Origin: Vibrio metschnikovii CIP 69.14
GTDB lineage: Bacteria > Pseudomonadota > Gammaproteobacteria > Enterobacterales > Vibrionaceae
Direction: 5' to 3'
DNA: 64,000 nt
Assembly: GCF_000176155.1 (NCBI RefSeq)
Contig: NZ_ACZO01000006.1
Location: 434,001-498,000 of the forward strand
Made by a program: the position numbers and the translations under genes. The notes beneath the pieces are model-generated. The model saw only the letters and a list, made by a program, of their open reading frames with translations. It did no database searches and had not been told where the DNA came from. Positions 1 through 64,000 of this stretch are shown here, piece by piece (position 1 is the first letter of the stretch; each line of letters begins with the position of its first letter).

Positions 1-881
1 CACTCGTTATAAACGTCGGTCATTGTCTCGTCTTTGAAACACAGCAAGCCACCCATTTGTACCATCGCATCTTTCTTTGCTGACATCGCAAGTGCATCAG
101 CATATTTGTAAGACTCACGAGTGATTTCTTCTATCGTCCAGTCTTTATATCCTGGCTCACGTTGTTGAATGAAATAGGCATTTTCCGCGTAACGAGCTGA
201 ATCCATAATAACTGGAATATCGTAACGCTTGGCAATCTCATACACTGCTTTTAAGTTAGCAATAGAAACCGGTTGCCCGCCCGCTGAGTTACAAGTAATC
301 GTACTCACAATATAGGGAACGTTTGCAGGACCAGCTTCTTCAATCGCTAGCTCTAATTTCTCAAGATCAAAATTGCCTTTAAAGTCAGCATTTACCGATG
401 TATCAAACGCTTCTTTAGTGTAGACATTTTTAGCAACACAGCAGTTTACTTGTGTATGACCTTGCGTGGTATCAAAGAAGTAGTTAGACAATGCAACCAT
501 CTTAGAACGATCAAGGCCTTTTTCTTTTTCACGCTTGTTAATCAATACAGGAATATAAATTTGCTCTGCGCCACGCCCTTGGTGTGTTGGGATAGTCAGC
601 TCATAACCAAAAATATCTTTTACTGCATTAGCCAATGTATAATAACTGCGACTACCACTATAGGCTTCATCACCCATCAACATTGCTGCTTGCATTTTCT
701 GGGTTATGGCACCAGTTCCACTATCAGTGAGCAAATCGATAAATACATCATCACTGTCTAATAAGAACGGATTCATTCCGGCCTTAAGAATTGCCTCTTC
801 ACGATATTCACGTGTTGTTGTTTTAACTGGTTCAATAACGCGGATACGAAATGGTTCTGGTAAATGTTTAAATTTTTGCAT
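1..881 (-). CDS. tnaA: Tryptophanase, 5' part (cut by window edge)
   Basis: PLP-dependent lyase converting tryptophan to indole, pyruvate and ammonia. About 293 N-terminal residues are present; the C-terminal part lies beyond the left edge. It begins [20 protein letters not shown], almost the E. coli TnaA N-terminus, and carries the family stretches [32 protein letters not shown], and the PLP-lysine region AMSAKKDA near residue 270. Tyrosine phenol-lyase, the sister family, differs at these stretches (for example its N-terminus and NYFFDTT), so tryptophanase is preferred. The start is the ATG at 881. The TnaC leader peptide lies 271 bases upstream, as in the catabolite-controlled, tryptophan-attenuated tna operon; a permease gene would be expected downstream, outside the window. 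Confidence 0.95.
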
Positions 882-1152
882 GATATATCCTTTTGTATTT
901 AATCTTTATCATACCCAAACGACTTTAAGTTTCAGCTAAACTATAAGCAACTTCAGAAGAAAAGGTATCGTCATATTTATTTTAAGCGAAAACCATCGCA
1001 CTAAATAAATAGTGTAATTAGTATTTATTTAAAAATAAAAATAAGACCCAAAATAAAATAGGACTCATTGATAGTTTTAATTAATCTTTAGATTTACTAT
1101 GAAAAATAGTAGAAAACTAGAACTAAAAATAGGCTCTAGCAGTATGGATTTA
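882..1152 (-). promoter_or_regulatory. tnaC-tnaA leader (probable Rho-dependent attenuation region)
   Basis: The 271 bases between the TnaC stop codon and the tnaA start contain no other gene. In E. coli and Proteus this interval holds the boxA/rut elements and the pause sites where Rho stops transcription unless tryptophan stalls the ribosome on TnaC. The length is similar to E. coli (about 220). No intrinsic hairpin plus T-run is visible, which fits a Rho-dependent mechanism. The role is inferred from position and the TnaC peptide. Confidence 0.6.
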
Positions 1153-1254
1153 TCAGTGCGGGAAAACAGGGAGGACAGAAATTTTGTAGTCGTTTGTATA
1201 CCAAGCCAATGAGCTTGACCATAACTTATCAATTCTTCTTAGATTAATATGCAT
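1153..1254 (-). CDS. tnaC: Tryptophanase operon leader peptide TnaC (33 aa)
   Basis: A 33-residue ORF on the tnaA strand ending WYTNDYKISVLPVFPH and a TGA stop. The E. coli leader has W12, D16 and P24 (WFNIDNKIVDHRP) and the Proteus leader WFNIDSELAFFFP. Here W18 and D22 keep the same four-residue spacing, and a KI pair follows as in E. coli. Prolines fall at 29 and 32, seven and ten residues after the Asp rather than eight, so which one occupies the P-site at arrest is open. A second Trp sits at residue 12. In the family, free tryptophan makes the nascent peptide block its own release, masking the Rho-loading site and letting transcription reach tnaA. Function is inferred from motif and position. 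Confidence 0.85.
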   Translation of the reverse strand: MHINLRRIDKLWSSSLAWYTNDYKISVLPVFPH

Positions 1255-1340
1255 ATCTAATTCCATCGTTAGTTACAGCAGATTATTTAACAAATCCATT
1301 ATTAGATAAAATAAAATTAAGTAAATTTAAAACAACGCCA

Positions 1341-1358
1341 AATGTGACTTTCATCAAC
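1341..1358 (-). promoter_or_regulatory. Candidate CRP site upstream of tnaC
   Basis: TGTGACTTTCATCAACA reads as one full CRP half-site (TGTGA) with a partial second half six bases away. It lies about 90 bases upstream of the tnaC start, the region where CRP activates tna in E. coli. Only one half is good, so this is tentative. Confidence 0.35.
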
Positions 1359-1425
1359 ATATAGAACAGAAAAATAAACTCTTAATCACAAATTTCGTTT
1401 TGATACAAAAAAAGGATAACACTAT

Positions 1426-1462
1426 TATATCCAAACAACTTGGAATTTCAGGCAGGCGGTGA
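1426..1462 (+). repeat. ERIC-type repeat, left end
   Basis: The segment matches the left end of the fuller copy at 5321-5450 (AACAACTTGGAATTTCAGG followed by a CAGGCGG block). The right half is not recognisable; the sequence beyond runs into the ISAs1 relic. It is either a diverged or a truncated ERIC element. Confidence 0.55.
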
Positions 1463-1576
1463 GAGAACATTGGAGGATAGACAGGGTAAGATCATGAACA
1501 TTTCTTGTATAACGTAAAGTTAAATTTGACCTGACGCGCGTGCTGTGATCTTATGCTCTTCTTTTGGGGAGCGACC

Positions 1577-2035
1577 ATGGATATTAATACCATCAAAAAG
1601 CATTTCAGTATTATCCGTGACGAACGATAGTGTGCAAAAGTTGACTATTCTCTGTTTGATATTTTGTTTGGGTCTATCTGCGCCGTGATAGCCGGAGGTC
1701 AAGGCTGGACTGACGATGGCAAGACTTTGCGCGACTCCTACGATAGAGACGACAGGCAAAGCACCATCATATATGGTGAGCGCCTATGCAAGTGCTAACC
1801 AACTGGTACTGGGTCAACTCAAAACCAACAATAAAAGTAGTGAAATTACCGCGATTCCAGAGCTGATTAAGATGCTTGACTTGCGAGGAGCTATCGTGAC
1901 GATTGCTGCGATGGCCTGCCAGACCAAGATTGCCAAGGCGATCAGTAGCAAGGGCGGTGATTACTTGTTGGTAGTAAAGGGTAATCAAGGCAAGTTGTCG
2001 GCAGCCATACATACAGCCTTCGCCCTACACCGCCG
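1577..2035 (+). pseudogene. ISAs1-family transposase relic, N-terminal part
   Basis: Broken 5' half of an ISAs1 (H-repeat type) transposase. A start ATG at 1577 opens MDINTIKKHFSIIRDER, then an in-frame TAG at 1628. The reading continues through DILFGSICAVIAGGQGW and jumps directly to DGKTLRDSYDRDDRQST, so a segment of several tens of codons usually found between these motifs is missing. A frameshift near 1770 leads into MVSAYASANQLVLGQLKT and the conserved MLDLRGAIVTI and LLVVKGNQGKL stretches. The IS66-family element then interrupts it at 2036. The C-terminal part resumes at 3580. It cannot make a functional transposase. Confidence 0.85.
2028..2035. repeat. 8-bp target-site duplication (mate at 3580-3587)
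   Basis: CACCGCCG occurs immediately left of the IS66-family element and again immediately right of it at 3580-3587. Eight-base duplications are the signature of IS66-family insertion. The match is exact. Confidence 0.9.
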
Positions 2036-3579
2036 GTAACTATTCACCCGCGAGCTATTGACGTCGGGTTATGCTAAAAACGCTGGCGTCTGATAATCCA
2101 CTTTGATCATATGATACTCGACGATTTCACGCAGCCAGTTATAAGCTGATAGCTGTTGGAGTTTAGCGGTCTCGATAAGTGAGAACATCCGTTCACGGGA
2201 CAGGTCTCCTCGATATGAACGGGTTACGTAACAGCACTTTCTCATCAATATGTAATTACGAAGAACTCGTTCCGCTGCGTTGTTCGTTAGCGGGACATTT
2301 GGAGTCATCCATAAAGCGCCAGACCATAGCATCATCTGCGATGAGATTACGGCATCGACCTCGATATCGTTTTGAACATTGATAACTACCCAGTTTCAGC
2401 CAATAAAGCCAGCTCTTTCTTAATCGCCTAAGTCGACGATAATATTGATTCTCCGTAATTTTATTCTCGATATATCGATGGTGGCACCTGAATACGCTAT
2501 GAGCGATTAAACTGAGTTTTTCTCCGATTTTTTGGTTTTCGGGGCAAACGCTCTCCTCGATAGCGATAACGTTTCTTAAGATGTGAGCCCAGCATAACTG
2601 CCTCTTAGAGCCATCAATATATTTGTAGGCTGAATATTGGTCAGTCACTAAAAGGTGTGAAACTGCCTCACCAAGCAATCGCTTGGCAGCATGTTGGTTT
2701 CTACCACTGTTGATTTGGAAAAAAGCAACGTCATTACTGAGTGCAGCCCACATCCAGCGCTTATCATTATTGCGTTGATGTGAGGTTTCATCAGCCATGA
2801 TCAGTTCAGCCGCTTTAACTGTTTCATGAATTTGTTTATGAGTATTCGCTAAGTATTCCGTTACTCGCCCTTGAGCCGCTGATATCGCACCGGTAGAGAA
2901 GCTCAACTGAAAGACATCTTTCAGCATCGATTGTATTTTACCTATGCTTTGATGATGCTGTGTCGCTTGGATTGCGATAAAGCTGTGTAGATTTGGTCCC
3001 ATCTGAATATCAGGCACGTATTCTGGAAGCTCGGCTTGATGCTTATCACCACACCATGAGCACTCACCTTTGAAGGCTTGATGCTCAATAAGTGTGTATG
3101 AGATGTCAGGTAAATCAAAAACTTGATGTCGTTTAAAAGGCTTTCTATTGGGAATAATGCAACCACCGCAGTGGCATGTTTTATTTGGTAAATATTGCTC
3201 AACCGAGGCACTGTCTTCAATTGGATGAAGCAGTCGGCGATGACCTTTATGACCTGGTTGAGCCCCTTGCTTTTTTCCAGACTTCTTCCTATTCGGCGAA
3301 GTATTTTTAGCTTTATTATGCAATGGCTGCTGTGATGATGGTACAGAAGAGTTTCGACTGTTTTGGTTTAGTCGGTCTTCAAGCTCTGCCAGCTTATTCC
3401 ATAAAAAGCTGATGATATCTTTTGCCTCTTCAGGCGAATCGAAATCTGGCGGTGGAGGTAATGTTTTCTTATTCATACCTCAAGATTGCCACCACAAAAA
3501 GATCACTCAAGTTGAATGTGGGATCAAGTGAACTAAGTCACATAATTTTGGTGTCAAGGCATTGCGGGTGGAGAGTTAC
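2036..3579 (-). mobile_element. IS66-family insertion sequence inside an ISAs1 relic
   Basis: A 1544-bp element bounded by imperfect inverted repeats beginning GTAACT and containing CACCCGC: left GTAACTATTCACCCGC at 2036, right GTAACTCTCCACCCGC read inward from 3579. An exact 8-bp duplication (CACCGCCG) flanks it. It carries a single transposase gene of the compact IS66 type without the accessory tnpA/tnpB genes. Intact ends and a perfect duplication indicate a fairly recent insertion, although the transposase frame is now broken. Confidence 0.9.
2069..3476 (-). pseudogene. IS66-family transposase, frameshifted
   Basis: From the ATG at 3476 the frame encodes a typical IS66 transposase: an N-terminal helical leucine-rich segment (LWNKLAELEDRLNQNSRNSS), a basic SGKKQGAQPGHKGH stretch, a zinc-finger-like Cys cluster (CHCGGC, CSWCG) and the catalytic domain with ADETSHQR and VTDQYSAY. 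Around 2293-2303 the frame shifts: the first frame ends in a short nonsense tail at 2256, while the second frame continues with the conserved VPLTNNAAERVLRN and ETAKLQQ blocks to 2069. The catalytic Glu lies in that second part. A single-base change would restore about 470 residues. Probably inactive; a sequencing error cannot be excluded. Confidence 0.85.
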
Positions 3580-4073
3580 CACCGCCGAACCCAATTGACA
3601 AAACCACCTATCAAATCGAGAAACAAAAGGGCCGCGTAGAAGCACGTACTTGTCATGTACTCAAGGCTAGCGAGTTAGAGGGTGACTTCTCAACGTGGAG
3701 CGGACTAGCCAGTATTGTCATGGTTGAAAATTACCGAGTAGCCAAAGGTAAAGCGCCAGAGTTGGAGTACCGCTTCTACATAAGTTCAACTGACAACCTG
3801 ACCCCAGAGCAGGCAGGAAATGCCATTCGAGCCCACTGGGGCATAGAGTCGATGCACTGGATTTTAGATGTGGGCATGCGAGAAGATGCTTGTCAGATTT
3901 ATCGACAAAACGCGGCTGAAAATTTGGCAGGGTTAAGACACATGGCGCTTAACATGCTAAGAGCTGAGCCAACCAAAATTAGTGTGCCAATGAAGCGGAA
4001 ACGTTGCATGATGACCCCCAGCTTCTTGGAGCATGTCTTAGTTGCTGGATTTAAGTCAATGACTAAATCCTAA
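3580..4073 (+). pseudogene. ISAs1-family transposase relic, C-terminal part
   Basis: The 3' half of the transposase whose 5' half ends at 2035. Reading from about 3594 gives IDKTTYQIEKQKGRVEART, then SGLASIVMVENYR, the family's YRFYISS, the RAHWGIESMHWILDVGMREDA block, and NAAENLAGLRHMALNML. Joining the two halves after removing the IS66 element and one target duplication still leaves a one-base frame difference, so the gene was already damaged before that insertion. It ends at a TAA at 4071-4073. Confidence 0.85.
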
Positions 4074-4372
4074 CCATTCATGCGGACGCCCTGGATTTTA
4101 TTCGAGAACTTTAAGTAAAAATATGATAATTTTCAAGGGCACTGTTGGTTTTACACTTATTGATTTCATACCATCGTAAGTACACATGCTATTTCTATCA
4201 ATACAAGATATTGAGTGCGTATATCTATAGTTAATTGCTGAAATATTTTAGCATACCCCAATTTGGTTATAGTCTCTTTGCTAGTAATCAATATAATGCG
4301 AGCAAATCTTACAATTGTTTAACTAATCTATCAGATTTAACAAAGCCGCAGTTCCATTGATACAGGATACTT

Positions 4373-5026
4373 ATGAAAACTCATGATAAAATCATACTCG
4401 CAAGCTTAAAATTATTTAATGAAAAAGGAGAACGTGCAGTTAATACAAACCATATTGCTGAGTATTTAGGCATTAGCCCTGGGAATCTCTATTACCATTT
4501 CCGCAACAAAGAGGACATTATTAAATCTATCTTCGAAAAATACATAGAACATACGCAACAAAGCTTCATTGCTGATGACGAAAACACTCCAGCCGAGGTA
4601 TTTCTCCAACAGTACTGTGATCAAGTATTCAATAGCTTCTGGCAGTTTCGCTTTTTTCACAGTAGCATGCCCGGTATTGTGCTTCGAGACAAAGAGTTAC
4701 ATAAGCGTTATCTTTCTGTCCACAGTGTATTAGGTGAAAGAGCGAAGTATTCAGTTATCAGGCTTAAAAATGATCAAATCATTAATATTGATGAGCAAGA
4801 CATTGATGATCTTGTTGAGTTGATGCGAGTGGTGGGTAGCTTTTGGATGAATTACTTAATGGCCAATAAATTGAACGGAAAGATAACCAAAACCGAACTC
4901 TATCGAGGTATTCTCAAAATCATCAATTTACTTTGGCCTTATACAACACCGACAGGTAAACAGCGACTGTCAGTTTTGCGTGTACGATATCAAAAACTCT
5001 CCCGCTCAAAAAAATCTCTTACCTAA
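4373..5026 (+). CDS. TetR/AcrR-family transcriptional regulator
   Basis: 217 residues. The N-terminal helix-turn-helix is clear: IILASLKLFNEKGERAVN, then HIAEYLGISPGNLYYHFRNK (recognition helix about residues 28-46) and KEDIIKSIFEKY. The C-terminal ligand/dimer domain (about 60-200) is all-helical with aromatic patches such as SFWQFRFFHS and GSFWMNYL. The likely target is the membrane protein and hydrolase genes downstream on the same strand, but 586 bases with a hairpin and an ERIC repeat lie between. The gene is AT-rich and sits between IS relics, suggesting acquired DNA. The ligand is unknown. Confidence 0.85.
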   Translation: MKTHDKIILASLKLFNEKGERAVNTNHIAEYLGISPGNLYYHFRNKEDIIKSIFEKYIEHTQQSFIADDENTPAEVFLQQYCDQVFNSFWQFRFFHSSMPGIVLRDKELHKRYLSVHSVLGERAKYSVIRLKNDQIINIDEQDIDDLVELMRVVGSFWMNYLMANKLNGKITKTELYRGILKIINLLWPYTTPTGKQRLSVLRVRYQKLSRSKKSLT

Positions 5027-5260
5027 TACCCATACTCAGCTTTTTAATTATCCTTAACAGATACGGTATTGCTTGGTATGTCGTTAAACTCTACACCAAG
5101 CAATTCGATCGACTCATTGACTTTTTACAACTATCAATACGCAAAAAACCTCCCATTAGATCTTGCATTTCACATCACATTTTTTAATAAAAAATGCAGT
5201 CGAATTAAACAGTATCTGAAAAGTGTGGTTAATTGCACATCATTTGGTCATTCATTGTTT

Positions 5261-5295
5261 TAGAGTTAAAGCTCTAAATAAGAGCTTTAACTCTA
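5261..5295. other. Perfect 15-bp inverted repeat (hairpin)
   Basis: TAGAGTTAAAGCTCT, a five-base AAATA loop, and the exact complement at 5281-5295. The flanks are T-rich before and A-rich after the stem on the + strand, the opposite of an intrinsic terminator on either strand. The rest of the gene-free stretch 5027-5612 holds only this hairpin, the ERIC repeat and an unsupported 64-codon ORF at 5069-5263. Confidence 0.7.
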
Positions 5296-5320
5296 AAAAA
5301 AGGGGGGTGCTCTTACTGTT

Positions 5321-5450
5321 TATATAACCAAACAACTTAGAGTTACAGGTAGGCGGCAAGTGAGTTCATCCCCATGAGCATAGACAGACTATGTGATTGG
5401 GATGAACGAATGTAACCAACACCCCTGCAGCTTCAAGTAGGAAGGGGATA
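5321..5450 (+). repeat. ERIC-type repeat, full length
   Basis: About 130 bases, close to the 127-bp length of the enterobacterial/Vibrio ERIC element. It has the left end (AACAACTTAGAGTTACAGG), the central imperfect palindrome (GAGTTCATCCCCATGAGC facing TGATTGGGATGAAC), and the right end (ACCCCTGCAGCTTCAAGT then a GGATA terminus). Non-autonomous, MITE-like. Confidence 0.85.
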
Positions 5451-5612
5451 AAACTAATAACGATAAAGTTGTGTTACAAACATAAACTCATTTTGTTCTT
5501 TATTTCTGCATTAATTAGTAATGGGGCTATAAGCAAAAATTCATCGATTAACAATATGAGTTTGATAGTAATTAAATCTTAGGTGCTGTTGAACAGTATA
5601 AGTGAGGTCCCA

Positions 5613-6542
5613 ATGTTTTTCTTTGAATCTATACCTTGGTATAACTGGATAATGTGGTTGATTGTACTTGTTACATTAATGGGTTTAAATGAAATTATTC
5701 GTGCTAGCAAATGGGCAAGCTTGGCTATTTTTATTGCTTTGCCTATCGCTCTAACTCCAATATGGCTATATATGGGTAGTGATGTTACCTCTTGGTTTAC
5801 TTGGGTAAAGGTATATTCCGCTTTAGCCGGTAGTATTATATATTTAGTTATTCGCTTTACCGATTTTCACAAAAAGCATCCCTGGTATCTTATTTTAGTG
5901 CCCGTAATTCTCGCTATTAATATTTTTGAAGCTGTAATGCGGGAATTTCAAGTCGGTATCGCTGGTTTCAATGGTATCGTCGATGGAATGCAGTATATTT
6001 CTGGTGGCTGGAACTATGTGAACGCTTTCGCAGGCATACTAAATATTATCTTGATTTGTGGATGGACAGGCATCTTTGCGTATAGAGGGCAAAGAACTGG
6101 CGGAATTCGCTATGACATGCTCTGGCCAGATCAAATTCGCCTGTGGGTAATCGCTTATGGTATCTGGAATATTGCCTACGTTTACTCTTGTGCTCCCGGA
6201 AATGCATTTTATTCGGGTGTCGCACTTAATATTTCAGCCACTATTCCAGCTTTATTTTGGGCAAAAGGGACTTGGATGCAAAACCGAGCAGCGACCCTCA
6301 GTTTTTGGATGATGTGGGTAATGACTTTCCCTTACTTTTTTGCCATCGGTAGTACATTTAACGTCGCTCCCAGTTATAACCCAATGGCTAACTGGAGCAT
6401 ATCTCTACTCTCTTTAGTATTAAATCTGTATTTGGCAAGCTGGCAGCTACGTCGAATTTTACTAAAACGTTTAAACCCAATGAGAGATGAAATTTTTTCA
6501 GATCAGGAAGAATATAAATCCATTAATGCTTATCGCCAATAA
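5613..6542 (+). CDS. Polytopic membrane protein, DUF5692-like
   Basis: 309 residues from the ATG at 5613, which has a GAGGT ribosome-binding site six bases upstream; an in-frame GTG at 5583 would add ten residues without a ribosome-binding site. About eight hydrophobic segments span the protein, including WIMWLIVLVTLMGLNEIIRA near the N-terminus, LILVPVILAINIFEAVM in the middle and ISLLSLVLNLYLASW near the end. Tryptophans and polar residues (for example LWPDQIRLW, IWNIAYVYSC) lie between them. The sequence resembles what is annotated as DUF5692, a family without known function; that assignment is from memory and not certain. The alpha/beta hydrolase follows 64 bases downstream, probably in the same transcript. 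Confidence 0.75.
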   Translation: MFFFESIPWYNWIMWLIVLVTLMGLNEIIRASKWASLAIFIALPIALTPIWLYMGSDVTSWFTWVKVYSALAGSIIYLVIRFTDFHKKHPWYLILVPVILAINIFEAVMREFQVGIAGFNGIVDGMQYISGGWNYVNAFAGILNIILICGWTGIFAYRGQRTGGIRYDMLWPDQIRLWVIAYGIWNIAYVYSCAPGNAFYSGVALNISATIPALFWAKGTWMQNRAATLSFWMMWVMTFPYFFAIGSTFNVAPSYNPMANWSISLLSLVLNLYLASWQLRRILLKRLNPMRDEIFSDQEEYKSINAYRQ

Positions 6543-6606
6543 TCTTTAACATGCCCACAATAAATAACTTACATGTGGGCATCACTTTATTAAAAAGGAA
6601 TCTATT

Positions 6607-7521
6607 ATGAAAAAAGCACGCTTGATAGTTGTTACAATTATCATTCTGCTACTCAGTTTGCCAATCTATGTCATGTCGACTTTCATCTTCAAAAATCCTA
6701 TACCTGATGATGAATTCTCAGCAAATTTAACCAGTATTGTCGATAATCTTGAAACCAAAATCGAAGGTAAAGGTGAACATACCCTAGTTTTTATCCATGG
6801 CTATCCTGATAGTCTCGAAATGTGGGACAAACAAGCCGATTTCTTTAAAGAAAACTATCAAGTCGTCCGTTTCACTCTACCAGGTTTCGAACAAACAGAT
6901 CGCGAGTTACGCCCACACTACAGTATCAAGCAGATGAGAAGCATTATTGATAAATTTATAGAACATTTAGATCAACAATCAATTACCGTTATTGCCCATG
7001 ACTGGGGAGCAGTATATGCCTCTCATTACCTAAAACAAAACGATCTCGTTGATAGGCTTATCTTGCTTGACATCGGTAGTTTTGCCGATGAGCCGCGACC
7101 TAAAATAAATGTTCAATACACGTTAGCTTTAGCAGTTGCGTGGACTCTACCTGATTATCTTGGTACCAAGCTCGCGCTTTTCACTGCTGATAAAATCTTA
7201 CAAGTTCCACGTGTTGATCCTCATAAATCTATTGAAAATTTAAGACCAGATTCTAGATTGACTTATCCTTACTGGCATTTATGGAAAGAAGTACTGACAA
7301 GTAATACGACACAACCTGTAATAGTCGATGATTATGGAACGCCATTTTTATTTATTTATGGCAAAGACAAATCAATCTGGTTTCATGCAAAAACATGGGA
7401 ACAAGAAGTAATTGATAAAAACAAAGGTCAAATTGAAGTAGTTCCCGGTGGCCATTGGTTTATGCATTCATATCCTGAATTAGTGAACCAAAAAATCTAT
7501 AATTGGTTAAATACGAGATAG
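6607..7521 (+). CDS. Membrane-anchored alpha/beta hydrolase (epoxide hydrolase-like)
   Basis: 304 residues. Residues 5-27 are a single hydrophobic segment (LIVVTIIILLLSLPIYVM) that looks like an uncleaved anchor or signal sequence, placing the enzyme outside the cytoplasm. The fold shows HGYP at 64-67 (oxyanion hole), AHDWG with Asp132 as likely nucleophile, and GGHWF with His283. An Asp at the nucleophile elbow is typical of epoxide hydrolases and haloalkane dehalogenases rather than esterases. The acid member may be the Asp in FIYGKDKS near residue 258. The substrate is unknown. It lies behind the DUF5692-like gene and the TetR gene and may form a small detoxification module with them. Confidence 0.8.
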   Translation: MKKARLIVVTIIILLLSLPIYVMSTFIFKNPIPDDEFSANLTSIVDNLETKIEGKGEHTLVFIHGYPDSLEMWDKQADFFKENYQVVRFTLPGFEQTDRELRPHYSIKQMRSIIDKFIEHLDQQSITVIAHDWGAVYASHYLKQNDLVDRLILLDIGSFADEPRPKINVQYTLALAVAWTLPDYLGTKLALFTADKILQVPRVDPHKSIENLRPDSRLTYPYWHLWKEVLTSNTTQPVIVDDYGTPFLFIYGKDKSIWFHAKTWEQEVIDKNKGQIEVVPGGHWFMHSYPELVNQKIYNWLNTR

Positions 7522-7565
7522 ATTCAAAATAATTTTACATGTCTTTGCCTACAAAAAGATAAACC

Positions 7566-7600
7566 ATTTAAACAAACTACTTGGTGTTTCAGGTTGGCGG
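7566..7600 (+). repeat. ERIC-type repeat, left end
   Basis: Matches the left end of the 5321-5450 copy (AACAAACTACTTGGTGTTTC then AGGTTGGCGG). The following sequence is the truncated 3' end of an IS630-family transposase, so the repeat end and the IS relic are fused here. Confidence 0.55.
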
Positions 7601-8305
7601 TAAATTAATGAATCTCTTATTGACCCAAGGCACGACCATCGCTTCACCAATGCCTCTTGCAGGGCATATCCAGCCAAATAAGTAGGCGTATTCAAACTGC
7701 TGTTGTTTCACGGCTCTAGGCCTTGTACCTCGTGCTGCCCAAAGTCGGGTGGTGGTATTTTGTTGTCCAAAACGAGCTTCATCTTGAAACCAAACATCGA
7801 CATTCTCCAGCCCCATGTGGCCTGGGATCTTAAGGATCGTTTCAATTTTTAATTTTTTTAAAATCGTCTTGGATTTGCTGTAATTGTTTGGGGTGTTTTG
7901 ACCGAGAAGTGATCCATGAGAATCCCATATGGTCGAGTAAATAATAAATAGAATCAGGATGATTATGTTGACCAAATTCTTTGACAATATAAGCATGGAT
8001 ATCAGCAACAATGAGTCGTCCACCTTGTGGATTTGTAATGTATTGATCTATTTGATTTTTTTCTCAGGGGTTAATAAAGGAGGTCTTCCCGTTCTTGGTT
8101 TTTCCTTAAGTCCCTCCAGTCCTTCCTCAAGGAAGGTTTGCACCCACTTATTGACACTAGTACGGCTCACTTTAAGAAATTTAGCAATTTGGGTGTGAGA
8201 GTGGCCATCTTTAAAGTGAGCGAGGGCGAGCAATCTCATTTTCATTTGAATGGATTTTTGTTGGCTCTCCAGTTTTTTGAAGTCGATATTGTGTAAGCTA
8301 TCCAT
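7601..8305 (-). pseudogene. IS630-family transposase relic
   Basis: The N-terminal helix-turn-helix is intact from the ATG at 8305: MKMRLLALAHFKDGHSHTQI and RTSVNKWVQTFLEEG, then GRPPLLTPEKK. A frame change near 8050 leads to GGRLIVADIHAYIVKEFG and YYLLDHMGFSW. A second near 7860 leads to the first catalytic Asp region VDVWFQDEARFGQQ. The coding sequence stops at VPWVNKRF against an ERIC end, so the later catalytic Asp and Glu are missing. Two frameshifts and a lost C-terminus make it non-functional. Confidence 0.85.
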
Positions 8306-8381
8306 GGTTAATCCATCCTGATATTGAATGGAGTTAATTAGGTCATATTTTTATTTAGATTGTTATTACATACAGACAGCC

Positions 8382-8504
8382 ATGGACTTTGTTATTGAAG
8401 AATTTGAAAAATTGAAAGACAATGCGCACAACATGAAGGGGTTAGATTTTACCTATGAACCGTCAGTGTTGCGTCATTTTACCGCTCGTCTAAAAGAAAT
8501 ATAA
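8382..8504 (+). CDS. 40-residue ORF, possibly a gene remnant
   Basis: ATG at 8382 to TAA at 8502-8504, encoding a charged helical peptide ([19 protein letters not shown], ending FTARLKEI). I do not recognise it. Its composition resembles the C-terminal tail of a larger protein, so it may be the stump left by the adjacent IS630 insertion. No clear ribosome-binding site precedes it. The next 164 bases (8505-8668) hold nothing I can identify. Confidence 0.3.
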
Positions 8505-8668
8505 AGTAACTAAGGCACATCTCTTGCCGCGCGAGGTCTGCCTGTATTGCCATAGCGAAGCGATGAAAAAATAGAGTGATGGATACAGAGCGCTGAGTCT
8601 AACCGTTTGATTAGGTAAATGTTCTTTATAGACTTGCTTGAGAAGTTGAACATCCACCTGTTTTTTTA

Positions 8669-9814
8669 CTATCTAAACCGTCGATAAGCTAAATATCGCC
8701 AGCCTCTTTCCAAAGGGCCTTGCCCGTAGCGCTGCTGCCAGAAATGGGCAAACCATACTTGAAAAACGGTTAACACGATGACTAATGCCATCAGCTCTGG
8801 CCGACCAAGTTGTCCCCATAACTGCGGAGCGAGCCAAACGAAGATCAGATAAACCATGACGCTTTGTAATATATAAAGTGTAAAGGCCATTCTGCCGACT
8901 TGCTTTAATAAGCGAACCAACACATGGTGATGGTTGGCGAATAACATCAGTAATGAGCAGTAACCAATCGCTGAGAGCAAACCCGTCAACATCATCAAAA
9001 GTATCGTTGAGAAGCCAACGTCTAAGCTCAGCCCGAATGTTATCCGTAGCTGCTGTACACCCCATCCTAAAATTAATCCGAGTAGTAAGCAGCCAAGTCC
9101 CCAAGGTTGCCAGAGACGTTGTTGAAAGAAGCCGTTTTTGTACAGCAAAATACCGATCAGCATTAAGCCAGTGTTATACCAAAGCACGGTTAATGGGATA
9201 AATAGTAAGAATTGAGTAAAGTTAATTGCTTGGGCAAGTAGACGATCTGGATAGCTTGTCCATGTTTGTTGGAGTGTCGTGAGGGCTGTTCCACTCAAGG
9301 GTAACTCTGCGGTGAAAATCGGGATATCGTGATACATTAGCAGGGCAACGAACCCCAGCATCACCAGTTGGCCTAAACCCATCAGTACGAATGCCAGAAC
9401 CCATTGCTTTTTGCTGCTGAGATCGAGTAAGCGTATCAGCAAAAATCCACAGCAGGCGTACAGCGTTAAAATATCGCCTTCAAAAAGTAAGAAACCATGC
9501 AAAAGGCCAAACAATAATAACCAACGTAGCCGTGACGACAATCTGGCCTGTACAGGAAGGTTTTTTGCTAGCGCACTTTGATACTGAATATACAATCCCA
9601 CACCAAACAGCAGGCTGAAGATCGACATAAAGCGGCTCTCAAACAACAGGCTTTGTAGGTGATATAAAGGCACTTCCCATGTTGATAAGCCTTCTCGCCA
9701 AAAAGGGCTGTAATAGGCCTCAATAGGGGTTGCCATTGCCATGATGTTCATAAACAGTATACCGAGAACGGCAACCCCTCGGATAAAATCTAGGCTTTCA
9801 ATGCGTTCAGCCAT
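8669..9814 (-). CDS. DUF418 family membrane protein (YeiB-like)
   Basis: 381 residues from the ATG at 9814, preceded by an AAGGGA ribosome-binding site; an in-frame start eight codons earlier has none. It begins RIESLDFIRGVAVLGILFMN, the usual DUF418 opening, and has about ten transmembrane segments. The C-terminal DUF418 block ends in GPLERGWRYLAYRRF, matching the family's G-P-L-E-W-R signature. Related proteins are putative transporters or membrane acyltransferase-like proteins; the biochemical role is not known. It stands alone, divergent from the chemoreceptor gene. Confidence 0.9.
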   Translation of the reverse strand: MAERIESLDFIRGVAVLGILFMNIMAMATPIEAYYSPFWREGLSTWEVPLYHLQSLLFESRFMSIFSLLFGVGLYIQYQSALAKNLPVQARLSSRLRWLLLFGLLHGFLLFEGDILTLYACCGFLLIRLLDLSSKKQWVLAFVLMGLGQLVMLGFVALLMYHDIPIFTAELPLSGTALTTLQQTWTSYPDRLLAQAINFTQFLLFIPLTVLWYNTGLMLIGILLYKNGFFQQRLWQPWGLGCLLLGLILGWGVQQLRITFGLSLDVGFSTILLMMLTGLLSAIGYCSLLMLFANHHHVLVRLLKQVGRMAFTLYILQSVMVYLIFVWLAPQLWGQLGRPELMALVIVLTVFQVWFAHFWQQRYGQGPLERGWRYLAYRRFR

Positions 9815-10195
9815 TGTATTTCCCTTTGCTACTACCAACAGAAAAAGCGCTGAGCTTCGAGATTTTAATTACTTGAATCTACACGTTTTACTGGTCTTAA
9901 TCATTTTTATTATACGCGTAAACGCACCTAATTATCATCATCTAAGTCACGGCTTTTGCTCGTTAACGCCAATCAATATTAGCTTAAAGCTCGGACTTTC
10001 TGCCGTATGGATATTCGGATAGACCTGAAATTTTTAAGGTTTATCCGTTCGTTAATGAGCCAGAAAGTGCCAAAAAACAAGCTTTGTTTCAATTCGATTA
10101 GTGATTTTCTTTCATACCAAATTAAGTGGTGTAAACTGCTGACGCAAGGTCAATTTAACCATGGATCCACTTTAAATGATTGATAAGGTAATGGA
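9815..10195. other. Divergent intergenic region, DUF418 gene / chemoreceptor gene
   Basis: 381 bases between two divergent starts. It must hold both promoters. I see no strong inverted repeat or recognisable operator; a weak sigma-28-like string around 10115-10140 was not convincing. No gene is supported here. Confidence 0.4.
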
Positions 10196-11767
10196 GTGAA
10201 AAAACTTATTTTAATCGTGGTATGTGCCATGTTTGCGATCGCAGCAATCGCAAGTATAGCCGCCACCGCTTTTATCTCACGTGACGAGATAGATCATATT
10301 ATCCTTGAGCGTTCTCAATCTCAGGCTGAACTTTTGGCTGAAAACGCCAGTTATATTTTATCCCACTCTACGAATCCCGAAGCTGATTTGCAGTCAATGG
10401 TTGAATCATTAGGAAAGCGCAGTGATATAAGTTACGCGGTTGTGATTGATAGAAATATTAAAGCAATAGCGCATAGTGACCGAGAGAGGATTGGTCGTGC
10501 TTATACGGATGATTATACGATTGCCGGAGCAGGACGAGGTCAGCCTCAACATTCACGTTGGTACGCCGATGTTCAAGACGTGTGGGTATACGACATCATG
10601 ATGCCAATCTATGTTGACGGACGTTTATGGGGGGCATTTGATGTTGGTATTCCGATAACAGAAGTGGATAGCGCTGCAAACGGTATCGCGATTGCACAGC
10701 TCACCGCGATTGGTTCGATTTTTGTGGTTTGTATGCTGGTACTGATCTGGGTATTGGATCGTTTATTCGCCCCACTTAAAGGATTAGAACATGCATTGGC
10801 CGATATTTCCAAAGGGGATGGTGATTTGACGGTACGCTTACCCGTGACTGGTAACAATGAAATCACCCGTATCTCAGTGGCTTTCAATACTTTTGTTGAG
10901 AAGATTGATCACATCATTAGCAATGTTGTCGAAACTGGTGAAGAACTTGGACGGTCGGCGGAGGCTTTACGTGATAAGGCGGCACAATCGCTCAGACGCG
11001 GAGAGTCCCAAAGCGAGCAGGCCTTGCTGGTGGTGACCTCGATGAATGAGATGATCGCGACCATTAATGAGATCTCACACAGTGCCTCGAATGCCGCAGA
11101 TTCTGCATCGTCGGCTAATGATGAAACCGAAGCAGGTAAGCAAACCCTGCTCGAAGCGACGCAGACGATTAATCAACTTGATACGGAAATGGACAATATG
11201 TCGACGGTGATTACTTCCCTCGCTGAACGTACGCAGTCGATTGTTTCGATTCTGGATGTGATTCGTGGTATCTCTGAGCAGACTAACTTACTGGCGCTCA
11301 ACGCTGCTATTGAAGCCGCGCGTGCTGGTGAAGCCGGACGAGGATTTGCCGTTGTTGCGGATGAAGTACGTAGTCTTGCCACTAAGACGTCAAAATCGAC
11401 GGAAGAGATTCAATCCACTATCAATCTACTGCAAAAAGAAGCCCAGAATGCGGTTGATGCCATGGATACCAGTAAGGCGTTAACGAAGGAAGGCAACCGT
11501 GCCACGGAACAAGCCTTACGGGCATTGGAAAGTATTGCCACTCAAGTCAGTACCATATTGGACATGAACACTCACGTGGCAACCGCGACTGAAGAGCAAT
11601 CGAGCGTGGCTAACGAGATTAATATCAATATGGATAACGTTAACCAAGCAGCGCAAGCCGGTTTAGAAGATAGTCACAGCTTGGAGGCTAGTAGCCAAGA
11701 TTTGTCAGGGTTGGCCAAAACGCTTGATCACCATGTAGGGGCATTTAAAGTCTCTGTAAGTAAATAG
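10196..11767 (+). CDS. Methyl-accepting chemotaxis protein with Cache-type sensor
   Basis: 523 residues from a GTG start with AAGGTAATGGA just upstream. A transmembrane helix (about 4-27) is followed by a roughly 140-residue periplasmic domain with Cache-like features ([38 protein letters not shown]). A second membrane helix (about 168-190, [16 protein letters not shown]) is followed by HAMP ([13 protein letters not shown] onward) and the signalling domain. The hairpin-tip sequence [19 protein letters not shown] lies near residues 360-380. There is no C-terminal CheR-binding pentapeptide, as in most Vibrio receptors. The ligand is unknown. It is monocistronic and is followed by an ERIC repeat. 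Confidence 0.93.
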
Positions 11768-11805
11768 GCAATTAGGTCACGTCTTGCTTCCTACTTTTGA
11801 TGGAT

Positions 11806-11933
11806 TATACTCTTTCCGTTGGAAGCTGTGGCGGCCTTGATTGTGTTCGTTGATCCCAATCATAGGGTTCATTCATGTGATTGGGAACTTATGAACTGAC
11901 GGTGGGTCTATGGTTTCAAGTCGTTTGAGTATA
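11806..11933 (-). repeat. ERIC-type repeat, full length, reverse orientation
   Basis: About 128 bases, the reverse complement of the ERIC pattern. It starts with the TATACTCTTTCC right end, has a central palindrome (GTTGATCCCAATCAT facing ATGTGATTGGGAAC), and ends in CAAGTCGTTTGAGTATA. It lies between the chemoreceptor gene and arfA. Confidence 0.8.
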
Positions 11934-11987
11934 GATGTTGCTTAAACGGTGGATGATAAAAATATTCAATTTAAACGAGGTGTTATT

Positions 11988-12242
11988 GTGAAGAAAAAAC
12001 CGTTTCCTCCGCAGTCAAAGGCGGATCATACGCAGGAAATAGCGTTAGATCATGGCCGAGGGGTGATCAAAGATAATGCGCTGAAAGCCGTAGTCACCAG
12101 TTCGCTATTTCGTACTCGAGTGGTTAAGGCGCAAAAAGGCAAAGGTAGTTTTAAACGACAAGCAAAACATAAGGGTCAAGAACCCTGTACAAAAGGGAAT
12201 AGGTTCTTTTTTGTACAGGGTTTTTCTTTTATCACAGCTTAA
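11988..12242 (+). CDS. arfA: Alternative ribosome-rescue factor ArfA
   Basis: 85 residues from a GTG at 11988 with a GAGG ribosome-binding site eight bases upstream; an earlier GTG at 11949 is less likely. The core GRGVIKDNALKAVVTSSLFR, then GKGSFKR, aligns with E. coli ArfA (GQIKDNAIEALLHDPLFR, GKGSYMR). ArfA recruits RF2 to ribosomes stalled on stop-less mRNAs when tmRNA fails. An intrinsic terminator (12181-12230) lies inside the 3' part of the frame, before the stop codon, so most transcripts end without a stop codon. In E. coli the comparable mRNA hairpin makes arfA a tmRNA target, giving backup control; the same design is inferred here. Confidence 0.9.
   Translation: MKKKPFPPQSKADHTQEIALDHGRGVIKDNALKAVVTSSLFRTRVVKAQKGKGSFKRQAKHKGQEPCTKGNRFFFVQGFSFITA
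12181..12230 (+). terminator. Intrinsic terminator within the arfA coding sequence
   Basis: A perfect 14-bp stem (AACCCTGTACAAAA at 12181-12194 with its complement at 12209-12222) followed by TTTCTTTT. It sits upstream of the arfA stop codon at 12240-12242, so a terminated transcript is a non-stop mRNA. Confidence 0.85.
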
Positions 12243-12361
12243 CCTACTGCCATAAACGCTATTCTTTTCCTGTAAACATTCTAACTTGAATGAACACTGA
12301 CACTTCCTCGCCACATTAATAAACGATTTTTTATTTCCAACCAAAGATTGGCAACTTGTTT

Positions 12362-12379
12362 GTTATGTTATAACATTTG
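12362..12379. promoter_or_regulatory. Zur box
   Basis: The palindrome ATGTTATAACAT with TT-rich flanks (GTTATGTTATAACATTTG) matches the core of gammaproteobacterial Zur operators. It lies about 140 bases before a COG0523 GTPase gene, a classic zinc-starvation gene, which supports the assignment. Confidence 0.75.
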
Positions 12380-12519
12380 TTTTTCCTTGGTGGTGGTATC
12401 AATCTAAACCACACTAAGTCACCGTTTATCAAGTTCGAAAACGAAATTGATCAGTTGCCGTGCACTTATGTTCATTCTGGTTACTGATTCGTATTCATAT
12501 TCATTTTGGAGTCACTGCT

Positions 12520-13725
12520 ATGAACCAGAAAAAACTTGCAGTTACGGTCCTGTCTGGTTTTCTTGGCGCAGGAAAAACCACCGTGCTCAGCCATATTTTG
12601 AATAATCGTCAGGGCAAGAAAGTTGCGGTGATCGTCAACGATATGAGTGAAATTAATATTGATTCAGCCACGGTAAAAAGCGAAGTGTCGCTTAATCATC
12701 AAGAAGAAACGCTGGTGGAAATGAGTAATGGCTGTATTTGTTGCACTCTACGTGAAGATCTGTTGGTTACGGTCAATCAATTGGCGAAGGAGGGGCGTTT
12801 CGATAATCTGGTGATTGAATCAACAGGGATTTCTGAGCCACTACCGGTTGCGGAGACGTTCACTTTTGCTGATGAGGAGGGCGTTTCACTTTCCGATATT
12901 GCGATCTTAGACACTATGGTTACTGTGGTTGATGCGGTGAATTTTTTACGTGATTACCACGCGGCTGAGTCATTGCAAGAGCGTGGCGAACACCTCGATG
13001 ATGAAGATGAACGCAGTGTGACAGATTTATTGATTGAGCAAGTTGAGTTTGCTGATGTTATTTTGATCAGTAAGGTGGATCTTGTTTCTCAAACGGATCT
13101 CGAACATTTAACCTCAATTTTAAAGGTCTTAAATACCCATGCTCGTATTATCGCTATCCAAAATGGGCAAGTTGATATCGCCGAGGTATTAGATACTGGT
13201 TTATTTAACTTTGAACGTGCACAACAGGCTCCCGGTTGGTTAAAAGAGCTAAGAGGCGAGCATATCCCAGAAACAGAAGAGTATGGGATCAGTAGTTTTA
13301 GTTATCAGGCTCGTCGCCCTTTTCATCCTGAAAAATTTTATCATTTTTTACACAACACCAGCGATTTTGGCAAATTGCTCCGGTCGAAAGGTCACTTTTG
13401 GTTAGCGTCACGCCCAGAGCTCATCGGGCAATGGAATCAAGCTGGGGGTATTGCAGACTATGGTTTTGCTGGCCTATTTTGGAAAGCAATCCCTAAAGAC
13501 CAATGGCCAACGAATGAAGATGATTTAGCAGCGATTGAAGAACATTGGTTAGAGCCCTTTGGCGATAGGCGTCAGGAGTTGGTGTTTATCGGTCAGGGGC
13601 TAGATAAAGTCGCGATGACTAAGGCACTGGATGAGTGTTTGTTAAGTGAAGAGGCGGTGTTTGCTGGAGAAGCGTTTTGGCAGACTTTGCCAGACCCATT
13701 TGTAGGATGGGAGGACGAAGCATGA
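12520..13725 (+). CDS. COG0523/CobW-type GTPase, putative zinc metallochaperone (ZigA/ZagA-like)
   Basis: 401 residues from the ATG at 12520, with TGGAG upstream; the longer frame from 12460 lacks a ribosome-binding site. It has a Walker [10 protein letters not shown] at 13-21, the metal-binding GCICC near 70-74, IESTGISEP (switch), and a guanine-specificity SKVDL. The C-terminal CobW domain follows. A His/Asp/Glu-rich segment (HLDDEDE) lies near residue 165. COG0523 proteins bind and hydrolyse GTP and are proposed to deliver zinc to client enzymes when zinc is scarce. The Zur box and the DUF1826 gene overlapping its stop codon make this a zinc-starvation unit. Confidence 0.9.
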
Positions 13726-14395
13726 GCGATAAAATAGCGTCTACATTCGTTCCTATTGAAAAGGCAGAGACCCTACCGATAGGGTCTCTGCCAAGCATTT
13801 TGACAGATATCTATCAACCTGAGCATAACATTGCGATATGGCAACGTGTTTTATCTACTCAGTTGCAACACAACGTCGAATTATTGATACAGCAAGCCCC
13901 CTCACTGGCTTTAGTGTTACGAGTCACACCATTGAATGTGGCTGAATACTTACGCGAGAAACTTGCTGATTATGTTTGCGCAGACATATTATATTGAGTG
14001 AAGATATCGCAATGATTGTCGACATGTTTTGTTGTTTGTTTGATGTGCAAGAGGTCGGGGTGCGGCTAACGATACTTGACAAGCCGATGTGTCCTAAATT
14101 TCACGTCGATCATGTTCCATGCCGACTGGTGACCACTTATGCTGGTTCTGCCACGCAGTGGCTGAGTAACCAAGGGCTCGATCGAACGAAACTGGGTGCC
14201 GGAAGTCTGGGTCAGTCTGATGATTGCTCGGGTTTATTCGCTAAAGAGAGTGTTATCCATCAAATGGCGATGGGTGATGTCGCATTGCTAAAAGGCAGTG
14301 GCTGGGAAGCGAATGAAAACAACGGGTTAGTTCACCGTTCACCAGCATATGTCCCAAACGAACGGCGTTTATTATTGACCATTGATTTCGTATAA
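13722..14395 (+). pseudogene. DUF1826 protein, single-base frameshift
   Basis: The ATG at 13722 overlaps the TGA of the COG0523 gene (ATGA), so the pair is translationally coupled. The first frame runs to 13997 (ends CADILY); the second carries the conserved LSEDIAMIVDMFCCLF block, MCPKFHVDHVPCRL and KGSGWEANENNGLVHRSP to a TAA at 14393-14395. Losing one T near 13985-13993 would turn an expected DILLLSEDIA into the observed break. Together the parts give a normal DUF1826 length of about 225 residues. DUF1826 proteins have unknown activity but recur next to COG0523 genes in Zur regulons. It is either a real inactivation or a sequence error in a short TTA/TAT run. Confidence 0.85.
13763..13792 (+). 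other. Perfect GC-rich hairpin inside the DUF1826 coding start
   Basis: GGCAGAGACCCTA, a four-base CCGA loop, and its exact complement. This is a 13-bp stem about 40 bases into the coding sequence, with no T-run after it. It may affect translation or message stability, or be chance coding structure. Confidence 0.6.
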
Positions 14396-14436
14396 TTCAA
14401 AAAAACAACCCAAGCGATACCGAGATAGCTTGGGTT
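14395..14436 (-). terminator. Intrinsic terminator of the serine protease gene
   Basis: CAACCCAAGC (14405-14414) pairs with GCTTGGGTTG (14427-14436). Read on the minus strand it is followed by a run of seven Ts, so it ends the protease transcript; it may also stop the converging DUF1826 transcript. Confidence 0.8.
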
Positions 14437-14466
14437 GCTGATTGACTTTGATAGTATTAATAACTG

Positions 14467-16098
14467 CTATTGTTGCCGTGAACGACGCATCCACATCAGA
14501 GCTAATAACCCTAGCCCCGCGCCAAATCCAATACTACCACCGCCGCCACCGCTATTTTTGGCTTGCTCTATTAGAATTTCATTGATCAGATCGCTGGTAA
14601 GTTTTTGGTGTTTGATATCAGACAATTTTACGTAACTATCGTGCCCTTTACTATATTTCCAGCGATTATAATCAAAGCGCACCGTATTATGTGCATTATA
14701 TAATTCTAGCGTATGATAACCTGTGGCTTGGTTATAAAATGTTTCTTTTCTTTTACCATTAACATAAATAGTTAAAGAGTCTAATTTATCATCAGAGTTA
14801 ATTGAATAGATGAAGCTCAGCTCCCCACGCCGAAGATTTTCAAGCACTAACTCAGAATTTTGATTTTTACTAAGGCCACTTTCACTTCTTAAATAATCGC
14901 CATCCACCAACCATTTATGAGAATTGGTATGAGCCTTATGCTCAGGTAGAGCACGAAGATAATTAGCTACTTCTTGTCCAGCATCTTGTAAGGCATCATA
15001 GTCGAGCCAAGCGGATATTTTGCCTTCAGCAAAAGAGCTGGATTCTAGCTCCAATACAACTCGACCTTGGCGATGGGTAAGAAGCGCATAATTTGCAATG
15101 ATACTGCATTTTGCACCAGCGGCTAAGCTTTCTGGGCAGTTATTGATCGAGATATCGCCAAGCCCATTTCTTCCATCGACTAGAACCTTAGGGTTTTTTA
15201 GCTCGATATCATTATTAGACTGGTTGGTAAAGGTAAACGCTTGAGAATCAATACCTATTCGAACAATGCCCAAATCTTTGTGTTGACGATAGGAGAGGCC
15301 CTTGATGTGATCTTGTATCCAGTGGTGATAATGACTAACTTTGGTATAAACGCCAGGATTTTTACCACAGCCCACTCCCCAACTGACGATGCCCGCCAGT
15401 TTCTTACCGCTATTATCATTAGAGAAAATCGGGCCTCCACTATCACCCTGACAGGTATCTTTGCCTGTTTCGCCAGCACAAAATACGCCGTCCCCTAATT
15501 TTTCAAAGATCGAGTGTGCCTGCTTGCATTGCGCCATAGGTACAAATGGCAAAGTGACTTGATGTAGAACCGTTGGTTTATCATAGCCCTGCTTACCATT
15601 GTGTTGACGGTAGCCAAAGCCGAGAGTCGTCATATCAGAACCGTATATCAGGCTATCGACATCAGCTTGGTCGTCTAATTCTGCTGCTTCGATGGTTACT
15701 GCTTTAACTAGTTCTAATACGGCAATATCGTGTGGTGAAGAGCTACTATTTTTTTGATAATCAGCGTGAAGGTAAATTTGGTTTACTTTTACGCGTGTCG
15801 CTGAGGACAACTGCTCCATATCATAAGCGCTTAGAAGTGCTTCAAAATCACTAGGGGCTTTACCGACAACGCAATGAGCAGCCGTGAGCACGTAACGCTC
15901 TGAGATCAAACTACCGCCGCAAAATGAAGTGTTTTTATTAATTCGAGTCAACGCGGCCATATACGGCCAATCATTGGGTTGTGCTTTTTCACCGCCAATA
16001 ATACGTGCGGTGATATCAGAATCCGTTCCAGAAGCCATCAAAGGAGAAGATGAAAGCAGTAATGTTCCTATTGCCGCTGATAAAATGTTGTGCTTCAT
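14467..16098 (-). CDS. Secreted trypsin-like serine protease with GlyGly-CTERM anchor (Ves-type)
   Basis: 543 residues from the ATG at 16098 (GAGGT upstream); the 31-codon longer frame lacks a ribosome-binding site. A signal peptide (1-22, ending SPLMA) is followed by a short propeptide and the activation site R-IIGG (33-36). The catalytic triad is His75 (TAAHC), Asp124 (HDIAVL) and Ser220 (CQGDSGGP), giving an S1-family domain to about residue 265. A middle Ig-like region with two Cys and a further domain lead to the C-terminus: a glycine run (SGGGGGS), a hydrophobic helix and RRSR. That GlyGly-CTERM tail is the sorting signal processed by rhombosortase on type II secretion substrates, as in the V. 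cholerae VesA/VesB proteases. It is probably secreted by T2SS and transiently surface-attached. Confidence 0.92.
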   Translation of the reverse strand: MKHNILSAAIGTLLLSSSPLMASGTDSDITARIIGGEKAQPNDWPYMAALTRINKNTSFCGGSLISERYVLTAAHCVVGKAPSDFEALLSAYDMEQLSSATRVKVNQIYLHADYQKNSSSSPHDIAVLELVKAVTIEAAELDDQADVDSLIYGSDMTTLGFGYRQHNGKQGYDKPTVLHQVTLPFVPMAQCKQAHSIFEKLGDGVFCAGETGKDTCQGDSGGPIFSNDNSGKKLAGIVSWGVGCGKNPGVYTKVSHYHHWIQDHIKGLSYRQHKDLGIVRIGIDSQAFTFTNQSNNDIELKNPKVLVDGRNGLGDISINNCPESLAAGAKCSIIANYALLTHRQGRVVLELESSSFAEGKISAWLDYDALQDAGQEVANYLRALPEHKAHTNSHKWLVDGDYLRSESGLSKNQNSELVLENLRRGELSFIYSINSDDKLDSLTIYVNGKRKETFYNQATGYHTLELYNAHNTVRFDYNRWKYSKGHDSYVKLSDIKHQKLTSDLINEILIEQAKNSGGGGGSIGFGAGLGLLALMWMRRSRQQ

Positions 16099-16436
16099 AG
16101 AGACCTCAATAAATTCCCACACCTTGGTTGGGAACGGTACCATATTTGAAGTTGTGTAAATGGTAAACAAAAATGTATCTGGTATGACCACGGTGAATGC
16201 TTTATGTGCTTAAGATACCAATGCTTGATATTAAGAGTTCGGATGAAATTTGATGGTTATTCAGTGGATAACAACAAGATGACCTAATAACCCTCGATTA
16301 TTGTTGAGGTGTCCTGGGGAGCGTGACAAAGTCGTGTCCAAGTACGGATTAGCCATTACGTAGCTCTTGACTCAGAGTAAACGATTGGTTGATTGTGATA
16401 GAAAGTTTAATTAAGTGGTTATAAAACTTAATTCGT

Positions 16437-16476
16437 CACTCAACCAATACGGCATTAATCAGACAATGGTTGAGTG
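16437..16476 (-). other. Hairpin at the 3' end of the M48 protease gene
   Basis: CACTCAACCA (16437-16446) is the exact complement of TGGTTGAGTG (16467-16476), spanning the stop codon of the M48 gene. No T-run follows on the minus strand, so it is at best a weak terminator. The rest of the gap 16099-16458, which contains the protease promoter, shows nothing else I can name. Confidence 0.45.
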
Positions 16477-18360
16477 GGAATGCAAATTATCCTCTACTGA
16501 GAGGCTCAATGGCGGCTCGGGGACCTCTAAAAAGCAGGCAATGACTCGGTACAGCTCGCCTTCGGCAACGGTAACCTTACCGTTTGATTCAATCGCCAAT
16601 CGACAAGCTTTGACTACTTGCGCTCGTTCTCGCTCTTTTAACTGCAGTAGTAATTCCAATGTGGTACGGCTTAATGGCCAATTATTCTCTGCAGGTTCAA
16701 GGGGGATCAGTGGCAAACTCAGATGGCGCAGCGCATTGTCAAAAGCGATTTGTGCTCCTTGTCGCTCATCATGGCAAACCCAGGCCAGCTCACGCAGTAA
16801 CCAATAAACGCTAGAGGTCAGTTGTTGCAGCGATTTGTTTTGACGCGTATGACCAAGTGTAGGGAGTAATTGTTTCTCTAGGAGATTAATCACACACCAT
16901 TCGGCCAGCGAATAGTGATGATCGGTGAGTGACAGTTCACGTAACACTTCACACAAACGATGTCTTTGCCCTTCACTGAGTGATTTAAGTGCTGGGATAC
17001 TTAATTCCAGTAAAGGCAAGCGAAGATGGGTTGGAATGGCATAATCCAGCCAAGGTAGAATAGTGGCTTGGGATACCATCGGAATATGCTGTTTGATGAT
17101 ATGACGTTGCGCTTCACTGCCATCAAAGATCAGTGCAAAAGCAACAAAGCGAGCACTGTATGGTTCTCGTGCCATCGCAATTAATGGTTGTGGCAACTGA
17201 CTAATCAGCGTTTGCCCGCTAGCGCAGAGTTCAGCAGATGTTGATATTGTGCTAGAGGCGGGGGCGGCGGGTGCCGAGCTTGCACTTGCTGCAAAGCCGC
17301 TGACTGATGAATCAGCAAACGAGCGGGTTTGATGCTCGTTGATGCTTTGTACACTGCCATCCCAATACGGTTCAATTCTGCGGATGCGTTCTTCTAAAGG
17401 TGGATGAGTGGCGAACAGCGCTGCAAGACCACGTCGGCGGCTTTGACCAAACATCATATGGCTTATTTCGTCGCTGGCTTTGGCGGATAATGTCGATCCT
17501 GGTGAATAACCAGCAATTTTTTTTAGTGCGCCAGCGATTCCTTGATCATTACGAGTAAATTGTACCGCACTAGCATCAGCCAGGAACTCGCGTTGCCGAG
17601 AGATCGCCGCTTTAATCATTGAACCAAATAGCGTACCAATCCAACCGAAGACAATGCACACGACACCAATCGCAAATAGCGCTGCGACACCTTTGTCTGA
17701 ATCAGAAGAGCGTCGGATCGTCCGCCGCCGTGAGCGAGATAAACTATCGACGATGAGATGACCAAAATAGGCAACACAGGTAATACCAAACAGTAAACCA
17801 ATCAATCGGGTATTAAGGCGCATGTCCCCATTGAGAATATGACTAAACTCATGGGCAATAACCCCTTGCAATTCGTCACGATTGAAATTATCCAACGCAC
17901 CTTGAGTAATGCCAATCACTGCATCGTCAATACTCATTCCGGCGGCAAAGGCATTAATCCCTTGTTCATCAGCTAACAAATACACTTGTGGTACCGCAAT
18001 ACCGGCGGCGATGGCCATTTCTTCCACGACATTAAGCAGCTGACGATGTTTGGGGTGGGTAGTATCACTGGCGATTAACTGGCCACCGAGACTTTCGGCC
18101 ACGCTACATCCCCCTTGCTTTTGCAGATCATACAAACGCAGCCAAGCACTCAAGCCAATAACGAGACTCAGTGCGGCGAAGCACAACAAGCTTAAGCGGA
18201 TTGCCGTTTGCCAATCCAATGAGGCATGAGAGACACTTAAATAAATGAACATGCTGCCAAGGCTAAGCAGGGCAGTAATCGACAACATAGTGAAAGCCAA
18301 TAACAGCACCAAGCGCCGAGTTTGTTGACGGGCGGTATCTTGATGTTGAAAGAAATCCAT
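16459..18360 (-). CDS. M48-family membrane metalloprotease (HtpX-like)
   Basis: 633 residues. Two N-terminal membrane helices (about 16-45 and 54-74) precede the M48 peptidase domain with the zinc motif HEFSH near residue 170 and a downstream Glu in the REFLADASAVQ stretch. Two further hydrophobic segments (about 187-210 and 230-255) interrupt the domain, as in HtpX. The C-terminal 280 residues are a mostly helical cytoplasmic-type region with an Ala/Ser/Pro-rich linker (ASASSAPAAPASS) that ordinary HtpX lacks. The ATG overlaps the last base of the lemA stop codon, so the two are co-translated. LemA-M48 pairs are common; the role in envelope quality control is inferred. Confidence 0.9.
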   Translation of the reverse strand: MDFFQHQDTARQQTRRLVLLLAFTMLSITALLSLGSMFIYLSVSHASLDWQTAIRLSLLCFAALSLVIGLSAWLRLYDLQKQGGCSVAESLGGQLIASDTTHPKHRQLLNVVEEMAIAAGIAVPQVYLLADEQGINAFAAGMSIDDAVIGITQGALDNFNRDELQGVIAHEFSHILNGDMRLNTRLIGLLFGITCVAYFGHLIVDSLSRSRRRTIRRSSDSDKGVAALFAIGVVCIVFGWIGTLFGSMIKAAISRQREFLADASAVQFTRNDQGIAGALKKIAGYSPGSTLSAKASDEISHMMFGQSRRRGLAALFATHPPLEERIRRIEPYWDGSVQSINEHQTRSFADSSVSGFAASASSAPAAPASSTISTSAELCASGQTLISQLPQPLIAMAREPYSARFVAFALIFDGSEAQRHIIKQHIPMVSQATILPWLDYAIPTHLRLPLLELSIPALKSLSEGQRHRLCEVLRELSLTDHHYSLAEWCVINLLEKQLLPTLGHTRQNKSLQQLTSSVYWLLRELAWVCHDERQGAQIAFDNALRHLSLPLIPLEPAENNWPLSRTTLELLLQLKERERAQVVKACRLAIESNGKVTVAEGELYRVIACFLEVPEPPLSLSVEDNLHSHSTIV

Positions 18361-18950
18361 TAAAAGCTCACCTTAGGCGCTTCTTGAATTGCTTCACTGT
18401 CAGCAAACTCAAGCAAGTTACCGTTTTGAAAACCAAACATATTGGCAAATAAAACGGGAGGGAAAGTTTGCTTATAGGTGTTGTAACTGGTTACCGAATC
18501 ATTAAAGGCTTGACGAGCAAATGCGACTTTATTTTCGGTGCTGGTGAGCTCTTCTTGCAGTTGGATCATCGTTTGACTGGCTTTAAGCTCAGGATACGCT
18601 TCCACCACCACATTCAACCGGCCCAGTGCATTCTTGAGCATCCCCTCCGCTTGACCGAGAAGTTGAATGGCCGTTTCACTTTCTGGCGCTTCACTCGCGG
18701 CTTTTAGACCAGAAATCGCTTGATTACGCGCCTGAATCACACGCTCAAAGGTCTCTTGCTCGTGTTGCATGTAGCCTTTCGCTGTGCTCACTAAGTTAGG
18801 GATAAGATCATAACGACGCTTTAGTTGGACTTCAATTTGCGCAAAACTATTTTTAAAGCGGTTACGTAGGGTAATCAATTTGTTGTAGATAGAGATCGCG
18901 TAAACGCCGATAAGCAGCACTATAGCGATGATGATAATAAAAGTAGTCAT
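18360..18950 (-). CDS. lemA: LemA family protein
   Basis: 196 residues. An N-terminal membrane anchor (FIIIIAIVLLIGVYAISIYN, about 4-23) precedes the LemA coiled-coil helices with family blocks NRFKNSFAQIEVQLKRRYDL, IPNLVSTAKGYMQHE, RLNVVVEAYPELKA and TENKVAFARQAFND. The C-terminus ends in the typical NLLEFADSE region. The function is not known biochemically. It is first gene of a two-gene operon with the M48 protease. Confidence 0.93.
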   Translation of the reverse strand: MTTFIIIIAIVLLIGVYAISIYNKLITLRNRFKNSFAQIEVQLKRRYDLIPNLVSTAKGYMQHEQETFERVIQARNQAISGLKAASEAPESETAIQLLGQAEGMLKNALGRLNVVVEAYPELKASQTMIQLQEELTSTENKVAFARQAFNDSVTSYNTYKQTFPPVLFANMFGFQNGNLLEFADSEAIQEAPKVSF

Positions 18951-19216
18951 GGGCAGCTCGGTTAGATAGAAGTATCAAGCCATGTTATATAACCAGTTGA
19001 GATCGAAAAGCAAATTTATATATTTACACTTTATTTCGTTATTGACGGAGTCGTACTCGTGACAAAAAAATAAAAAATGTTTGATAAATCAATTAGTTTG
19101 AAATTTTTATTACACTGAAGTTCAAAACGAGGATTTTTTACTTTTGTGATGAATTAGAATAAAATCCATATAAAACAAATAGATAAAAAATAACCAGCCT
19201 AAAGTCGCGTGGATTA

Positions 19217-19249
19217 ATACTTGAGTATTTTACTCGGGTATTGTATCTT
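19217..19249 (+). promoter_or_regulatory. suf promoter overlapped by an IscR type 1-like box
   Basis: A -35 TTGAGT (19221-19226) and -10 TATCTT (19244-19249) are separated by exactly 17 bases. A 25-base interrupted palindrome at 19217-19241 (halves ATACTTGAGT and ACTCGGGTAT) matches 23 of 25 positions of the E. coli IscR type 1 consensus. The two mismatches are symmetric (GACT to GAGT, AGTC to ACTC). The overlap predicts repression by holo-IscR and release under iron or oxidative stress. No regulator gene is in the operon, so control would be in trans. The remaining gap upstream of sufB (18951-19216) is AT-rich with no gene. Confidence 0.7.
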
Positions 19250-19343
19250 TGCGTCATAAGATTATCGTCTGCGGTCGCCATTATGGGTACACTATAGGCC
19301 TATGACAAAGCAGCGCATAAAGACATCAGCGAGAACCGAAGTT

Positions 19344-20780
19344 ATGACTGAACAAATTCATGAAGCATTATCCCGTAAATATGAGGCAGGCTTCGTCTCT
19401 GATATTGAGTCTGAAACCTTTGCTACAGGCTTAGATGAAAGTGTGATTCGTCGTATTTCAGCCATGAAAAACGAACCAGAATGGATGTTAGAATGGCGTC
19501 TGAAAGCTTACCACAATTGGCTGGCGATGGAAGAGCCTGAATGGGCTCATGTTCACTATCCGAAGATGGATTATCAAGCCATATCCTACTATTCGGCTCC
19601 TAAGAGCATGAAAGATAAACCTAAATCACTTGATGAGGTTGATCCAGAGCTATTACGAGTGTATGAGAAGTTAGGAATCCCTCTCTATGAACAGGAAATG
19701 CTCGCTGGGGTTGCTGTCGACGTCGTGTTTGATTCCGTGTCCGTAGTCACCACCTTTCGTGAAAAACTAAAAGAAGCAGGCGTGATTTTCTGTCCGATTT
19801 CGGAAGCGGTGCAAGAATACCCTGAACTAGTCAAAAAATACCTTGGCTCTGTGGTGCCGCGTTCTGATAACTACTTTGCCGCGTTAAATAGTGCTGTATT
19901 TACTGATGGTTCGTTTGTGTATATCCCGAAAGGGGTGCGCTGCCCGATGGAATTATCAACCTATTTCCGAATTAATGAACAAAATACTGGCCAATTTGAG
20001 CGTACCTTAATCATTGCCGATGAAGGCAGTTACGTCAGTTATCTTGAAGGTTGTACCGCGCCTCAGCGCGACGAAAACCAACTGCATGCTGCTGTGGTTG
20101 AATTGGTGGCGATGGACGATGCGCAAATTAAGTACTCGACCGTTCAAAACTGGTATCCCGGTGATGAAGATGGTAAAGGTGGTATCTATAACTTTGTAAC
20201 TAAGCGTGGCATTTGTCATACCAATGCAAAAATCTCGTGGACACAAGTTGAAACCGGGTCGTCAGTCACTTGGAAATATCCAAGTTGTATTTTAAAAGGC
20301 GACAACAGTGTCGGTGAATTCTACTCTGTTGCCTTAACCCGTAACCGCCAACAAGCGGATACTGGTACCAAAATGATTCATTTGGGTAAAAATACTCGCT
20401 CAACGATTATCTCGAAAGGGATTAGTGCTGGTGAAAGTAATAACACTTATCGTGGCTTGGTACATATGGGGCCGAAAGCTGATGGCGCTCGTAACTTTAC
20501 CGAATGTGATTCGTTGTTAATTGGCGACCGCTGCGGCGCGCACACTTTCCCATACATTGAAAGTCGTAACCCAAGTGCCAAAGTAGAACATGAAGCGACC
20601 ACTTCTAAAGTGAGCGATGAACAGCTGTTTTTATGCCAACAACGAGGATTAGATACCGAGAAAGCGGTATCGATGATCGTCAATGGCTTTTGTAAAGAAG
20701 TGTTTAAAGAGTTGCCAATGGAGTTTGCCGTGGAAGCCGGTAAGCTGCTTGAAATTAGTCTGGAAGGCTCAGTAGGATAA
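19344..20780 (+). CDS. sufB: Fe-S cluster scaffold subunit SufB
   Basis: SufB forms the SufBC2D complex where Fe-S clusters are built. From the ATG at 19344 it has 478 residues; an ATG 14 codons earlier (19302) is possible, but homologue alignment favours [17 protein letters not shown]. Conserved blocks are [28 protein letters not shown], the [18 protein letters not shown] stretch, [17 protein letters not shown] and [15 protein letters not shown]. It lacks the N-terminal Cys-rich insert of E. coli SufB and looks more like the Pseudomonas/Xanthomonas-type protein. First gene of the suf operon; sufC starts seven bases after its stop. Confidence 0.95.
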
Positions 20781-20787
20781 TTATTAC

Positions 20788-21549
20788 ATGTTAAATATTA
20801 AAAACTTACACGCTCGTGTGGAGCAAAAAGACATTATAAAAGGGCTAAATCTCGACATTAAGCCGGGCGAAGTTCACGCGATTATGGGACCTAACGGTGC
20901 GGGTAAAAGTACCTTAGGCTATGTGCTTTCTGGGCGCGATGGCTATGAAGTGACCGACGGCGAAGCGATGTTACATGGTCAAAGCTTACTGGATATGGAC
21001 GTTGAAGAACGTGCTCGACACGGCTTATTTCTAGCCTTTCAGTACCCGGTAGAAATTCCTGGTGTCAGCAATCTGGAATTTATGAAAGAGTCAGTGAATG
21101 CCATGCGTGCCCATCGCGGACAAGAGCCATTGACGGCTGCTGAGTTTTTGAAAAAAGCCAAAGAAGCCAGTAAGCAAGTTCAACTGCCGCTCGATTTTCT
21201 GAAACGAGGCGTTAATGAAGGCTTCTCCGGTGGTGAGAAAAAACGTAACGAAATCATGCAAATGATTTTATTAGAGCCAAGCCTATGTATTTTAGATGAA
21301 TCGGATTCAGGATTGGATGTTGATGCTTTGCAAGTGGTTGCTAACGGCGTGAATAGCCAGCGCAGTAAAGATCGTAGCTTTGTGGTCATTACTCACTATC
21401 AGCGCTTGCTTGATTACATTGAACCCGATTTTGTCCACATTTTGGCTAACGGCCAAATTGTCAAAAGCGGTGATGCTTCATTAGCCAGAGAAATTGAGCA
21501 ACAGGGTTACGCATTTCTTGGCTTAGAAGATAGCGAGGGGGCTGAGTAA
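20788..21549 (+). CDS. sufC: SUF system ATPase SufC
   Basis: ABC-type ATPase of the SufBC2D scaffold, 253 residues. Walker A GPNGAGKST at 34-42, a Q-loop LAFQYPVEIPG, the SufC-specific signature GFSGGEKKRNE, Walker B LCILDESDSGLD, and the H-loop VITHYQRLL are all present. The last base of its stop codon is the first base of the sufD ATG, so the two are coupled. Confidence 0.97.
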   Translation: MLNIKNLHARVEQKDIIKGLNLDIKPGEVHAIMGPNGAGKSTLGYVLSGRDGYEVTDGEAMLHGQSLLDMDVEERARHGLFLAFQYPVEIPGVSNLEFMKESVNAMRAHRGQEPLTAAEFLKKAKEASKQVQLPLDFLKRGVNEGFSGGEKKRNEIMQMILLEPSLCILDESDSGLDVDALQVVANGVNSQRSKDRSFVVITHYQRLLDYIEPDFVHILANGQIVKSGDASLAREIEQQGYAFLGLEDSEGAE

Positions 21550-22808
21550 TGAGTCAATGGCTTCAGCAAGTGATAGACCGTGGCTCGAAAACCAATGATT
21601 GGCTGAGCCCGGTTCGTCAACAAGCGCTTAATGCTCTGCGTCAAACCCGCTGGCCGACCCGACGTACTGAAGCTTGGCGTTATACCTCACTCTCTTGTTT
21701 AGAGCAGCTAGAACTGTCGCCGAAATCAGACAATGCGCCGTTCAACTTAGCGCCAATCGCTGGGCTTGAAACCATCGATTTAGTGTTTGTTGATGGTCAA
21801 TTGCAGACCGATTTAAGCGCGCTAAATTTACCACAGGGTGTCAGTATCTATAGTGCTCAAAGCCTACCCGCTGACCAACAAGCAGCTGCGGTGAGCCGTT
21901 TTTCTCAGGTCAAACCATCGCGCCATTTATTCGGTATGGTCAACGATGTATTGGCTGATAATGTATTGTTTATCGATGTTGATCCTGAGTGCCATTGCAC
22001 GACTCCGATCCGAATCGTTCATCACAATCATCATGGCTATGAAGCCCATTATCGTGTGCAAGTTAATCTTGGTCATCATGGCAAATTAACCTTGATTGAG
22101 CATGCTCAAGGCAGCGGTGATAATTTACGCACCGGTTTCACGGAGTGTTTGCTTGATACACATGCTGAGCTAGAGCATTATCAATTTCTGATCAATAGCC
22201 CGCAAGCTTTGTATTTTGGTGGCACACATTTCTCACTTAACGATCATGCTCAGCTAAACAGCACGGTGATTGGCTTTGGTAGCCAATTGTCACGCCTTGA
22301 TGTTGATATCATTCATAGTGGTGAGCATGCAGAAGCAAAAATGAACGCCGTTTATCTATTGGGTGAATCGGAGCATTTTGATATGCACAGTACTATTGAA
22401 CACGCAAAACCTAATGGTACTAGTGAAGAGAATGTACGTGGTATTGTCGGTGACAAAGCGACAGCGGTATTTAATGGCCGTATTCACATTCATCGTGATG
22501 CTCAAAAGACCCTTGCTGAGCTGAATAATCGTAACTTACTTTTGTCACGCCGTGGCCAGATCAATACCAAGCCAGAGTTAGAAATTTACGCCGATGATGT
22601 GAAATGTGCCCACGGTGCAACGGTGGCTGAAATTGAAGAAGAAGCGCTGTATTATTTGATGTCACGTGGCATTGGCCGTTCACAGGCATTAGTCATGCTC
22701 AATGTTGGCTTTATTCAAGAATTGATTAACCAAATGCCAAATCAAGTTTTGGCTGAGTGGTTAGCGCCTATATTGAGTGCTCGTTTTAAAGAGATGGAGG
22801 TAAGATAA
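21549..22808 (+). CDS. sufD: SUF scaffold subunit SufD
   Basis: 419 residues. The N-terminal helical part contains the usual WPTRRTEAWRYTSL block, followed by the beta-helix core. The conserved C-terminal segment ENVRGIVGDKATAVFNGRIH, then AQKTLAELNNRNLLLS, KPELEIYADDVKCAHGATV and MSRGIGRSQA, carries the Cys and His (C/H in KCAHGA) proposed for cluster assembly with SufB. It overlaps sufC and sufS by one base on each side. Confidence 0.96.
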   Translation: MSQWLQQVIDRGSKTNDWLSPVRQQALNALRQTRWPTRRTEAWRYTSLSCLEQLELSPKSDNAPFNLAPIAGLETIDLVFVDGQLQTDLSALNLPQGVSIYSAQSLPADQQAAAVSRFSQVKPSRHLFGMVNDVLADNVLFIDVDPECHCTTPIRIVHHNHHGYEAHYRVQVNLGHHGKLTLIEHAQGSGDNLRTGFTECLLDTHAELEHYQFLINSPQALYFGGTHFSLNDHAQLNSTVIGFGSQLSRLDVDIIHSGEHAEAKMNAVYLLGESEHFDMHSTIEHAKPNGTSEENVRGIVGDKATAVFNGRIHIHRDAQKTLAELNNRNLLLSRRGQINTKPELEIYADDVKCAHGATVAEIEEEALYYLMSRGIGRSQALVMLNVGFIQELINQMPNQVLAEWLAPILSARFKEMEVR

Positions 22809-24037
22809 TGGTCGAAACCTCTGCGTTCGACGTTGCTGCGGTTAGAGCGCAATTTCCTATTCTTAATCAAAATGTTGAAGGTAAGCCTCTGGTTTACCTA
22901 GACAATGCCGCGACGACGCAAAAGCCGATGGCGGTTATTGAAGCGATTACCGATTTTTATACTCAGTGTAATGCTAATGTCCATCGTGGCGTTCACCGTT
23001 TAGCGGATCAAGCAACACAACGTTATGAACATGGCCGTGATGTGGTCGCTAACTATATCCACGCTTTTGATCGCAGTGAAGTGATTTGGACTAGCGGGAC
23101 TACCGAGTCGATCAACATTGTTGCGCATGGTATCGCGCAGCGTTTGCAGCCTGGCGATCAAGTATTGGTCACCGAAATGGAGCATCACGCGAATTTGGTG
23201 ACTTGGCAACAGGCGTGCCTGAAGAGTGGTGCCGAGTTGGTCATCGCTCCTATTCAAGATAATGGTGAGCTGAATGTCGAGCAATTTACATCGCTGCTGA
23301 ATTCATCGACCAAGTTGGTGGCGATGCCACACATTTCTAATGCGCTTGGTACGGTTAACCCTATCCATGCCTTAACGGCACAAGCCAAAGAGGTGGGGGC
23401 ACTGGTGTTAATTGATGGCGCGCAAGGCATTGCTCATGGTGGTGTCAATGTGGCTGACATTGGCTGCGATTTTTACGCCTTCTCTGGTCATAAGGTTTTT
23501 GGTCCAACAGGAGTGGGCGTACTTTGGGGCAAAGCTGAGGTATTGCAAGATTGGCCGGTGTGGCAAACGGGCGGTGAGATGATTGCTAAGGTGACTTATC
23601 AAGACGCTACGTGGGGAAGCCTTCCTAACCGATTAGAAGCGGGTACACCCAATATCGCTGGTGTGATTGGCTTGGCCGCTGCCATTACTTGGTTTAGCCA
23701 GTTTGACCTCGCAGCCGTGCAAGCACACGAGCGGGCCTTGATGGAGCGAGCGTTGCAACACGCGAGTGAGCTAGAGGGTTTCCAATTAATTGGTAATGCT
23801 AACGACAAAATTGGCGTGTTGAGCTTTTTACTGGAAGGTTGTCACCCAGCCGATATCGGTTTTATTCTAGATAAACAAGGGATTGCAATTCGCACCGGCG
23901 ATCATTGTGCGCAGCCATTGATGCGTCGTTTAGGCGTTCCTGGTACGGCGAGAGCGTCATTTTCTATTTACAACACGATAGAAGAAATCGATGCGCTGTT
24001 CATTGCACTTAAAAAAGCTCAGCAAATGTTAGTTTAA
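22808..24037 (+). CDS. sufS: Cysteine desulfurase SufS
   Basis: PLP enzyme that mobilises sulfur from cysteine as a persulfide for the SUF scaffold; 409 residues. It is class V aminotransferase-like: YLDNAATTQKP near the N-terminus, TEMEHHANLVTW (PLP-stacking His), LIDGAQGIAHG, and the PLP lysine in SGHKVFGPTGVG. The catalytic Cys367 sits in TGDHCAQPLMRR, the group II (SufS) loop rather than the IscS loop. It overlaps sufD and is followed ten bases later by sufA. Confidence 0.96.
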   Translation: MVETSAFDVAAVRAQFPILNQNVEGKPLVYLDNAATTQKPMAVIEAITDFYTQCNANVHRGVHRLADQATQRYEHGRDVVANYIHAFDRSEVIWTSGTTESINIVAHGIAQRLQPGDQVLVTEMEHHANLVTWQQACLKSGAELVIAPIQDNGELNVEQFTSLLNSSTKLVAMPHISNALGTVNPIHALTAQAKEVGALVLIDGAQGIAHGGVNVADIGCDFYAFSGHKVFGPTGVGVLWGKAEVLQDWPVWQTGGEMIAKVTYQDATWGSLPNRLEAGTPNIAGVIGLAAAITWFSQFDLAAVQAHERALMERALQHASELEGFQLIGNANDKIGVLSFLLEGCHPADIGFILDKQGIAIRTGDHCAQPLMRRLGVPGTARASFSIYNTIEEIDALFIALKKAQQMLV

Positions 24038-24047
24038 GGTAAATTAT

Positions 24048-24413
24048 ATGCAGGTAGAAACTTATACCCCTGAAGTGTCGAATCAACCAGTACTGACATT
24101 AACCGACAGTGCGATTCGTCATTTTGAAAATAAATTAGCGAGTCAGCCTGACCATGTTGTACGCATCTCTGTGAAAACCAGTGGTTGCAATGGCTATGCC
24201 TATGTTCTCGATATCCAAGAGCAGGCGCTAGAGTCAGATCGAGTGATCAACGCAAGCGATAAGTTGACGGTCAGTATTGCTGCTGAGGCGATTGCGATGC
24301 TGCAAGGTACTGAACTTGACTACGTTAAAGATGGTTTAAATGGCGTGGTAAAGTTTAATAATCCTAATGTGGTTGCTGAATGCGGCTGTGGAGAAAGTTT
24401 TAATGTCAGTTAA
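24048..24413 (+). CDS. sufA: A-type Fe-S carrier SufA
   Basis: 121 residues of the HesB/IscA family. The three cluster-binding cysteines are present: one in VKTSGCNGYAYVLD and two in the C-terminal AECGCGESF. It accepts clusters from SufBCD and passes them to apoproteins. In most enterobacterial suf operons sufA comes first; here it is fifth, after sufS. Confidence 0.92.
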   Translation: MQVETYTPEVSNQPVLTLTDSAIRHFENKLASQPDHVVRISVKTSGCNGYAYVLDIQEQALESDRVINASDKLTVSIAAEAIAMLQGTELDYVKDGLNGVVKFNNPNVVAECGCGESFNVS

Positions 24414-24462
24414 CACCTTAGTGGTCAGTGTTACTGTCTTTTCGAGCATCAAGGTTAACTAA

Positions 24463-24996
24463 ATGCAACAGAGAATTGTAAACCTTGAACGCGATTGTAT
24501 GGTCAGGCGAGTGCCTAATGGCGATAAGCAGCTTCTTACTCAAGGTGAGTTTGTCACCATTACTCAGGATCTGGGCGGTAACTATACCATCACGTGGCGC
24601 GGAAATATGTATCGTGTTGATGGTACTGATGCCGATGCGATTGGTCGACAGCCTCTGAAACTTGAATTTGATACACCCAAAGATGGAAATATCGATCAAG
24701 CGCAAATATATCAGGCTTTAGAGACCGTCTATGATCCAGAGATCCCGGTTAACTTATTATCGCTAGGTCTAATCTATCAAGTGTCGATTGATCAGGCTGC
24801 TCGCTGCGTACAGATTGAAATGACGTTAACGGCACCAGGCTGTGGAATGGGGCCTGTTTTAGTCGGTGATGTTGAACATCGAGTGAGTATGGTGCCTCAT
24901 GTCGATAAGGTTCAGGTCAACTTAGTGTTTGATCCACCATGGTCACGTGAGATGATGAGTGAAGAAGCCCAACTCGAAACCGGACTGTTTTTTTAA
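24463..24996 (+). CDS. sufT: SufT (DUF59/MIP18-type Fe-S assembly factor)
   Basis: 177 residues. The C-terminal DUF59 domain is plain (QALETVYDPEIPVNLLSLGL onward, MTLTAPGCGMGPVL with its conserved Cys, VFDPPWSREMMSEEAQ). The N-terminal extension of about 75 residues (RRVPNGDKQLL, YTITWRGNMYRVDG) is the SufT-specific part. SufT is implicated in Fe-S maturation when demand is high. It lies 49 bases after sufA and 87 bases before sufE in the same operon. Confidence 0.9.
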   Translation: MQQRIVNLERDCMVRRVPNGDKQLLTQGEFVTITQDLGGNYTITWRGNMYRVDGTDADAIGRQPLKLEFDTPKDGNIDQAQIYQALETVYDPEIPVNLLSLGLIYQVSIDQAARCVQIEMTLTAPGCGMGPVLVGDVEHRVSMVPHVDKVQVNLVFDPPWSREMMSEEAQLETGLFF

Positions 24997-25083
24997 TTCT
25001 TGGCTCCACGACTAGTGTAGAGCCGTTACGACACCTTAATCCAGTCGATGTCGTATCAATTCGTAAGGATATAGAGCTTAAAA

Positions 25084-25494
25084 ATGAACCTACCAAGTGA
25101 CCAAGAGATCATCGAAGATTTGGCTTTTTTTGACGATTGGGAGCAACGCTACCAATACATCATCGATTTAGGCAAGGCATTAACGCCGTTTGATGATCAG
25201 CAAAGGCGAGATGAAGATCTAGTACCGGGGTGTCAGAGCCAAGTATGGCTGCATACTCAAATTGAGCAGGGTCGTTTACAGCTTTTTGCTTATAGCGATG
25301 CGATCATCGTTAACGGCTTATTGGCGATTGTCTTGGCGGCTTATCACAATAAGACCGCCAGTGAGATCCTAGCGTTTGATATCGATAGCTATTTCAAAAC
25401 GTTAGATTTAGAGCGTCACATTAGCCCGACTCGAGGTAATGGACTAAGAGCGATTGTTGGTAAAATTCAACACTTGGCTCGCCAGCAACAATAA
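25084..25494 (+). CDS. sufE: Sulfur acceptor SufE
   Basis: 136 residues. The acceptor Cys50 lies in the VPGCQSQVW loop, preceded by the family WEQRYQYIIDLGK segment and followed by ADAIIVNGLLAI-like sequence (SDAIIVNGLLAIVLAAY). SufE takes the persulfide from SufS Cys367 and delivers it to SufB. It is the last gene of the operon, closed by a strong terminator 17 bases later. Confidence 0.95.
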   Translation: MNLPSDQEIIEDLAFFDDWEQRYQYIIDLGKALTPFDDQQRRDEDLVPGCQSQVWLHTQIEQGRLQLFAYSDAIIVNGLLAIVLAAYHNKTASEILAFDIDSYFKTLDLERHISPTRGNGLRAIVGKIQHLARQQQ

Positions 25495-25510
25495 GTCAGG
25501 TTTTGGCCTA

Positions 25511-25551
25511 TAAATAATAAAACCCACGCAAGCCGTGGGTTTTATTATTTA
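25511..25551. terminator. Bidirectional terminator of suf operon and VC0807-type gene
   Basis: A perfect 18-bp stem (TAAATAATAAAACCCACG with its complement) around a five-base loop. It has T-rich tails in both directions and lies between the converging sufE and VC0807-type genes. Confidence 0.9.
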
Positions 25552-25570
25552 TGTTGTCACTGTAGGCGGT

Positions 25571-26254
25571 TTAGCGCAGAAAATCTTCAATCTTATTACC
25601 GGTAATGGTCGAAATACTTTTAAATAAGTAGAACAATGCTCCCATCATGATGATCGTGACGGGTAAAGCAATGACTGGAAAGCTGAGGGCGGTCATCTTA
25701 CCGATCTCTTCATTAAACGCTTCTGTCCCTGCTGGGCTCGTCACTATCCATTTGGCAAGCACATAGTTTAATACCGTTGAAACCAGAAACGAAAAAGCAA
25801 TGATGTATGAGCAAATATTAATTTTGCTCTCAAATTCAGCGTGATTGTTGGATTTTTCTAACGCTTGATTGAGTTTTTCATTATCGACAATATCATCGTT
25901 AAGCAGCATCTTTTTGACAACCGGGTATCCGATGGCATTGCTAATCAATATGCCAATAAAAATGATCCCTGGAATCGCCGCTTCTTTAATCGCAATGTAG
26001 GCGGGATCTAATTGCAGTAAACCGATACCACCAGTCAACAGAACACTGATTAAACCAAGAGCGGAGTAAAAGTTGATTTTTCTCTCTTGAATAAAACTCA
26101 CGATACCAAAAATCAATGGGAAGGCGAGGGCAACGATCAGCGCCCAGGTCGGCCCTAGATTATCTTCACCACTCATCTTACTGAGAATAACAACAGGGAT
26201 GATAACGTTCAGTAACAGATTACTGATTAAACTCTTGTTTTTATTTGATTTCAT
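25571..26254 (-). CDS. VC0807-type inner-membrane protein
   Basis: 227 residues, about six membrane helices (for example LLLNVIIPVVILSKMSG, PLIFGIVSFIQERK, AFSFLVSTVLNYVLAKWIV, FPVIALPVTIIMMGALFYLF). The opening N-x-x-x-P-V-I-L with a charged loop and the INFYSALGLISVLLTGGIGLL stretch match the VC0807 family, distantly like septation protein A (YciB). Function unknown. It is monocistronic and converges on the suf operon. Confidence 0.8.
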   Translation of the reverse strand: MKSNKNKSLISNLLLNVIIPVVILSKMSGEDNLGPTWALIVALAFPLIFGIVSFIQERKINFYSALGLISVLLTGGIGLLQLDPAYIAIKEAAIPGIIFIGILISNAIGYPVVKKMLLNDDIVDNEKLNQALEKSNNHAEFESKINICSYIIAFSFLVSTVLNYVLAKWIVTSPAGTEAFNEEIGKMTALSFPVIALPVTIIMMGALFYLFKSISTITGNKIEDFLR

Positions 26255-26446
26255 TGTAAATGATTCCTACTTGCAGAGAGCAAAGTATACTAATGCTCCC
26301 CACTAACGCAAGTCCATCAGTAACCTCAAATCGAGCTCAATTGTAAGCAGTCGTCTCATGGTTTCTTCTTACTATTTGAGTTTAAACCCGCCCTTATTTT
26401 TATAATTGAGTAAAAAGAGTTTGCCAATACGGCGCATTAGGTTTAC

Positions 26447-26466
26447 TGTTATATCTGTGTATAACA
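26447..26466. promoter_or_regulatory. Candidate operator of the GntR/ABC operon
   Basis: A perfect inverted repeat, TGTTATA - six bases - TATAACA, 19 bases before the regulator's start codon. Its position suits autorepression by the YtrA-type regulator encoded next. Confidence 0.55.
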
Positions 26467-26484
26467 CCATATCGGTATAAAAAT

Positions 26485-26856
26485 ATGACAGAGTGGCAAG
26501 ATAACCAGCCCATTTTTCGTCAGTTAGCCGACAAGATCATTGAACAGATCTTACAAGGGATTTGGCAAGAAGATCAGGCCTTACCGTCAGTAAGAACCGT
26601 GGCGGCTGAACTGAAAATTAATCACTTAACGGTAATGAAAGGTTATCAATTACTGGTTGACGAAGGACTGGTTGAAAAGCGCAGGGGTCAGGGAATGTAT
26701 GTCATAAAAGGTGCACTTCAGCAGTTAAAAAACAGCCAGAAACAGCATTTTTTGCAGCAGCAAATCCCAGAAATAGCCCACACACTTCGTGTGCTAGAGA
26801 TGCCCTTAGATGATTTTATTAGCCAATTAAAACGGCATATTGAAGGTGAACAATGA
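26485..26856 (+). CDS. GntR-family regulator, YtrA subfamily
   Basis: 123 residues: a winged helix at about 10-75 (QPIFRQLADKIIEQILQGIW, LPSVRTVAAELKINHLTVMK, GYQLLVDEGLVEKRRGQGMYV) and only a short C-terminal helical tail. That lack of a large effector domain defines the YtrA type, which usually controls an adjacent ABC transporter. Its stop overlaps the ATPase start by four bases (ATGA). A 7-bp inverted repeat just upstream is the likely operator. Confidence 0.92.
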   Translation: MTEWQDNQPIFRQLADKIIEQILQGIWQEDQALPSVRTVAAELKINHLTVMKGYQLLVDEGLVEKRRGQGMYVIKGALQQLKNSQKQHFLQQQIPEIAHTLRVLEMPLDDFISQLKRHIEGEQ

Positions 26857-27710
26857 ATCCATTAGTTGAAGTAAAGCAGGTTTCTAAACAGTACGCTAAA
26901 CAAGCAGAGGCGCTGCATGAAGTGAGTTTTACTCTTCATGCTGGGCAAGTATTAGGCGTGTTGGGTCATAATGGTGCGGGTAAATCGACCCTAATTAACG
27001 CTTTATTAGGTGCCCACTACTACCAAGGTGACATCGCGATTAACGGTCTTCATCCGATTGCTGATCATGCTCAGGTCATGGAAATACTGGCCTATATTTC
27101 CGATGTCAATGTGCTGCCGGACTGGATGACGGTGAAGCAATTGTTACGTTATACCTCTGGCGTTCATCCCAGCTTTTCGTTAACCAAGGCCCGTTCAGTG
27201 TTAGCAGAAACCAATATTGATTTATCGAGTAAAATTCGCACGTTATCCAAAGGGATGAAAGTTCAGCTCCATTTAGCCTTAGTGATTGCAACCGATACCC
27301 AAGTGCTGATTTTGGATGAGCCCACATTAGGGCTTGATCTTATGTATCGAGAAACCTTTTATCGTCATTTATTAGAGTGGTTTCATGATGGTGAGCGAGC
27401 ATTAATTATTGCTAGCCATGAAGTAGCAGAAATTGAACATTTGCTGACCGATGTGCTGATCTTAAAACAAGGCAACGTTGTTTTACAAGATTCGATGGAT
27501 AATCTAACTCAGAATTATTGTGTATTAGAGGCCAACTCTAGCTACGCAGACGAGATTGGAAAATTGAATCCGTTACGTACACAAGTCGGATTAGGCACCA
27601 CCAAGTGGTTGCTGGCCGCAGAACATCGAGAAACAGTACAAGCTTTCGGAACGGTACATAATATCAAATTAGCGGATTTATTTATTGCTCTACAAAAGGA
27701 GAAAGCATAA
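26853..27710 (+). CDS. ABC transporter ATP-binding protein (YtrB-like)
   Basis: 285 residues: Walker A GHNGAGKST at 38-46, signature TLSKGMKVQLHLAL, Walker B VLILDEPTLGLD, and an H-loop IIASHEVAEIEHL. The ABC signature begins LSKGM rather than LSGGQ, common in this CcmA/YtrB-type group. It is encoded between its regulator (4-base overlap) and its permease (1-base overlap), so one transcript makes a small exporter. The substrate is unknown; YtrA-type systems often respond to cell-wall stress or antimicrobial compounds. Confidence 0.9.
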   Translation: MNPLVEVKQVSKQYAKQAEALHEVSFTLHAGQVLGVLGHNGAGKSTLINALLGAHYYQGDIAINGLHPIADHAQVMEILAYISDVNVLPDWMTVKQLLRYTSGVHPSFSLTKARSVLAETNIDLSSKIRTLSKGMKVQLHLALVIATDTQVLILDEPTLGLDLMYRETFYRHLLEWFHDGERALIIASHEVAEIEHLLTDVLILKQGNVVLQDSMDNLTQNYCVLEANSSYADEIGKLNPLRTQVGLGTTKWLLAAEHRETVQAFGTVHNIKLADLFIALQKEKA

Positions 27711-28567
27711 TGCATGCAAGTCTATATATGATTGAAAAAGAGCTGATTGAAAATAAAAGTGTTACCCGAATTCCTCTATTTTTATTAGCATGCGGAATAT
27801 TATTATTCATTAGCTTATTAATGAATGTTTCACTTGGGAATAATCTATTTTTCGATGTCGAATATTCTGACACGCTTGCCCATGTTGATGGTTCTGCCGT
27901 TGAGAGCTTCAATCAATTCATTACGATGATGATTGGCTTGGTATCATTAATGTTAAGCGCTTTATATTTTCCGAAAACGTTTCGTAAAGAACGAAAAGAA
28001 GGCAGCGCGATGTTTTGGCGCAGTATGCCGGTCACAAATACCATGGTCCATATGGTGAAACTGGCTTTTGGACTACTATTAATCCCTGTTATCTGCTCTT
28101 TATTGGTTGTTTTTTCAGATATTTTCCTCTGGGTGCTCAATATGGCAACCAATGAAAGATTTGGATTTTTATTTGCTCAGCGTTCTTTGTGGTACGCATT
28201 GCAGCATGGTTTGAGTTACATTGGCTTAATGTGGCTAGTCGGTTTGTGTTTAATTCCATTAGCATGTTTTACTTTACTTATGTCACAACTGTTTAATTCA
28301 CCACTATTAGTCATGTTTATTGGTGGTTTTACCTTAAAATGGTTGTCGATCGCGATGTTTAATTCTTACCTTATCAGTGATTTCTTTAACGCTATCTTTA
28401 ATTTTCCGCTAAAATTAGTCACGGCTTCGACCATGTCCAATATAGTCAATGAGGTTGGTATCGGTAATCTCATGGCGTATCTTTTGATTGGCATGGTCAG
28501 TTATTGGGCAAGTTACCGGCTTTATCGTACGAATGAAAGTTCATTGGCCGCGCTATGGGCTAAATAA
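27710..28567 (+). CDS. ABC transporter permease
   Basis: 285 residues with about six membrane helices: LFLLACGILLFISLLMNVSL, FITMMIGLVSLMLSALYF, LLLIPVICSLLVVFSDIFL, YIGLMWLVGLCLIPLACF, LLVMFIGGFTLKWLS and MAYLLIGMVSYWASY. After the second helix comes PKTFRKERKEGSAMFWRSMP, which resembles the coupling segment seen in ABC-2 permeases. It ends the GntR-ATPase-permease operon; an ERIC remnant and a hairpin follow. Confidence 0.88.
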   Translation: MHASLYMIEKELIENKSVTRIPLFLLACGILLFISLLMNVSLGNNLFFDVEYSDTLAHVDGSAVESFNQFITMMIGLVSLMLSALYFPKTFRKERKEGSAMFWRSMPVTNTMVHMVKLAFGLLLIPVICSLLVVFSDIFLWVLNMATNERFGFLFAQRSLWYALQHGLSYIGLMWLVGLCLIPLACFTLLMSQLFNSPLLVMFIGGFTLKWLSIAMFNSYLISDFFNAIFNFPLKLVTASTMSNIVNEVGIGNLMAYLLIGMVSYWASYRLYRTNESSLAALWAK

Positions 28568-28587
28568 ACGGATCATCCTCTTCGATA

Positions 28588-28652
28588 TATACCCAAACCA
28601 CTTGGAGTTGCAGGTAGCCAACACCGCTGCAGCTTCAAGTCGAAAGGGTATA
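28588..28652 (+). repeat. ERIC-type repeat, internally deleted
   Basis: About 65 bases with both ERIC ends (ACCCAAACCACTTGGAGTTG left; CCGCTGCAGCTTCAAGT right, then GGGTATA) but without the central palindrome. It lies right behind the ABC permease gene. Confidence 0.8.
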
Positions 28653-28655
28653 AAC

Positions 28656-28688
28656 AGAGGTGATGGGAAATCCCTTCTCATCACCTCT
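28656..28688 (+). other. Hairpin between ABC operon and BCCT gene
   Basis: AGAGGTGATG (28656-28665) is the exact complement of CATCACCTCT (28679-28688). There is no T-run after it, so termination of the ABC operon here is uncertain. Confidence 0.5.
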
Positions 28689-28752
28689 AGTGTTGCCGGT
28701 ATTGTTATTTGATTTGGAGTATCAAAAGGCACAGTAGTGAGAGGAGAGGAAT

Positions 28753-30396
28753 GTGAGTAGTGATAACGGTGGGATCCCGCGCCCAAGTGGTAAGGTTAAC
28801 CCAATTGATACGGACTATACCGTTGGCCAAGATAATGTGGTGTTATCGGTTGGGCCTTTTGGCTTAGACATTCATAACCGAGTGTTCGCCGTATCTGGGC
28901 TAGCAATCATTATTTTTGTATTTACGACTTTGATTTTCCGCGAGCAAGTAGAACCTGTCTTTTTACATATGCGTGGTTGGCTGACCTCGCATTTAGATTG
29001 GTTTTTCATGCTATCGGCCAATATCTTTGTCTTGGTGTGTTTAGGTTTGGTGGTATCGCCATTAGGCCGAGTGCGTATTGGTGGCACTGACGCGGTACCC
29101 GACTATTCTTACGCTGGTTGGCTAGCTATGCTATTTGCTGCAGGAATGGGGATTGGTTTGGTGTTCTTTGGTGTGTCAGAACCCATGTCACACTTTAGCA
29201 GTTCCTTATCAGGCGCAGCCATAGAAGATGGCTTACGTACCGATTGGGCGCCACTGGGCGGTGCAATGGGAGATACCGAAGCGGCTCGTCGATTAGGTAT
29301 GGCAGCAACGATTTACCACTGGGCGCTGCACCCATGGGCAATCTATGCATTACTGGCACTAGGGTTAGCCATTTTCTCATTTAATAAGGGATTACCACTG
29401 ACAATGCGTTCAATTTTTTATCCTCTCTTTGGTGAGCGGGTATGGGGTTGGACAGGGCATGTGATCGATATTTTGGCGGTGGTAGCGACCGTGTTCGGTT
29501 TAGCCACTTCCTTAGGCTACGGAGCGTCTCAAGCAGCGACTGGACTTAACTTTTTATTCGATGTCCCCTTAACTGATACTACACAAGTGGTATTGATCAT
29601 TGTGATCACCGCGTTAGCATTGATCTCAGTCGTTGCAGGGCTAGATAGTGGTGTTAAACGTTTATCAGAAATCAATATGGGCCTAGCCGCCTTATTGCTG
29701 CTGTTTATCGTTGTTGTTGGTCCGACGTTAGCGATTTTAACGGGATTTTTCGATAATATTGTTGCTTATGTTACATACCTACCTGAATTAGCCATGCCAT
29801 TTGGTCGCGAAGATGTGAATTATTCACAAGGTTGGACGGCGTTTTACTGGGCGTGGTGGATTTCTTGGTCACCATTTGTCGGTATGTTTATTGCGCGAGT
29901 ATCGCGTGGTCGTACGGTACGCGAATTTATTGTTTGTGTGTTGTTGATCCCATCGACGGTCTGTGCATTTTGGATGACAGCCTTTGGTGGCACAGCGATT
30001 AGCCAATACGCTAATGATGGTTATCAAGCAGTGATGGGCGCTGATTTACCCGTTAAGTTATTTGCGATGCTGGATGCCATGCCGTTGGCGAGTATTACGT
30101 CGGTGATTGGCATCATTTTGGTCGTGGTCTTCTTTATCACCTCTTCAGATTCAGGGTCATTGGTGATTGATACTATCGCAGCAGGCGGAAAAGTGAATGC
30201 GCCGACGCCACAGCGTATCTTCTGGTGTACCTTTGAAGGTTTAGTCGCTATTGCATTAATGCTAGGTGGTGGGTTAGCCGCAGCGCAGGCGATGGCGGTC
30301 ACAACTGGTTTCCCGTTTACCATTGTCTTACTGGTCGCGACGGTGTCACTGATTAAGGGATTAATGAGCGAACCCAGAAAAGCAAAAGCCAAATAA
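28753..30396 (+). CDS. BCCT-family transporter (betaine/choline type)
   Basis: 547 residues from a GTG with GAGGAGAGGA upstream. Twelve hydrophobic segments are expected; visible landmarks are the glycine-rich AAGMGIGLVFFGVSEP segment, HWALHPWAIYALLALGLA, and the BCCT signature FYWAWWISWSPFVGMFIARVSRGRTVREF. These aromatic residues form the substrate pocket in BetP. Vibrio species carry several BCCT carriers for osmoprotectants such as glycine betaine, choline and proline. The soluble tails are short, so osmosensing by a long C-terminus as in BetP is unlikely. It is a single gene ended by a strong hairpin. Confidence 0.93.
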   Translation: MSSDNGGIPRPSGKVNPIDTDYTVGQDNVVLSVGPFGLDIHNRVFAVSGLAIIIFVFTTLIFREQVEPVFLHMRGWLTSHLDWFFMLSANIFVLVCLGLVVSPLGRVRIGGTDAVPDYSYAGWLAMLFAAGMGIGLVFFGVSEPMSHFSSSLSGAAIEDGLRTDWAPLGGAMGDTEAARRLGMAATIYHWALHPWAIYALLALGLAIFSFNKGLPLTMRSIFYPLFGERVWGWTGHVIDILAVVATVFGLATSLGYGASQAATGLNFLFDVPLTDTTQVVLIIVITALALISVVAGLDSGVKRLSEINMGLAALLLLFIVVVGPTLAILTGFFDNIVAYVTYLPELAMPFGREDVNYSQGWTAFYWAWWISWSPFVGMFIARVSRGRTVREFIVCVLLIPSTVCAFWMTAFGGTAISQYANDGYQAVMGADLPVKLFAMLDAMPLASITSVIGIILVVVFFITSSDSGSLVIDTIAAGGKVNAPTPQRIFWCTFEGLVAIALMLGGGLAAAQAMAVTTGFPFTIVLLVATVSLIKGLMSEPRKAKAK

Positions 30397-30449
30397 AGAG
30401 CCAATAACGGCATATACCGAAAGTCGAAAGAATACCGTTGCTTCTCGAT

Positions 30450-30483
30450 AAAAAAAGCCCTAACAGAGAGTTAGGGCTTTTTG
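30450..30483. terminator. Bidirectional terminator, BCCT gene / uspA-type gene
   Basis: AAAAAGCCCTAAC, a five-base loop (AGAGA), and GTTAGGGCTTTTT. T-runs occur on both strands between the two converging genes. Confidence 0.92.
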
Positions 30484-30498
30484 TTGTACGACTGAAAG

Positions 30499-31347
30499 TT
30501 AACGAATCAAAAGCAGCGGGACGTTGGATTCAATGATGATTTTTGTGGTGTTGCTACCTACAAAAAACTGACGCAGTTTTGAGTGACCATAAGCGCCCAT
30601 CACAATCATTCCCAACTGATGATGCTGTTGGTAATCGAGAATCGCGCGGTGCACGTCACCGGTTAAGCTGGCTTCCACCACATTGACGCCATGAGTACGC
30701 AACTTTTCCGCTGCGTTAGCAAACGCGGTCGCTTTTTCATCTGAGTCTTCGACCATCACTAAGTGACAAGTCAGCCCTTTGAGTAGCGGAGTATTGATCG
30801 CTTTTTCAACCAGCTTTTGGCTCACTTCACTGCCATCAAACGCTAACAAATAATTTTGCGGCGCTGCAAAGTCCCCGGTCGCGACTAAAATATGACTTTT
30901 AATGGTGCGAACCACACTTTCCAATTGTGAACCAACGGCTTTAGTATTGCTTTGGTTCACCTCACCAGATTTGCCGACCACGAGGACGCGGATATCTTTT
31001 TCCATGTCCAACAAAGTTTCAAGTAAGTCACCGTGTTTTTGCAGTTTTTGTAGATCAGTAAAACCAGACTCAAGGGCTTTGGCTTCTAACTCATTGAGTA
31101 AGGCCTTTCCGTGTCTTAATGCTACTTTGGCGCGTTTTTCATCCAGCTCGACCAGCTCTTGTAGTAAGTGCTCACGACTGCCTAGTCCAATGTTTCCGGA
31201 TAATTCAATGGCAATTTCTCGATCGGATTTATCGAGCACATGCAGTAGAGTGAGTGGCGCAGACAACGTTTTCGCTGTCCAAACGCTCAGATCCGCCACG
31301 GACTGTGAATAGCTCGCTCCATCGATACAGGCAATAATATTTGTCAT
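30499..31347 (-). CDS. Tandem universal stress protein
   Basis: 282 residues comprising two UspA-like halves (about 1-145 and 150-282). The second half ends with the ATP-binding pattern MGAYGHSKLRQFFVGSNTTK (G-2x-G-9x-G-S/T type), while the first half has VVGKSGE instead, a degenerate version. It begins 10 bases after the SulP gene on the same strand, so both are one transcript; SulP-Usp pairing is common in marine gammaproteobacteria. Confidence 0.9.
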   Translation of the reverse strand: MTNIIACIDGASYSQSVADLSVWTAKTLSAPLTLLHVLDKSDREIAIELSGNIGLGSREHLLQELVELDEKRAKVALRHGKALLNELEAKALESGFTDLQKLQKHGDLLETLLDMEKDIRVLVVGKSGEVNQSNTKAVGSQLESVVRTIKSHILVATGDFAAPQNYLLAFDGSEVSQKLVEKAINTPLLKGLTCHLVMVEDSDEKATAFANAAEKLRTHGVNVVEASLTGDVHRAILDYQQHHQLGMIVMGAYGHSKLRQFFVGSNTTKIIIESNVPLLLIR

Positions 31348-31357
31348 GCTTTGCTCC

Positions 31358-32848
31358 TTAGTGACCGCCCATCAGTTTTGCCACTTCTTCGGGTTTATTA
31401 TGAACACCGAACTTGTCGACAATGGTGGCTGTTGCTTCATTCATGCCGATTAATGTTACTTCAGCCCCTTCACGGCGGAATTTAATCACCACTTTATCAA
31501 GGGAAGAGACGGCAGTAATATCCCAGAAATGTGCTGCAGAGAGATCGATGGTGACATGATCCAATGCTTCTTTGAAGTCGAATGAGTTGATAAATTGATC
31601 TGACGAGGCAAAAAAGACTTGCCCAACAACACGATAAGTACGCTGGCTGCCATTTTCTACTAAGTCGCTCTTGATAACCATAAAGCGGCCAATTTTATTG
31701 GCAAAGAATAGTGCAGCTAATAGCACGCCAACTCCAACACCAATCGCAAGATTGTGGGTCATGACCACCACAATCACAGTCGAAATCATGACAATATTGG
31801 TCGAAAGTGGATGCGATTTAAGATCTCTAATTGAGCTCCAAGAGAAGGTGCCGATGGAGACCATGATCATTACGGCGACTAGAGCTGCCATAGGGATCAA
31901 GCTTAACCAATCACTAAGAAAAACCACCATGATAAGTAGTAGTATACCCGCGACAAAAGTCGATAGACGGCCTCGACCACCGGATTTAACATTAATAATT
32001 GATTGACCAATCATCGCACAGCCAGCCATACCACCTAAAAAGCCAGTGGCAATGTTGGCCACACCTTGGCCTTTACATTCGCGGTTTTTATCGCTGTCGG
32101 TATCGGTAAGATCATCAACAATCGTGGCGGTCATCATCGATTCAAGCAAACCGACGACAGCAAGGCCAGCAGAGTAAGGTAAGATGATCAGTAAGGTTTC
32201 TAGGTTAAGCGGTACATCAGGCCACAAGAAAATTGGCAGTGTATCGGGTAAATCCCCCATGTCACCGACGGTACGAATATCGATGCCAAAACTAATAGCG
32301 ATAATGGTTAAGGTGATAATACATACCAGCGGAGAAGGCAGCATTTTGCCAATGACGGGTACATAAGGGAAAAGATAAATAATGCCTAAGCCAGCTAAAG
32401 TCATCACATAGACATGCCAGGTGACATTGGTTAGCTCTGGAAGCTGAGCCATAAAAATTAAAATTGCTAAGGCGTTAACAAAACCGGTGACCACTGAACG
32501 CGATACAAAGCGCATTAAATTCCCCAGTTTTAGATAACCGGCGGCAATTTGTAATACTCCAGTGAGCAGTGTCGCCGCTAATAAATATTCTAGGCCGTGT
32601 TCTTTAACCAGCGTGACCATTAATAGAGCCATAGCGCCCGTTGCAGCAGAAATCATTCCCGGGCGTCCGCCAGTAAAGGCAATAACCACCGCCATACTAA
32701 AAGAGGCATATAGACCCACTTTGGGGTCAACACCAGCAATAATTGAAAAAGCAATTGCTTCTGGGATCAGTGCTAGCGCAACCACTAAACCAGCTAAAAC
32801 ATCCCCTCGCACGTTGGATAACCAATCGCGCTTAATATTCTGTAACAT
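31358..32848 (-). CDS. SulP-family anion transporter
   Basis: 496 residues. The N-terminal membrane domain opens with [20 protein letters not shown], the SulP signature, and spans about 10-14 helices; [14 protein letters not shown] and [21 protein letters not shown] are further family blocks. A C-terminal STAS domain (about 395-496) includes [21 protein letters not shown]. Substrates in the family include sulfate, bicarbonate and dicarboxylates; the sequence alone does not decide. It is the first gene of the SulP-Usp operon. A weak CRP-like site lies upstream near 32956. Confidence 0.9.
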
Positions 32849-33123
32849 CTGTTTTCTCTATAAATAGGTAAATAAAAGGTGTGAATTGAGAGGTGGTCAT
32901 TGTTCTAGGGCGGCGTAAGTGACATGCACGGAATCTCCTATTGGCCATTTAGAAATGTGATCTTAATCATTGCTGTTCTGAAGGTCAACCAAGGAAACCG
33001 TTAAGACGGTGTTTTGCTTTTTACTTTTTGCCAATGAGTAAGGAAAAAAACAGCATTGATCTTTGACTTTTTGCTTCGAAAGCCTTAACTTCAAACGCAT
33101 CTGATTTTTCATATGTGTTTGTT

Positions 33124-33450
33124 ATGTGCGATACGTTAACCTTCTATAAATCATTAGCTGAAGAGACTCGGCTTAAATCATTATTACTAATAAGTCGGCA
33201 TCGAGAACTGTGCGTGTGTGATTTAATGACCGCACTCTCTCTCAGTCAACCCAAAGTCTCTCGTCATTTAGCCGAGCTACGTAAAAACGGTTTGGTGATT
33301 GATGAGCGGCGGGGTAAATGGGTCTATTACCAAATTAATCCACAATTACCGAATTGGATGCGTGAGGTATTAATGATGTCGATGGAAAACAATCGATCAC
33401 TGATAGCAAAAGAGAGTCAAACCATTACTCATCAACCGTGCATCAGTTGA
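33124..33450 (+). CDS. arsR: Arsenite-responsive repressor ArsR
   Basis: 108 residues from the ATG at 33124; a GTG at 33115 would add three. It is an ArsR/SmtB winged helix with YKSLAEETRLKSLLLI, the As(III)-binding ELCVCDL (Cys30 and Cys32) at the start of the recognition region, LSLSQPKVSRHLAELRKNGL and GKWVYYQINPQLP. This is the E. coli-type sensor with the CVC pair. It lies 168 bases upstream of an ACR3 gene and should repress it until arsenite binds. Confidence 0.93.
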   Translation: MCDTLTFYKSLAEETRLKSLLLISRHRELCVCDLMTALSLSQPKVSRHLAELRKNGLVIDERRGKWVYYQINPQLPNWMREVLMMSMENNRSLIAKESQTITHQPCIS

Positions 33451-33510
33451 CGAGCTTATTTCACGATATCGAAAAGACTGAGCGTTATAGATAAGCGGTA
33501 AGCTCGTCAA
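33447..33510 (+). other. Inverted repeat between arsR and acr3
   Basis: TTGACGAGCTTA (33447-33458, covering the arsR stop codon) is the exact complement of TAAGCTCGTCAA (33499-33510). With no T-run it is more likely an mRNA processing or stability hairpin than a full terminator. Confidence 0.5.
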
Positions 33511-33618
33511 ACACCTGAATCTGAGATAGATAAATTCTATGATTGAGTCGAGTTAATGTCGCGTCTGCGTTAAGTCGTTAAAGTAGAAACGAATCAATAA
33601 TACAATGAGATTAAAATA

Positions 33619-34692
33619 ATGAGCGAAGTATTTACTTGTGCAGAGACGCCTGCTGCTAAAAAAATGAGTTTTTTAGACCGTTATTTAACGCTGTGGATTT
33701 TCCTCGCTATGGGGTTTGGTGTCGCGGTGGGATTTTTATTTCCACAAGTTGCCCAGTGGAATGAAAGCATGTCCGTCGGTTCAACCAATATCCCTCTAGC
33801 GATAGGTTTAATTTTAATGATGTATCCGCCATTGGCGAAAGTAAATTATCGATTATTAGGTGAAGTGACGCGTGATAAGCGTGCGATTACTTTATCTTTG
33901 GTGATGAACTGGATTGTTGGGCCGGTTTTAATGTTTGCTTTAGCTCTCTTCTTTTTACGTGACTATCCCGGTTACATGGTCGGATTAATTTTAATTGGTT
34001 TAGCGCGTTGTATTGCCATGGTATTAGTGTGGAACGATATTAGTGGTGGTAATAAAGAGTATGGTGCTGCTTTGGTAGCGTTAAATAGCCTTTTCCAAAT
34101 CGTTACTTATAGTTTTATGGCGTGGCTTTTCATTACTGTATTACCGCCTTATTTTGGTCTTGATAGTTTTGCTGTTGATATTACGATGTTGGATATCGCA
34201 GAAAGTGTCTTGATTTATTTAGGTATTCCATTTTTAGCGGGTTTTCTGAGCCGCAAGTGGTTGGTCGCGGCTAAAGGCGAGCGTTGGTATAATGAAGTCT
34301 TTATTCCACGTATCTCACCGATAACCTTAATTGCGCTATTAGCAACCATTGTTTTAATGTTCAGTTTAAAAGGTGAAATGATCATCCAGTTACCGATGGA
34401 TGTGATTCGTATTGCTATTCCATTAGTTATCTATTTTTTGGTGATGTTTTTTGTTAGTTTTTTCGTGGGTAAAAAATTAGGTATCCCGTACGATCAAAAT
34501 ACTTCAATTGCTTTCACTTCATCGGGTAATAACTTTGAACTCGCTATCGCCGTTTCTATTGCTGTTTTTGGTTTAAACTCAGATCAAGCATTCGCGGGCG
34601 TGATAGGGCCATTAGTCGAAGTGCCTGTGCTGATTGCTTTAGTCAACGTCGCGCTACGGATGAAGAAAAAATATTACCCTCAAACACGCTAA
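33619..34692 (+). CDS. ACR3-family arsenite efflux carrier
   Basis: 357 residues, ten membrane helices expected. It exports As(III) using the proton-motive force. The conserved Cys lies in [15 protein letters not shown], and the fifth/tenth helix blocks [16 protein letters not shown] and [12 protein letters not shown] are present. It is partner of the upstream arsR. A second, clearly different ACR3 lies at 39438-40454, so the two belong to different subgroups. Often labelled arsB in annotations although unrelated to the ArsB family. Confidence 0.93.
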
Positions 34693-34697
34693 TCGAA

Positions 34698-34729
34698 TAG
34701 CCCAAGGTCAATCATCAGACGTTGGGCTA
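34698..34729. terminator. Weak hairpin between converging acr3 and sgrR-type genes
   Basis: TAGCCCAA (34698-34705) pairs with TTGGGCTA (34722-34729). The stem is eight bases without a proper T-tail, so termination is uncertain. Confidence 0.4.
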
Positions 34730-34734
34730 ATCGT

Positions 34735-36459
34735 CTAACGGCTAGTCCAGACCTGCTTTAATTCAGGCCACCCCCAGGTGGTTAAAGCAACATTTTTAAT
34801 TAAATCGTGGAAACGTAGCACTTGTTGCTCGTGATAGAGTGGTTGCAAAACACCATGATGGATCAAAGTTGCTACCAAAGGCTCTAATACCACAAGGTAC
34901 TGCTCTATACAGACGTTTGCACGTATATCCGCTAACGATTGACGTAGCCATTTACTGGCCACATCATCCAGCGCATGGTGAAGCAGCGGGTTACTGTAAA
35001 GAAACTGATAGGCACTGGTATGACGATTATCATCTAAGTTAATACTGCTCAAGATTAGGGTTTCATTGAGAGTTCCCTGTGCTGCTTTTTGTTGCAAGGT
35101 TTGATAGTCGTAACTGTGGATGATGACTTGAATACCGTGATCAGCCAACCGCTTAGCTATCGCTTCAGCACACTCAATCAATGTCACGTAGTTGTATACG
35201 GCCATCGTCATTGATGTCGGTAATGGGCACTGAGTGGCGGGGAATCGAGATAACTTGGTCCAACAAGGCAATAAATGATCCGCGGGAGTGAGGTTTGAGT
35301 GCGCTATATCGCTCAATAACCAGTTTGACTCAAGCAAGCTAAGTAACCATTGGCGTTGTTGGTCGTCGAGCGGTAGGTTAGCGTGGTGATTATTTAATAA
35401 AAAAATCGCCCCCTCTTCTTGGCGAGAGAATTGATTAATTTGTTGGTTTTCAATGTTCGGGGATTCTGCCGATACGTAATATTGGCAGCTTCGGCCAGCG
35501 TGAGGAATGGCGTCGGTTGCAGTTGTTACATCTTGGTCGAATAGCCAGATAGTAATCTGATCGCATAATGAACGGCAACCATAGTATCGATTGAAAGCAT
35601 GCAGTACTAATTGCTTATCGGTATGAGTATAAACTTTGAATGCACCACTGCCGATCACGTTGGAGTTGGACTGCTGAAGCTGTTTAACCGGTTGAATAGA
35701 ATAACTGACACCGCTAATCAGACCTGCAAAGCTTTGATCAGGGACGGTGAATTCAAACAGTATTTCCCGCGGATGCGGGGCACTAATGCGTTTTAAATGA
35801 GCAAGTTCATGCTGATAATTCGGTAAGGATTTTAAGTGTGAAAAGAGCTCGACAATACTTTGCGCATCGATCATTTGTCCGTCATGAAACGTTAGATCTG
35901 GGCGTAAATAAAAGCGCCACTGATAATTCTCAGCATCATAATGCCAATGGTGAGCCAGTTCCGGATGTACTTGTCCGTCAGCATCACAACGGACCAAGCA
36001 AGCGTAAATCTGTCGCACTAAAAAGCGTTCACTGTTACGTTGTGGATGATGGGGCAGCAGAGCTTGAAAGGGGCGGCGATAGGTCAATTGGATATGTAAG
36101 CGCCCTTCATGCATTGAAGCCCCGGATGTTTGCTGTAATAGCCGAGCAAAAACCTGTTCATCTTGCTCTAACAGATCCAAGGCTTTGTCATACTGTCCAC
36201 GCAAAAGACAGTCACTGGCTAGATGTTCTTTGAGCCGCTCAGGATCTTGCAATAAACACAGCGTTGAGCGCTTATTTCGGCCAACCTTAGGCTGCCACGA
36301 GAGCCAGCCTTGTTGCTGCATTTGTTGTAGCAAGACACGCGTATAGCGCGGGCTACTGCATAATCGATTGGCAACCTCCTCTAACGTAGCACTGATGGGT
36401 TGTTCTATCCTATAACCATCGAAGCGTAAGTAATAACGATATAAATTAAGGATAGACAA
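34735..36459 (-). CDS. SgrR-family transcriptional regulator
   Basis: 574 residues, the usual length. The N-terminal SgrR DNA-binding domain (about 1-110) has a winged helix: TLEEVANRLCSSPRYTRVLLQ then WLSWQPKVGRNKRSTL. The rest is a solute-binding (SBP family 5) domain: LVRQIYACLVRCDADG, PELAHHWHYDAENYQWRFYL and RPDLTFHDGQMIDAQSIVELF are typical oligopeptide-binding-protein blocks. In E. coli SgrR senses sugar-phosphate stress and activates the SgrS RNA; here no SgrS is recognised next to it. It lies between two arsenic gene clusters and is divergent from a 63-residue ORF. Confidence 0.88.
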   Translation of the reverse strand: MSILNLYRYYLRFDGYRIEQPISATLEEVANRLCSSPRYTRVLLQQMQQQGWLSWQPKVGRNKRSTLCLLQDPERLKEHLASDCLLRGQYDKALDLLEQDEQVFARLLQQTSGASMHEGRLHIQLTYRRPFQALLPHHPQRNSERFLVRQIYACLVRCDADGQVHPELAHHWHYDAENYQWRFYLRPDLTFHDGQMIDAQSIVELFSHLKSLPNYQHELAHLKRISAPHPREILFEFTVPDQSFAGLISGVSYSIQPVKQLQQSNSNVIGSGAFKVYTHTDKQLVLHAFNRYYGCRSLCDQITIWLFDQDVTTATDAIPHAGRSCQYYVSAESPNIENQQINQFSRQEEGAIFLLNNHHANLPLDDQQRQWLLSLLESNWLLSDIAHSNLTPADHLLPCWTKLSRFPATQCPLPTSMTMAVYNYVTLIECAEAIAKRLADHGIQVIIHSYDYQTLQQKAAQGTLNETLILSSINLDDNRHTSAYQFLYSNPLLHHALDDVASKWLRQSLADIRANVCIEQYLVVLEPLVATLIHHGVLQPLYHEQQVLRFHDLIKNVALTTWGWPELKQVWTSR

Positions 36460-36706
36460 AATAGGTTTCCTTTTTAAATTTTTGCTCCCTATTTAAGGGG
36501 GTAATGATAGATCGTTTTCCATTAAGAGCCATCTTATGGTCTATTTAAAACTTTCATGGGCTTTTTCAGTCCATTGTGTATTGACGGTGTCAATGAGTCA
36601 TTCGATTTATTTTTAAATAAGGATGTAAAATAAATTATCCTGTCAGTTTTTCTTTTCCTTAAATCTAGCATACTAAAGATATCCCAAGCCAGAAGAGGAT
36701 ACCATA

Positions 36707-36898
36707 ATGCCAACCACATCAGCTGTTGCTCGCTCAAGCAAACCTATTGAAACGGGGTCTGTTGTTCACCCGCAGCCATTAACAGAATACTACTTACAAC
36801 GCTTAGCGGTATGCCAATCTCGTTCAGAAAAGCAAGCGCTATTCGCTTTGATCCAACTATGCCAATGGCAACAAGAGATAAACAGTAAATCTAACTGA
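36707..36898 (+). CDS. Small protein, 63 residues, unknown
   Basis: The ATG at 36707 has AGAGGAT just upstream and the frame ends at 36898, ten bases before a good terminator, so it is probably a genuine single-gene transcript. The N-terminal third is Ser/Thr/Pro-rich, the rest amphipathic helix (TEYYLQRLAVCQSRSEKQAL, LIQLCQWQQEINSK). No signal peptide, no membrane segment. I do not recognise it; it is not SgrT-like. It is divergent from the SgrR-type gene. Confidence 0.6.
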   Translation: MPTTSAVARSSKPIETGSVVHPQPLTEYYLQRLAVCQSRSEKQALFALIQLCQWQQEINSKSN

Positions 36899-36908
36899 AT
36901 AACCGCAT

Positions 36909-36971
36909 GGCACCTTATTTACGCCCGCTCCTGACCCCCATCAAGAGGCAAGTAAGGTGCCATTTTTACGT
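36909..36971 (+). terminator. Terminator of the 63-residue ORF
   Basis: GGCACCTTA (36909-36917) pairs with TAAGGTGCC (36953-36961), followed by ATTTTTACGTTTT. The loop is long (35 bases) and contains minor internal pairing. Confidence 0.65.
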
Positions 36972-37056
36972 TTTCCATTCATCGATGTTTCTGCAACACT
37001 TCACTTTGCTAGCTTGATTACGACTTCAACATGTTGTGCTTGACGAGCGCAAAATA

Positions 37057-37080
37057 AGATATATGATTTACCATATATCT
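37057..37080. promoter_or_regulatory. Candidate operator upstream of arsD
   Basis: A perfect inverted repeat, AGATATATG - six bases - CATATATCT, 90 bases before the arsD start. There is no arsR in this operon, so an ArsR encoded elsewhere in the window is a reasonable binder. CATAT-containing motifs also occur before both arsR genes. Confidence 0.55.
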
Positions 37081-37169
37081 GAAAAATCGAATGTGATAGC
37101 GCTCAATTCTTAGCCTAGCAGCGCCACTCATGATTCGGATCGTTTGTTGCTAATAAGGTTAATCTACCG

Positions 37170-37556
37170 ATGAAAATTAATCGCTTAACGGCCAAAAAGA
37201 ACAGCTTACATATTTATGATCCCGCTCTGTGTTGCAGTAGCGGAGTGTGTGGCGTCGATGCTGATCAAGTGTTAATCCAGTTTTCAGCTGATCTGGATTG
37301 GTTAAAACAACAAGATGTAACGATAAAACGTTTTAATTTGGCCCATGATCCGATGGCATTTGCTACCCAGCCACAAATCAAAACCTTACTTGAGCAACAA
37401 GGGGTTGAGCATTTACCCGCGTTTATCCTTGATGAGCAATTAGTGCTATCAGGACGTTATCCGACCCGAGACGAGCTAGCACAATGGTTTGACTTAGTGA
37501 TGCTCACTAGTCAAAGCGACTCAAGTAAAGGTTGTCAATCACCCGGCTGTTGTTAG
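37170..37556 (+). CDS. arsD: Arsenical metallochaperone ArsD
   Basis: 128 residues. The As(III)-binding cysteines are present as CCSSGVCG (Cys21, Cys22, Cys27, equal to E. coli Cys12/13/18 after a nine-residue extension), and a C-terminal CQSPGCC. The fold motif PAFILDEQLVLSGRYPT follows the thioredoxin-like pattern. ArsD hands arsenite to ArsA and raises its affinity. It is first gene of arsD-arsA-acr3, nine bases before arsA. Confidence 0.95.
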   Translation: MKINRLTAKKNSLHIYDPALCCSSGVCGVDADQVLIQFSADLDWLKQQDVTIKRFNLAHDPMAFATQPQIKTLLEQQGVEHLPAFILDEQLVLSGRYPTRDELAQWFDLVMLTSQSDSSKGCQSPGCC

Positions 37557-37565
37557 GAGAAGGCG

Positions 37566-39326
37566 ATGAAATTTCTAAATGATTTACCCCCTTATCTGTT
37601 TTTTACCGGTAAAGGTGGGGTCGGCAAAACATCAATTTCTTGTGCCACTGCGCTGCATTTAGTTGAGCAAGGTAAGCGGGTGTTGTTAGTGAGTACCGAT
37701 CCCGCTTCTAATGTGGCTCAAGTCTTTAATCAAGTGATTGGTAATCAAATCACCGCGATCACACAAATTGAACACTTATCCGCCATTGAAATAGATCCAC
37801 AGCAAGCGGCTGAGCAATATCGTCAGCGCATTGTCGGACCATTGCAAGGCCTATTGCCTAGTGATGCATTACGCAGTATTGAAGAGCAGCTATCTGGGGC
37901 TTGTACAACAGAAATCGCTGCTTTTGATGAATTTACCGACTTGCTGACCAATCCAGAGCTTGCGCAACGTTTTGATCACATTGTGTTTGATACCGCGCCG
38001 ACAGGCCATACGATCCGTTTGCTGCAATTGCCCGGCGCGTGGAGCAGTTTTATTGAAGCTAATCCCGAGGGTGCCTCCTGTTTGGGACCGATGGCGGGGT
38101 TAGAAAAACAGCGTGAGCAATATGCTCATGCGGTGAGTATGCTTGCTGATGCCAAGCAAACGCGCTTAATTTTAGTCGCCAGAGCGCAGCGCAGTGCATT
38201 AGAAGAGGTTGCGCGTACCTACCAAGAGCTGTATTCGCTGGGTATTAAGCAGCAGTGTTTAGTGGTCAATGGGCGAATGCCGGAGTCCGCCGCGCGTCAG
38301 GATCCTCTGGCGGCATCCATCAGACAACGAGAGCAAGCGGCACTACAAGCATTGCCTGAGATTTTACAAGGTTTGAGCACAGATACCATTGATCTTAAAG
38401 CGGATAATATGGTCGGTATTAAGGCATTAGCTTCCCTGTTACAAACGGAGTCTATTCTGGAGACGATGCCCACTCAAATCAGCCAAATCAAGCTTGAGTC
38501 GCCAACTTTGGCCAATATGATTGATGATATTGCCGAGGATAAACATGGTTTAATTATGCTGATGGGGAAAGGCGGAGTGGGTAAAACTACCTTAGCCGCG
38601 TCGATTGCGGTTGGGCTAGCCAATAAAGGTTTCGATGTTCATCTCACTACCTCCGATCCGGCCGCTCACTTACAAGCGACCTTACAAGGTGAGCGACCTA
38701 ATCTACAAGTCAGTCGCATTGACCCACGAGAAGAGACCGAACGTTATCGTCAGCATGTCTTAGCGACGAAAGGCAAAAACCTATCAGCCGCAGAAAAAGC
38801 CTTGTTAGAAGAAGATCTCCGTTCTCCTTGCACGGAAGAAATTGCCACGTTTCAGGCTTTTTCTCGAGCGATTCGCGATTCCGCGCAGCGCTTTGTGGTG
38901 ATGGATACGGCCCCGACGGGACATACGTTATTGCTCCTCGATGCGACAGGCGCTTATCATAAAGAAATTGCCAAAAAAATGGGTGATAATCAGCGTTTCA
39001 CTACTCCGTTAATGCAGTTGCAAGATCCGAAAAGAACCAAGGTATTGATTGCGACATTGGCTGAAACCACTCCCGTCTTAGAAGCCAAACATTTACAAGA
39101 CGATTTAGTCAGAGCCGGCATTCATCCTTGGGGATGGATAGTCAATAATGCCTTGTCGGTCGCGACTATTCAGTCTCCACTGCTCCAGCAACGGGCGCAA
39201 CAAGAATGCCAGCAAATAAAACAGGTTAAGGATTACGCCCAACGTATTGCCTTAGTACCGATGTTGGTCAATGAACCAGTCGGTATTGAAGCGCTGAGTC
39301 AAATGGCGCACTCTGCTCACCAGTGA
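37566..39326 (+). CDS. arsA: Arsenite-activated ATPase ArsA
   Basis: 586 residues in two homologous halves. Each has a deviant Walker A: GKGGVGKTS near residue 14 and GKGGVGKTT near residue 335. Each has the signal motif DTAPTGHT (about 140 and 450). Metal-site cysteines occur in LSGACTTEI, GASCLGP and SPCTEEI, matching the three allosteric Cys of E. coli ArsA. It energises arsenite export, here most likely through the ACR3 carrier encoded next. Confidence 0.96.
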   Translation: MKFLNDLPPYLFFTGKGGVGKTSISCATALHLVEQGKRVLLVSTDPASNVAQVFNQVIGNQITAITQIEHLSAIEIDPQQAAEQYRQRIVGPLQGLLPSDALRSIEEQLSGACTTEIAAFDEFTDLLTNPELAQRFDHIVFDTAPTGHTIRLLQLPGAWSSFIEANPEGASCLGPMAGLEKQREQYAHAVSMLADAKQTRLILVARAQRSALEEVARTYQELYSLGIKQQCLVVNGRMPESAARQDPLAASIRQREQAALQALPEILQGLSTDTIDLKADNMVGIKALASLLQTESILETMPTQISQIKLESPTLANMIDDIAEDKHGLIMLMGKGGVGKTTLAASIAVGLANKGFDVHLTTSDPAAHLQATLQGERPNLQVSRIDPREETERYRQHVLATKGKNLSAAEKALLEEDLRSPCTEEIATFQAFSRAIRDSAQRFVVMDTAPTGHTLLLLDATGAYHKEIAKKMGDNQRFTTPLMQLQDPKRTKVLIATLAETTPVLEAKHLQDDLVRAGIHPWGWIVNNALSVATIQSPLLQQRAQQECQQIKQVKDYAQRIALVPMLVNEPVGIEALSQMAHSAHQ

Positions 39327-39437
39327 GAATCAATACGTATTCGCGCATCATCTCAATAATGGCTAAGCCAATCACCGATGATGCGTTATTTTTAGCTATT
39401 GAAATTTTATCAATCGAAAATGTCTAGGAGAGAAAAC

Positions 39438-40454
39438 ATGGGATTATTTGAGCGCTACTTATCCGTTTGGGTGGGGCTAGCGATCATTGCTGGTATTACG
39501 CTTGGCTCAATAGCGCCGGATGTCTTTGCGATATTTGCTCGCTTTGAATATGCGCAGGTGAATATTGTTATCGCGGTGCTGATTTGGTTAATGATTTACC
39601 CAATGATGGTGCAAATTGATTTTTCTTCGATTAAAGATGTCGGCAAAAAGCCCAAAGGTCTGGTACTGACTTTGGTGATCAACTGGCTGATTAAACCGTT
39701 CACCATGGCATTTTTAGGTTGGTTGTTCTTTAAGGTATTTTTTGCGAACTGGGTCGATCCACAAACCGCCAATGAATACATTGCTGGCATGATTTTACTG
39801 GGTGTTGCACCTTGTACGGCGATGGTGTTTGTGTGGAGTCAATTAACCAAAGGTGATGCAAACTATACCTTAGTTCAGGTGTCGGTAAACAATGTGATCA
39901 TGATTTTCGCTTTTGCGCCTATTGCAGGGCTTTTGCTGGGGATGACCGACATCACCGTCCCTTGGGACACGTTATTACTCTCGGTGGCACTTTATGTATT
40001 GATCCCATTATTGGCTGGGATTTATACGCGGAAAAAACTCGATAAAGGCAATGATCATTCCCGATTAAACGCTTTTACCGCAAAGATGAAACCTTGGTCG
40101 ATAATTGGTTTGTTGGCAACCGTGGTGTTGTTGTTTGGTTTTCAAGCCGAGACCATTCTCTCTAAACCGTTAGCGATTGTATTAATTGCGATTCCTCTAC
40201 TGATTCAAACCTATGGTATTTTTGCGTTGGCTTACTTCGCCGCTAAGAAAATCGATTTACCACATAATATTGCCGCGCCAGCATGCATGATCGGCACTTC
40301 TAATTTCTTTGAATTAGCGGTGGCGGTGGCGATTGCTCTGTTTGGGTTACATTCTGGCGCAGCGCTGGCAACGGTGGTTGGCGTGCTGGTGGAAGTACCC
40401 GTGATGCTAAGTTTAGTCTGGTTTGCTAATCGAACTCGTCATTGGTTTAATTAA
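39438..40454 (+). CDS. ACR3-family arsenite efflux carrier, second copy
   Basis: 338 residues from the ATG at 39438 (AGGAGAG upstream); the longer frame from 39399 starts at TTG without a ribosome-binding site. The conserved Cys is in [13 protein letters not shown] and the [24 protein letters not shown] blocks are present. It differs strongly from the carrier at 33619-34692 (GVAPCTAM versus GLARCIAM around the Cys). It is co-transcribed with arsD and arsA and is the likely membrane partner of ArsA. Confidence 0.94.
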
Positions 40455-40511
40455 TCACCCGATCGATTGGTCGCTGCCGAATAGAGCAGCGTTATGGATT
40501 ATTCCCTCAAT

Positions 40512-40549
40512 AAAAAACAGCCATCTCGGTATAGAAATGGCTGTTTTTC
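40512..40549. terminator. Bidirectional terminator, arsDA-acr3 / phoU
   Basis: AAAAACAGCCAT pairs with ATGGCTGTTTTT around a 12-base loop, with T-runs on both strands, between the converging acr3 and phoU genes. Confidence 0.9.
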
Positions 40550-40591
40550 TCAGAGCTCTCAGATTGAGTGCGTTCGTCGAGTCAGAGAGAA

Positions 40592-41335
40592 CTAATACTT
40601 TTTAGCCAGTAGTTCAGCCATCTCTTGGTCGGTCTTATGGCGGACATCTAAACCTTTGACAAAGTAGATAGTATATTCACAAACGTTGCGTGCATGATCG
40701 CCAATTCGCTCCACGGCACGGCCTATCCAAGTGATCTCTAAGATAGTTTGGAAATGAGTACAATTAAGCAGCATGTTTTGGTTGTTTTGGCGTAAAATCT
40801 CGCTATAACTGTTATCAATATGCTTATCCAACATTGCGGCTTCTAAGGCCGCTTCGGCATTCATATCATGAAACGCATCCATGGATTTTTGTAGCATATT
40901 AATCACGTGAGCGTTGATTTGTTCGAACTCATCTTCTTGCAGTTCGATACCCTCAAAGTAATTTTTCTTTCCTGGATGCTGATCTTTTAAACGCAATACG
41001 GCGTTGGCAATGCGTTTTGATTGATCACCAATCCGCTCTAAATCCATGATTGCCTTCATGATGGAAAAAATTGCTCGTAAATCTCGCGCTGCAGGTTGAC
41101 GTTTGACGAGAATATCCACACATTTTTGGTCGATATTTAGCTCGAGCAGGTTGATCTGATGATCATTTTCTATTACCTGTTTAGCGAGTCGAGTATCACC
41201 AGTCATGAAGGCATTGAGTGCGTGGCGAACCTGTTCTATCACTAAGTCGCCCATATTAACCACAGAATCGACAATCGAGCGTAATTCGCTGTTGTAACTG
41301 TGTGAGGTGTGCCCATCAATACGATGAGTTGGCAT
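40592..41335 (-). CDS. phoU: Phosphate-signalling regulator PhoU
   Basis: 247 residues, two PhoU three-helix repeats. Family motifs are seen in LLELNIDQKCVDILVKRQPA, RDLRAIFSIMKAIMDLERIGDQ and, in the second half, AVERIGDHARNVCEY; the D/E-R-I-G-D pairs bind metal. PhoU damps PhoR/PhoB signalling and Pst transport when phosphate is ample. It is last gene of the pst operon, 24 bases after pstB. Confidence 0.95.
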   Translation of the reverse strand: MPTHRIDGHTSHSYNSELRSIVDSVVNMGDLVIEQVRHALNAFMTGDTRLAKQVIENDHQINLLELNIDQKCVDILVKRQPAARDLRAIFSIMKAIMDLERIGDQSKRIANAVLRLKDQHPGKKNYFEGIELQEDEFEQINAHVINMLQKSMDAFHDMNAEAALEAAMLDKHIDNSYSEILRQNNQNMLLNCTHFQTILEITWIGRAVERIGDHARNVCEYTIYFVKGLDVRHKTDQEMAELLAKKY

Positions 41336-41359
41336 AAATCTCTCCTGAAAAGTTGTTAA

Positions 41360-42199
41360 TTAACCAAAGCGACCCGTGATGTAATCTTCCGTGCGGCTAT
41401 CACGCGGGTTGGTGAATATTTCTCGTGTATCATTAAGCTCGACGAGATTACCCATGTGGAAAAATGCGGTTTTATCGGAGACGCGCGCTGCTTGTTGCAT
41501 ATTGTGCGTGACCATCGCGATGGTGTAGCTGCCTTTCAGTTCATCAATCAAATCTTCAATGATTGAGGTCGCAATAGGGTCGAGTGCCGAACAAGGCTCA
41601 TCCATTAAGATAACTTCAGGATTGACGGCAATCGCGCGCGCAATACAAAGGCGCTGTTGTTGACCACCAGACAGCCCTGTCCCTGGAGCAGAAAGGCGAT
41701 CTTTGACTTCATTCCACAGTCCTGCACGGCGTAAACTGTTTTCAACAATTTCTTCTAAGTCGGCTTTATTATCGACTAAACCGTGCAAACGAGGCCCATA
41801 AGCAATATTTTCGTAGATTGATTTTGGGAATGGATTCGGTTTTTGAAATACCATCCCCACTTGCGCACGGAGTTGTACGACATCAAGGCTAGGGTGATAG
41901 ATATCTTGCCCATCCAAGGTGACAGAGCCTTCAACGCGTGCGCTATCAATGGTGTCATTCATGCGATTTAAACAACGTAGAAAGGTCGATTTGCCACAGC
42001 CGGAAGGGCCGATAAAAGCGACGACTTCATTTTCTACAATATCCATATTGATGCCATGCAAGGCTTGTGATTCACCATAGAACACTTTGACATCACGGGC
42101 GGCCATTTTGGTACTTTTTACCGCAGTGGATGACGATGCTTTACGCACAATATCAGGGTTAATCATCGGCTGTTTATTCATTACTGCTTCACTTATCAT
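41360..42199 (-). CDS. pstB: Phosphate ABC transporter ATPase PstB
   Basis: 279 residues; Walker [11 protein letters not shown]-loop [19 protein letters not shown] (PstB-specific), signature [14 protein letters not shown], Walker [14 protein letters not shown] and H-loop VTHNMQQA. An N-terminal extension of about 30 residues precedes the ABC domain; an alternative ATG six codons in is possible. It is six bases after pstA. Confidence 0.96.
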
Positions 42200-42205
42200 G
42201 TTGGG

Positions 42206-43600
42206 TTACCACCGTGTTTCAAAGCGTCGACGTAACCAGATGGCCAACGCATTCAGACTGATCATTAATGCTAGCAATACGATGATTGCAGCAGAGGTTC
42301 TTGCTTCAAAGAAGTTACGGAGTTCATTACCTTGCCATAAGAAAATTTGTACTGGCAAAGCGGTTGACTGATCCATCGGCGTACTTGGAATACTGGCAAC
42401 AAACGAGTTCATACCGATTAATAACAGCGGTGCGGTCTCGCCCAATGCTTGTGCGATACCTAAAATCGCGCCGGTTAAAATTCCTGGAAGAGCCAGCGGC
42501 AGCACGTGGTGAAATACCGCTTGAGTTTTTGATGCGCCAATACCTAGCGCTGCTTGACGGATCGATGGCGGAATCGCTTTTAAGGTTGAACGAGTTGCAA
42601 TAATCACCGTTGGCAGTGTCATCAGAGTTAACACTAAACCGCCGACAAACGGTGCGGATAACGGTAGTTTAAACCATAAAATAAACACCGATGCACCGAG
42701 TAGACCAAACACAATTGAAGGAACGGCGGCGAGGTTATTAATGTTCACTTCAATAAAATCCGTCAGTTTGTTTTTCGGCGCAAACTCTTCCAAATAAATG
42801 GCGGAAGCCACCCCGATCGGTACTGAGAGCACCATGACGATCAGCATCATAAACACCGAACCCATAAACGCACCCGCTAAGCCAGCCGACGCTAAAGAGC
42901 TGCGTGAGTCGACATTCATAAATAAAGCGGTGCTGAATTTATTCTGAATCACGCCACGGTCTGCCAGTTCATCAGCCCAAGCCCGAGTGCGAGCACTTAA
43001 TTGCTGGCGCGAGTCGGGTAAATCGCGATCAATATTGCCTTTTAACCACACATCGACATTCGCATCGGCTAATAAATCTAAGCGTAGCGTTTTACCGATC
43101 AATGACGGGTCATTGACTAACATGTCGCGCAGTGCGAAACGTTCACCACTAGTGATTAAGCGTAAAGCATCACGTTGATAGCGGGGCGCTTCGGGTATTT
43201 CTTTGGCTAAACTATTGACGATAATTCGGTTGAAATTGACCATCCCCACTTGACCTTGCCAAGCGAGCATCCGTTGTTGAAATTCACCCGCGGACTCGCC
43301 ACTGAGCTGAACGGGTTTCGGCTCAATATTGATTACCTCAGGATCGAAATAAACGTTCAAACTTACCGTCGCTTGCCAAAAAGCAGGAATACCTTTGGAA
43401 AAAACGGAAACAAACAGAATCAATACAAAGCTGAGGGCTAAGCCAACAGCTCCCATACCAAACGCTTTAAAACGACGTTCACTGGCGTGGCGTTTTTTGA
43501 GTGATTTAGCAATACGCAGTTGCGTTTTCTCACGTAGCTTATTCGTATCGCTCATTGATTGAGTTGAGGTTGGCATAATACTGTCCATGAAATTACTCAT
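42206..43600 (-). CDS. pstA: Phosphate ABC transporter permease PstA (long form)
   Basis: 464 residues, against about 296 in E. coli. After the first membrane helix (about 48-70) comes a periplasmic insert of some 170 residues (DUF3333 type) before the ordinary permease core with five helices. The EAA loop is in RSTLKAIPPSIRQAALGIGA. Long PstA of this kind is usual in Vibrio and other marine bacteria. Its start overlaps the pstC stop by eight bases. Confidence 0.93.
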   Translation of the reverse strand: MSNFMDSIMPTSTQSMSDTNKLREKTQLRIAKSLKKRHASERRFKAFGMGAVGLALSFVLILFVSVFSKGIPAFWQATVSLNVYFDPEVINIEPKPVQLSGESAGEFQQRMLAWQGQVGMVNFNRIIVNSLAKEIPEAPRYQRDALRLITSGERFALRDMLVNDPSLIGKTLRLDLLADANVDVWLKGNIDRDLPDSRQQLSARTRAWADELADRGVIQNKFSTALFMNVDSRSSLASAGLAGAFMGSVFMMLIVMVLSVPIGVASAIYLEEFAPKNKLTDFIEVNINNLAAVPSIVFGLLGASVFILWFKLPLSAPFVGGLVLTLMTLPTVIIATRSTLKAIPPSIRQAALGIGASKTQAVFHHVLPLALPGILTGAILGIAQALGETAPLLLIGMNSFVASIPSTPMDQSTALPVQIFLWQGNELRNFFEARTSAAIIVLLALMISLNALAIWLRRRFETRW

Positions 43601-44978
43601 ATTGTTCGCGGTATTTACGTACGATGACTAACGCAATGACGTTAAGAAATAGGGTAATCACAAACAGCGTTAACCCTAAGGCAAAGGCCACCAGTGATTG
43701 TGGGCTAGAGAAATCCAGATCGCCGGTTAATTGATTGACGATCGTCACGGTCATGGTCGATACGGCTTCAAAAGGATTGGCCGTTAATACCGGGCTATTG
43801 CCTGCAGCCAACACGACGATCATGGTTTCGCCAATCGCACGGCTGGCGGCGAGTAGTACGGCTCCGGTAATGCCCGGCAATGCCGCGGGCAAAACGACTT
43901 TACGTATCGTTTCTGATTTTGTCGCTCCTAGACCCAGCGAGCCATCTCTTAAGGCTTTGGGAACTTGGGTGAGGATGTCATCCGAAAGAGAAGAGATAAA
44001 CGGGATGATCATTAACCCCATCACGACCCCTGCAGTTAGGGCTGACGTGGCACGAATATCAATATTTAATATTTCGCCTATTCCACTCAGAAAAGGGCCG
44101 ACGGTGATCAAGGCAAAGAAGCCATAGACAATGGTTGGGATCCCTGCCAGCACTTCGATAATCGGTTTTGCCACAGAGCGAACTCGACTTGGGGCATATT
44201 CGGCTAAGTAGATCGCGGCCATCAAACCGACTGGAATGGCGACGGCAAGAGCGATAAGCGCAATCATGAACGCTCCCGCTAGCAGCGGCAGCATACCAAA
44301 ACCACTTTGGCCGCTGGTGCCTACGGTTGAGAAGCGTGGATTCCATGTCGTACCAAAAAAGAAATCGAGTGGGTCGACAAAGCTAAAAAAGCGAAAGGCT
44401 TCTCCCAACATTGATAGCACAATGCCGATCGTCGTCAGAATGGCTACACCAGAACAAAGAATAAGTACGATGTGCAACGCACGTTCAACGTGGTTACGAG
44501 CTCGCAGATCTGGACGAATACGACGGGTACTAAAGACGACGCCCGTCGCCGCTAACGTTGCCATTAAGCTACTTAAGATAACGTGACTCGTAAATTGTAC
44601 TTGTTGTAGGTATTCAGCCGCCGCGATTTGATAATCACTGAATTCACTCACTACGGCAAAGCCGCTGACTAAGTTATTCAATTGGTTCATCAATACGCGA
44701 GCGTGATCGGCGGTAGCGGGTTGAAACTCACTGGGGATACTGCTGAGCACTAAGTTTTGAATGAAATTAGGGGAAAATATCGTCCATAAAACAAACACTA
44801 AAAAAGCGGGTACGACAGCCCAAAGTAGGGTCAATACACCGTGATAAACTGGACGAGAATGCAGGCGTTGAGTCTGCCCGCTGCTGGTTGATGCCACTCT
44901 TTTACTGCGCACGAGCCCGAGCTGATAAGCCAAAGCCATGACTGCCAGTAGTACCACCATTAGCATCATATTATTCAT
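43593..44978 (-). CDS. pstC: Phosphate ABC transporter permease PstC (long form)
   Basis: 461 residues with an N-terminal extension: a helix at 1-20, a second helix (about 46-70), then a periplasmic region before the core of six helices. The core has GMLPLLAGAFMIALIALAVA, YLAEYAPSRVRSVAKPIIEV, the EAA loop KALRDGSLGLGATKSETI and ASRAIGETMIVVLAAGNSP. It lies downstream of pstS behind an intercistronic hairpin and overlaps pstA. Confidence 0.93.
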   Translation of the reverse strand: MNNMMLMVVLLAVMALAYQLGLVRSKRVASTSSGQTQRLHSRPVYHGVLTLLWAVVPAFLVFVLWTIFSPNFIQNLVLSSIPSEFQPATADHARVLMNQLNNLVSGFAVVSEFSDYQIAAAEYLQQVQFTSHVILSSLMATLAATGVVFSTRRIRPDLRARNHVERALHIVLILCSGVAILTTIGIVLSMLGEAFRFFSFVDPLDFFFGTTWNPRFSTVGTSGQSGFGMLPLLAGAFMIALIALAVAIPVGLMAAIYLAEYAPSRVRSVAKPIIEVLAGIPTIVYGFFALITVGPFLSGIGEILNIDIRATSALTAGVVMGLMIIPFISSLSDDILTQVPKALRDGSLGLGATKSETIRKVVLPAALPGITGAVLLAASRAIGETMIVVLAAGNSPVLTANPFEAVSTMTVTIVNQLTGDLDFSSPQSLVAFALGLTLFVITLFLNVIALVIVRKYREQYE

Positions 44979-45004
44979 AATTGTGATTACCTTTTAAAAG
45001 CAAT

Positions 45005-45034
45005 AGTAAGAGAGACGTTAATGCCTCTCTTACT
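45005..45034 (-). other. Intercistronic hairpin pstS-pstC
   Basis: AGTAAGAGAG pairs with CTCTCTTACT around a ten-base loop. Without a T-run on the minus strand it is probably a partial terminator or 3' stabiliser, giving more PstS than permease as in other binding-protein operons. Confidence 0.6.
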
Positions 45035-45049
45035 GAATTATTACTTTAT

Positions 45050-46072
45050 TTATAAAGTCTTACGGTTGCGAATATCGTTTGAAACTTGCGCGCGCTCAGC
45101 GTCATCCATTGGGATTAGGCCAGCTTCTTCTAATGGGCTACCCATGCCACCAATCTGTTCGTTGACGAAGAATTGAGCGTATTCAAGTAGGCCAGGGACA
45201 ACACCAACGTGGGCATTTTTGATATAGAAGAATAAAGGACGAGATACCGGATATTCACCCGTTGAAATGGTCTCTAAACTTGGAGTGACACCATCGACCG
45301 TTGCCACTTTTAAGCGGTCACGGTTTTGGTCATAGAAGCTGAGGCCAAATACACCTAATGCGTTACGCTGTGCATCGAGACGAGCCAGTGTTTCTGTATA
45401 GTCGCCAGCGACTTCCACTACGCGTCCATCGGTACGAATCGCGTTACAGAAGTTTTCTTTGGCTTTGCTATCCATGGCTTTGACTTCAGCAAACGTTGCA
45501 CAACCCGGGTGGACAACTTTTTCTTCATACACTTCACGGGTGCCGTGGTTAGATCCAGGAATGACCAATAAGATATCTTGATCCGGTAGTGAAGGATCAA
45601 TCTGTTTCCAGTTAGTGTAAGGGTTATTAACCATTTTACCGTTTTGAGGAATTTGCGCTGCGCCTGCTTTAAAAACATGTTCAGGTTTTAGTGCAAAACT
45701 GCCACTGTCTGTGCGTGAAGCAAAGACAATACCGTCATAACCGATTTTCACTTCGATGACTTCATTCACGCCGTTGGCTTTACAGTTTGCAAGCTCATTG
45801 GGACGGATAGCACGAGAAGAGTTAGCAATATCAATGGTGTTGACACCAACACCTTGACAAAACTGGCGAAGGCCGCCGCCTGAGCCACCTGATCCAACAA
45901 TCGGTGTATTAAATTGAGCAAAAGTTTGCCCAAACTCTTCAGCAACGATTGATGAAAATGGCAGCACAGTCGATGAGCCAGCAATTTGGATAGTTTCACG
46001 AGCCATTGCAGGTGCTGAGATAGCCGTGGCGACGGTTGAGGCAAGCAATAGCGCGTTGCGTCCAAACTTCAT
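45050..46072 (-). CDS. pstS: Periplasmic phosphate-binding protein PstS
   Basis: 340 residues from the ATG at 46072 (GAGGGA upstream). A Sec signal peptide runs to about residue 24 (ISAPAMA). The phosphate-binding loops are IAGSSTVLPFS, GSGGSGGGLRQFC and DIANSSRAI, and PGSNHGTREVYEE corresponds to the SGT loop. Two cysteine pairs are visible (QFCQG/NCKAN and GCATF/NFCNA). It belongs to the PstS group of Vibrio/Pseudomonas rather than the E. coli type. The promoter has two Pho boxes about 100 bases upstream. Confidence 0.93.
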   Translation of the reverse strand: MKFGRNALLLASTVATAISAPAMARETIQIAGSSTVLPFSSIVAEEFGQTFAQFNTPIVGSGGSGGGLRQFCQGVGVNTIDIANSSRAIRPNELANCKANGVNEVIEVKIGYDGIVFASRTDSGSFALKPEHVFKAGAAQIPQNGKMVNNPYTNWKQIDPSLPDQDILLVIPGSNHGTREVYEEKVVHPGCATFAEVKAMDSKAKENFCNAIRTDGRVVEVAGDYTETLARLDAQRNALGVFGLSFYDQNRDRLKVATVDGVTPSLETISTGEYPVSRPLFFYIKNAHVGVVPGLLEYAQFFVNEQIGGMGSPLEEAGLIPMDDAERAQVSNDIRNRKTL

Positions 46073-46173
46073 AGTATTTCCCTCGTTCATTCACGTTGTT
46101 AACCGCTTTGGCATCATGCCTTTCAAGTTGCGGCTGTGTTTGGTTTAACTAAAACGGATTTTGGGTGGTTTGT

Positions 46174-46213
46174 ATGACAGTAAAATGGAAGTTATATGAC
46201 AATCATGTGACAG
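46174..46213 (-). promoter_or_regulatory. Two tandem Pho boxes (PhoB sites)
   Basis: On the minus strand four 7-base repeats follow each other at exact four-base spacing: CTGTCAC, TTGTCAT, CTTCCAT, CTGTCAT. This is the PhoB half-site arrangement twice over, about 100 bases upstream of pstS. The rest of the divergent gap 46214-46409 contains the arsR promoter with an AT-rich CATATCCATATAAGG stretch near 46386. Confidence 0.85.
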
Positions 46214-46409
46214 CGTAGGGAGAGGAGGGGGTGGTAGAAGCGAGTTTTTCAACCCGTTAGCGTAGGCTAGCACGGTAGTATGACGTTCTAATGGCATTAC
46301 CAAGATGATCTTTTTGAATATGAAAATTTCATGACAACCGTTGGTTGAGGATTGACAGGGATAATAATGAACTTAATATATTCACATATCCATATAAGGT
46401 TGTGAGCTT

Positions 46410-46751
46410 ATGTTACCTCATCAATTTTTTAAACTATTGGCTGATGAAACTCGAGTACGCTGTCTATTAATGATTGCTCGTGAACAGAACCTCTGCGTCG
46501 CGGAGTTAACGGCGGCATTAGAAGAGAGCCAGCCCAAAATATCGCGTCATCTTGCTTTATTAAGAGCGAGTGGCGTTGTCGTCGATGCCCGTCAAGGTCA
46601 GTGGGTATTTTATCGCTTATCTGATCAGCTACCTGGCTGGATGAAAAAACAGATCCAAGGTCTAGTGGATTCAAATTGTTTACGAGCGGAATACCAGCTT
46701 GATATTGAACGTTTGACGGCGATGAAATCACGTCCGCTATGTTGTGCCTAA
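46410..46751 (+). CDS. arsR: ArsR-family regulator of the arsJ cluster
   Basis: 113 residues, ArsR/SmtB winged helix: FFKLLADETRVRCLLMI, EESQPKISRHLALLRASGV and GQWVFYRLSDQLPGW. The CVC sensor pair of classic ArsR is reduced to one Cys (NLCVAEL, Cys29), with another at 18 (VRCLL) and a CC pair near the C-terminus (111-112). The arsenic-binding geometry therefore differs from the ArsR at 33124. It is first gene of the arsR-gapdh-phosphatase-arsJ operon and divergent from pstS. Confidence 0.92.
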   Translation: MLPHQFFKLLADETRVRCLLMIAREQNLCVAELTAALEESQPKISRHLALLRASGVVVDARQGQWVFYRLSDQLPGWMKKQIQGLVDSNCLRAEYQLDIERLTAMKSRPLCCA

Positions 46752-46820
46752 TTATCACCTTGCGATTTGAATCGATTGCAAATGGCTTGGATAACTTCAT
46801 CATTATTAAGGAAATAAATC

Positions 46821-47822
46821 ATGACGATTAAAGTAGGAATTAACGGTTTTGGCCGTATTGGCCGTTTGGCATTGCGCGCGGCTTATGATTGGCCAGAGCT
46901 GGAATTTGTGCAGATCAATGATGTAGCTGGCGATGCGGCAACGTTGGCACACTTATTGGAGTTTGACTCTGTGCAAGGTCGTTGGCATCACCCTGTCTTG
47001 GCTGATGGCGACAGCATCATTATTGGTCAACATAAAATTCAAACCTCCCAACAAAAAGCCATCGATGCCGTAGATTGGTCAGATTGTGATGTGGTGATTG
47101 AAGCGACGGGTAAACATCGTAAAACGGAGTTACTTAATCTGTATCTCGCTCAAGGCGTCAAGCGTGTGGTGGTTTCCGCTCCAGTAAAAGAGCCGGGTGT
47201 AGCGAACATTGTCGTCGGTGTTAACGATCATATTTTTAACCCAGACCAACACCGAATTGTTACTGCGGCATCGTGCACGACCAACTGCATTGCGCCGATT
47301 GTTAAAGTGATTCATGAAAAATTAGGCATCGAGCAATCCTCATTTACGACCATTCACGATTTAACCAATACTCAAACCATTTTAGATGCGCCGCATAAAG
47401 ATCTGCGCCGTGCTCGTGCGTGTGGGATGAGCCTTATCCCAACAACGACTGGTTCGGCAACCGCGATTGTCGAAATATTCCCTGATCTGAAAGACAAAAT
47501 TAATGGTCATGCGGTACGAGTACCACTCGCTAATGCGTCACTGACCGATATTATTTTTGATGTTAAACGTGATACCACCGCTGATGAGGTTAATGCTTTG
47601 CTTAAAGCGGCATCAGAGAATGAACTGCAAGGTATTTTAGGCTTTGAAACACGTCCATTGGTATCGATTGACTATAAAGGCGATCAGCGTTCAACGATTG
47701 TTGATGCTTTATCAACCATGGTGGTGGGTAAACGGATGGTGAAAATTTACGCTTGGTACGATAACGAAATGGGCTACGCAACGCGTACCGCTGAACTGGT
47801 GCGTAACGTTGGTTCAGTATAA
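46821..47822 (+). CDS. Glyceraldehyde-3-phosphate dehydrogenase of the ArsJ pathway
   Basis: 333 residues; NAD-binding [15 protein letters not shown], catalytic Cys152 in AASCTTNC, and the C-terminal [11 protein letters not shown]. In arsJ operons this dedicated GAPDH uses arsenate instead of phosphate to make 1-arseno-3-phosphoglycerate, which ArsJ exports. The position between arsR and arsJ fits that role rather than central glycolysis. After the nicotinamide fold it has [20 protein letters not shown] where glycolytic GAPDHs commonly read ATQ(K)TVDGPS..W-RGGR. Confidence 0.93.
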
Positions 47823-47832
47823 GGAGAAGGCA

Positions 47833-48327
47833 ATGACACATCCAACTTGGGAACTGCCGGTTACTGATCAGGCGGGATTAATACTCACGCCTTGTCCGGG
47901 CACAAAACAAACGGCGCTGACCGAAAGTATTGCGCAATTAAAAGCACAGGGGGTCACGGTCGTGGTGACGGCGCTGAGCCAACAAGAGATGCAAGAACAT
48001 GGCGTTGGCCAATTGCCAGAAGAGGTAGAGAAAGCCGGACTGCTTTGGTTGCATGCCCCAATCGCTGATGATTGTGCACCGGATGAAGCTTTCCACGCTC
48101 GCTGGCAACACATTACGCCTTTAGTACATAAAGCCTTAGGTCATGGTGATAAAGTGGCGTTGCACTGTATGGGTGGTTCGGGTCGTACGGGATTATTAGC
48201 TGCTCATGTTTTGCTTGAGAAGGGCTGGCCACTGGAAACGATCATTGCCAAGGTACAGGCCCTACGTCCAGGCGCTTTCACTAAAGCGGATCAGGTCGAT
48301 TATATTCATCAGTTTGTTGGTCAATAA
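47833..48327 (+). CDS. Dual-specificity/CDKN3-like tyrosine phosphatase in the arsJ operon
   Basis: 164 residues from the ATG at 47833, with AAGGAGAAGG upstream and ten bases after the GAPDH stop. The PTP loop is HCMGGSGRTG with Cys112 and Arg118 (HC-X5-R), and a general-acid candidate lies in HAPIADDCAPD. An N-terminal ILTPCPGTK and the linker resemble CDKN3-type phosphatases. In the operon it sits between the arsenylating GAPDH and the arsenophosphoglycerate exporter, suggesting a part in arsenate handling. HC-X5-R enzymes of the CDC25/PTP type can act as arsenate reductases; whether this one does is unknown. Confidence 0.85.
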   Translation: MTHPTWELPVTDQAGLILTPCPGTKQTALTESIAQLKAQGVTVVVTALSQQEMQEHGVGQLPEEVEKAGLLWLHAPIADDCAPDEAFHARWQHITPLVHKALGHGDKVALHCMGGSGRTGLLAAHVLLEKGWPLETIIAKVQALRPGAFTKADQVDYIHQFVGQ

Positions 48328-48380
48328 CCCCTAGTAAGAGCTGCATTGATGCAGCTCTTTTTCAAAAAGAGTGATCATCC

Positions 48381-49607
48381 ATGTTGTCCCAATTCAATAA
48401 CAGTGTGCGCCAATATATGTTGGTGACGTTCAATTACTGGAATTTTACCATTACCGATGGCGCATTGCGTATGTTGGTGGTGCTGTATTTTTATGATTTA
48501 GGTTATTCGACGTTAGCGATCGCTTCGTTATTTTTGTTCTATGAATTTTTTGGCGTGGTGACCAACTTAATTGGTGGCTGGCTTGGTGCAAGGCTTGGCT
48601 TAAATCGCACCATGAATATTGGCTTAGGTATGCAAATCATCGCATTATTAATGTTAGCCGTACCTGCCGCGTGGTTGACGATCCCGTTAGTGATGGCAGC
48701 ACAAGCGCTCTCTGGTATTGCCAAAGATCTCAATAAAATGAGTGCAAAAAGTGCCATTAAAACGTTGCTTCCAGATAATGCACAAGGGGCGTTATATAAA
48801 TGGATAGCTATTCTGACGGGGTCAAAAAATGCGTTGAAAGGCGCTGGTTTTTTCCTTGGTGGTGTCTTGCTCTCGCTGATCGGTTTTCAATACGCAGTGC
48901 TGGCGATGGCTGGCGTATTATTGGTCGTCTTTGTTGGCAGTATTGTTAGTCTACAAGCCGATATTGGCAAAGCCAAAAATAAACCCAAATTTTCAGAAAT
49001 TTTTTCCAAATCACGTAGCGTGAATATTTTATCGGCGGCGCGGATGTTCTTATTCGGAGCTCGTGATGTCTGGTTTGTGATCGCTTTACCGATTTATCTT
49101 GGTAGTGTATTTGGCTGGGATCACAGTGCCGTGGGCGGATTTTTAGCCTTGTGGGTAATTGGCTATGGTGTTATCCAAGGGTTTGCGCCGAAAATCACCG
49201 GTAGTGCTTCTGGTCAAGTGCCGGATGGTCGTTCTGCCATGGGGTGGGCCGCTTTATTGGCTTTCGTCACTGGAGTGATTGCTTACAGTATTCAGGCCCA
49301 ATGGCACCCGCAAGTGGTGATCATCGGTGGATTATTACTTTTTGGTGCGATTTTCGCGGTTAACTCCTCCTTGCATTCTTATTTAATTGTCAGTTATGCC
49401 AAAGGAGATGGGGTGTCATTGGATGTTGGTTTTTACTACATGGCCAATGCGATGGGGCGCTTGATTGGCACCATTTTATCCGGTTGGGTATTTCAAGAGT
49501 GGGGATTAGCCGCGTGCTTGTGGGTTTCCTTTGCTTTCTTGTTACTGACCACCTTAATTTCGATCGGATTACCGAAAGTCAAGCCACAGGATAGATTAGC
49601 GACCTAA
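48381..49607 (+). CDS. arsJ: 1-arseno-3-phosphoglycerate exporter ArsJ
   Basis: 408 residues, major facilitator superfamily with about 11-12 helices. The N-terminus (QYMLVTFNYWNFTITDGALR, then MLVVLYFYDLGYS) and MSAKSAIKTLLPDNAQGALYKW in the central part are diagnostic ArsJ stretches. It expels the unstable 1-arseno-3-phosphoglycerate made by the neighbouring GAPDH; outside it decays to arsenate. It is last gene of the operon. Confidence 0.95.
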   Translation: MLSQFNNSVRQYMLVTFNYWNFTITDGALRMLVVLYFYDLGYSTLAIASLFLFYEFFGVVTNLIGGWLGARLGLNRTMNIGLGMQIIALLMLAVPAAWLTIPLVMAAQALSGIAKDLNKMSAKSAIKTLLPDNAQGALYKWIAILTGSKNALKGAGFFLGGVLLSLIGFQYAVLAMAGVLLVVFVGSIVSLQADIGKAKNKPKFSEIFSKSRSVNILSAARMFLFGARDVWFVIALPIYLGSVFGWDHSAVGGFLALWVIGYGVIQGFAPKITGSASGQVPDGRSAMGWAALLAFVTGVIAYSIQAQWHPQVVIIGGLLLFGAIFAVNSSLHSYLIVSYAKGDGVSLDVGFYYMANAMGRLIGTILSGWVFQEWGLAACLWVSFAFLLLTTLISIGLPKVKPQDRLAT

Positions 49608-49629
49608 TTGACGGGGCTTGTCCGTTGGG

Positions 49630-49690
49630 GCTGCAGCTAGATGGGTAACCGTTGGTATACTACCCCATCAAACTGCAGCTTCTACTTTTT
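49630..49690 (+). terminator. Possible terminator after arsJ
   Basis: GCTGCAG (49630-49636) pairs with CTGCAGC (49673-49679), with inner ATGGG/CCCAT pairing, then TTCTACTTTTTT. The structure is imperfect. The CTGCAGCTTC piece also resembles an ERIC right end, but no left end is seen. Confidence 0.45.
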
Positions 49691-49739
49691 TGCTTTCAAA
49701 GTATCTCTGTCGGCTGCAGATGTTTTCTCGTTTTATCTT

Positions 49740-50636
49740 TTATTCCCCACACAAACGCTGATAACGAGGTAGCATACTTTCATTACCTAACAACCCGCCT
49801 TGGTGAATATAGATCAACGAATATGGTTGGTGATCCGGTAGCCAATCAAGTAGGCAACGCCACATCAATGGGTCGTACAGCAAATCAAACTCAACATGAG
49901 TTTGCTCATAGAGCTGCTGCCAAATTTGATAATCCTCGCGATATAAATGACCAAAATGATGTTTATGCGAAGGTTCGATAATCGTTGGATAAAGCGTATC
50001 TGCGAGTTGTTGCCATTGCTGGCGTAAATAATCCGCACCACCGACACAAGGACAAGTAATTACTTGGATATCATGAGGTTGCAGTGCCTTTTGTAGGTAG
50101 AGTGAGGTTGCTCCGGTGCCTGAAGGTAGGGCAATGATCCATTGTTGCTTAGGTTGCTGCTGGATCCATTCAAGTAATTCAAGTGCTAACTGTTTGACTC
50201 CATATTCTGCTAAAGGTGATCGACCACCTTCTTCAATAAATAGACAATCTTGATCCGGTTTACGTTGTTGAACGATGTAATCATAGGGATGTGAGATAGC
50301 TTGATCTTCAGTGCTGATAACCTGCGCACCTAGTTCGAGCGCTGCCCGATAGTTACCGGTTGGCCGTTGTTGGAGCCACTTAGGGATCCGATGGACATAA
50401 TATTCTAATTTCCAACCACGGATCGCCGCGAGTCCTGCTAGTGAATACAAAGAATTCGCTTGCACGGATCCATAGCTAATTAAAGTGGTGATCGCTGGCG
50501 CTTCCAATTCGAGTAGACCAAGAAATTTACGTGCTTTATTGCCGCAAAATTGTGGATGCAATTTATCATCACGTTTTAAATAGAAATCCACACCTTGAAA
50601 GCGATGCTGGGTGATTGGGCTATGAGAGAGCTTCAT
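49740..50636 (-). CDS. ACC deaminase / D-cysteine desulfhydrase family PLP enzyme
   Basis: 298 residues from the ATG at 50636; an in-frame TTG seven codons earlier is less likely. Fold type II PLP enzyme: YLKRDDKLHPQFCGNKARKF contains the PLP lysine (GNKxRK), followed by SYGSVQANSLYSLAGLAA, and a phosphate-binding ALPSGTGATSLYLQ. Family members deaminate ACC or release sulfide from D-cysteine; the motif around the active site (GSVQANS) is closer to the bacterial desulfhydrase-like group. Substrate not decided. Converges on arsJ. Confidence 0.82.
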   Translation of the reverse strand: MKLSHSPITQHRFQGVDFYLKRDDKLHPQFCGNKARKFLGLLELEAPAITTLISYGSVQANSLYSLAGLAAIRGWKLEYYVHRIPKWLQQRPTGNYRAALELGAQVISTEDQAISHPYDYIVQQRKPDQDCLFIEEGGRSPLAEYGVKQLALELLEWIQQQPKQQWIIALPSGTGATSLYLQKALQPHDIQVITCPCVGGADYLRQQWQQLADTLYPTIIEPSHKHHFGHLYREDYQIWQQLYEQTHVEFDLLYDPLMWRCLLDWLPDHQPYSLIYIHQGGLLGNESMLPRYQRLCGE

Positions 50637-50705
50637 GAATTCATGGGGTATTAACAAGTCAGCAGAGCATTATACGCTTTCTTAGCCATTAGCGGTATGA
50701 GGTGC

Positions 50706-50912
50706 AAAAAAAAGCCCAGAATAAAATGAACTGGGCGGATACAAACATAGGAGTTAATAAGGAAAAAGCAGCATTTACCTTGCCACTTGAAGCATCGACG
50801 GGATTCGCTCAACCTTCAAGTCGTATCGGTATCGTGTAGTTGCCAGTGACCAAGAAAGTTCGACGGCCGTAAAACTCTGAATGCTCTACCAACTACACTA
50901 AGTCAGACTGGA
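50706..50912 (-). ncRNA. Candidate structured RNA with tRNA-like pieces and terminator
   Basis: A stretch without protein coding, ending on the minus strand in a good intrinsic terminator (GCCCAG/CTGGGC at 50714-50736 followed by eight Ts). Upstream are two further perfect stems: GTGTAGTTG/CAACTACAC (arms at 50890-50898 and 50834-50842) and ACTTGAAG/CTTCAAGT (50785-50792 and 50814-50821). The 5' part contains the tRNA D-arm-like GTAGTTGGTAGAGC and the 3' part CGAATCCCGTCG, as in a tRNA T-arm, but they do not form one normal cloverleaf. It is either a tRNA-derived relic or an unrecognised small RNA. The gap 50637-51133 otherwise contains only the psrA promoter region. Confidence 0.4.
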
Positions 50913-51113
50913 TGAATAACAAAGAGTTCCCAAATAATAGAAAAATGTTCAAAAAAAATGATTATTTTCCTTTGTTCTTGCTCGAGAACCTGAAATGCAG
51001 AGAAGTTATGTTGATTTATCACGGATTTTATATGATGGCGACTATCTGGTCGGACCATGTTTAAAAAGTGTGATGTTAATTGCTTGTTAATCTCGTGTTT
51101 CAAAGGTATATTT

Positions 51114-51127
51114 CAAACAGTTGTTTG
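51114..51127. promoter_or_regulatory. PsrA box upstream of the TetR gene
   Basis: CAAAC-AGTT-GTTTG is a perfect palindrome fitting the PsrA consensus (G/C)AAAC-N(2-4)-GTTT(G/C). It lies just before the start of the psrA-like gene, so it would give autorepression and control of the following fadE. Confidence 0.75.
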
Positions 51128-51133
51128 ATACGG

Positions 51134-51769
51134 ATGATTGAAATGGCCCCTAAGAGCAGTACCAAAGAAAAAATACTCGATGTAGCAGAAGGGCTATTTG
51201 CTGAGCATGGTTTTAATGATACCTCTCTTCGTACTATTACTAGTAAAGCTAACGTCAATCTGGCATCGGTGAATTATCACTTTGGTGACAAAAAAACGCT
51301 GGTACGAGCGGTACTAAATCGTTACTTAGAAGCATTTATGCCAGCCGTTAAACAGTCATTGATGGCGTTGAATGAGCAAGAAAGTTACAGCATGGAAGAA
51401 GTCTTTGAATCGTTACGTGGTCCCTTAAAAGCGTTGAGTCAAATACGCCCAAGCGGTACCAGTCGTTTCATGCTGTTGATTGGCCGAGGTTATACCGATG
51501 TACAAGGTCATTTGCGTTGGTTTATCACCACTCGTTATGACGACGTTCTCAGCTTATTTACTCAATCAGTGATGAAGGCAAACCCCAATTTAACTCGCGA
51601 GACGCTGTTTTGGCGGCTGCATTTTACCCTTGGGACCTGTGTTTTTACCATGGCATCCAGCCAAGCTTTAGCGCAAATTGCTGAAAATGATTTTGCGGCT
51701 AAAGTTGACGCTAACTCCATGATTGACCAGATTATTCCTTATTTAGCTGCTGGAGTGGCGGCCAAATAA
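51134..51769 (+). CDS. psrA: TetR-family fatty-acid regulator PsrA
   Basis: 211 residues from the ATG at 51134 (208 if from 51143; neither has a strong ribosome-binding site). The HTH domain reads KEKILDVAEGLFAEHGFNDT, SLRTITSKANVNLASVNYHF and GDKKTLVRAV, closely like PsrA of Pseudomonas and Vibrio. The C-terminal domain has SRFMLLIGRGYTDVQGHLR. PsrA represses beta-oxidation genes until long-chain acyl-CoA or fatty acid binds. The perfect PsrA box just upstream and fadE 61 bases downstream support the assignment. Confidence 0.87.
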   Translation: MIEMAPKSSTKEKILDVAEGLFAEHGFNDTSLRTITSKANVNLASVNYHFGDKKTLVRAVLNRYLEAFMPAVKQSLMALNEQESYSMEEVFESLRGPLKALSQIRPSGTSRFMLLIGRGYTDVQGHLRWFITTRYDDVLSLFTQSVMKANPNLTRETLFWRLHFTLGTCVFTMASSQALAQIAENDFAAKVDANSMIDQIIPYLAAGVAAK

Positions 51770-51830
51770 TTGAACCAAACGAAACTATAATAAGTATAAA
51801 TCTTAACCAGTGAACAAAAGGATCGGAATT

Positions 51831-54113
51831 ATGAGCTCTCTAAGAAGAAAATGGATTAGTGACCCCGCTTTCAAACTCTTTAAGCAAGTGTTGCCTCCGC
51901 TGTCTGCAACCGAAAAAGAAGCCATGGAAGCCGGAAGCGTATGGTGGGATGGGGAGTTGTTCTCTGGTAAGCCTAACTTTACAACGCTACATCATTATCC
52001 TAAGCCAACTCTAACGGCGGAAGAGCAATCATTCATGGATAATGAGCTTGAAACGCTACTCGGTATGATTGATGACCATAAAATCATCAAACACGATCGT
52101 GACCTACCCAAAGAGGTATGGGATTATCTGCGTAAAGAGCGCTTCTTCTCATTAATTATTTCTAAAGAATATGGTGGTCGTGAATTCTCGGCGCTGGCCA
52201 ATTCAACCATCGTATCACGCATTGCGACGCGCAGTATCAGTGCTGCTGTCACGGTCATGGTGCCTAACTCACTAGGCCCTGGTGAACTGCTTTCTCATTA
52301 TGGTACTCAAGAGCAGAAAGATTATTGGTTGCCACGTTTAGCTGATGGTACCGACATTCCGTGTTTTGCATTAACTGGCCCAGAAGCGGGTTCAGATGCT
52401 GGCGGCATTCCTGATCAAGGTATCGTGTGCTACGGCAAGCATGAAGGTAAAGAAGTATTAGGTATTCGTTTAAGTTGGAACAAACGTTATATCACACTAG
52501 CACCAGTGGCGACCGTACTTGGTTTAGCGTTTAAACTGAACGATCCGGATGGATTGCTTGGCGATAAAAAAGAACTCGGTATCACCTGTGCTTTAATTCC
52601 TGCCAACCATACCGGTGTGGAAATTGGTGAGCGTCATGACCCGCTCGGTTTAGCGTTTATGAACGGACCAACTCGTGGTAATGATGTCTTTATTCCGATG
52701 GAATGGCTGATTGGTGGCGTGGACTATGCTGGTAAAGGCTGGCGCATGCTGGTTGAGTGTCTTTCTGCTGGGCGGGGTATTTCTTTACCGGCTCTCGGCA
52801 CGGCGATTGGTCATCTCACTTCTCGTACTACAGGAGCTTATGCTTATGTTCGTAAGCAGTTTGGTATGTCGATCGGTAAGTTTGAAGGCGTTGCAGAAGC
52901 GCTCGGTCGAATTGGTGGTTTGACTTACCTACTCGAAGCAACGCGGACGTTGACGACAACTTCTCTCGATATGAAAGAGCGCCCAGGGATCATTACCGCG
53001 ATTGCTAAATACCATATGACAGAAATGGCGCGAACCATCTTAAACGATTCAATGGATATTCATTCAGGACGTGCGATTCAAGATGGGCCTATGAATTACC
53101 TATCGACCCATTACCTTGGCGTACCCGTTGCGATTACGGTGGAAGGGGCCAATATCCTGACCCGTAACTTGATGATCTTTGGTCAAGGTGCGACGCGTTG
53201 TCATCCTTATGTTCTCAAAGAAATGGAAGCGGCTGCTAACCCAGATAGCGAACAAGCCGCGAAGGATTTTGATAAGTTATTGTTTAAACACATTGGTCAT
53301 GCAGTCAAAAATACCTTTGGTGCTTTTGGTGCTGCTCTGACGGGTTCACGATTCATCAAAGCAGAGATGAGTGGGCCGACCCAAGGGTATTATAAAGAAA
53401 TGACCCGTTTAAGCCGTGCCTTAGCGGTTAGCGCCGACTTTGCTATGTTGACCTTGGGCGGTGAGTTGAAACGTAAAGAGATGATCTCCGCGCGTTTGGG
53501 GGATGCACTGAGCTTCCTTTATATGGGGTCAGCGGTATTGAAGCGTTACGAAGATGAAGGCCGTCAACAAACGGATCTCGATTATGTGCACTACGCAATG
53601 CAACATTGTTTACATCATGCTGCCAAAGCCCTGAGTGATACTTATCGTAATTATCCGATTAAAGCGGTCGGTGGATTATTGAAAGGATTAATATTCCCAC
53701 TAGGCAATCACTATCAAGCGCCTAGCGATACATTAACGGTCAAGATTGCTGAAAGTCTAATGACGCCGGGAGCGCATCGTGATCGCCTAACCCATTTGTG
53801 TTACATCGGCAAAGATGAAGATGATAGTGTGGGTTTAATGGAGAGTGCCTTCCTTGCCATGTATAGTGTGAAAGGGTTGGAGCGACAAATGAACAAAGCG
53901 GTGAAAGAAGGTAAAGTGGCTCGTAAAGGACCTTTGACCGAGCGTCTTGCTCAAGCGAAAGCGGCTGGTGTCTTGACTGACAATGAAGTTGAAGCGATTT
54001 TAGCCGCAGACAAACTGCGTTCGAAAGCGATTCAAGTGGACCACTTCAGCCATGATTTAAGCGAAGTGCGCACTCACAACGTTAACCCACCAAAATTGAA
54101 TAATGTGGCGTAA
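51831..54113 (+). CDS. fadE: Acyl-CoA dehydrogenase FadE
   Basis: 760 residues from the ATG at 51831 (AAAAGGA upstream). First step of beta-oxidation. The flavin-domain blocks are FFSLIISKEYGGREFSALAN, FALTGPEAGSDAGGIPDQG and LGLAFMNGPTRGNDVFIPME. The central domain contains VECLSAGRGISLPALGTA, and the catalytic-region HSGRAIQDGPMNYL. The long C-terminal helical domain (about 500-760) is typical of FadE and absent from small acyl-CoA dehydrogenases. It is probably co-transcribed with psrA. Confidence 0.95.
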   Translation: MSSLRRKWISDPAFKLFKQVLPPLSATEKEAMEAGSVWWDGELFSGKPNFTTLHHYPKPTLTAEEQSFMDNELETLLGMIDDHKIIKHDRDLPKEVWDYLRKERFFSLIISKEYGGREFSALANSTIVSRIATRSISAAVTVMVPNSLGPGELLSHYGTQEQKDYWLPRLADGTDIPCFALTGPEAGSDAGGIPDQGIVCYGKHEGKEVLGIRLSWNKRYITLAPVATVLGLAFKLNDPDGLLGDKKELGITCALIPANHTGVEIGERHDPLGLAFMNGPTRGNDVFIPMEWLIGGVDYAGKGWRMLVECLSAGRGISLPALGTAIGHLTSRTTGAYAYVRKQFGMSIGKFEGVAEALGRIGGLTYLLEATRTLTTTSLDMKERPGIITAIAKYHMTEMARTILNDSMDIHSGRAIQDGPMNYLSTHYLGVPVAITVEGANILTRNLMIFGQGATRCHPYVLKEMEAAANPDSEQAAKDFDKLLFKHIGHAVKNTFGAFGAALTGSRFIKAEMSGPTQGYYKEMTRLSRALAVSADFAMLTLGGELKRKEMISARLGDALSFLYMGSAVLKRYEDEGRQQTDLDYVHYAMQHCLHHAAKALSDTYRNYPIKAVGGLLKGLIFPLGNHYQAPSDTLTVKIAESLMTPGAHRDRLTHLCYIGKDEDDSVGLMESAFLAMYSVKGLERQMNKAVKEGKVARKGPLTERLAQAKAAGVLTDNEVEAILAADKLRSKAIQVDHFSHDLSEVRTHNVNPPKLNNVA

Positions 54114-54140
54114 CTCATCCTATTTAATTTGCTAATGTTG

Positions 54141-54169
54141 TAAGGCCTCTTTTGAGGCCTTATTTTTTT
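54141..54169 (+). terminator. Intrinsic terminator of fadE
   Basis: TAAGGCCTC pairs with GAGGCCTTA around a four-T loop, followed by seven Ts. Confidence 0.92.
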
Positions 54170-54361
54170 GCTGTTAATGGTACAGTAGCGCTGATTTTTT
54201 GTGATTGGTCTTGTCTTGCGTGTTTAAGATAGGATGATCCTGAACCATTTAGGTTAAGAACAGCTCCAACCACTCAGTAAAAAAGTGCTTTTGGGCAGAA
54301 ATAAGATGCGAAGTGGCGCTGAAACTTTTATCCTAACCGAGATTTTTGAAGGAAGTTGAAT

Positions 54362-55564
54362 ATGATCATCAAACCTAAAATTCGTGGATTCATTTGCACA
54401 ACCACTCATCCAGTGGGCTGTGAAGCGAACGTAAAAGAACAAATTGCTTATACTAAAGCACAAGGCCCAATTAAGAATGCACCAAAACGTGTGCTGGTTG
54501 TTGGCTCCTCCAGTGGCTACGGCTTATCTTCACGTATTGCTGCCGCCTTTGCTGGTGGTGCTGCAACGATTGGCGTCTTTTTTGAAAAACCGGGTACGGA
54601 AAAGAAAACCGGAACCGCTGGGTTTTACAATGCTGCCGCGTTTGATAAGTTAGCTCACCAAGAAGGTTTATATGCTAAGAGCCTTAATGGTGACGCCTTT
54701 TCTGATCAAGCTAAGCAAAAAGCCATTGAGTTGATCACACAAGACCTAGGTCAAATTGATTTAGTGGTTTATTCATTGGCCTCTCCGGTACGTAAAATGC
54801 CAGATAGCGGTGAAGTGGTTCGTTCAGCCCTGAAACCAATCGGTGAAACCTACACCGCTACTGCGGTTGATACCAATAAAGACATCATTATCGAAGCCAG
54901 CGTTGAACCTGCCACTGAACAAGAAATCAACGACACCATCACCGTGATGGGCGGTCAAGATTGGGAGTTGTGGATGCAGGCGCTTGATGATGCGGGCGTT
55001 TTAGCGGACGGTTGTAAAACCGTTGCTTATAGCTACATCGGTACTGAGCTGACTTGGCCAATTTATTGGGATGGTGCATTGGGTCGTGCGAAGATGGATT
55101 TAGATCGCGCAGCGCAAGCATTAAATGAAAAATTAGCCGCTAAGCAAGGCAGCGCTAATGTGGCCGTATTAAAGTCGGTTGTCACTCAAGCCAGCTCGGC
55201 GATCCCCGTTATGCCGTTATACATCGCAATGGTCTTTAAGAAAATGCGTGAAGAAGGCATCCACGAAGGGTGTATGGAGCAAATCTATCGTTTGTTTAGC
55301 CAGCGTTTGTATAAAAACGATGGTTTAGCACCAGAAACGGACGATCATAATCGTCTGCGTCTCGATGATTGGGAGTTGCGTGAAGATATTCAGCAGCACT
55401 GCCGTGAGTTATGGCCACAAATCACGACTGAAAACCTAAAGACGTTAACAGATTATGAACTCTACAAAGAAGAGTTCCTCAAGCTGTTTGGCTTTGGTGT
55501 TGAGGGTGTTGATTACGATGTCGATGTCAGTCCAGAAGTTGAGTTTGATGTGATCGATATCTAA
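54362..55564 (+). CDS. fabV: Enoyl-[ACP]/trans-2-enoyl-CoA reductase FabV
   Basis: 400 residues from the ATG at 54362 (GAAGGAAG upstream). NADH-dependent last step of fatty-acid elongation; FabV was first described in V. cholerae and is intrinsically tolerant to triclosan. It starts [20 protein letters not shown], nearly the V. cholerae sequence. The nucleotide-binding [16 protein letters not shown] and the active-site Y-X8-K ([22 protein letters not shown]) are intact. Monocistronic, between its own promoter and a bidirectional terminator. Confidence 0.97.
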
Positions 55565-55593
55565 TCGATATCCGTTCTGATAGTAAAGATAGT

Positions 55594-55621
55594 AAAAAAG
55601 GCGCTTTATGCGCCTTTTTTG
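55594..55621. terminator. Bidirectional terminator, fabV / AspT-type gene
   Basis: AAAAAAGGCGC, loop TTTAT, GCGCCTTTTTT: a short GC stem with A/T tracts on both sides, between two converging genes. Confidence 0.92.
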
Positions 55622-55673
55622 TTTAGCTTTTATTCCTTTCAACGATTCAACGATACCCATTGATTGAACCGTT

Positions 55674-57356
55674 TTAGCTGAGAATGATCAAAATGGTACC
55701 AGCAAGCGTCATCAAAATATTGGCAATCGCGTAAGTGCCTGCATAGCCAAGCGCTGGAATGGTCGATTTGGCATAATCATTCACGATATCCATCGCCGGA
55801 GCACAGGTACGAGCACCAATGATCGCTCCAAAAAGTAAAGCGCGATTCATTTTTAATAGGTACGCCCCGACCAGATAAGCAAAGACCACAGGGACAACAC
55901 TCACGATAAACGCTAAGCCAATCACTTGCGGACCAACTTCAGTTAAGTGTTCAAACATCCGTCCACCGGCGCTTAAGCCGATACCCACCATAAATATCAT
56001 CAGTCCTAGATCTTTGACCATGTTTAATGCACCTTGCGGGACATAACCAAAGGTTGGATGGTTGGCACGTAAAAAACCAAGCGAGATACCGGACAAAAGT
56101 AGGCCGACGGCATTGCCCAGACTAAAAGAGACTTGACCAAAGGTCATGGTAATTAAGCCAAAGAGAATCCCTAAAATGAAAAAGCTACAAAAAGCCATGA
56201 GATCGGCCATCTGACTATGAATAGAGATAAACCCGATTCGTTCGGCTAGCCCTTTAACACGACTTTTTTCTCCACTGACCTGAAGTACATCGCCTTTCGC
56301 CAGCACAATATCGAGATCCATCGGCATTTCAATTTGTGCGCGCACCACGCGGTTCAAGAAACAGCCATATTCCGAGAGGTTTAAATCAGACAACCTTTTT
56401 CCGGCAATACTGTCACTTTTGACGACAATTTCTTCTTCAGTGATCCGTAGGTCAAGTAAGTTTCTATCAAACACTTCTTTACCATTACGAAAGCTCGGAT
56501 CAAGGCGCGCATGACTGTCAGGAAAACCGACTAAGGCAATTTCATCGCCTTCTTGCAAAATGGCATCACCATCAGGGTGGGCAAGAATACCATTACGACG
56601 AATACGCTCGATATAGCATCCAGTTTGACGATAGATACCAAGCTCTCGTAAATTTCTGCCATCAATCCAATTGGTTAGCTCAGGGCCAACCCGATAAGCA
56701 CGAATGATCGGCAAATAGACCTTACGTTGTCCGCTGCCGCCAATTCCCCGTTCTTGAGCAATTTGTTGCGCTGAATCAGAGAGATTTTGTTTTTGTAATT
56801 TGGGTAGTAACTTCGCAAACATGATCATACTGATCAGGCCAATCAGATACGCCATCGCATAGCCGACCGAGACATTTTCTAAAATCAAGGTCAGATCCAT
56901 ATTACGAGGAATATTGGCCAGTCCAGAGTTCAGGGCATCCTGTGCACCAACCAACACTGGAGTCGACGTTAACGCTCCGGCCATCATCCCAGCGGCTAAG
57001 CCGTAATCGAGATTAAAAAAATGACTGGCGGAATAGGTTAAACTGGTGGCAGTGACTAACACCACTAAACTTAAAATTAAGTAGTGTTTACCATCACGAA
57101 AGAAGATACCAAAGAAGTTTGGTCCCGCTTCAATCCCCACACAATAAATAAACAACATGAAACCAATCGTTAATGCTTCGGCATTAAACGAGAAGCCCAG
57201 ATGTCCCATCACTAAAGACGTGATCAACACGCCGATGGAGTTGCCTAATTGCAAACTGCCAAAGCGAATTTTGCCAAATGCCAAGCCAATGGCGAGGACA
57301 ACGAAGATCAATAAGATGGGATTTTGTTCTAACAACAGTACGACGTCGATATTCAC
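55674..57356 (-). CDS. AspT/YidE-YbjL family putative transporter
   Basis: 560 residues. Two membrane halves of about five helices each (1-185 and 385-560) flank a cytoplasmic region with two TrkA-C/RCK-C-like domains (about 205-375; [14 protein letters not shown] and [14 protein letters not shown] are the typical turns). The repeats [18 protein letters not shown] and [15 protein letters not shown] are characteristic of the aspartate:alanine exchanger superfamily; E. coli YbjL is the closest known relative. The substrate is not known. Single gene. Confidence 0.88.
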
Positions 57357-57477
57357 AATTTAGCTCAATGTTGGCATGCAAGGGGAGGATGATTAAATTG
57401 TGACGATTGTAGCGTAAATAGGCAAAAAGATAAGTGAAATTTTTCAGGGCAAGGTCATTTTTTAATAAATAATCCAT

Positions 57478-57505
57478 TAAAAAACCCGCTAAACATCAGC
57501 GGGTT
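57478..57505 (-). terminator. Intrinsic terminator of grxA
   Basis: AACCCGCT (57483-57490) pairs with AGCGGGTT (57498-57505); on the minus strand it is followed by a T-run. Confidence 0.85.
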
Positions 57506-57535
57506 GACTAAGATTAGAAATGGTGTATCGAAAGC

Positions 57536-57802
57536 TTATTCGTCAAATAGACCTAAATGCTCTTTTGCATAGGCTTCAAATTCAGTGCAGCCGCCAATAT
57601 GCTCTTGATCAATAAAAATTTGTGGCACCGTTTCAACCGGTTTACCCACGGTTTTTTCTAGATCAGCCTTAGTAATGCCTTCTTCATGAATATCAACATA
57701 ACGGTAGTTGAAGTCATCACGTTTCGCTTTTAAGGTTTCTGCGTGCTCTTTTGCACGGACACAATATGGACAAGCCGGGCGGCCAAAAATCACTACGAAC
57801 AT
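57536..57802 (-). CDS. grxA: Glutaredoxin 1
   Basis: 88 residues from the ATG at 57802 (GAGGAGAAAG upstream); the longer frame from 57865 has no ribosome-binding site. The dithiol active site is CPYC (residues 11-14, FGRPACPYCVRA), with the TVPQIF cis-Pro motif and GGCTEF glutathione-binding motif. It is the GrxA size and pattern (FVVIFGR start). It supplies electrons to ribonucleotide reductase and deglutathionylates proteins. Confidence 0.95.
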   Translation of the reverse strand: MFVVIFGRPACPYCVRAKEHAETLKAKRDDFNYRYVDIHEEGITKADLEKTVGKPVETVPQIFIDQEHIGGCTEFEAYAKEHLGLFDE

Positions 57803-58070
57803 CACTTTCTCCTCTGTTTCGTTTGCGCCACTATGCCCGATTCGAATTAGGAAATAAAGTGTCATTTACCAGTTGTTTTAATAGGTAAAATTGATTGGAT
57901 AATTTATGCCCAAGTTAAATAAAGCAGCGATGGTCATACCATCTATTGTGATGTCGTGCATAGTCTGAGATGAAGTTTGAGTTATTTAGCAACAGGTTGC
58001 ACTGAGTCAAAAAATTTTTTTACAAAGAGAAGCACACTCAATACTGTTAGAGTGATTGGGCGGAGGGCAC

Positions 58071-59324
58071 ATGTTCCAGTTTATAACATCGAATCGAATT
58101 GTATTCGGTGCGGGTGCACTGCAACACTCGCTATCGCTGATCAATCAATACGGTTACAGCGTTCTATTGGTCTCAGGTAAAAACGTGCAACGTGCTCAAA
58201 TGATCAGTGATTATTTGCAACAGCAAAAGATGCCGTATCAACATGTCGCGATCCATGGCGAGCCCAATATTACTATGGTAGAAGAAGCGGCAATTGTCGG
58301 ACGACGCTTTCAACCACAAGTAGTGATTGCTATCGGTGGCGGTAGCGTTTTAGATATGGGCAAAGCTTTAGCGGCGATTATTCCTAATCAAGGAAATGTG
58401 TATGATTATGTTGAGGTCGTTGGTCGTAATGTGCCACTCAAAGCTAAGCCACTGCCATTTATTGCGATTCCAACCACCGCCAGTACCGGCTCTGAAGTCA
58501 CGAAAAACGCAGTGTTAAAATCTGGACAGGACAAAGTCAAAGTGAGTTTACGTAGCCCAGATATGCTGGCAGTGATGGCGATTATCGATCCGAGTTTAAC
58601 GTACGGCACTGATCGTTATACGTCTGGCCGTGGTGCAATGGAGGCTTTTACTCATCTCATGGAGGCTTACGTTTGTGGTGATCCCAATCCTTTAACGGAT
58701 ATGATCTGTGAAGAGGGATTGCGCCGTTTATCACGTTCAACGCTTGCTGCGTGTTGTTTAGATGATAAACCTGCTCGTGAGGATTTATCTTTTGCTGCGA
58801 TGTTGGGCGGGATGGCAATCACTAACGCTAAGCTAGGTGCTGCCCATGGATTGGCCTCTGCGTTGGGAGGTAAGCTCGACGCACCGCACAGCGTGATCAC
58901 CGCTCGTCTTGCCCCTTATGTTATGAGAGAGAATATTCATGCGGCGAAAAAGGCTCAGCGAGCGGATGTTTTACAGCGTTATTACCGAATCGCTCAATTA
59001 TTAACGAAGCGTAAAAATGTCAATATTGATGATAGTATTCTGTGGGTACAAATGATGCTCGACAAATTACCACTACCAACGTTGAGTCAATTTGGCGTGT
59101 GTTCGACTTCTTTCGAGCAAGTCGCTACGGATGCTCTGCGCTCACAAGCGATCAAAGGCAATCCACTTCCGTTAACTCATGAGAGGTTAGTGTATATTTT
59201 ACGTCAAGTTTGTTCATGTTCTAAATCAGAAACGCAGAATATTATCCCGCCTTTGGTTACCGAGAAAAGATTGCAGTGGATTTATAATTCTCGCCTTGTC
59301 GAAGGAAGTGAACAAGGAAGCTAA
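58071..59324 (+). CDS. Iron-type (family III) alcohol dehydrogenase
   Basis: 417 residues from the ATG at 58071 (GGAGGG upstream). The NAD site is IAIGGGSVLDMGKA, and AIPTTASTGSEVTKNAVL is the family signature. Metal ligands: His in GAMEAFTHLMEAY, His in GAAHGLASALGG and His in DAPHSVI. The Asp usually four residues before the first of these His (family G-x-D-A-x-T-H) is Glu here (MEAFTH), and the usual PHG is PHS. It could still bind iron or zinc. Substrate unknown. It converges on hexR. Confidence 0.88.
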   Translation: MFQFITSNRIVFGAGALQHSLSLINQYGYSVLLVSGKNVQRAQMISDYLQQQKMPYQHVAIHGEPNITMVEEAAIVGRRFQPQVVIAIGGGSVLDMGKALAAIIPNQGNVYDYVEVVGRNVPLKAKPLPFIAIPTTASTGSEVTKNAVLKSGQDKVKVSLRSPDMLAVMAIIDPSLTYGTDRYTSGRGAMEAFTHLMEAYVCGDPNPLTDMICEEGLRRLSRSTLAACCLDDKPAREDLSFAAMLGGMAITNAKLGAAHGLASALGGKLDAPHSVITARLAPYVMRENIHAAKKAQRADVLQRYYRIAQLLTKRKNVNIDDSILWVQMMLDKLPLPTLSQFGVCSTSFEQVATDALRSQAIKGNPLPLTHERLVYILRQVCSCSKSETQNIIPPLVTEKRLQWIYNSRLVEGSEQGS

Positions 59325-59329
59325 AAAAG

Positions 59330-59388
59330 TAGAAAGAGAATGGAGCTATTCATCTTATGACCATGAATAGCTCCATTCTCTTTTTAGG
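59330..59388. terminator. Bidirectional terminator, alcohol dehydrogenase / hexR
   Basis: A perfect 21-bp stem (arms 59333-59353 and 59363-59383) with a nine-base loop and T-runs on both strands. Confidence 0.93.
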
Positions 59389-59408
59389 TTGGGGGAGAGA
59401 AAAAAGAA

Positions 59409-60263
59409 TTAAAACTGTGATAATTTATCGTAGCGAGAGTCTTTTAACACGTCTTTAACGCGTTTGAGGTTTTCTCTAAAACCAGAACCTCGGCGCAAAG
59501 TGAAACCGGTCGCTAACACATCAATCACCGTCATCTGCACAACTCGACTCGCCATCGGCATGTAAACATCGGTATCTTCAGGGACATCAAGACAAATCGA
59601 TAAAGAGCTCGCTTTATCTAACGGCGAGTCTTTTGCGGTAATTGCAATAACCGTTGCGCCATTTTCTCGTGCAAGATTAGCAATTTCGACTTGGCTTTTT
59701 GTCCGCCCGGTATGAGAAATGAGGACGATCACATCATTATCAGTGCAGTTAATGCAGCTCATCCGCTGCATAACAATATCTTCAAAACAAGAGATTGGAA
59801 TATTAAAACGAATGAATTTGTTTTGTGCATCACGCGCAACGGAGGATGAAGCGCCTAAACCAAAAAACGAAATGCGCTTCGCTTGTGTTAATAGGTCAAC
59901 CGCTCGATTAATTTGCATTGGATCGAGACTATTTTTTGCAACATCCAAACACGCCATGGTCGATTCAAAAATCTTATGGGTATACGCATCAGGACCATCG
60001 TCTTCTTCCACATTGCGATTCACGTAAGGCGTACCATTTGCCAAACTTTGCGCTAAGTGTAACTTGAAATCAGGGAAACCTTTGGTATCGAGTCGACGAC
60101 AAAAGCGATTCACCGTTGGTTCACTAACATCGGCCATTTTGGCCAGCGTCGCAATACTGGAATGGATCGCGGTTTGCGGGGAAGCCATGATCACTTCAGC
60201 TACCTTACGTTCCGATTTGCTGAAATTTTCTAGATTTTTTTGTATTTTTTCTAATGTATTCAT
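59409..60263 (-). CDS. hexR: Central-carbon regulator HexR (RpiR family)
   Basis: 284 residues from the ATG at 60263; a GTG three codons earlier is possible. The N-terminal HTH_6 domain has SKSERKVAEVIMASPQTAIH, SSIATLAKMADVSEPTVNRF and CRRLDTKGFPDFKLHLAQSL; the SIS sugar-phosphate domain has FFGLGASSSVARDAQNKF and VLISHTGRTKSQVEIA. The sequence follows E. coli HexR closely (GTPYVNRNV, VPEDTD-YMPM). HexR binds KDPG and controls glycolysis, Entner-Doudoroff and gluconeogenesis genes. Confidence 0.94.
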   Translation of the reverse strand: MNTLEKIQKNLENFSKSERKVAEVIMASPQTAIHSSIATLAKMADVSEPTVNRFCRRLDTKGFPDFKLHLAQSLANGTPYVNRNVEEDDGPDAYTHKIFESTMACLDVAKNSLDPMQINRAVDLLTQAKRISFFGLGASSSVARDAQNKFIRFNIPISCFEDIVMQRMSCINCTDNDVIVLISHTGRTKSQVEIANLARENGATVIAITAKDSPLDKASSLSICLDVPEDTDVYMPMASRVVQMTVIDVLATGFTLRRGSGFRENLKRVKDVLKDSRYDKLSQF

Positions 60264-60601
60264 AGTGTTCACGCGGGCCTAGAGAACAACTCATTGGGAT
60301 TTTTAGGTGTCTTGTCATCATAAAAATGAATTATTTCGACAAGGGACACATTTACCAACGCCATGACGCGAGTATAAACCCAAGCGGTCATAAATCATAA
60401 AGTAAACACACTATCAAATAGTGAGAATATGACAAGCCTCAAACTAAATTTCATGAAAACTACACTTTTAATCGGGAAAAAGAGCTAAAAGCGTCGTTTA
60501 TCGATGGATTATGATGGGCGAGTTACAATAAAAAGAAAGAAATTTTCATTTATTTCTTTCTTTTTATTCGTCGTTATTGTTTTGCAAATTTGCCCGAGTT
60601 T
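60264..60601. other. hexR promoter region and AT-rich terminator of panP
   Basis: 338 bases without a gene. At 60527-60568 an AT-rich perfect inverted repeat (AATAAAAAGAAAGAAA with its complement) lies behind panP and may act as a weak terminator. At about 60440-60460 a partly symmetric TGTAGTTTTCATGAAA stretch recalls HexR-type sites (TGTARTTWAAWTTACA) but with poor agreement. Confidence 0.45.
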
Positions 60602-62254
60602 TTAAGCCTGTGAGCTAATAATGCTTTGACTCGACTGATTTATCTGGGCAAGTAATTGAGTGGCTGTTTGGGCTATGTCCCTTTGCTCTTGCAAGACCGA
60701 GTGTAAAATTGACCTAGTCGTGAGCGGGTTCGCCAATACGACACGAAAGACTAAGGTATCTAAACCTTGCCAACGTGCCGGATTGAGTTGTGTGCGAGAA
60801 ACAAACGATTTACCTGTTTCACGCTGTTTCTTCTGAATGTATTTAGTTAATTCATTCAGCAAATGATTCAGCGCAGTTTTCTCTTTTTCATCAGCGATTG
60901 TCAGTGCTTTTATAGCGTTATCAGGAGCATAACGATAAGTGAGCAGGCAAAGCTCAGGTTCTGAAACGAGTTCAAAATCTGTTTGTGATTGAATCAGATC
61001 AGCAAAATAACGCGCTTTCTCAATACTTTGATCAATTAATAGTTGATAACCTGCACGACTAATAATATGCATGCTCGCATAGACAAGCATCGCCATCCCA
61101 GAACGAGATCCTTCTAAGGTATGACTGCCTAAATCTTTAGAACCTTTGCGTAAAATATATTGCGCATGATGTTCTATCGCATTCATTGCATGAGGGTCTT
61201 TAAATAACACCATTCCGGCACCCATTGGGATATACATTTGCTTATGGGCATCAATGGTTACAGAATCGGCCAGTTCAATACCATCCAACAAGTGGCGATA
61301 GGTACTCGACATTAAGGTGGCACCACCCCAAGCGGCATCGACATGAAAATGACATTGCTCTTTTTGGCAAATTTCACCGATGGCTCTTAGTGGGTCGACA
61401 TTTCCCGTCTCAGTTGTACCTGCAACACCGACAACGGCAAAGGGATGAATATTTTGTGATTTGAGTTGGTTAATCTTCAACTGCAGATCATCGGGACAAA
61501 GACGATTATTATTATCAGTACGAACAGTGACTAAGCCTTGTTGGCCAATGCCCAAAATATCAGCAGCTTTTTTTAGTGAATAGTGGCCGCGCTCAGAGAC
61601 TAAAATCGCTAATCCTTGATAACCATAGTGGAGCATGGCTTTGAATAAGCCTTCTTTTTCTACGCCACCAAAACCCTCTCTCGCTTGCAGTGCATTATTA
61701 CGTGCGACCCAGAGCGCGGTAATGTTAGCAATGGTGCCCCCTGAACAAAATGCGCCAAGAGAATGGGCGGCACTGTGCATCCATTGTTGGTAAAACTCGT
61801 CTTGTTGAGCATAAATAAGACGGTGCAACATGCCTAATACTTGACGTTCAAGTGGCGTAAATGCTTTCGAGGTTTCAATTTTTACTAAGTTTTGATTCAA
61901 AGCAATCATGATTTTTGACAGCGGCATTAAAAAATAAGGTAATGCTGAAGTCATATGGCCAATGAAACTGGGCGATGCCGTATGCACCGATTGAGCCACT
62001 AACGTATCCATTAAATGTTGAGTATGCTCTGAGACAAACTCTGGCGCTTCAGGAATGTGCGGATTGGAAAAGTCTTTTTCTATCTCTTTAAGCGGCTTTT
62101 CTTCTGCCACAATATGCTCACGTAAGAATTGGTTTAAATTACGTGATAATTCTTCTTCAATACGAGTCAGAGTTGAATCTGGTCCTTCTGGTACGGTGAA
62201 TATACGTAAAAGGCTCTCGAAGCTTGCATCCGCTATTTTATGTTCTGATACCAT
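60602..62254 (-). CDS. panP: PLP-dependent aspartate 1-decarboxylase PanP (group II decarboxylase)
   Basis: 550 residues. Vibrio-type replacement for the pyruvoyl enzyme PanD: decarboxylates aspartate to beta-alanine for pantothenate synthesis. The PLP lysine is in DSVTIDAHKQMYIPMGAG; FHVDAAWGGATLMS carries the cofactor-binding Asp, and FCSGGTIANITAL and ERGHYSLKKAADILG are family blocks. The whole length and the motifs match the Vibrio fischeri PanP group, which is often mis-annotated as glutamate decarboxylase. It stands alone with about 200 bases of promoter region before it. Confidence 0.88.
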   Translation of the reverse strand: MVSEHKIADASFESLLRIFTVPEGPDSTLTRIEEELSRNLNQFLREHIVAEEKPLKEIEKDFSNPHIPEAPEFVSEHTQHLMDTLVAQSVHTASPSFIGHMTSALPYFLMPLSKIMIALNQNLVKIETSKAFTPLERQVLGMLHRLIYAQQDEFYQQWMHSAAHSLGAFCSGGTIANITALWVARNNALQAREGFGGVEKEGLFKAMLHYGYQGLAILVSERGHYSLKKAADILGIGQQGLVTVRTDNNNRLCPDDLQLKINQLKSQNIHPFAVVGVAGTTETGNVDPLRAIGEICQKEQCHFHVDAAWGGATLMSSTYRHLLDGIELADSVTIDAHKQMYIPMGAGMVLFKDPHAMNAIEHHAQYILRKGSKDLGSHTLEGSRSGMAMLVYASMHIISRAGYQLLIDQSIEKARYFADLIQSQTDFELVSEPELCLLTYRYAPDNAIKALTIADEKEKTALNHLLNELTKYIQKKQRETGKSFVSRTQLNPARWQGLDTLVFRVVLANPLTTRSILHSVLQEQRDIAQTATQLLAQINQSSQSIISSQA

Positions 62255-62457
62255 AGTTATATCGTTATTGTTGAGACTGGTTAATGTCAGCTAGGCAATC
62301 TAAACCAAAACAAAAAGCTTGTCCTGCAGTAATTTATATTGCATTGGCGGTTCGCTCTTTGTTCGATTGGCGCGTTTTACTTAGTCACTTAATTGGGTTA
62401 CGCATATTGATGAAATGTTGATGCATTGTAAAGTACGCTATAACGGTTTCTTGAGCG

Positions 62458-63363
62458 TTAACCTGCAAGAGAGACAAATAACAACATTAAAAACGGCACT
62501 AACAGACTTAAGATAAAGCCACTGACAATCGCAATGGGTACACAGCGTACTCCCCCTGTCGTCTGGATCACTGGTAGGGTGAAATCCATGGCGGTTGCTC
62601 CGGCGTAGCCAATAGAAGTGCAGGGCTTGCGACCAATAAACATCGGTATTAAGGCCAGTGCCACTAACTCACGCATCAGCTCAATCAAAAAAGAAGCGCC
62701 ACCATATACGGGGCCAAAAGCGTCGCCCATCAGAATTCCAGACAATGAGTACCAGCCAAACCCAGAGGCCATGGCTAATGCTCGATAGATTGGGATATCG
62801 AGAATGAAGGCCGCTAGGATCCCACCTATCCAGCAGGTAATAATGACGACTGAGGCGATGATCATGCCATGCTTATTCAATAAGATCTGTTTCAATGTTA
62901 AGCCACTGTTTCTTAATTGAACGCCAATAAAAAACAGTAAAATAAATAAAATCCATTCACTGGCACTTTCTACCCAAGATAAATCAAAACCAAGAACCAA
63001 GCCAAGCAGCAGACCTGCGCCCACGACAAAAATCAGCTTAATTGATTCTAACGCCATGCTTGATAAGGGTAATTTGGTTTGTGTCGCTTGGCTATCAATG
63101 GGAAACCATTTATCAATCCAGGGAAGAGCTAACAAGTTACAGCACCCCATAGCAAGAAAAAACACACCTGCAATACGCAAAATTGCTTGTAGATTAGCGC
63201 TTAAATTATCTAATGCAGCGAGGCTAAGCCCCATCAGGAAAAGGATGACATAAACCAGCGAAACCGTTGCTTTGTTGAGTAAGGTTAATTTTGCTGGCTG
63301 AGAAATAGAAAAAAGATACCCGATAACGAGTGGAGCAAAAATAAATAGCATCCCTAAAAACAT
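62458..63363 (-). CDS. lysO: Lysine exporter LysO (YbjE) family protein
   Basis: 301 residues, about eight membrane helices. The first third has FAPLVIGYLFSIS and SLVYVILFLMGLSLAALDNL; the conserved C-terminal half has MASGFGWYSLSGILMGDAFG, SFLIELMRELVALALIP and GGVRCVPIAIVSGFILSLLV. The GWYSL and REL residues belong to the acidic/aromatic pocket region of LysO. E. coli LysO exports L-lysine and thialysine. No lysine riboswitch is visible in the 54 bases between it and the HDOD gene. Confidence 0.9.
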   Translation of the reverse strand: MFLGMLFIFAPLVIGYLFSISQPAKLTLLNKATVSLVYVILFLMGLSLAALDNLSANLQAILRIAGVFFLAMGCCNLLALPWIDKWFPIDSQATQTKLPLSSMALESIKLIFVVGAGLLLGLVLGFDLSWVESASEWILFILLFFIGVQLRNSGLTLKQILLNKHGMIIASVVIITCWIGGILAAFILDIPIYRALAMASGFGWYSLSGILMGDAFGPVYGGASFLIELMRELVALALIPMFIGRKPCTSIGYAGATAMDFTLPVIQTTGGVRCVPIAIVSGFILSLLVPFLMLLFVSLAG

Positions 63364-63417
63364 AAATTCCTCAATAGGTAACCCCAGCTCGTATTGACGA
63401 TGATTGGGGAAGGGGGG

Positions 63418-64000
63418 TCAAAAACCACTGGCGTTAATCACGCCATGCAACTGAGAACGAAATTCAACGTCCGTCATGTTACTTAAATGGTAAAGCACTT
63501 CCGCGCCCGTGGTGTTAATTTCTACTTCATGCTCGTCTAAAGCGTCATCTTGTTTACGAAATAATAACAGATGATTTGCGATACGAGCGATATCAAGATA
63601 ACTGACTTCTTGGTGATGCTCAATGAATGGTTGGTTACTCGCCACTTCGAGAAAATCGTTATCAAATCCCCAATGTTTTAAAACTAACTGACTGGTTGCC
63701 GAACAGTTCGATTGGAAAATCTGCAGCGCAATGTCTTGATCAAGGTAGTGTCCATTTTCCAAGTAAAGATGGTATTCATTCACTAAGCAAAACAGACCGA
63801 TATCGGCCAATAGACCAACCAACAAAGCTTTCTCTTGTTCTAAATGTTGATAGTGCTGCGGTTCTAAACGCTTAAACCATTGAGTGACTAGAACCATACT
63901 GGCACCAAATTCACGTGATATGGCCGCACTATTGGTCAGGACTTTATTGCACGCGGTACTTAGATTAATCGAATGCTTGAGTTGCTCAATAGCTTGAGCG
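63418..64000 (-). CDS. HDOD domain protein, 3' part (cut by window edge)
   Basis: The reading frame is open to the right edge (64000), so at least 193 C-terminal residues are present and the start is outside. The visible part includes INLSTACNKVLTNSAAISRE, then a HDOD core with KALLVGLLADIGLFCLVNEY (in place of the canonical HxxGxL), LVLKHWGFDNDFLEVA and SYLDIARIANHLLLF. HDOD domains are HD-GYP relatives without hydrolase residues and serve in signalling or regulation. An internal ATG at 63897 is not the true start, because the frame upstream stays homologous. Confidence 0.82.
   Translation of the reverse strand, partial: AQAIEQLKHSINLSTACNKVLTNSAAISREFGASMVLVTQWFKRLEPQHYQHLEQEKALLVGLLADIGLFCLVNEYHLYLENGHYLDQDIALQIFQSNCSATSQLVLKHWGFDNDFLEVASNQPFIEHHQEVSYLDIARIANHLLLFRKQDDALDEHEVEINTTGAEVLYHLSNMTDVEFRSQLHGVINASGF

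What the first reader, a model, noticed from the sequence alone, without database searches (positions are those of the whole stretch)
47833..48327. HC-X5-R phosphatase between the arsenylating GAPDH and ArsJ
The gene is ten bases after gapdh and 53 before arsJ, with an intact HCMGGSGRTG loop. It has no assigned part in the two-step ArsJ pathway. It could reduce arsenate like CDC25/Acr2-type enzymes, remove phosphate from the exported compound or its breakdown products, or dephosphorylate a regulator. It may be the missing reductase of this region.
Basis: partly seen in the sequence, partly recalled or inferred. Interest (0 to 1): 0.6.

Follow-up and report, generated by a model that had tools for sequence, protein, structure and literature searches.

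The report
VarH phosphatase of arsenate-resistance operons
The gene is the Vibrio arsenate-resistance phosphatase VarH, whose relatives turn out to sit in arsenic operons of other bacteria too, so it is a largely known gene with a wider reach than described.

Summary
In detail: a 164-aa Cys phosphatase (47833-48327, HCMGGSGRTG, Cys112/Arg118) lies 10 bases after the ArsJ-associated GAPDH and 53 before arsJ, in arsR-varG-varH-arsJ. It does have an assigned part: it is the ortholog of Vibrio cholerae VarH (vc1070, mBio 2022), a weak phosphatase whose Cys/Arg mutant is arsenate-sensitive and whose deletion raises 1-arseno-3-phosphoglycerate; the authors propose an "arsenatase". The reductase idea is not supported: wild-type V. 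cholerae made no arsenite, the fold is KAP-type phosphatase (Z 21.4), and no rhodanese domain matched. New here: the paper calls VarH "rather exclusive" to Vibrionaceae, but relatives occur in 72 of 248 genomes of one other family (probably Pseudomonadaceae); all 77 copies lie near ars genes, 74 as varH-varG-arsJ. Relatives also sit in reductase-type ars operons without gapdh/arsJ on plasmids. In 30 ArsJ-matched pairs from that family, arsC accompanied only the VarH+ operon in 16 and only the VarH- one in 0; Vibrionaceae do not show this. Best reading: VarH regenerates free arsenate for whichever exit is present (ArsJ, or ArsC plus an arsenite pump). Its action on an arsenate ester is inferred, not shown. 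Interest is moderate.

The parts
46352..46379 (+). promoter-like TTGACA-N16-TAATAT, 30 bases before arsR; consensus match only
   Evidence: 10 of 12 positions; 8 promoter-like sites found in the region against a mean of 7.0 in shuffles, so not evidence by itself
46410..46751 (+). arsR, ArsR/SmtB repressor; metal-site motif reads LCVAEL (second Cys replaced by Ala)
46821..47822 (+). varG, ArsJ-associated glyceraldehyde-3-phosphate dehydrogenase
   Evidence: NF033735 556 bits (cut-off 450)
47833..48327 (+). varH, KAP-like dual-specificity Cys phosphatase, 164 aa
47893..47895 (+). Cys21 codon, second invariant cysteine (TPCPGTK)
   Evidence: present in 65 of 65 rows checked
48067..48072 (+). Asp79-Asp80, candidate general acid; role inferred from the PTP superfamily. 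Asp79 is invariant in both alignments, Asp80 only in the Vibrionaceae-type one
48163..48192 (+). catalytic loop H111-C112-MGGSG-R118-TG
   Evidence: HCxGG[ST]GRTG in 65 of 65 rows checked
48381..49607 (+). arsJ, MFS transporter
   Evidence: NF033734 612 bits (cut-off 400)

Best explanation
The gene is varH, third gene of an arsR-varG-varH-arsJ operon. VarG (with the housekeeping GAPDH) joins arsenate to glyceraldehyde-3-phosphate, giving 1-arseno-3-phosphoglycerate. VarH is a KAP-like dual-specificity phosphatase. Its Arg118 loop would bind the arsenyl group, Cys112 attack it and Asp79 or Asp80 protonate the leaving group, giving 3-phosphoglycerate and free arsenate. Free arsenate then leaves through ArsJ or, in relatives with an arsC-acr3/arsB operon, is reduced and exported. 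Shown by others, in V. cholerae: arsenate induction of the operon, weak Cys/Arg-dependent phosphatase activity, need for Cys/Arg in resistance, rise of 1-arseno-3-phosphoglycerate without VarH. Shown here: orthology by sequence, operon and motif; predicted fold; wide conservation. Inferred: that VarH itself hydrolyses the arsenate ester, what ArsJ carries, and any link to ArsC.
For: Same gene order as vc1068-1071; V. metoecus and V. mimicus (74% and 73% identical to the window protein) carry the pair at C113/R119, the numbers published for VarH. C113G/R119G VarH lost pNPPase activity and its strain grew poorly with arsenate; 1As3PG rose in the varH deletion; VarG phosphorylation did not change. 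Model pLDDT 94.8, pTM 0.90; best solved match human KAP, Z 21.4, rmsd 2.0 over 161 residues. Co-occurrence with ArsJ: Vibrionaceae 253 both, 7 VarH only, 17 ArsJ only, 19 neither of 296; family of G162 72, 0, 69, 107 of 248 (Fisher tests there take no account of kinship). 77 of 77 copies in that family lie within 6 kb of other ars genes, 74 as VarH-VarG-ArsJ on one strand. There VarH-positive ArsJ operons are enriched in ArsC, 16 to 0 of 30 matched pairs. Vibrionaceae genomes with VarH but no VarG/ArsJ have an arsR-arsH-acr3-arsC operon elsewhere in 6 of 7.
Against: Activity on 1As3PG could not be confirmed in vitro; the compound is very unstable, so an enzyme for its hydrolysis may seem unneeded. 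69 of 141 ArsJ-positive genomes in the family of G162 and 17 of 270 in Vibrionaceae do without VarH, and in a class-wide sample only 2 of 73 ArsJ-positive genomes have VarH beside ArsJ, so the step is dispensable. Chen et al. 2016 (not held; as reported) held that ArsJ exports 1As3PG itself, which would make prior hydrolysis counterproductive. VarH copies in operons or genomes without VarG/ArsJ show that VarG's product is not its only reason to exist. The ArsC link is absent in Vibrionaceae: 1 of 35 named var loci has ArsC and 3 have Acr3 within about 6 kb.
Confidence: 0.6

Rival explanations
1. VarH is a metabolite phosphatase: it clears 1,3-bisphosphoglycerate or another glycolytic phosphate that piles up when arsenate disturbs the GAPDH step, or removes the 3-phosphate; 1As3PG rises in its absence only indirectly.
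For: It is a genuine, weak phosphatase on pNPP. The distant G218 relative lies among pst-like, phosphoglycerate-mutase-like and histidine-phosphatase-like genes. VarH persists without VarG/ArsJ.
Against: 1AsG, the product of removing the 3-phosphate, was not detected in V. cholerae. The conserved neighbours in the family of G162 are arsenic genes (77 of 77; only ars genes were searched for there).
Confidence: 0.18
2. VarH is an arsenate-binding buffer or carrier: its oxyanion loop binds free arsenate and hands it to ArsJ or ArsC; catalysis on pNPP is incidental.
For: The published C113G/R119G change would be expected to abolish oxyanion binding as well as catalysis (inference). Association with both ArsJ and ArsC contexts suits a carrier of free arsenate.
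Against: Nothing measured; stoichiometric buffering at millimolar arsenate would need very much protein.
Confidence: 0.1
3. VarH is a protein phosphatase acting on a regulator or transporter of the operon.
For: Fold and sequence closest to KAP and other protein phosphatases.
Against: VarG phosphorylation at Tyr108 and Ser204 was independent of VarH. VarH occurs in unlike ars operons with different neighbours.
Confidence: 0.08
4. VarH is an arsenate reductase.
For: HCX5R loop; two invariant cysteines (C21, C112) leave a redox role formally open. A weak NCBIfam match to a 'sulfur transferase' model, 17.7 bits against a cut-off of 85.85.
Against: Wild-type V. cholerae made no As(III). No rhodanese family among Pfam matches. 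57 of 74 VarH-VarG-ArsJ operons in the family of G162 already hold ArsC. No arsenite pump near the window's operon or in 32 of 35 named var loci.
Confidence: 0.04

Closest known systems
VarH (vc1070) of the Vibrio cholerae var operon, PMC9601151
   Same: Gene order arsR-varG-varH-arsJ, KAP-like DSP, catalytic Cys/Arg; close relatives share the published residue numbers
   Different: VC1070 itself was not in the collections searched; nearest stand-ins V. metoecus and V. mimicus are 74% and 73% identical to the window protein
Human KAP (CDKN3), PDB 1fpz/1fq1
   Same: Best solved fold (Z 21.4, rmsd 2.0, 161 aligned, 27% identity); Pfam CDKN3 31.6 bits over its 20.7 cut-off
   Different: KAP acts on phospho-CDK2; here the setting is an arsenic operon
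Putative tyrosine phosphatase after gapdh-arsJ in ICEpMERPH (PMC6947025) and BN5_2710 of P. pseudoalcaligenes CECT 5344 (PMC10138600)
   Same: PTP gene beside gapdh and arsJ, outside Vibrio chromosomes
   Different: The passages seen list it without a function; sequences not compared here
CDC25/Acr2-type arsenate reductases
   Same: HCX5R active-site loop
   Different: Those have a rhodanese-like domain; none matched here
'LTFCPGK'-type DSPs, one fused to an ADP-ribosylglycohydrolase (L175), others in the class survey (e.g. L117, L120)
   Same: Same superfamily, next relatives in the class survey
   Different: Separate clade (100/99 support); none of 14 ars-marker queries other than VarH matched in 10 flanking stretches searched

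Membership tests
VarH of the var operon | Located in arsR-varG-varH-arsJ | tested here: met
VarH of the var operon | Catalytic Cys and Arg in the loop | tested here: met
   C112/R118; C113/R119 in V. mimicus and V. metoecus
VarH of the var operon | Arsenate-dependent phenotype and 1As3PG effect | not testable with these tools
   seen only for V. cholerae
KAP-like dual-specificity phosphatase (Pfam CDKN3, Tc-R-P) | Profile score over the curated cut-off | tested here: met
   PF22785 48.4 bits (27), PF05706 31.6 bits (20.7), PF22784 28.6 (27); DSPc PF00782 28.7 is under its cut-off of 33.5
KAP-like dual-specificity phosphatase | PTP/DSP fold | tested here: met
   1fpz Z 21.4 (predicted model)
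CDC25/Acr2-type arsenate reductase | Rhodanese-like domain | tested here: not met
   no rhodanese family among the 7 Pfam matches (HMMER's filters drop most very weak ones); defining feature from PMC9454679 passages
CDC25/Acr2-type arsenate reductase | HCX5R loop | tested here: met
LMW-PTP (thioredoxin-coupled) ArsC | Catalytic CX5R near the N-terminus | tested here: not met
   Cys at 112 of 164; feature from PMC9454679 passages
Arsenatase (arsenate-ester hydrolase) | Hydrolysis of 1As3PG by the pure enzyme | not testable with these tools
   also unconfirmed in the paper read

The most novel reading that the evidence does not exclude
VarH is the Vibrionaceae branch of a widespread, unnamed ars gene family: an arsenate-ester hydrolase that returns arsenate trapped in glycolytic esters to whichever exit the cell has, ArsJ export or ArsC reduction with Acr3/ArsB. 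It is a third, mobile module of arsenate resistance, gained and lost repeatedly beside ArsJ and also carried in reductase operons.
Probability: 0.45. Interest if true: 0.65.

Novelty: new member of a known kind. Interest (0 to 1): 0.42.

Why it matters
The papers seen disagree on whether ArsJ exports 1-arseno-3-phosphoglycerate or free arsenate. Natural operons with closely similar ArsJ (up to 98% identity) that differ in VarH make this testable in harmless strains. The survey also shows that a gene described as nearly confined to Vibrionaceae sits in ars operons of other families and on plasmids (28 of 66 matched records typed conjugative), annotated there as 'cyclin-dependent kinase inhibitor 3 family protein', 'dual specificity protein phosphatase' or 'tyrosine-protein phosphatase'.

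Tried and rejected
Arsenate reductase: rejected as best reading (see rivals). No CDC25 chain appears among the 50 rows shown by each fold search; this absence proves nothing by itself.

NCBIfam gives no specific family for VarH: best matches 17.7 bits against a cut-off of 85.85 and 17.5 against 505.

C21 as a PRL-like backdoor cysteine: I compared with human PRL and KAP sequences recalled from memory, in reasoning only; the position did not correspond; not used as evidence.

Class-level VarH matches of E 3.6e-36 and weaker were set aside as a separate phosphatase group: 9 of the 16 loci fetched for such matches, with L175, form one clade apart, and 10 flanking stretches held none of the other ars markers. 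One is annotated as an ADP-ribosylglycohydrolase fusion; L152 has such a hydrolase next door, under its cut-off. In the VarH tree 8 rows (L118, L119, L123, L125, L126, L128, L130, L174) were left out because my start or strand choice gave junk or a fragment, or a piece of a long ORF; 75 rows remained. In the ArsJ tree 7 of 74 VarH+ and 2 of 40 VarH- rows were lost because the tblastn stretch held a stop or was not over 330 residues.

The context windows first differed (6 kb around VarH, 5 kb around ArsJ); with one 5-kb window around ArsJ the ArsC result stayed 16 to 0, while Acr3 fell to 13 against 2 and ArsH to 11 against 1. The enrichment may partly mean that VarH sits in larger clusters. 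'ArsC' in these counts is the thioredoxin-type query. The 40 VarH- operons were taken by score from the rows shown, 40 of 69 genomes. Fisher tests take no account of kinship.

Linkage in Vibrionaceae was read only from the 150 rows shown in each: 76 genomes visible in both, 68 linked; the other 177 of 253 genomes with both genes were not checked.

I take it for Pseudomonadaceae because its VarH is closest to Pseudomonas plasmid copies. A 16S check did not settle it: G758's 16S had no Pseudomonas record among the best rows, best full-length match Acinetobacter at 88.6%; for G162 I sent the wrong stretch, so that result says nothing.

Paper searches for VarH outside Vibrionaceae: licensed PMC papers only. 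They gave two listings of such a gene without function and no survey among the papers opened. 'Not described' is limited to that. Papers seen: PMC9601151 abstract, passages and sections 5, 9, 12; PMC6947025, PMC10138600, PMC5511913, PMC6205960, PMC5930303, PMC3834237, PMC9454679 passages only; Chen et al. 2016 nothing; all others listing only.

Full report
Observation. The neighbours pass curated models for ArsJ-associated GAPDH and ArsJ; the first gene is an ArsR/SmtB repressor. The window is from a Vibrio: VarH of V. injensis is 99% identical, and its ArsR, VarG, ArsJ and PstS match at 93-100%. One copy was found in the window's genome.

Identity. It is the ortholog of VarH, gene vc1070 of the Vibrio cholerae var operon (vc1068-1071: arsR, varG, varH, arsJ). 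What is published (PMC9601151; I read the abstract, passages and sections 5, 9, 12): the operon is induced by arsenate and needed for resistance. VarH is a weak pNPP phosphatase; its C113G/R119G form is inactive and its strain grows poorly with arsenate. VarG phosphorylation is unchanged without VarH. 1-arseno-3-phosphoglycerate (1As3PG) rises in the varH deletion, 1AsG is not seen, and activity on 1As3PG could not be confirmed in vitro. The authors propose an 'arsenatase' that frees arsenate for ArsJ, and call VarH 'rather exclusive to the Vibrionaceae'. V. metoecus and V. mimicus VarH, 74% and 73% identical to the window's, carry the pair at C113/R119; in the window it is C112/R118.

Fold. 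Pfam puts it over the cut-off for CDKN3/KAP and two related DSP families and under it for DSPc. AlphaFold2 on an alignment of 31 sequences gave pLDDT 94.8 and pTM 0.90. The best solved match is human KAP, Z 21.4, rmsd 2.0 over 161 residues, 27% identity. The loop HCxGG[ST]GRTG and a second cysteine (C21) are in 65 of 65 rows checked; D79 is invariant in both alignments.

Vibrionaceae survey (new). In 296 genomes VarH is in 260 and ArsJ in 270: both 253, VarH only 7, ArsJ only 17, neither 19. Of 48 named relatives, 35 have ArsJ beside VarH, 34 of these also VarG; 13 stand alone, and none of those 13 has another ars marker within its flanks. Stand-alone copies fall in at least two places of the VarH tree (3 changes, at least 2 forced). 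The Photobacterium ones sit inside a clade made up mostly of operon copies (15 of 22 rows; 99/96 support), so linkage was probably lost there. In three genomes of g274 (G394, G399, G382) the VarG-ArsJ pair is a divergent type, 67-71% identical to the window's; in a fourth (G423) ArsJ is of the common type, 84%.

VarH without VarG/ArsJ in Vibrionaceae. The 7 VarH-only genomes lack VarG over its cut-off. All 33 genomes tested hold an ArsC-family gene (TIGR00014 over cut-off), the window's genome too, 303 kb from the window's start. Six of the 7 VarH-only genomes have at least one more ArsC hit; none of the other 26 has. In all six, one extra ArsC lies in an arsR-arsH-acr3-arsC operon; a third copy in G485 stands alone (Acr3 and ArsC of L324 over cut-off). 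VarH is not beside it.

Outside Vibrionaceae (new). In a class-wide sample of 369 genomes, 73 hold ArsJ over cut-off and only 2 (the window's genome and G162) have a VarH match beside it, so most ArsJ operons do without VarH. In the family of G162 (19 genera in the sample; genomes unnamed, which I take for Pseudomonadaceae) VarH is in 72 of 248 genomes, 77 copies, all with E of 3.5e-62 or better. ArsJ is in 141; both 72, VarH only 0, ArsJ only 69, neither 107. All 77 copies lie within 6 kb of other ars genes; 74 are VarH-VarG-ArsJ, all 74 on one strand. The order differs from Vibrio (VarG-VarH-ArsJ). Of the three exceptions one is cut by a contig end and two are partial clusters. Marinomonas, Methylophaga and Pseudoalteromonas also have VarH with VarG and ArsJ.

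VarH in reductase operons. On plasmids, relatives stand in ars operons without gapdh or arsJ: Klebsiella, Citrobacter, Enterobacter (arsC, arsC, VarH, permease, arsR, arsH), Shewanella (arsR-arsC-acr3-VarH-arsC) and Pseudomonas sp. CIP-10 (arsR-arsB-arsC-arsH-VarH-arsO-arsN1). In the unnamed G145 it follows an ArsC-like gene and acr3. An E. coli plasmid carries a broken copy in such an operon. None of these six plasmid records holds ArsJ; G145 does, on another contig. I read 15 plasmid records; searches matched 68 and 66. Of the 15: six have VarG and an ArsJ match (in L163 ArsJ is in two pieces), six are the reductase type just named, one is a Photobacterium var operon, one (Aeromonas, chromosome-sized) has no ars marker nearby, and one is the ADP-ribosylglycohydrolase type.

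What VarH travels with. In the family of G162, an ArsJ tree of 105 rows needs 19 changes of the VarH label, at least 10 forced by well-supported forks (FastTree, local support only). One pair of ArsJ proteins with and without VarH is 98% identical. VarH thus looks like a separable accessory, not tied to a special ArsJ. An ArsC reductase is in 57 of 74 VarH+ and 8 of 40 VarH- ArsJ operons. In 30 ArsJ-matched pairs (at least 85% identity) it is in both 7 times, only with VarH 16, only without VarH 0, neither 7; the same with equal 5-kb windows. Acr3 and ArsH show weaker trends, so part of this may be cluster size. Vibrionaceae do not share it: 1 of 35 named var loci has ArsC and 3 have Acr3 nearby.

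Mechanism. The best single reading is that VarH returns arsenate held in 1As3PG (made by VarG or by housekeeping GAPDH) to free arsenate, for export by ArsJ or reduction by ArsC and export by Acr3/ArsB. The known phenotypes and the context data fit; the catalytic step, the cargo of ArsJ and the ArsC link are inferred. Against it stand the failed in vitro test, the instability of 1As3PG, and the many ArsJ operons without VarH.

Reductase reading. Wild-type V. cholerae makes no As(III), VarH matched no rhodanese family, and many VarH operons already hold ArsC. Not supported.

Verdict. The finding is real and mostly known. The extension, that VarH is an ars-operon phosphatase well beyond Vibrionaceae and also found in reductase operons, is new relative to the papers I could search; two papers list such a gene without comment in the passages seen.

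Noticed in passing
window 41360-46090 (-): A pstS-pstC-pstA-pstB-like phosphate-uptake operon lies divergently next to arsR. A PstS over 85% identical lies beside the var operon in L002, L006 and L012: arsenate and phosphate uptake genes as neighbours.
   Followed up: partly
window 46410-46751 and 33 related arsR genes: The ArsR metal site reads LCVAEL in the window. Of 34 ArsRs compared (the window's included) 12 keep CVC and 22 lack the second Cys, one of them the first too. The published idea that ArsR senses arsenate because of this change would not hold for all var operons.
   Followed up: partly
L011 (Vibrio sp. HDW18) 5538-7774: ArsR-VarH-ArsJ without VarG between them: a natural VarH+ VarG- operon. 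Whether VarG lies elsewhere in that genome was not checked.
   Followed up: no
L151 and L131 (G218): A distant VarH-like gene (P0002) lies about 12 kb from an arsenite oxidase aioBA pair (TIGR02694/TIGR02693 over cut-off), beside pst-like, phosphoglycerate-mutase-like and histidine-phosphatase-like genes and an aroA. No ArsJ in that genome and no other ars marker in L131.
   Followed up: partly
L174 5986-6495 (E. coli plasmid): A broken VarH-like gene, annotated as two small ORFs, at the end of an arsRDABC operon.
   Followed up: no
L133 5134-5913, L169 4185-4949: An ArsC-like and an ArsR part are joined in one reading frame upstream of the varH-varG-arsJ genes.
   Followed up: partly
L145, L147, L150 (G399, G394, G382): VarG-ArsJ pairs only 67-71% identical to the window's in the Enterovibrio/Grimontia group look like replacement of the native operon; VarH stands elsewhere in G399 and G394 and was not found in G382.
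   Followed up: partly
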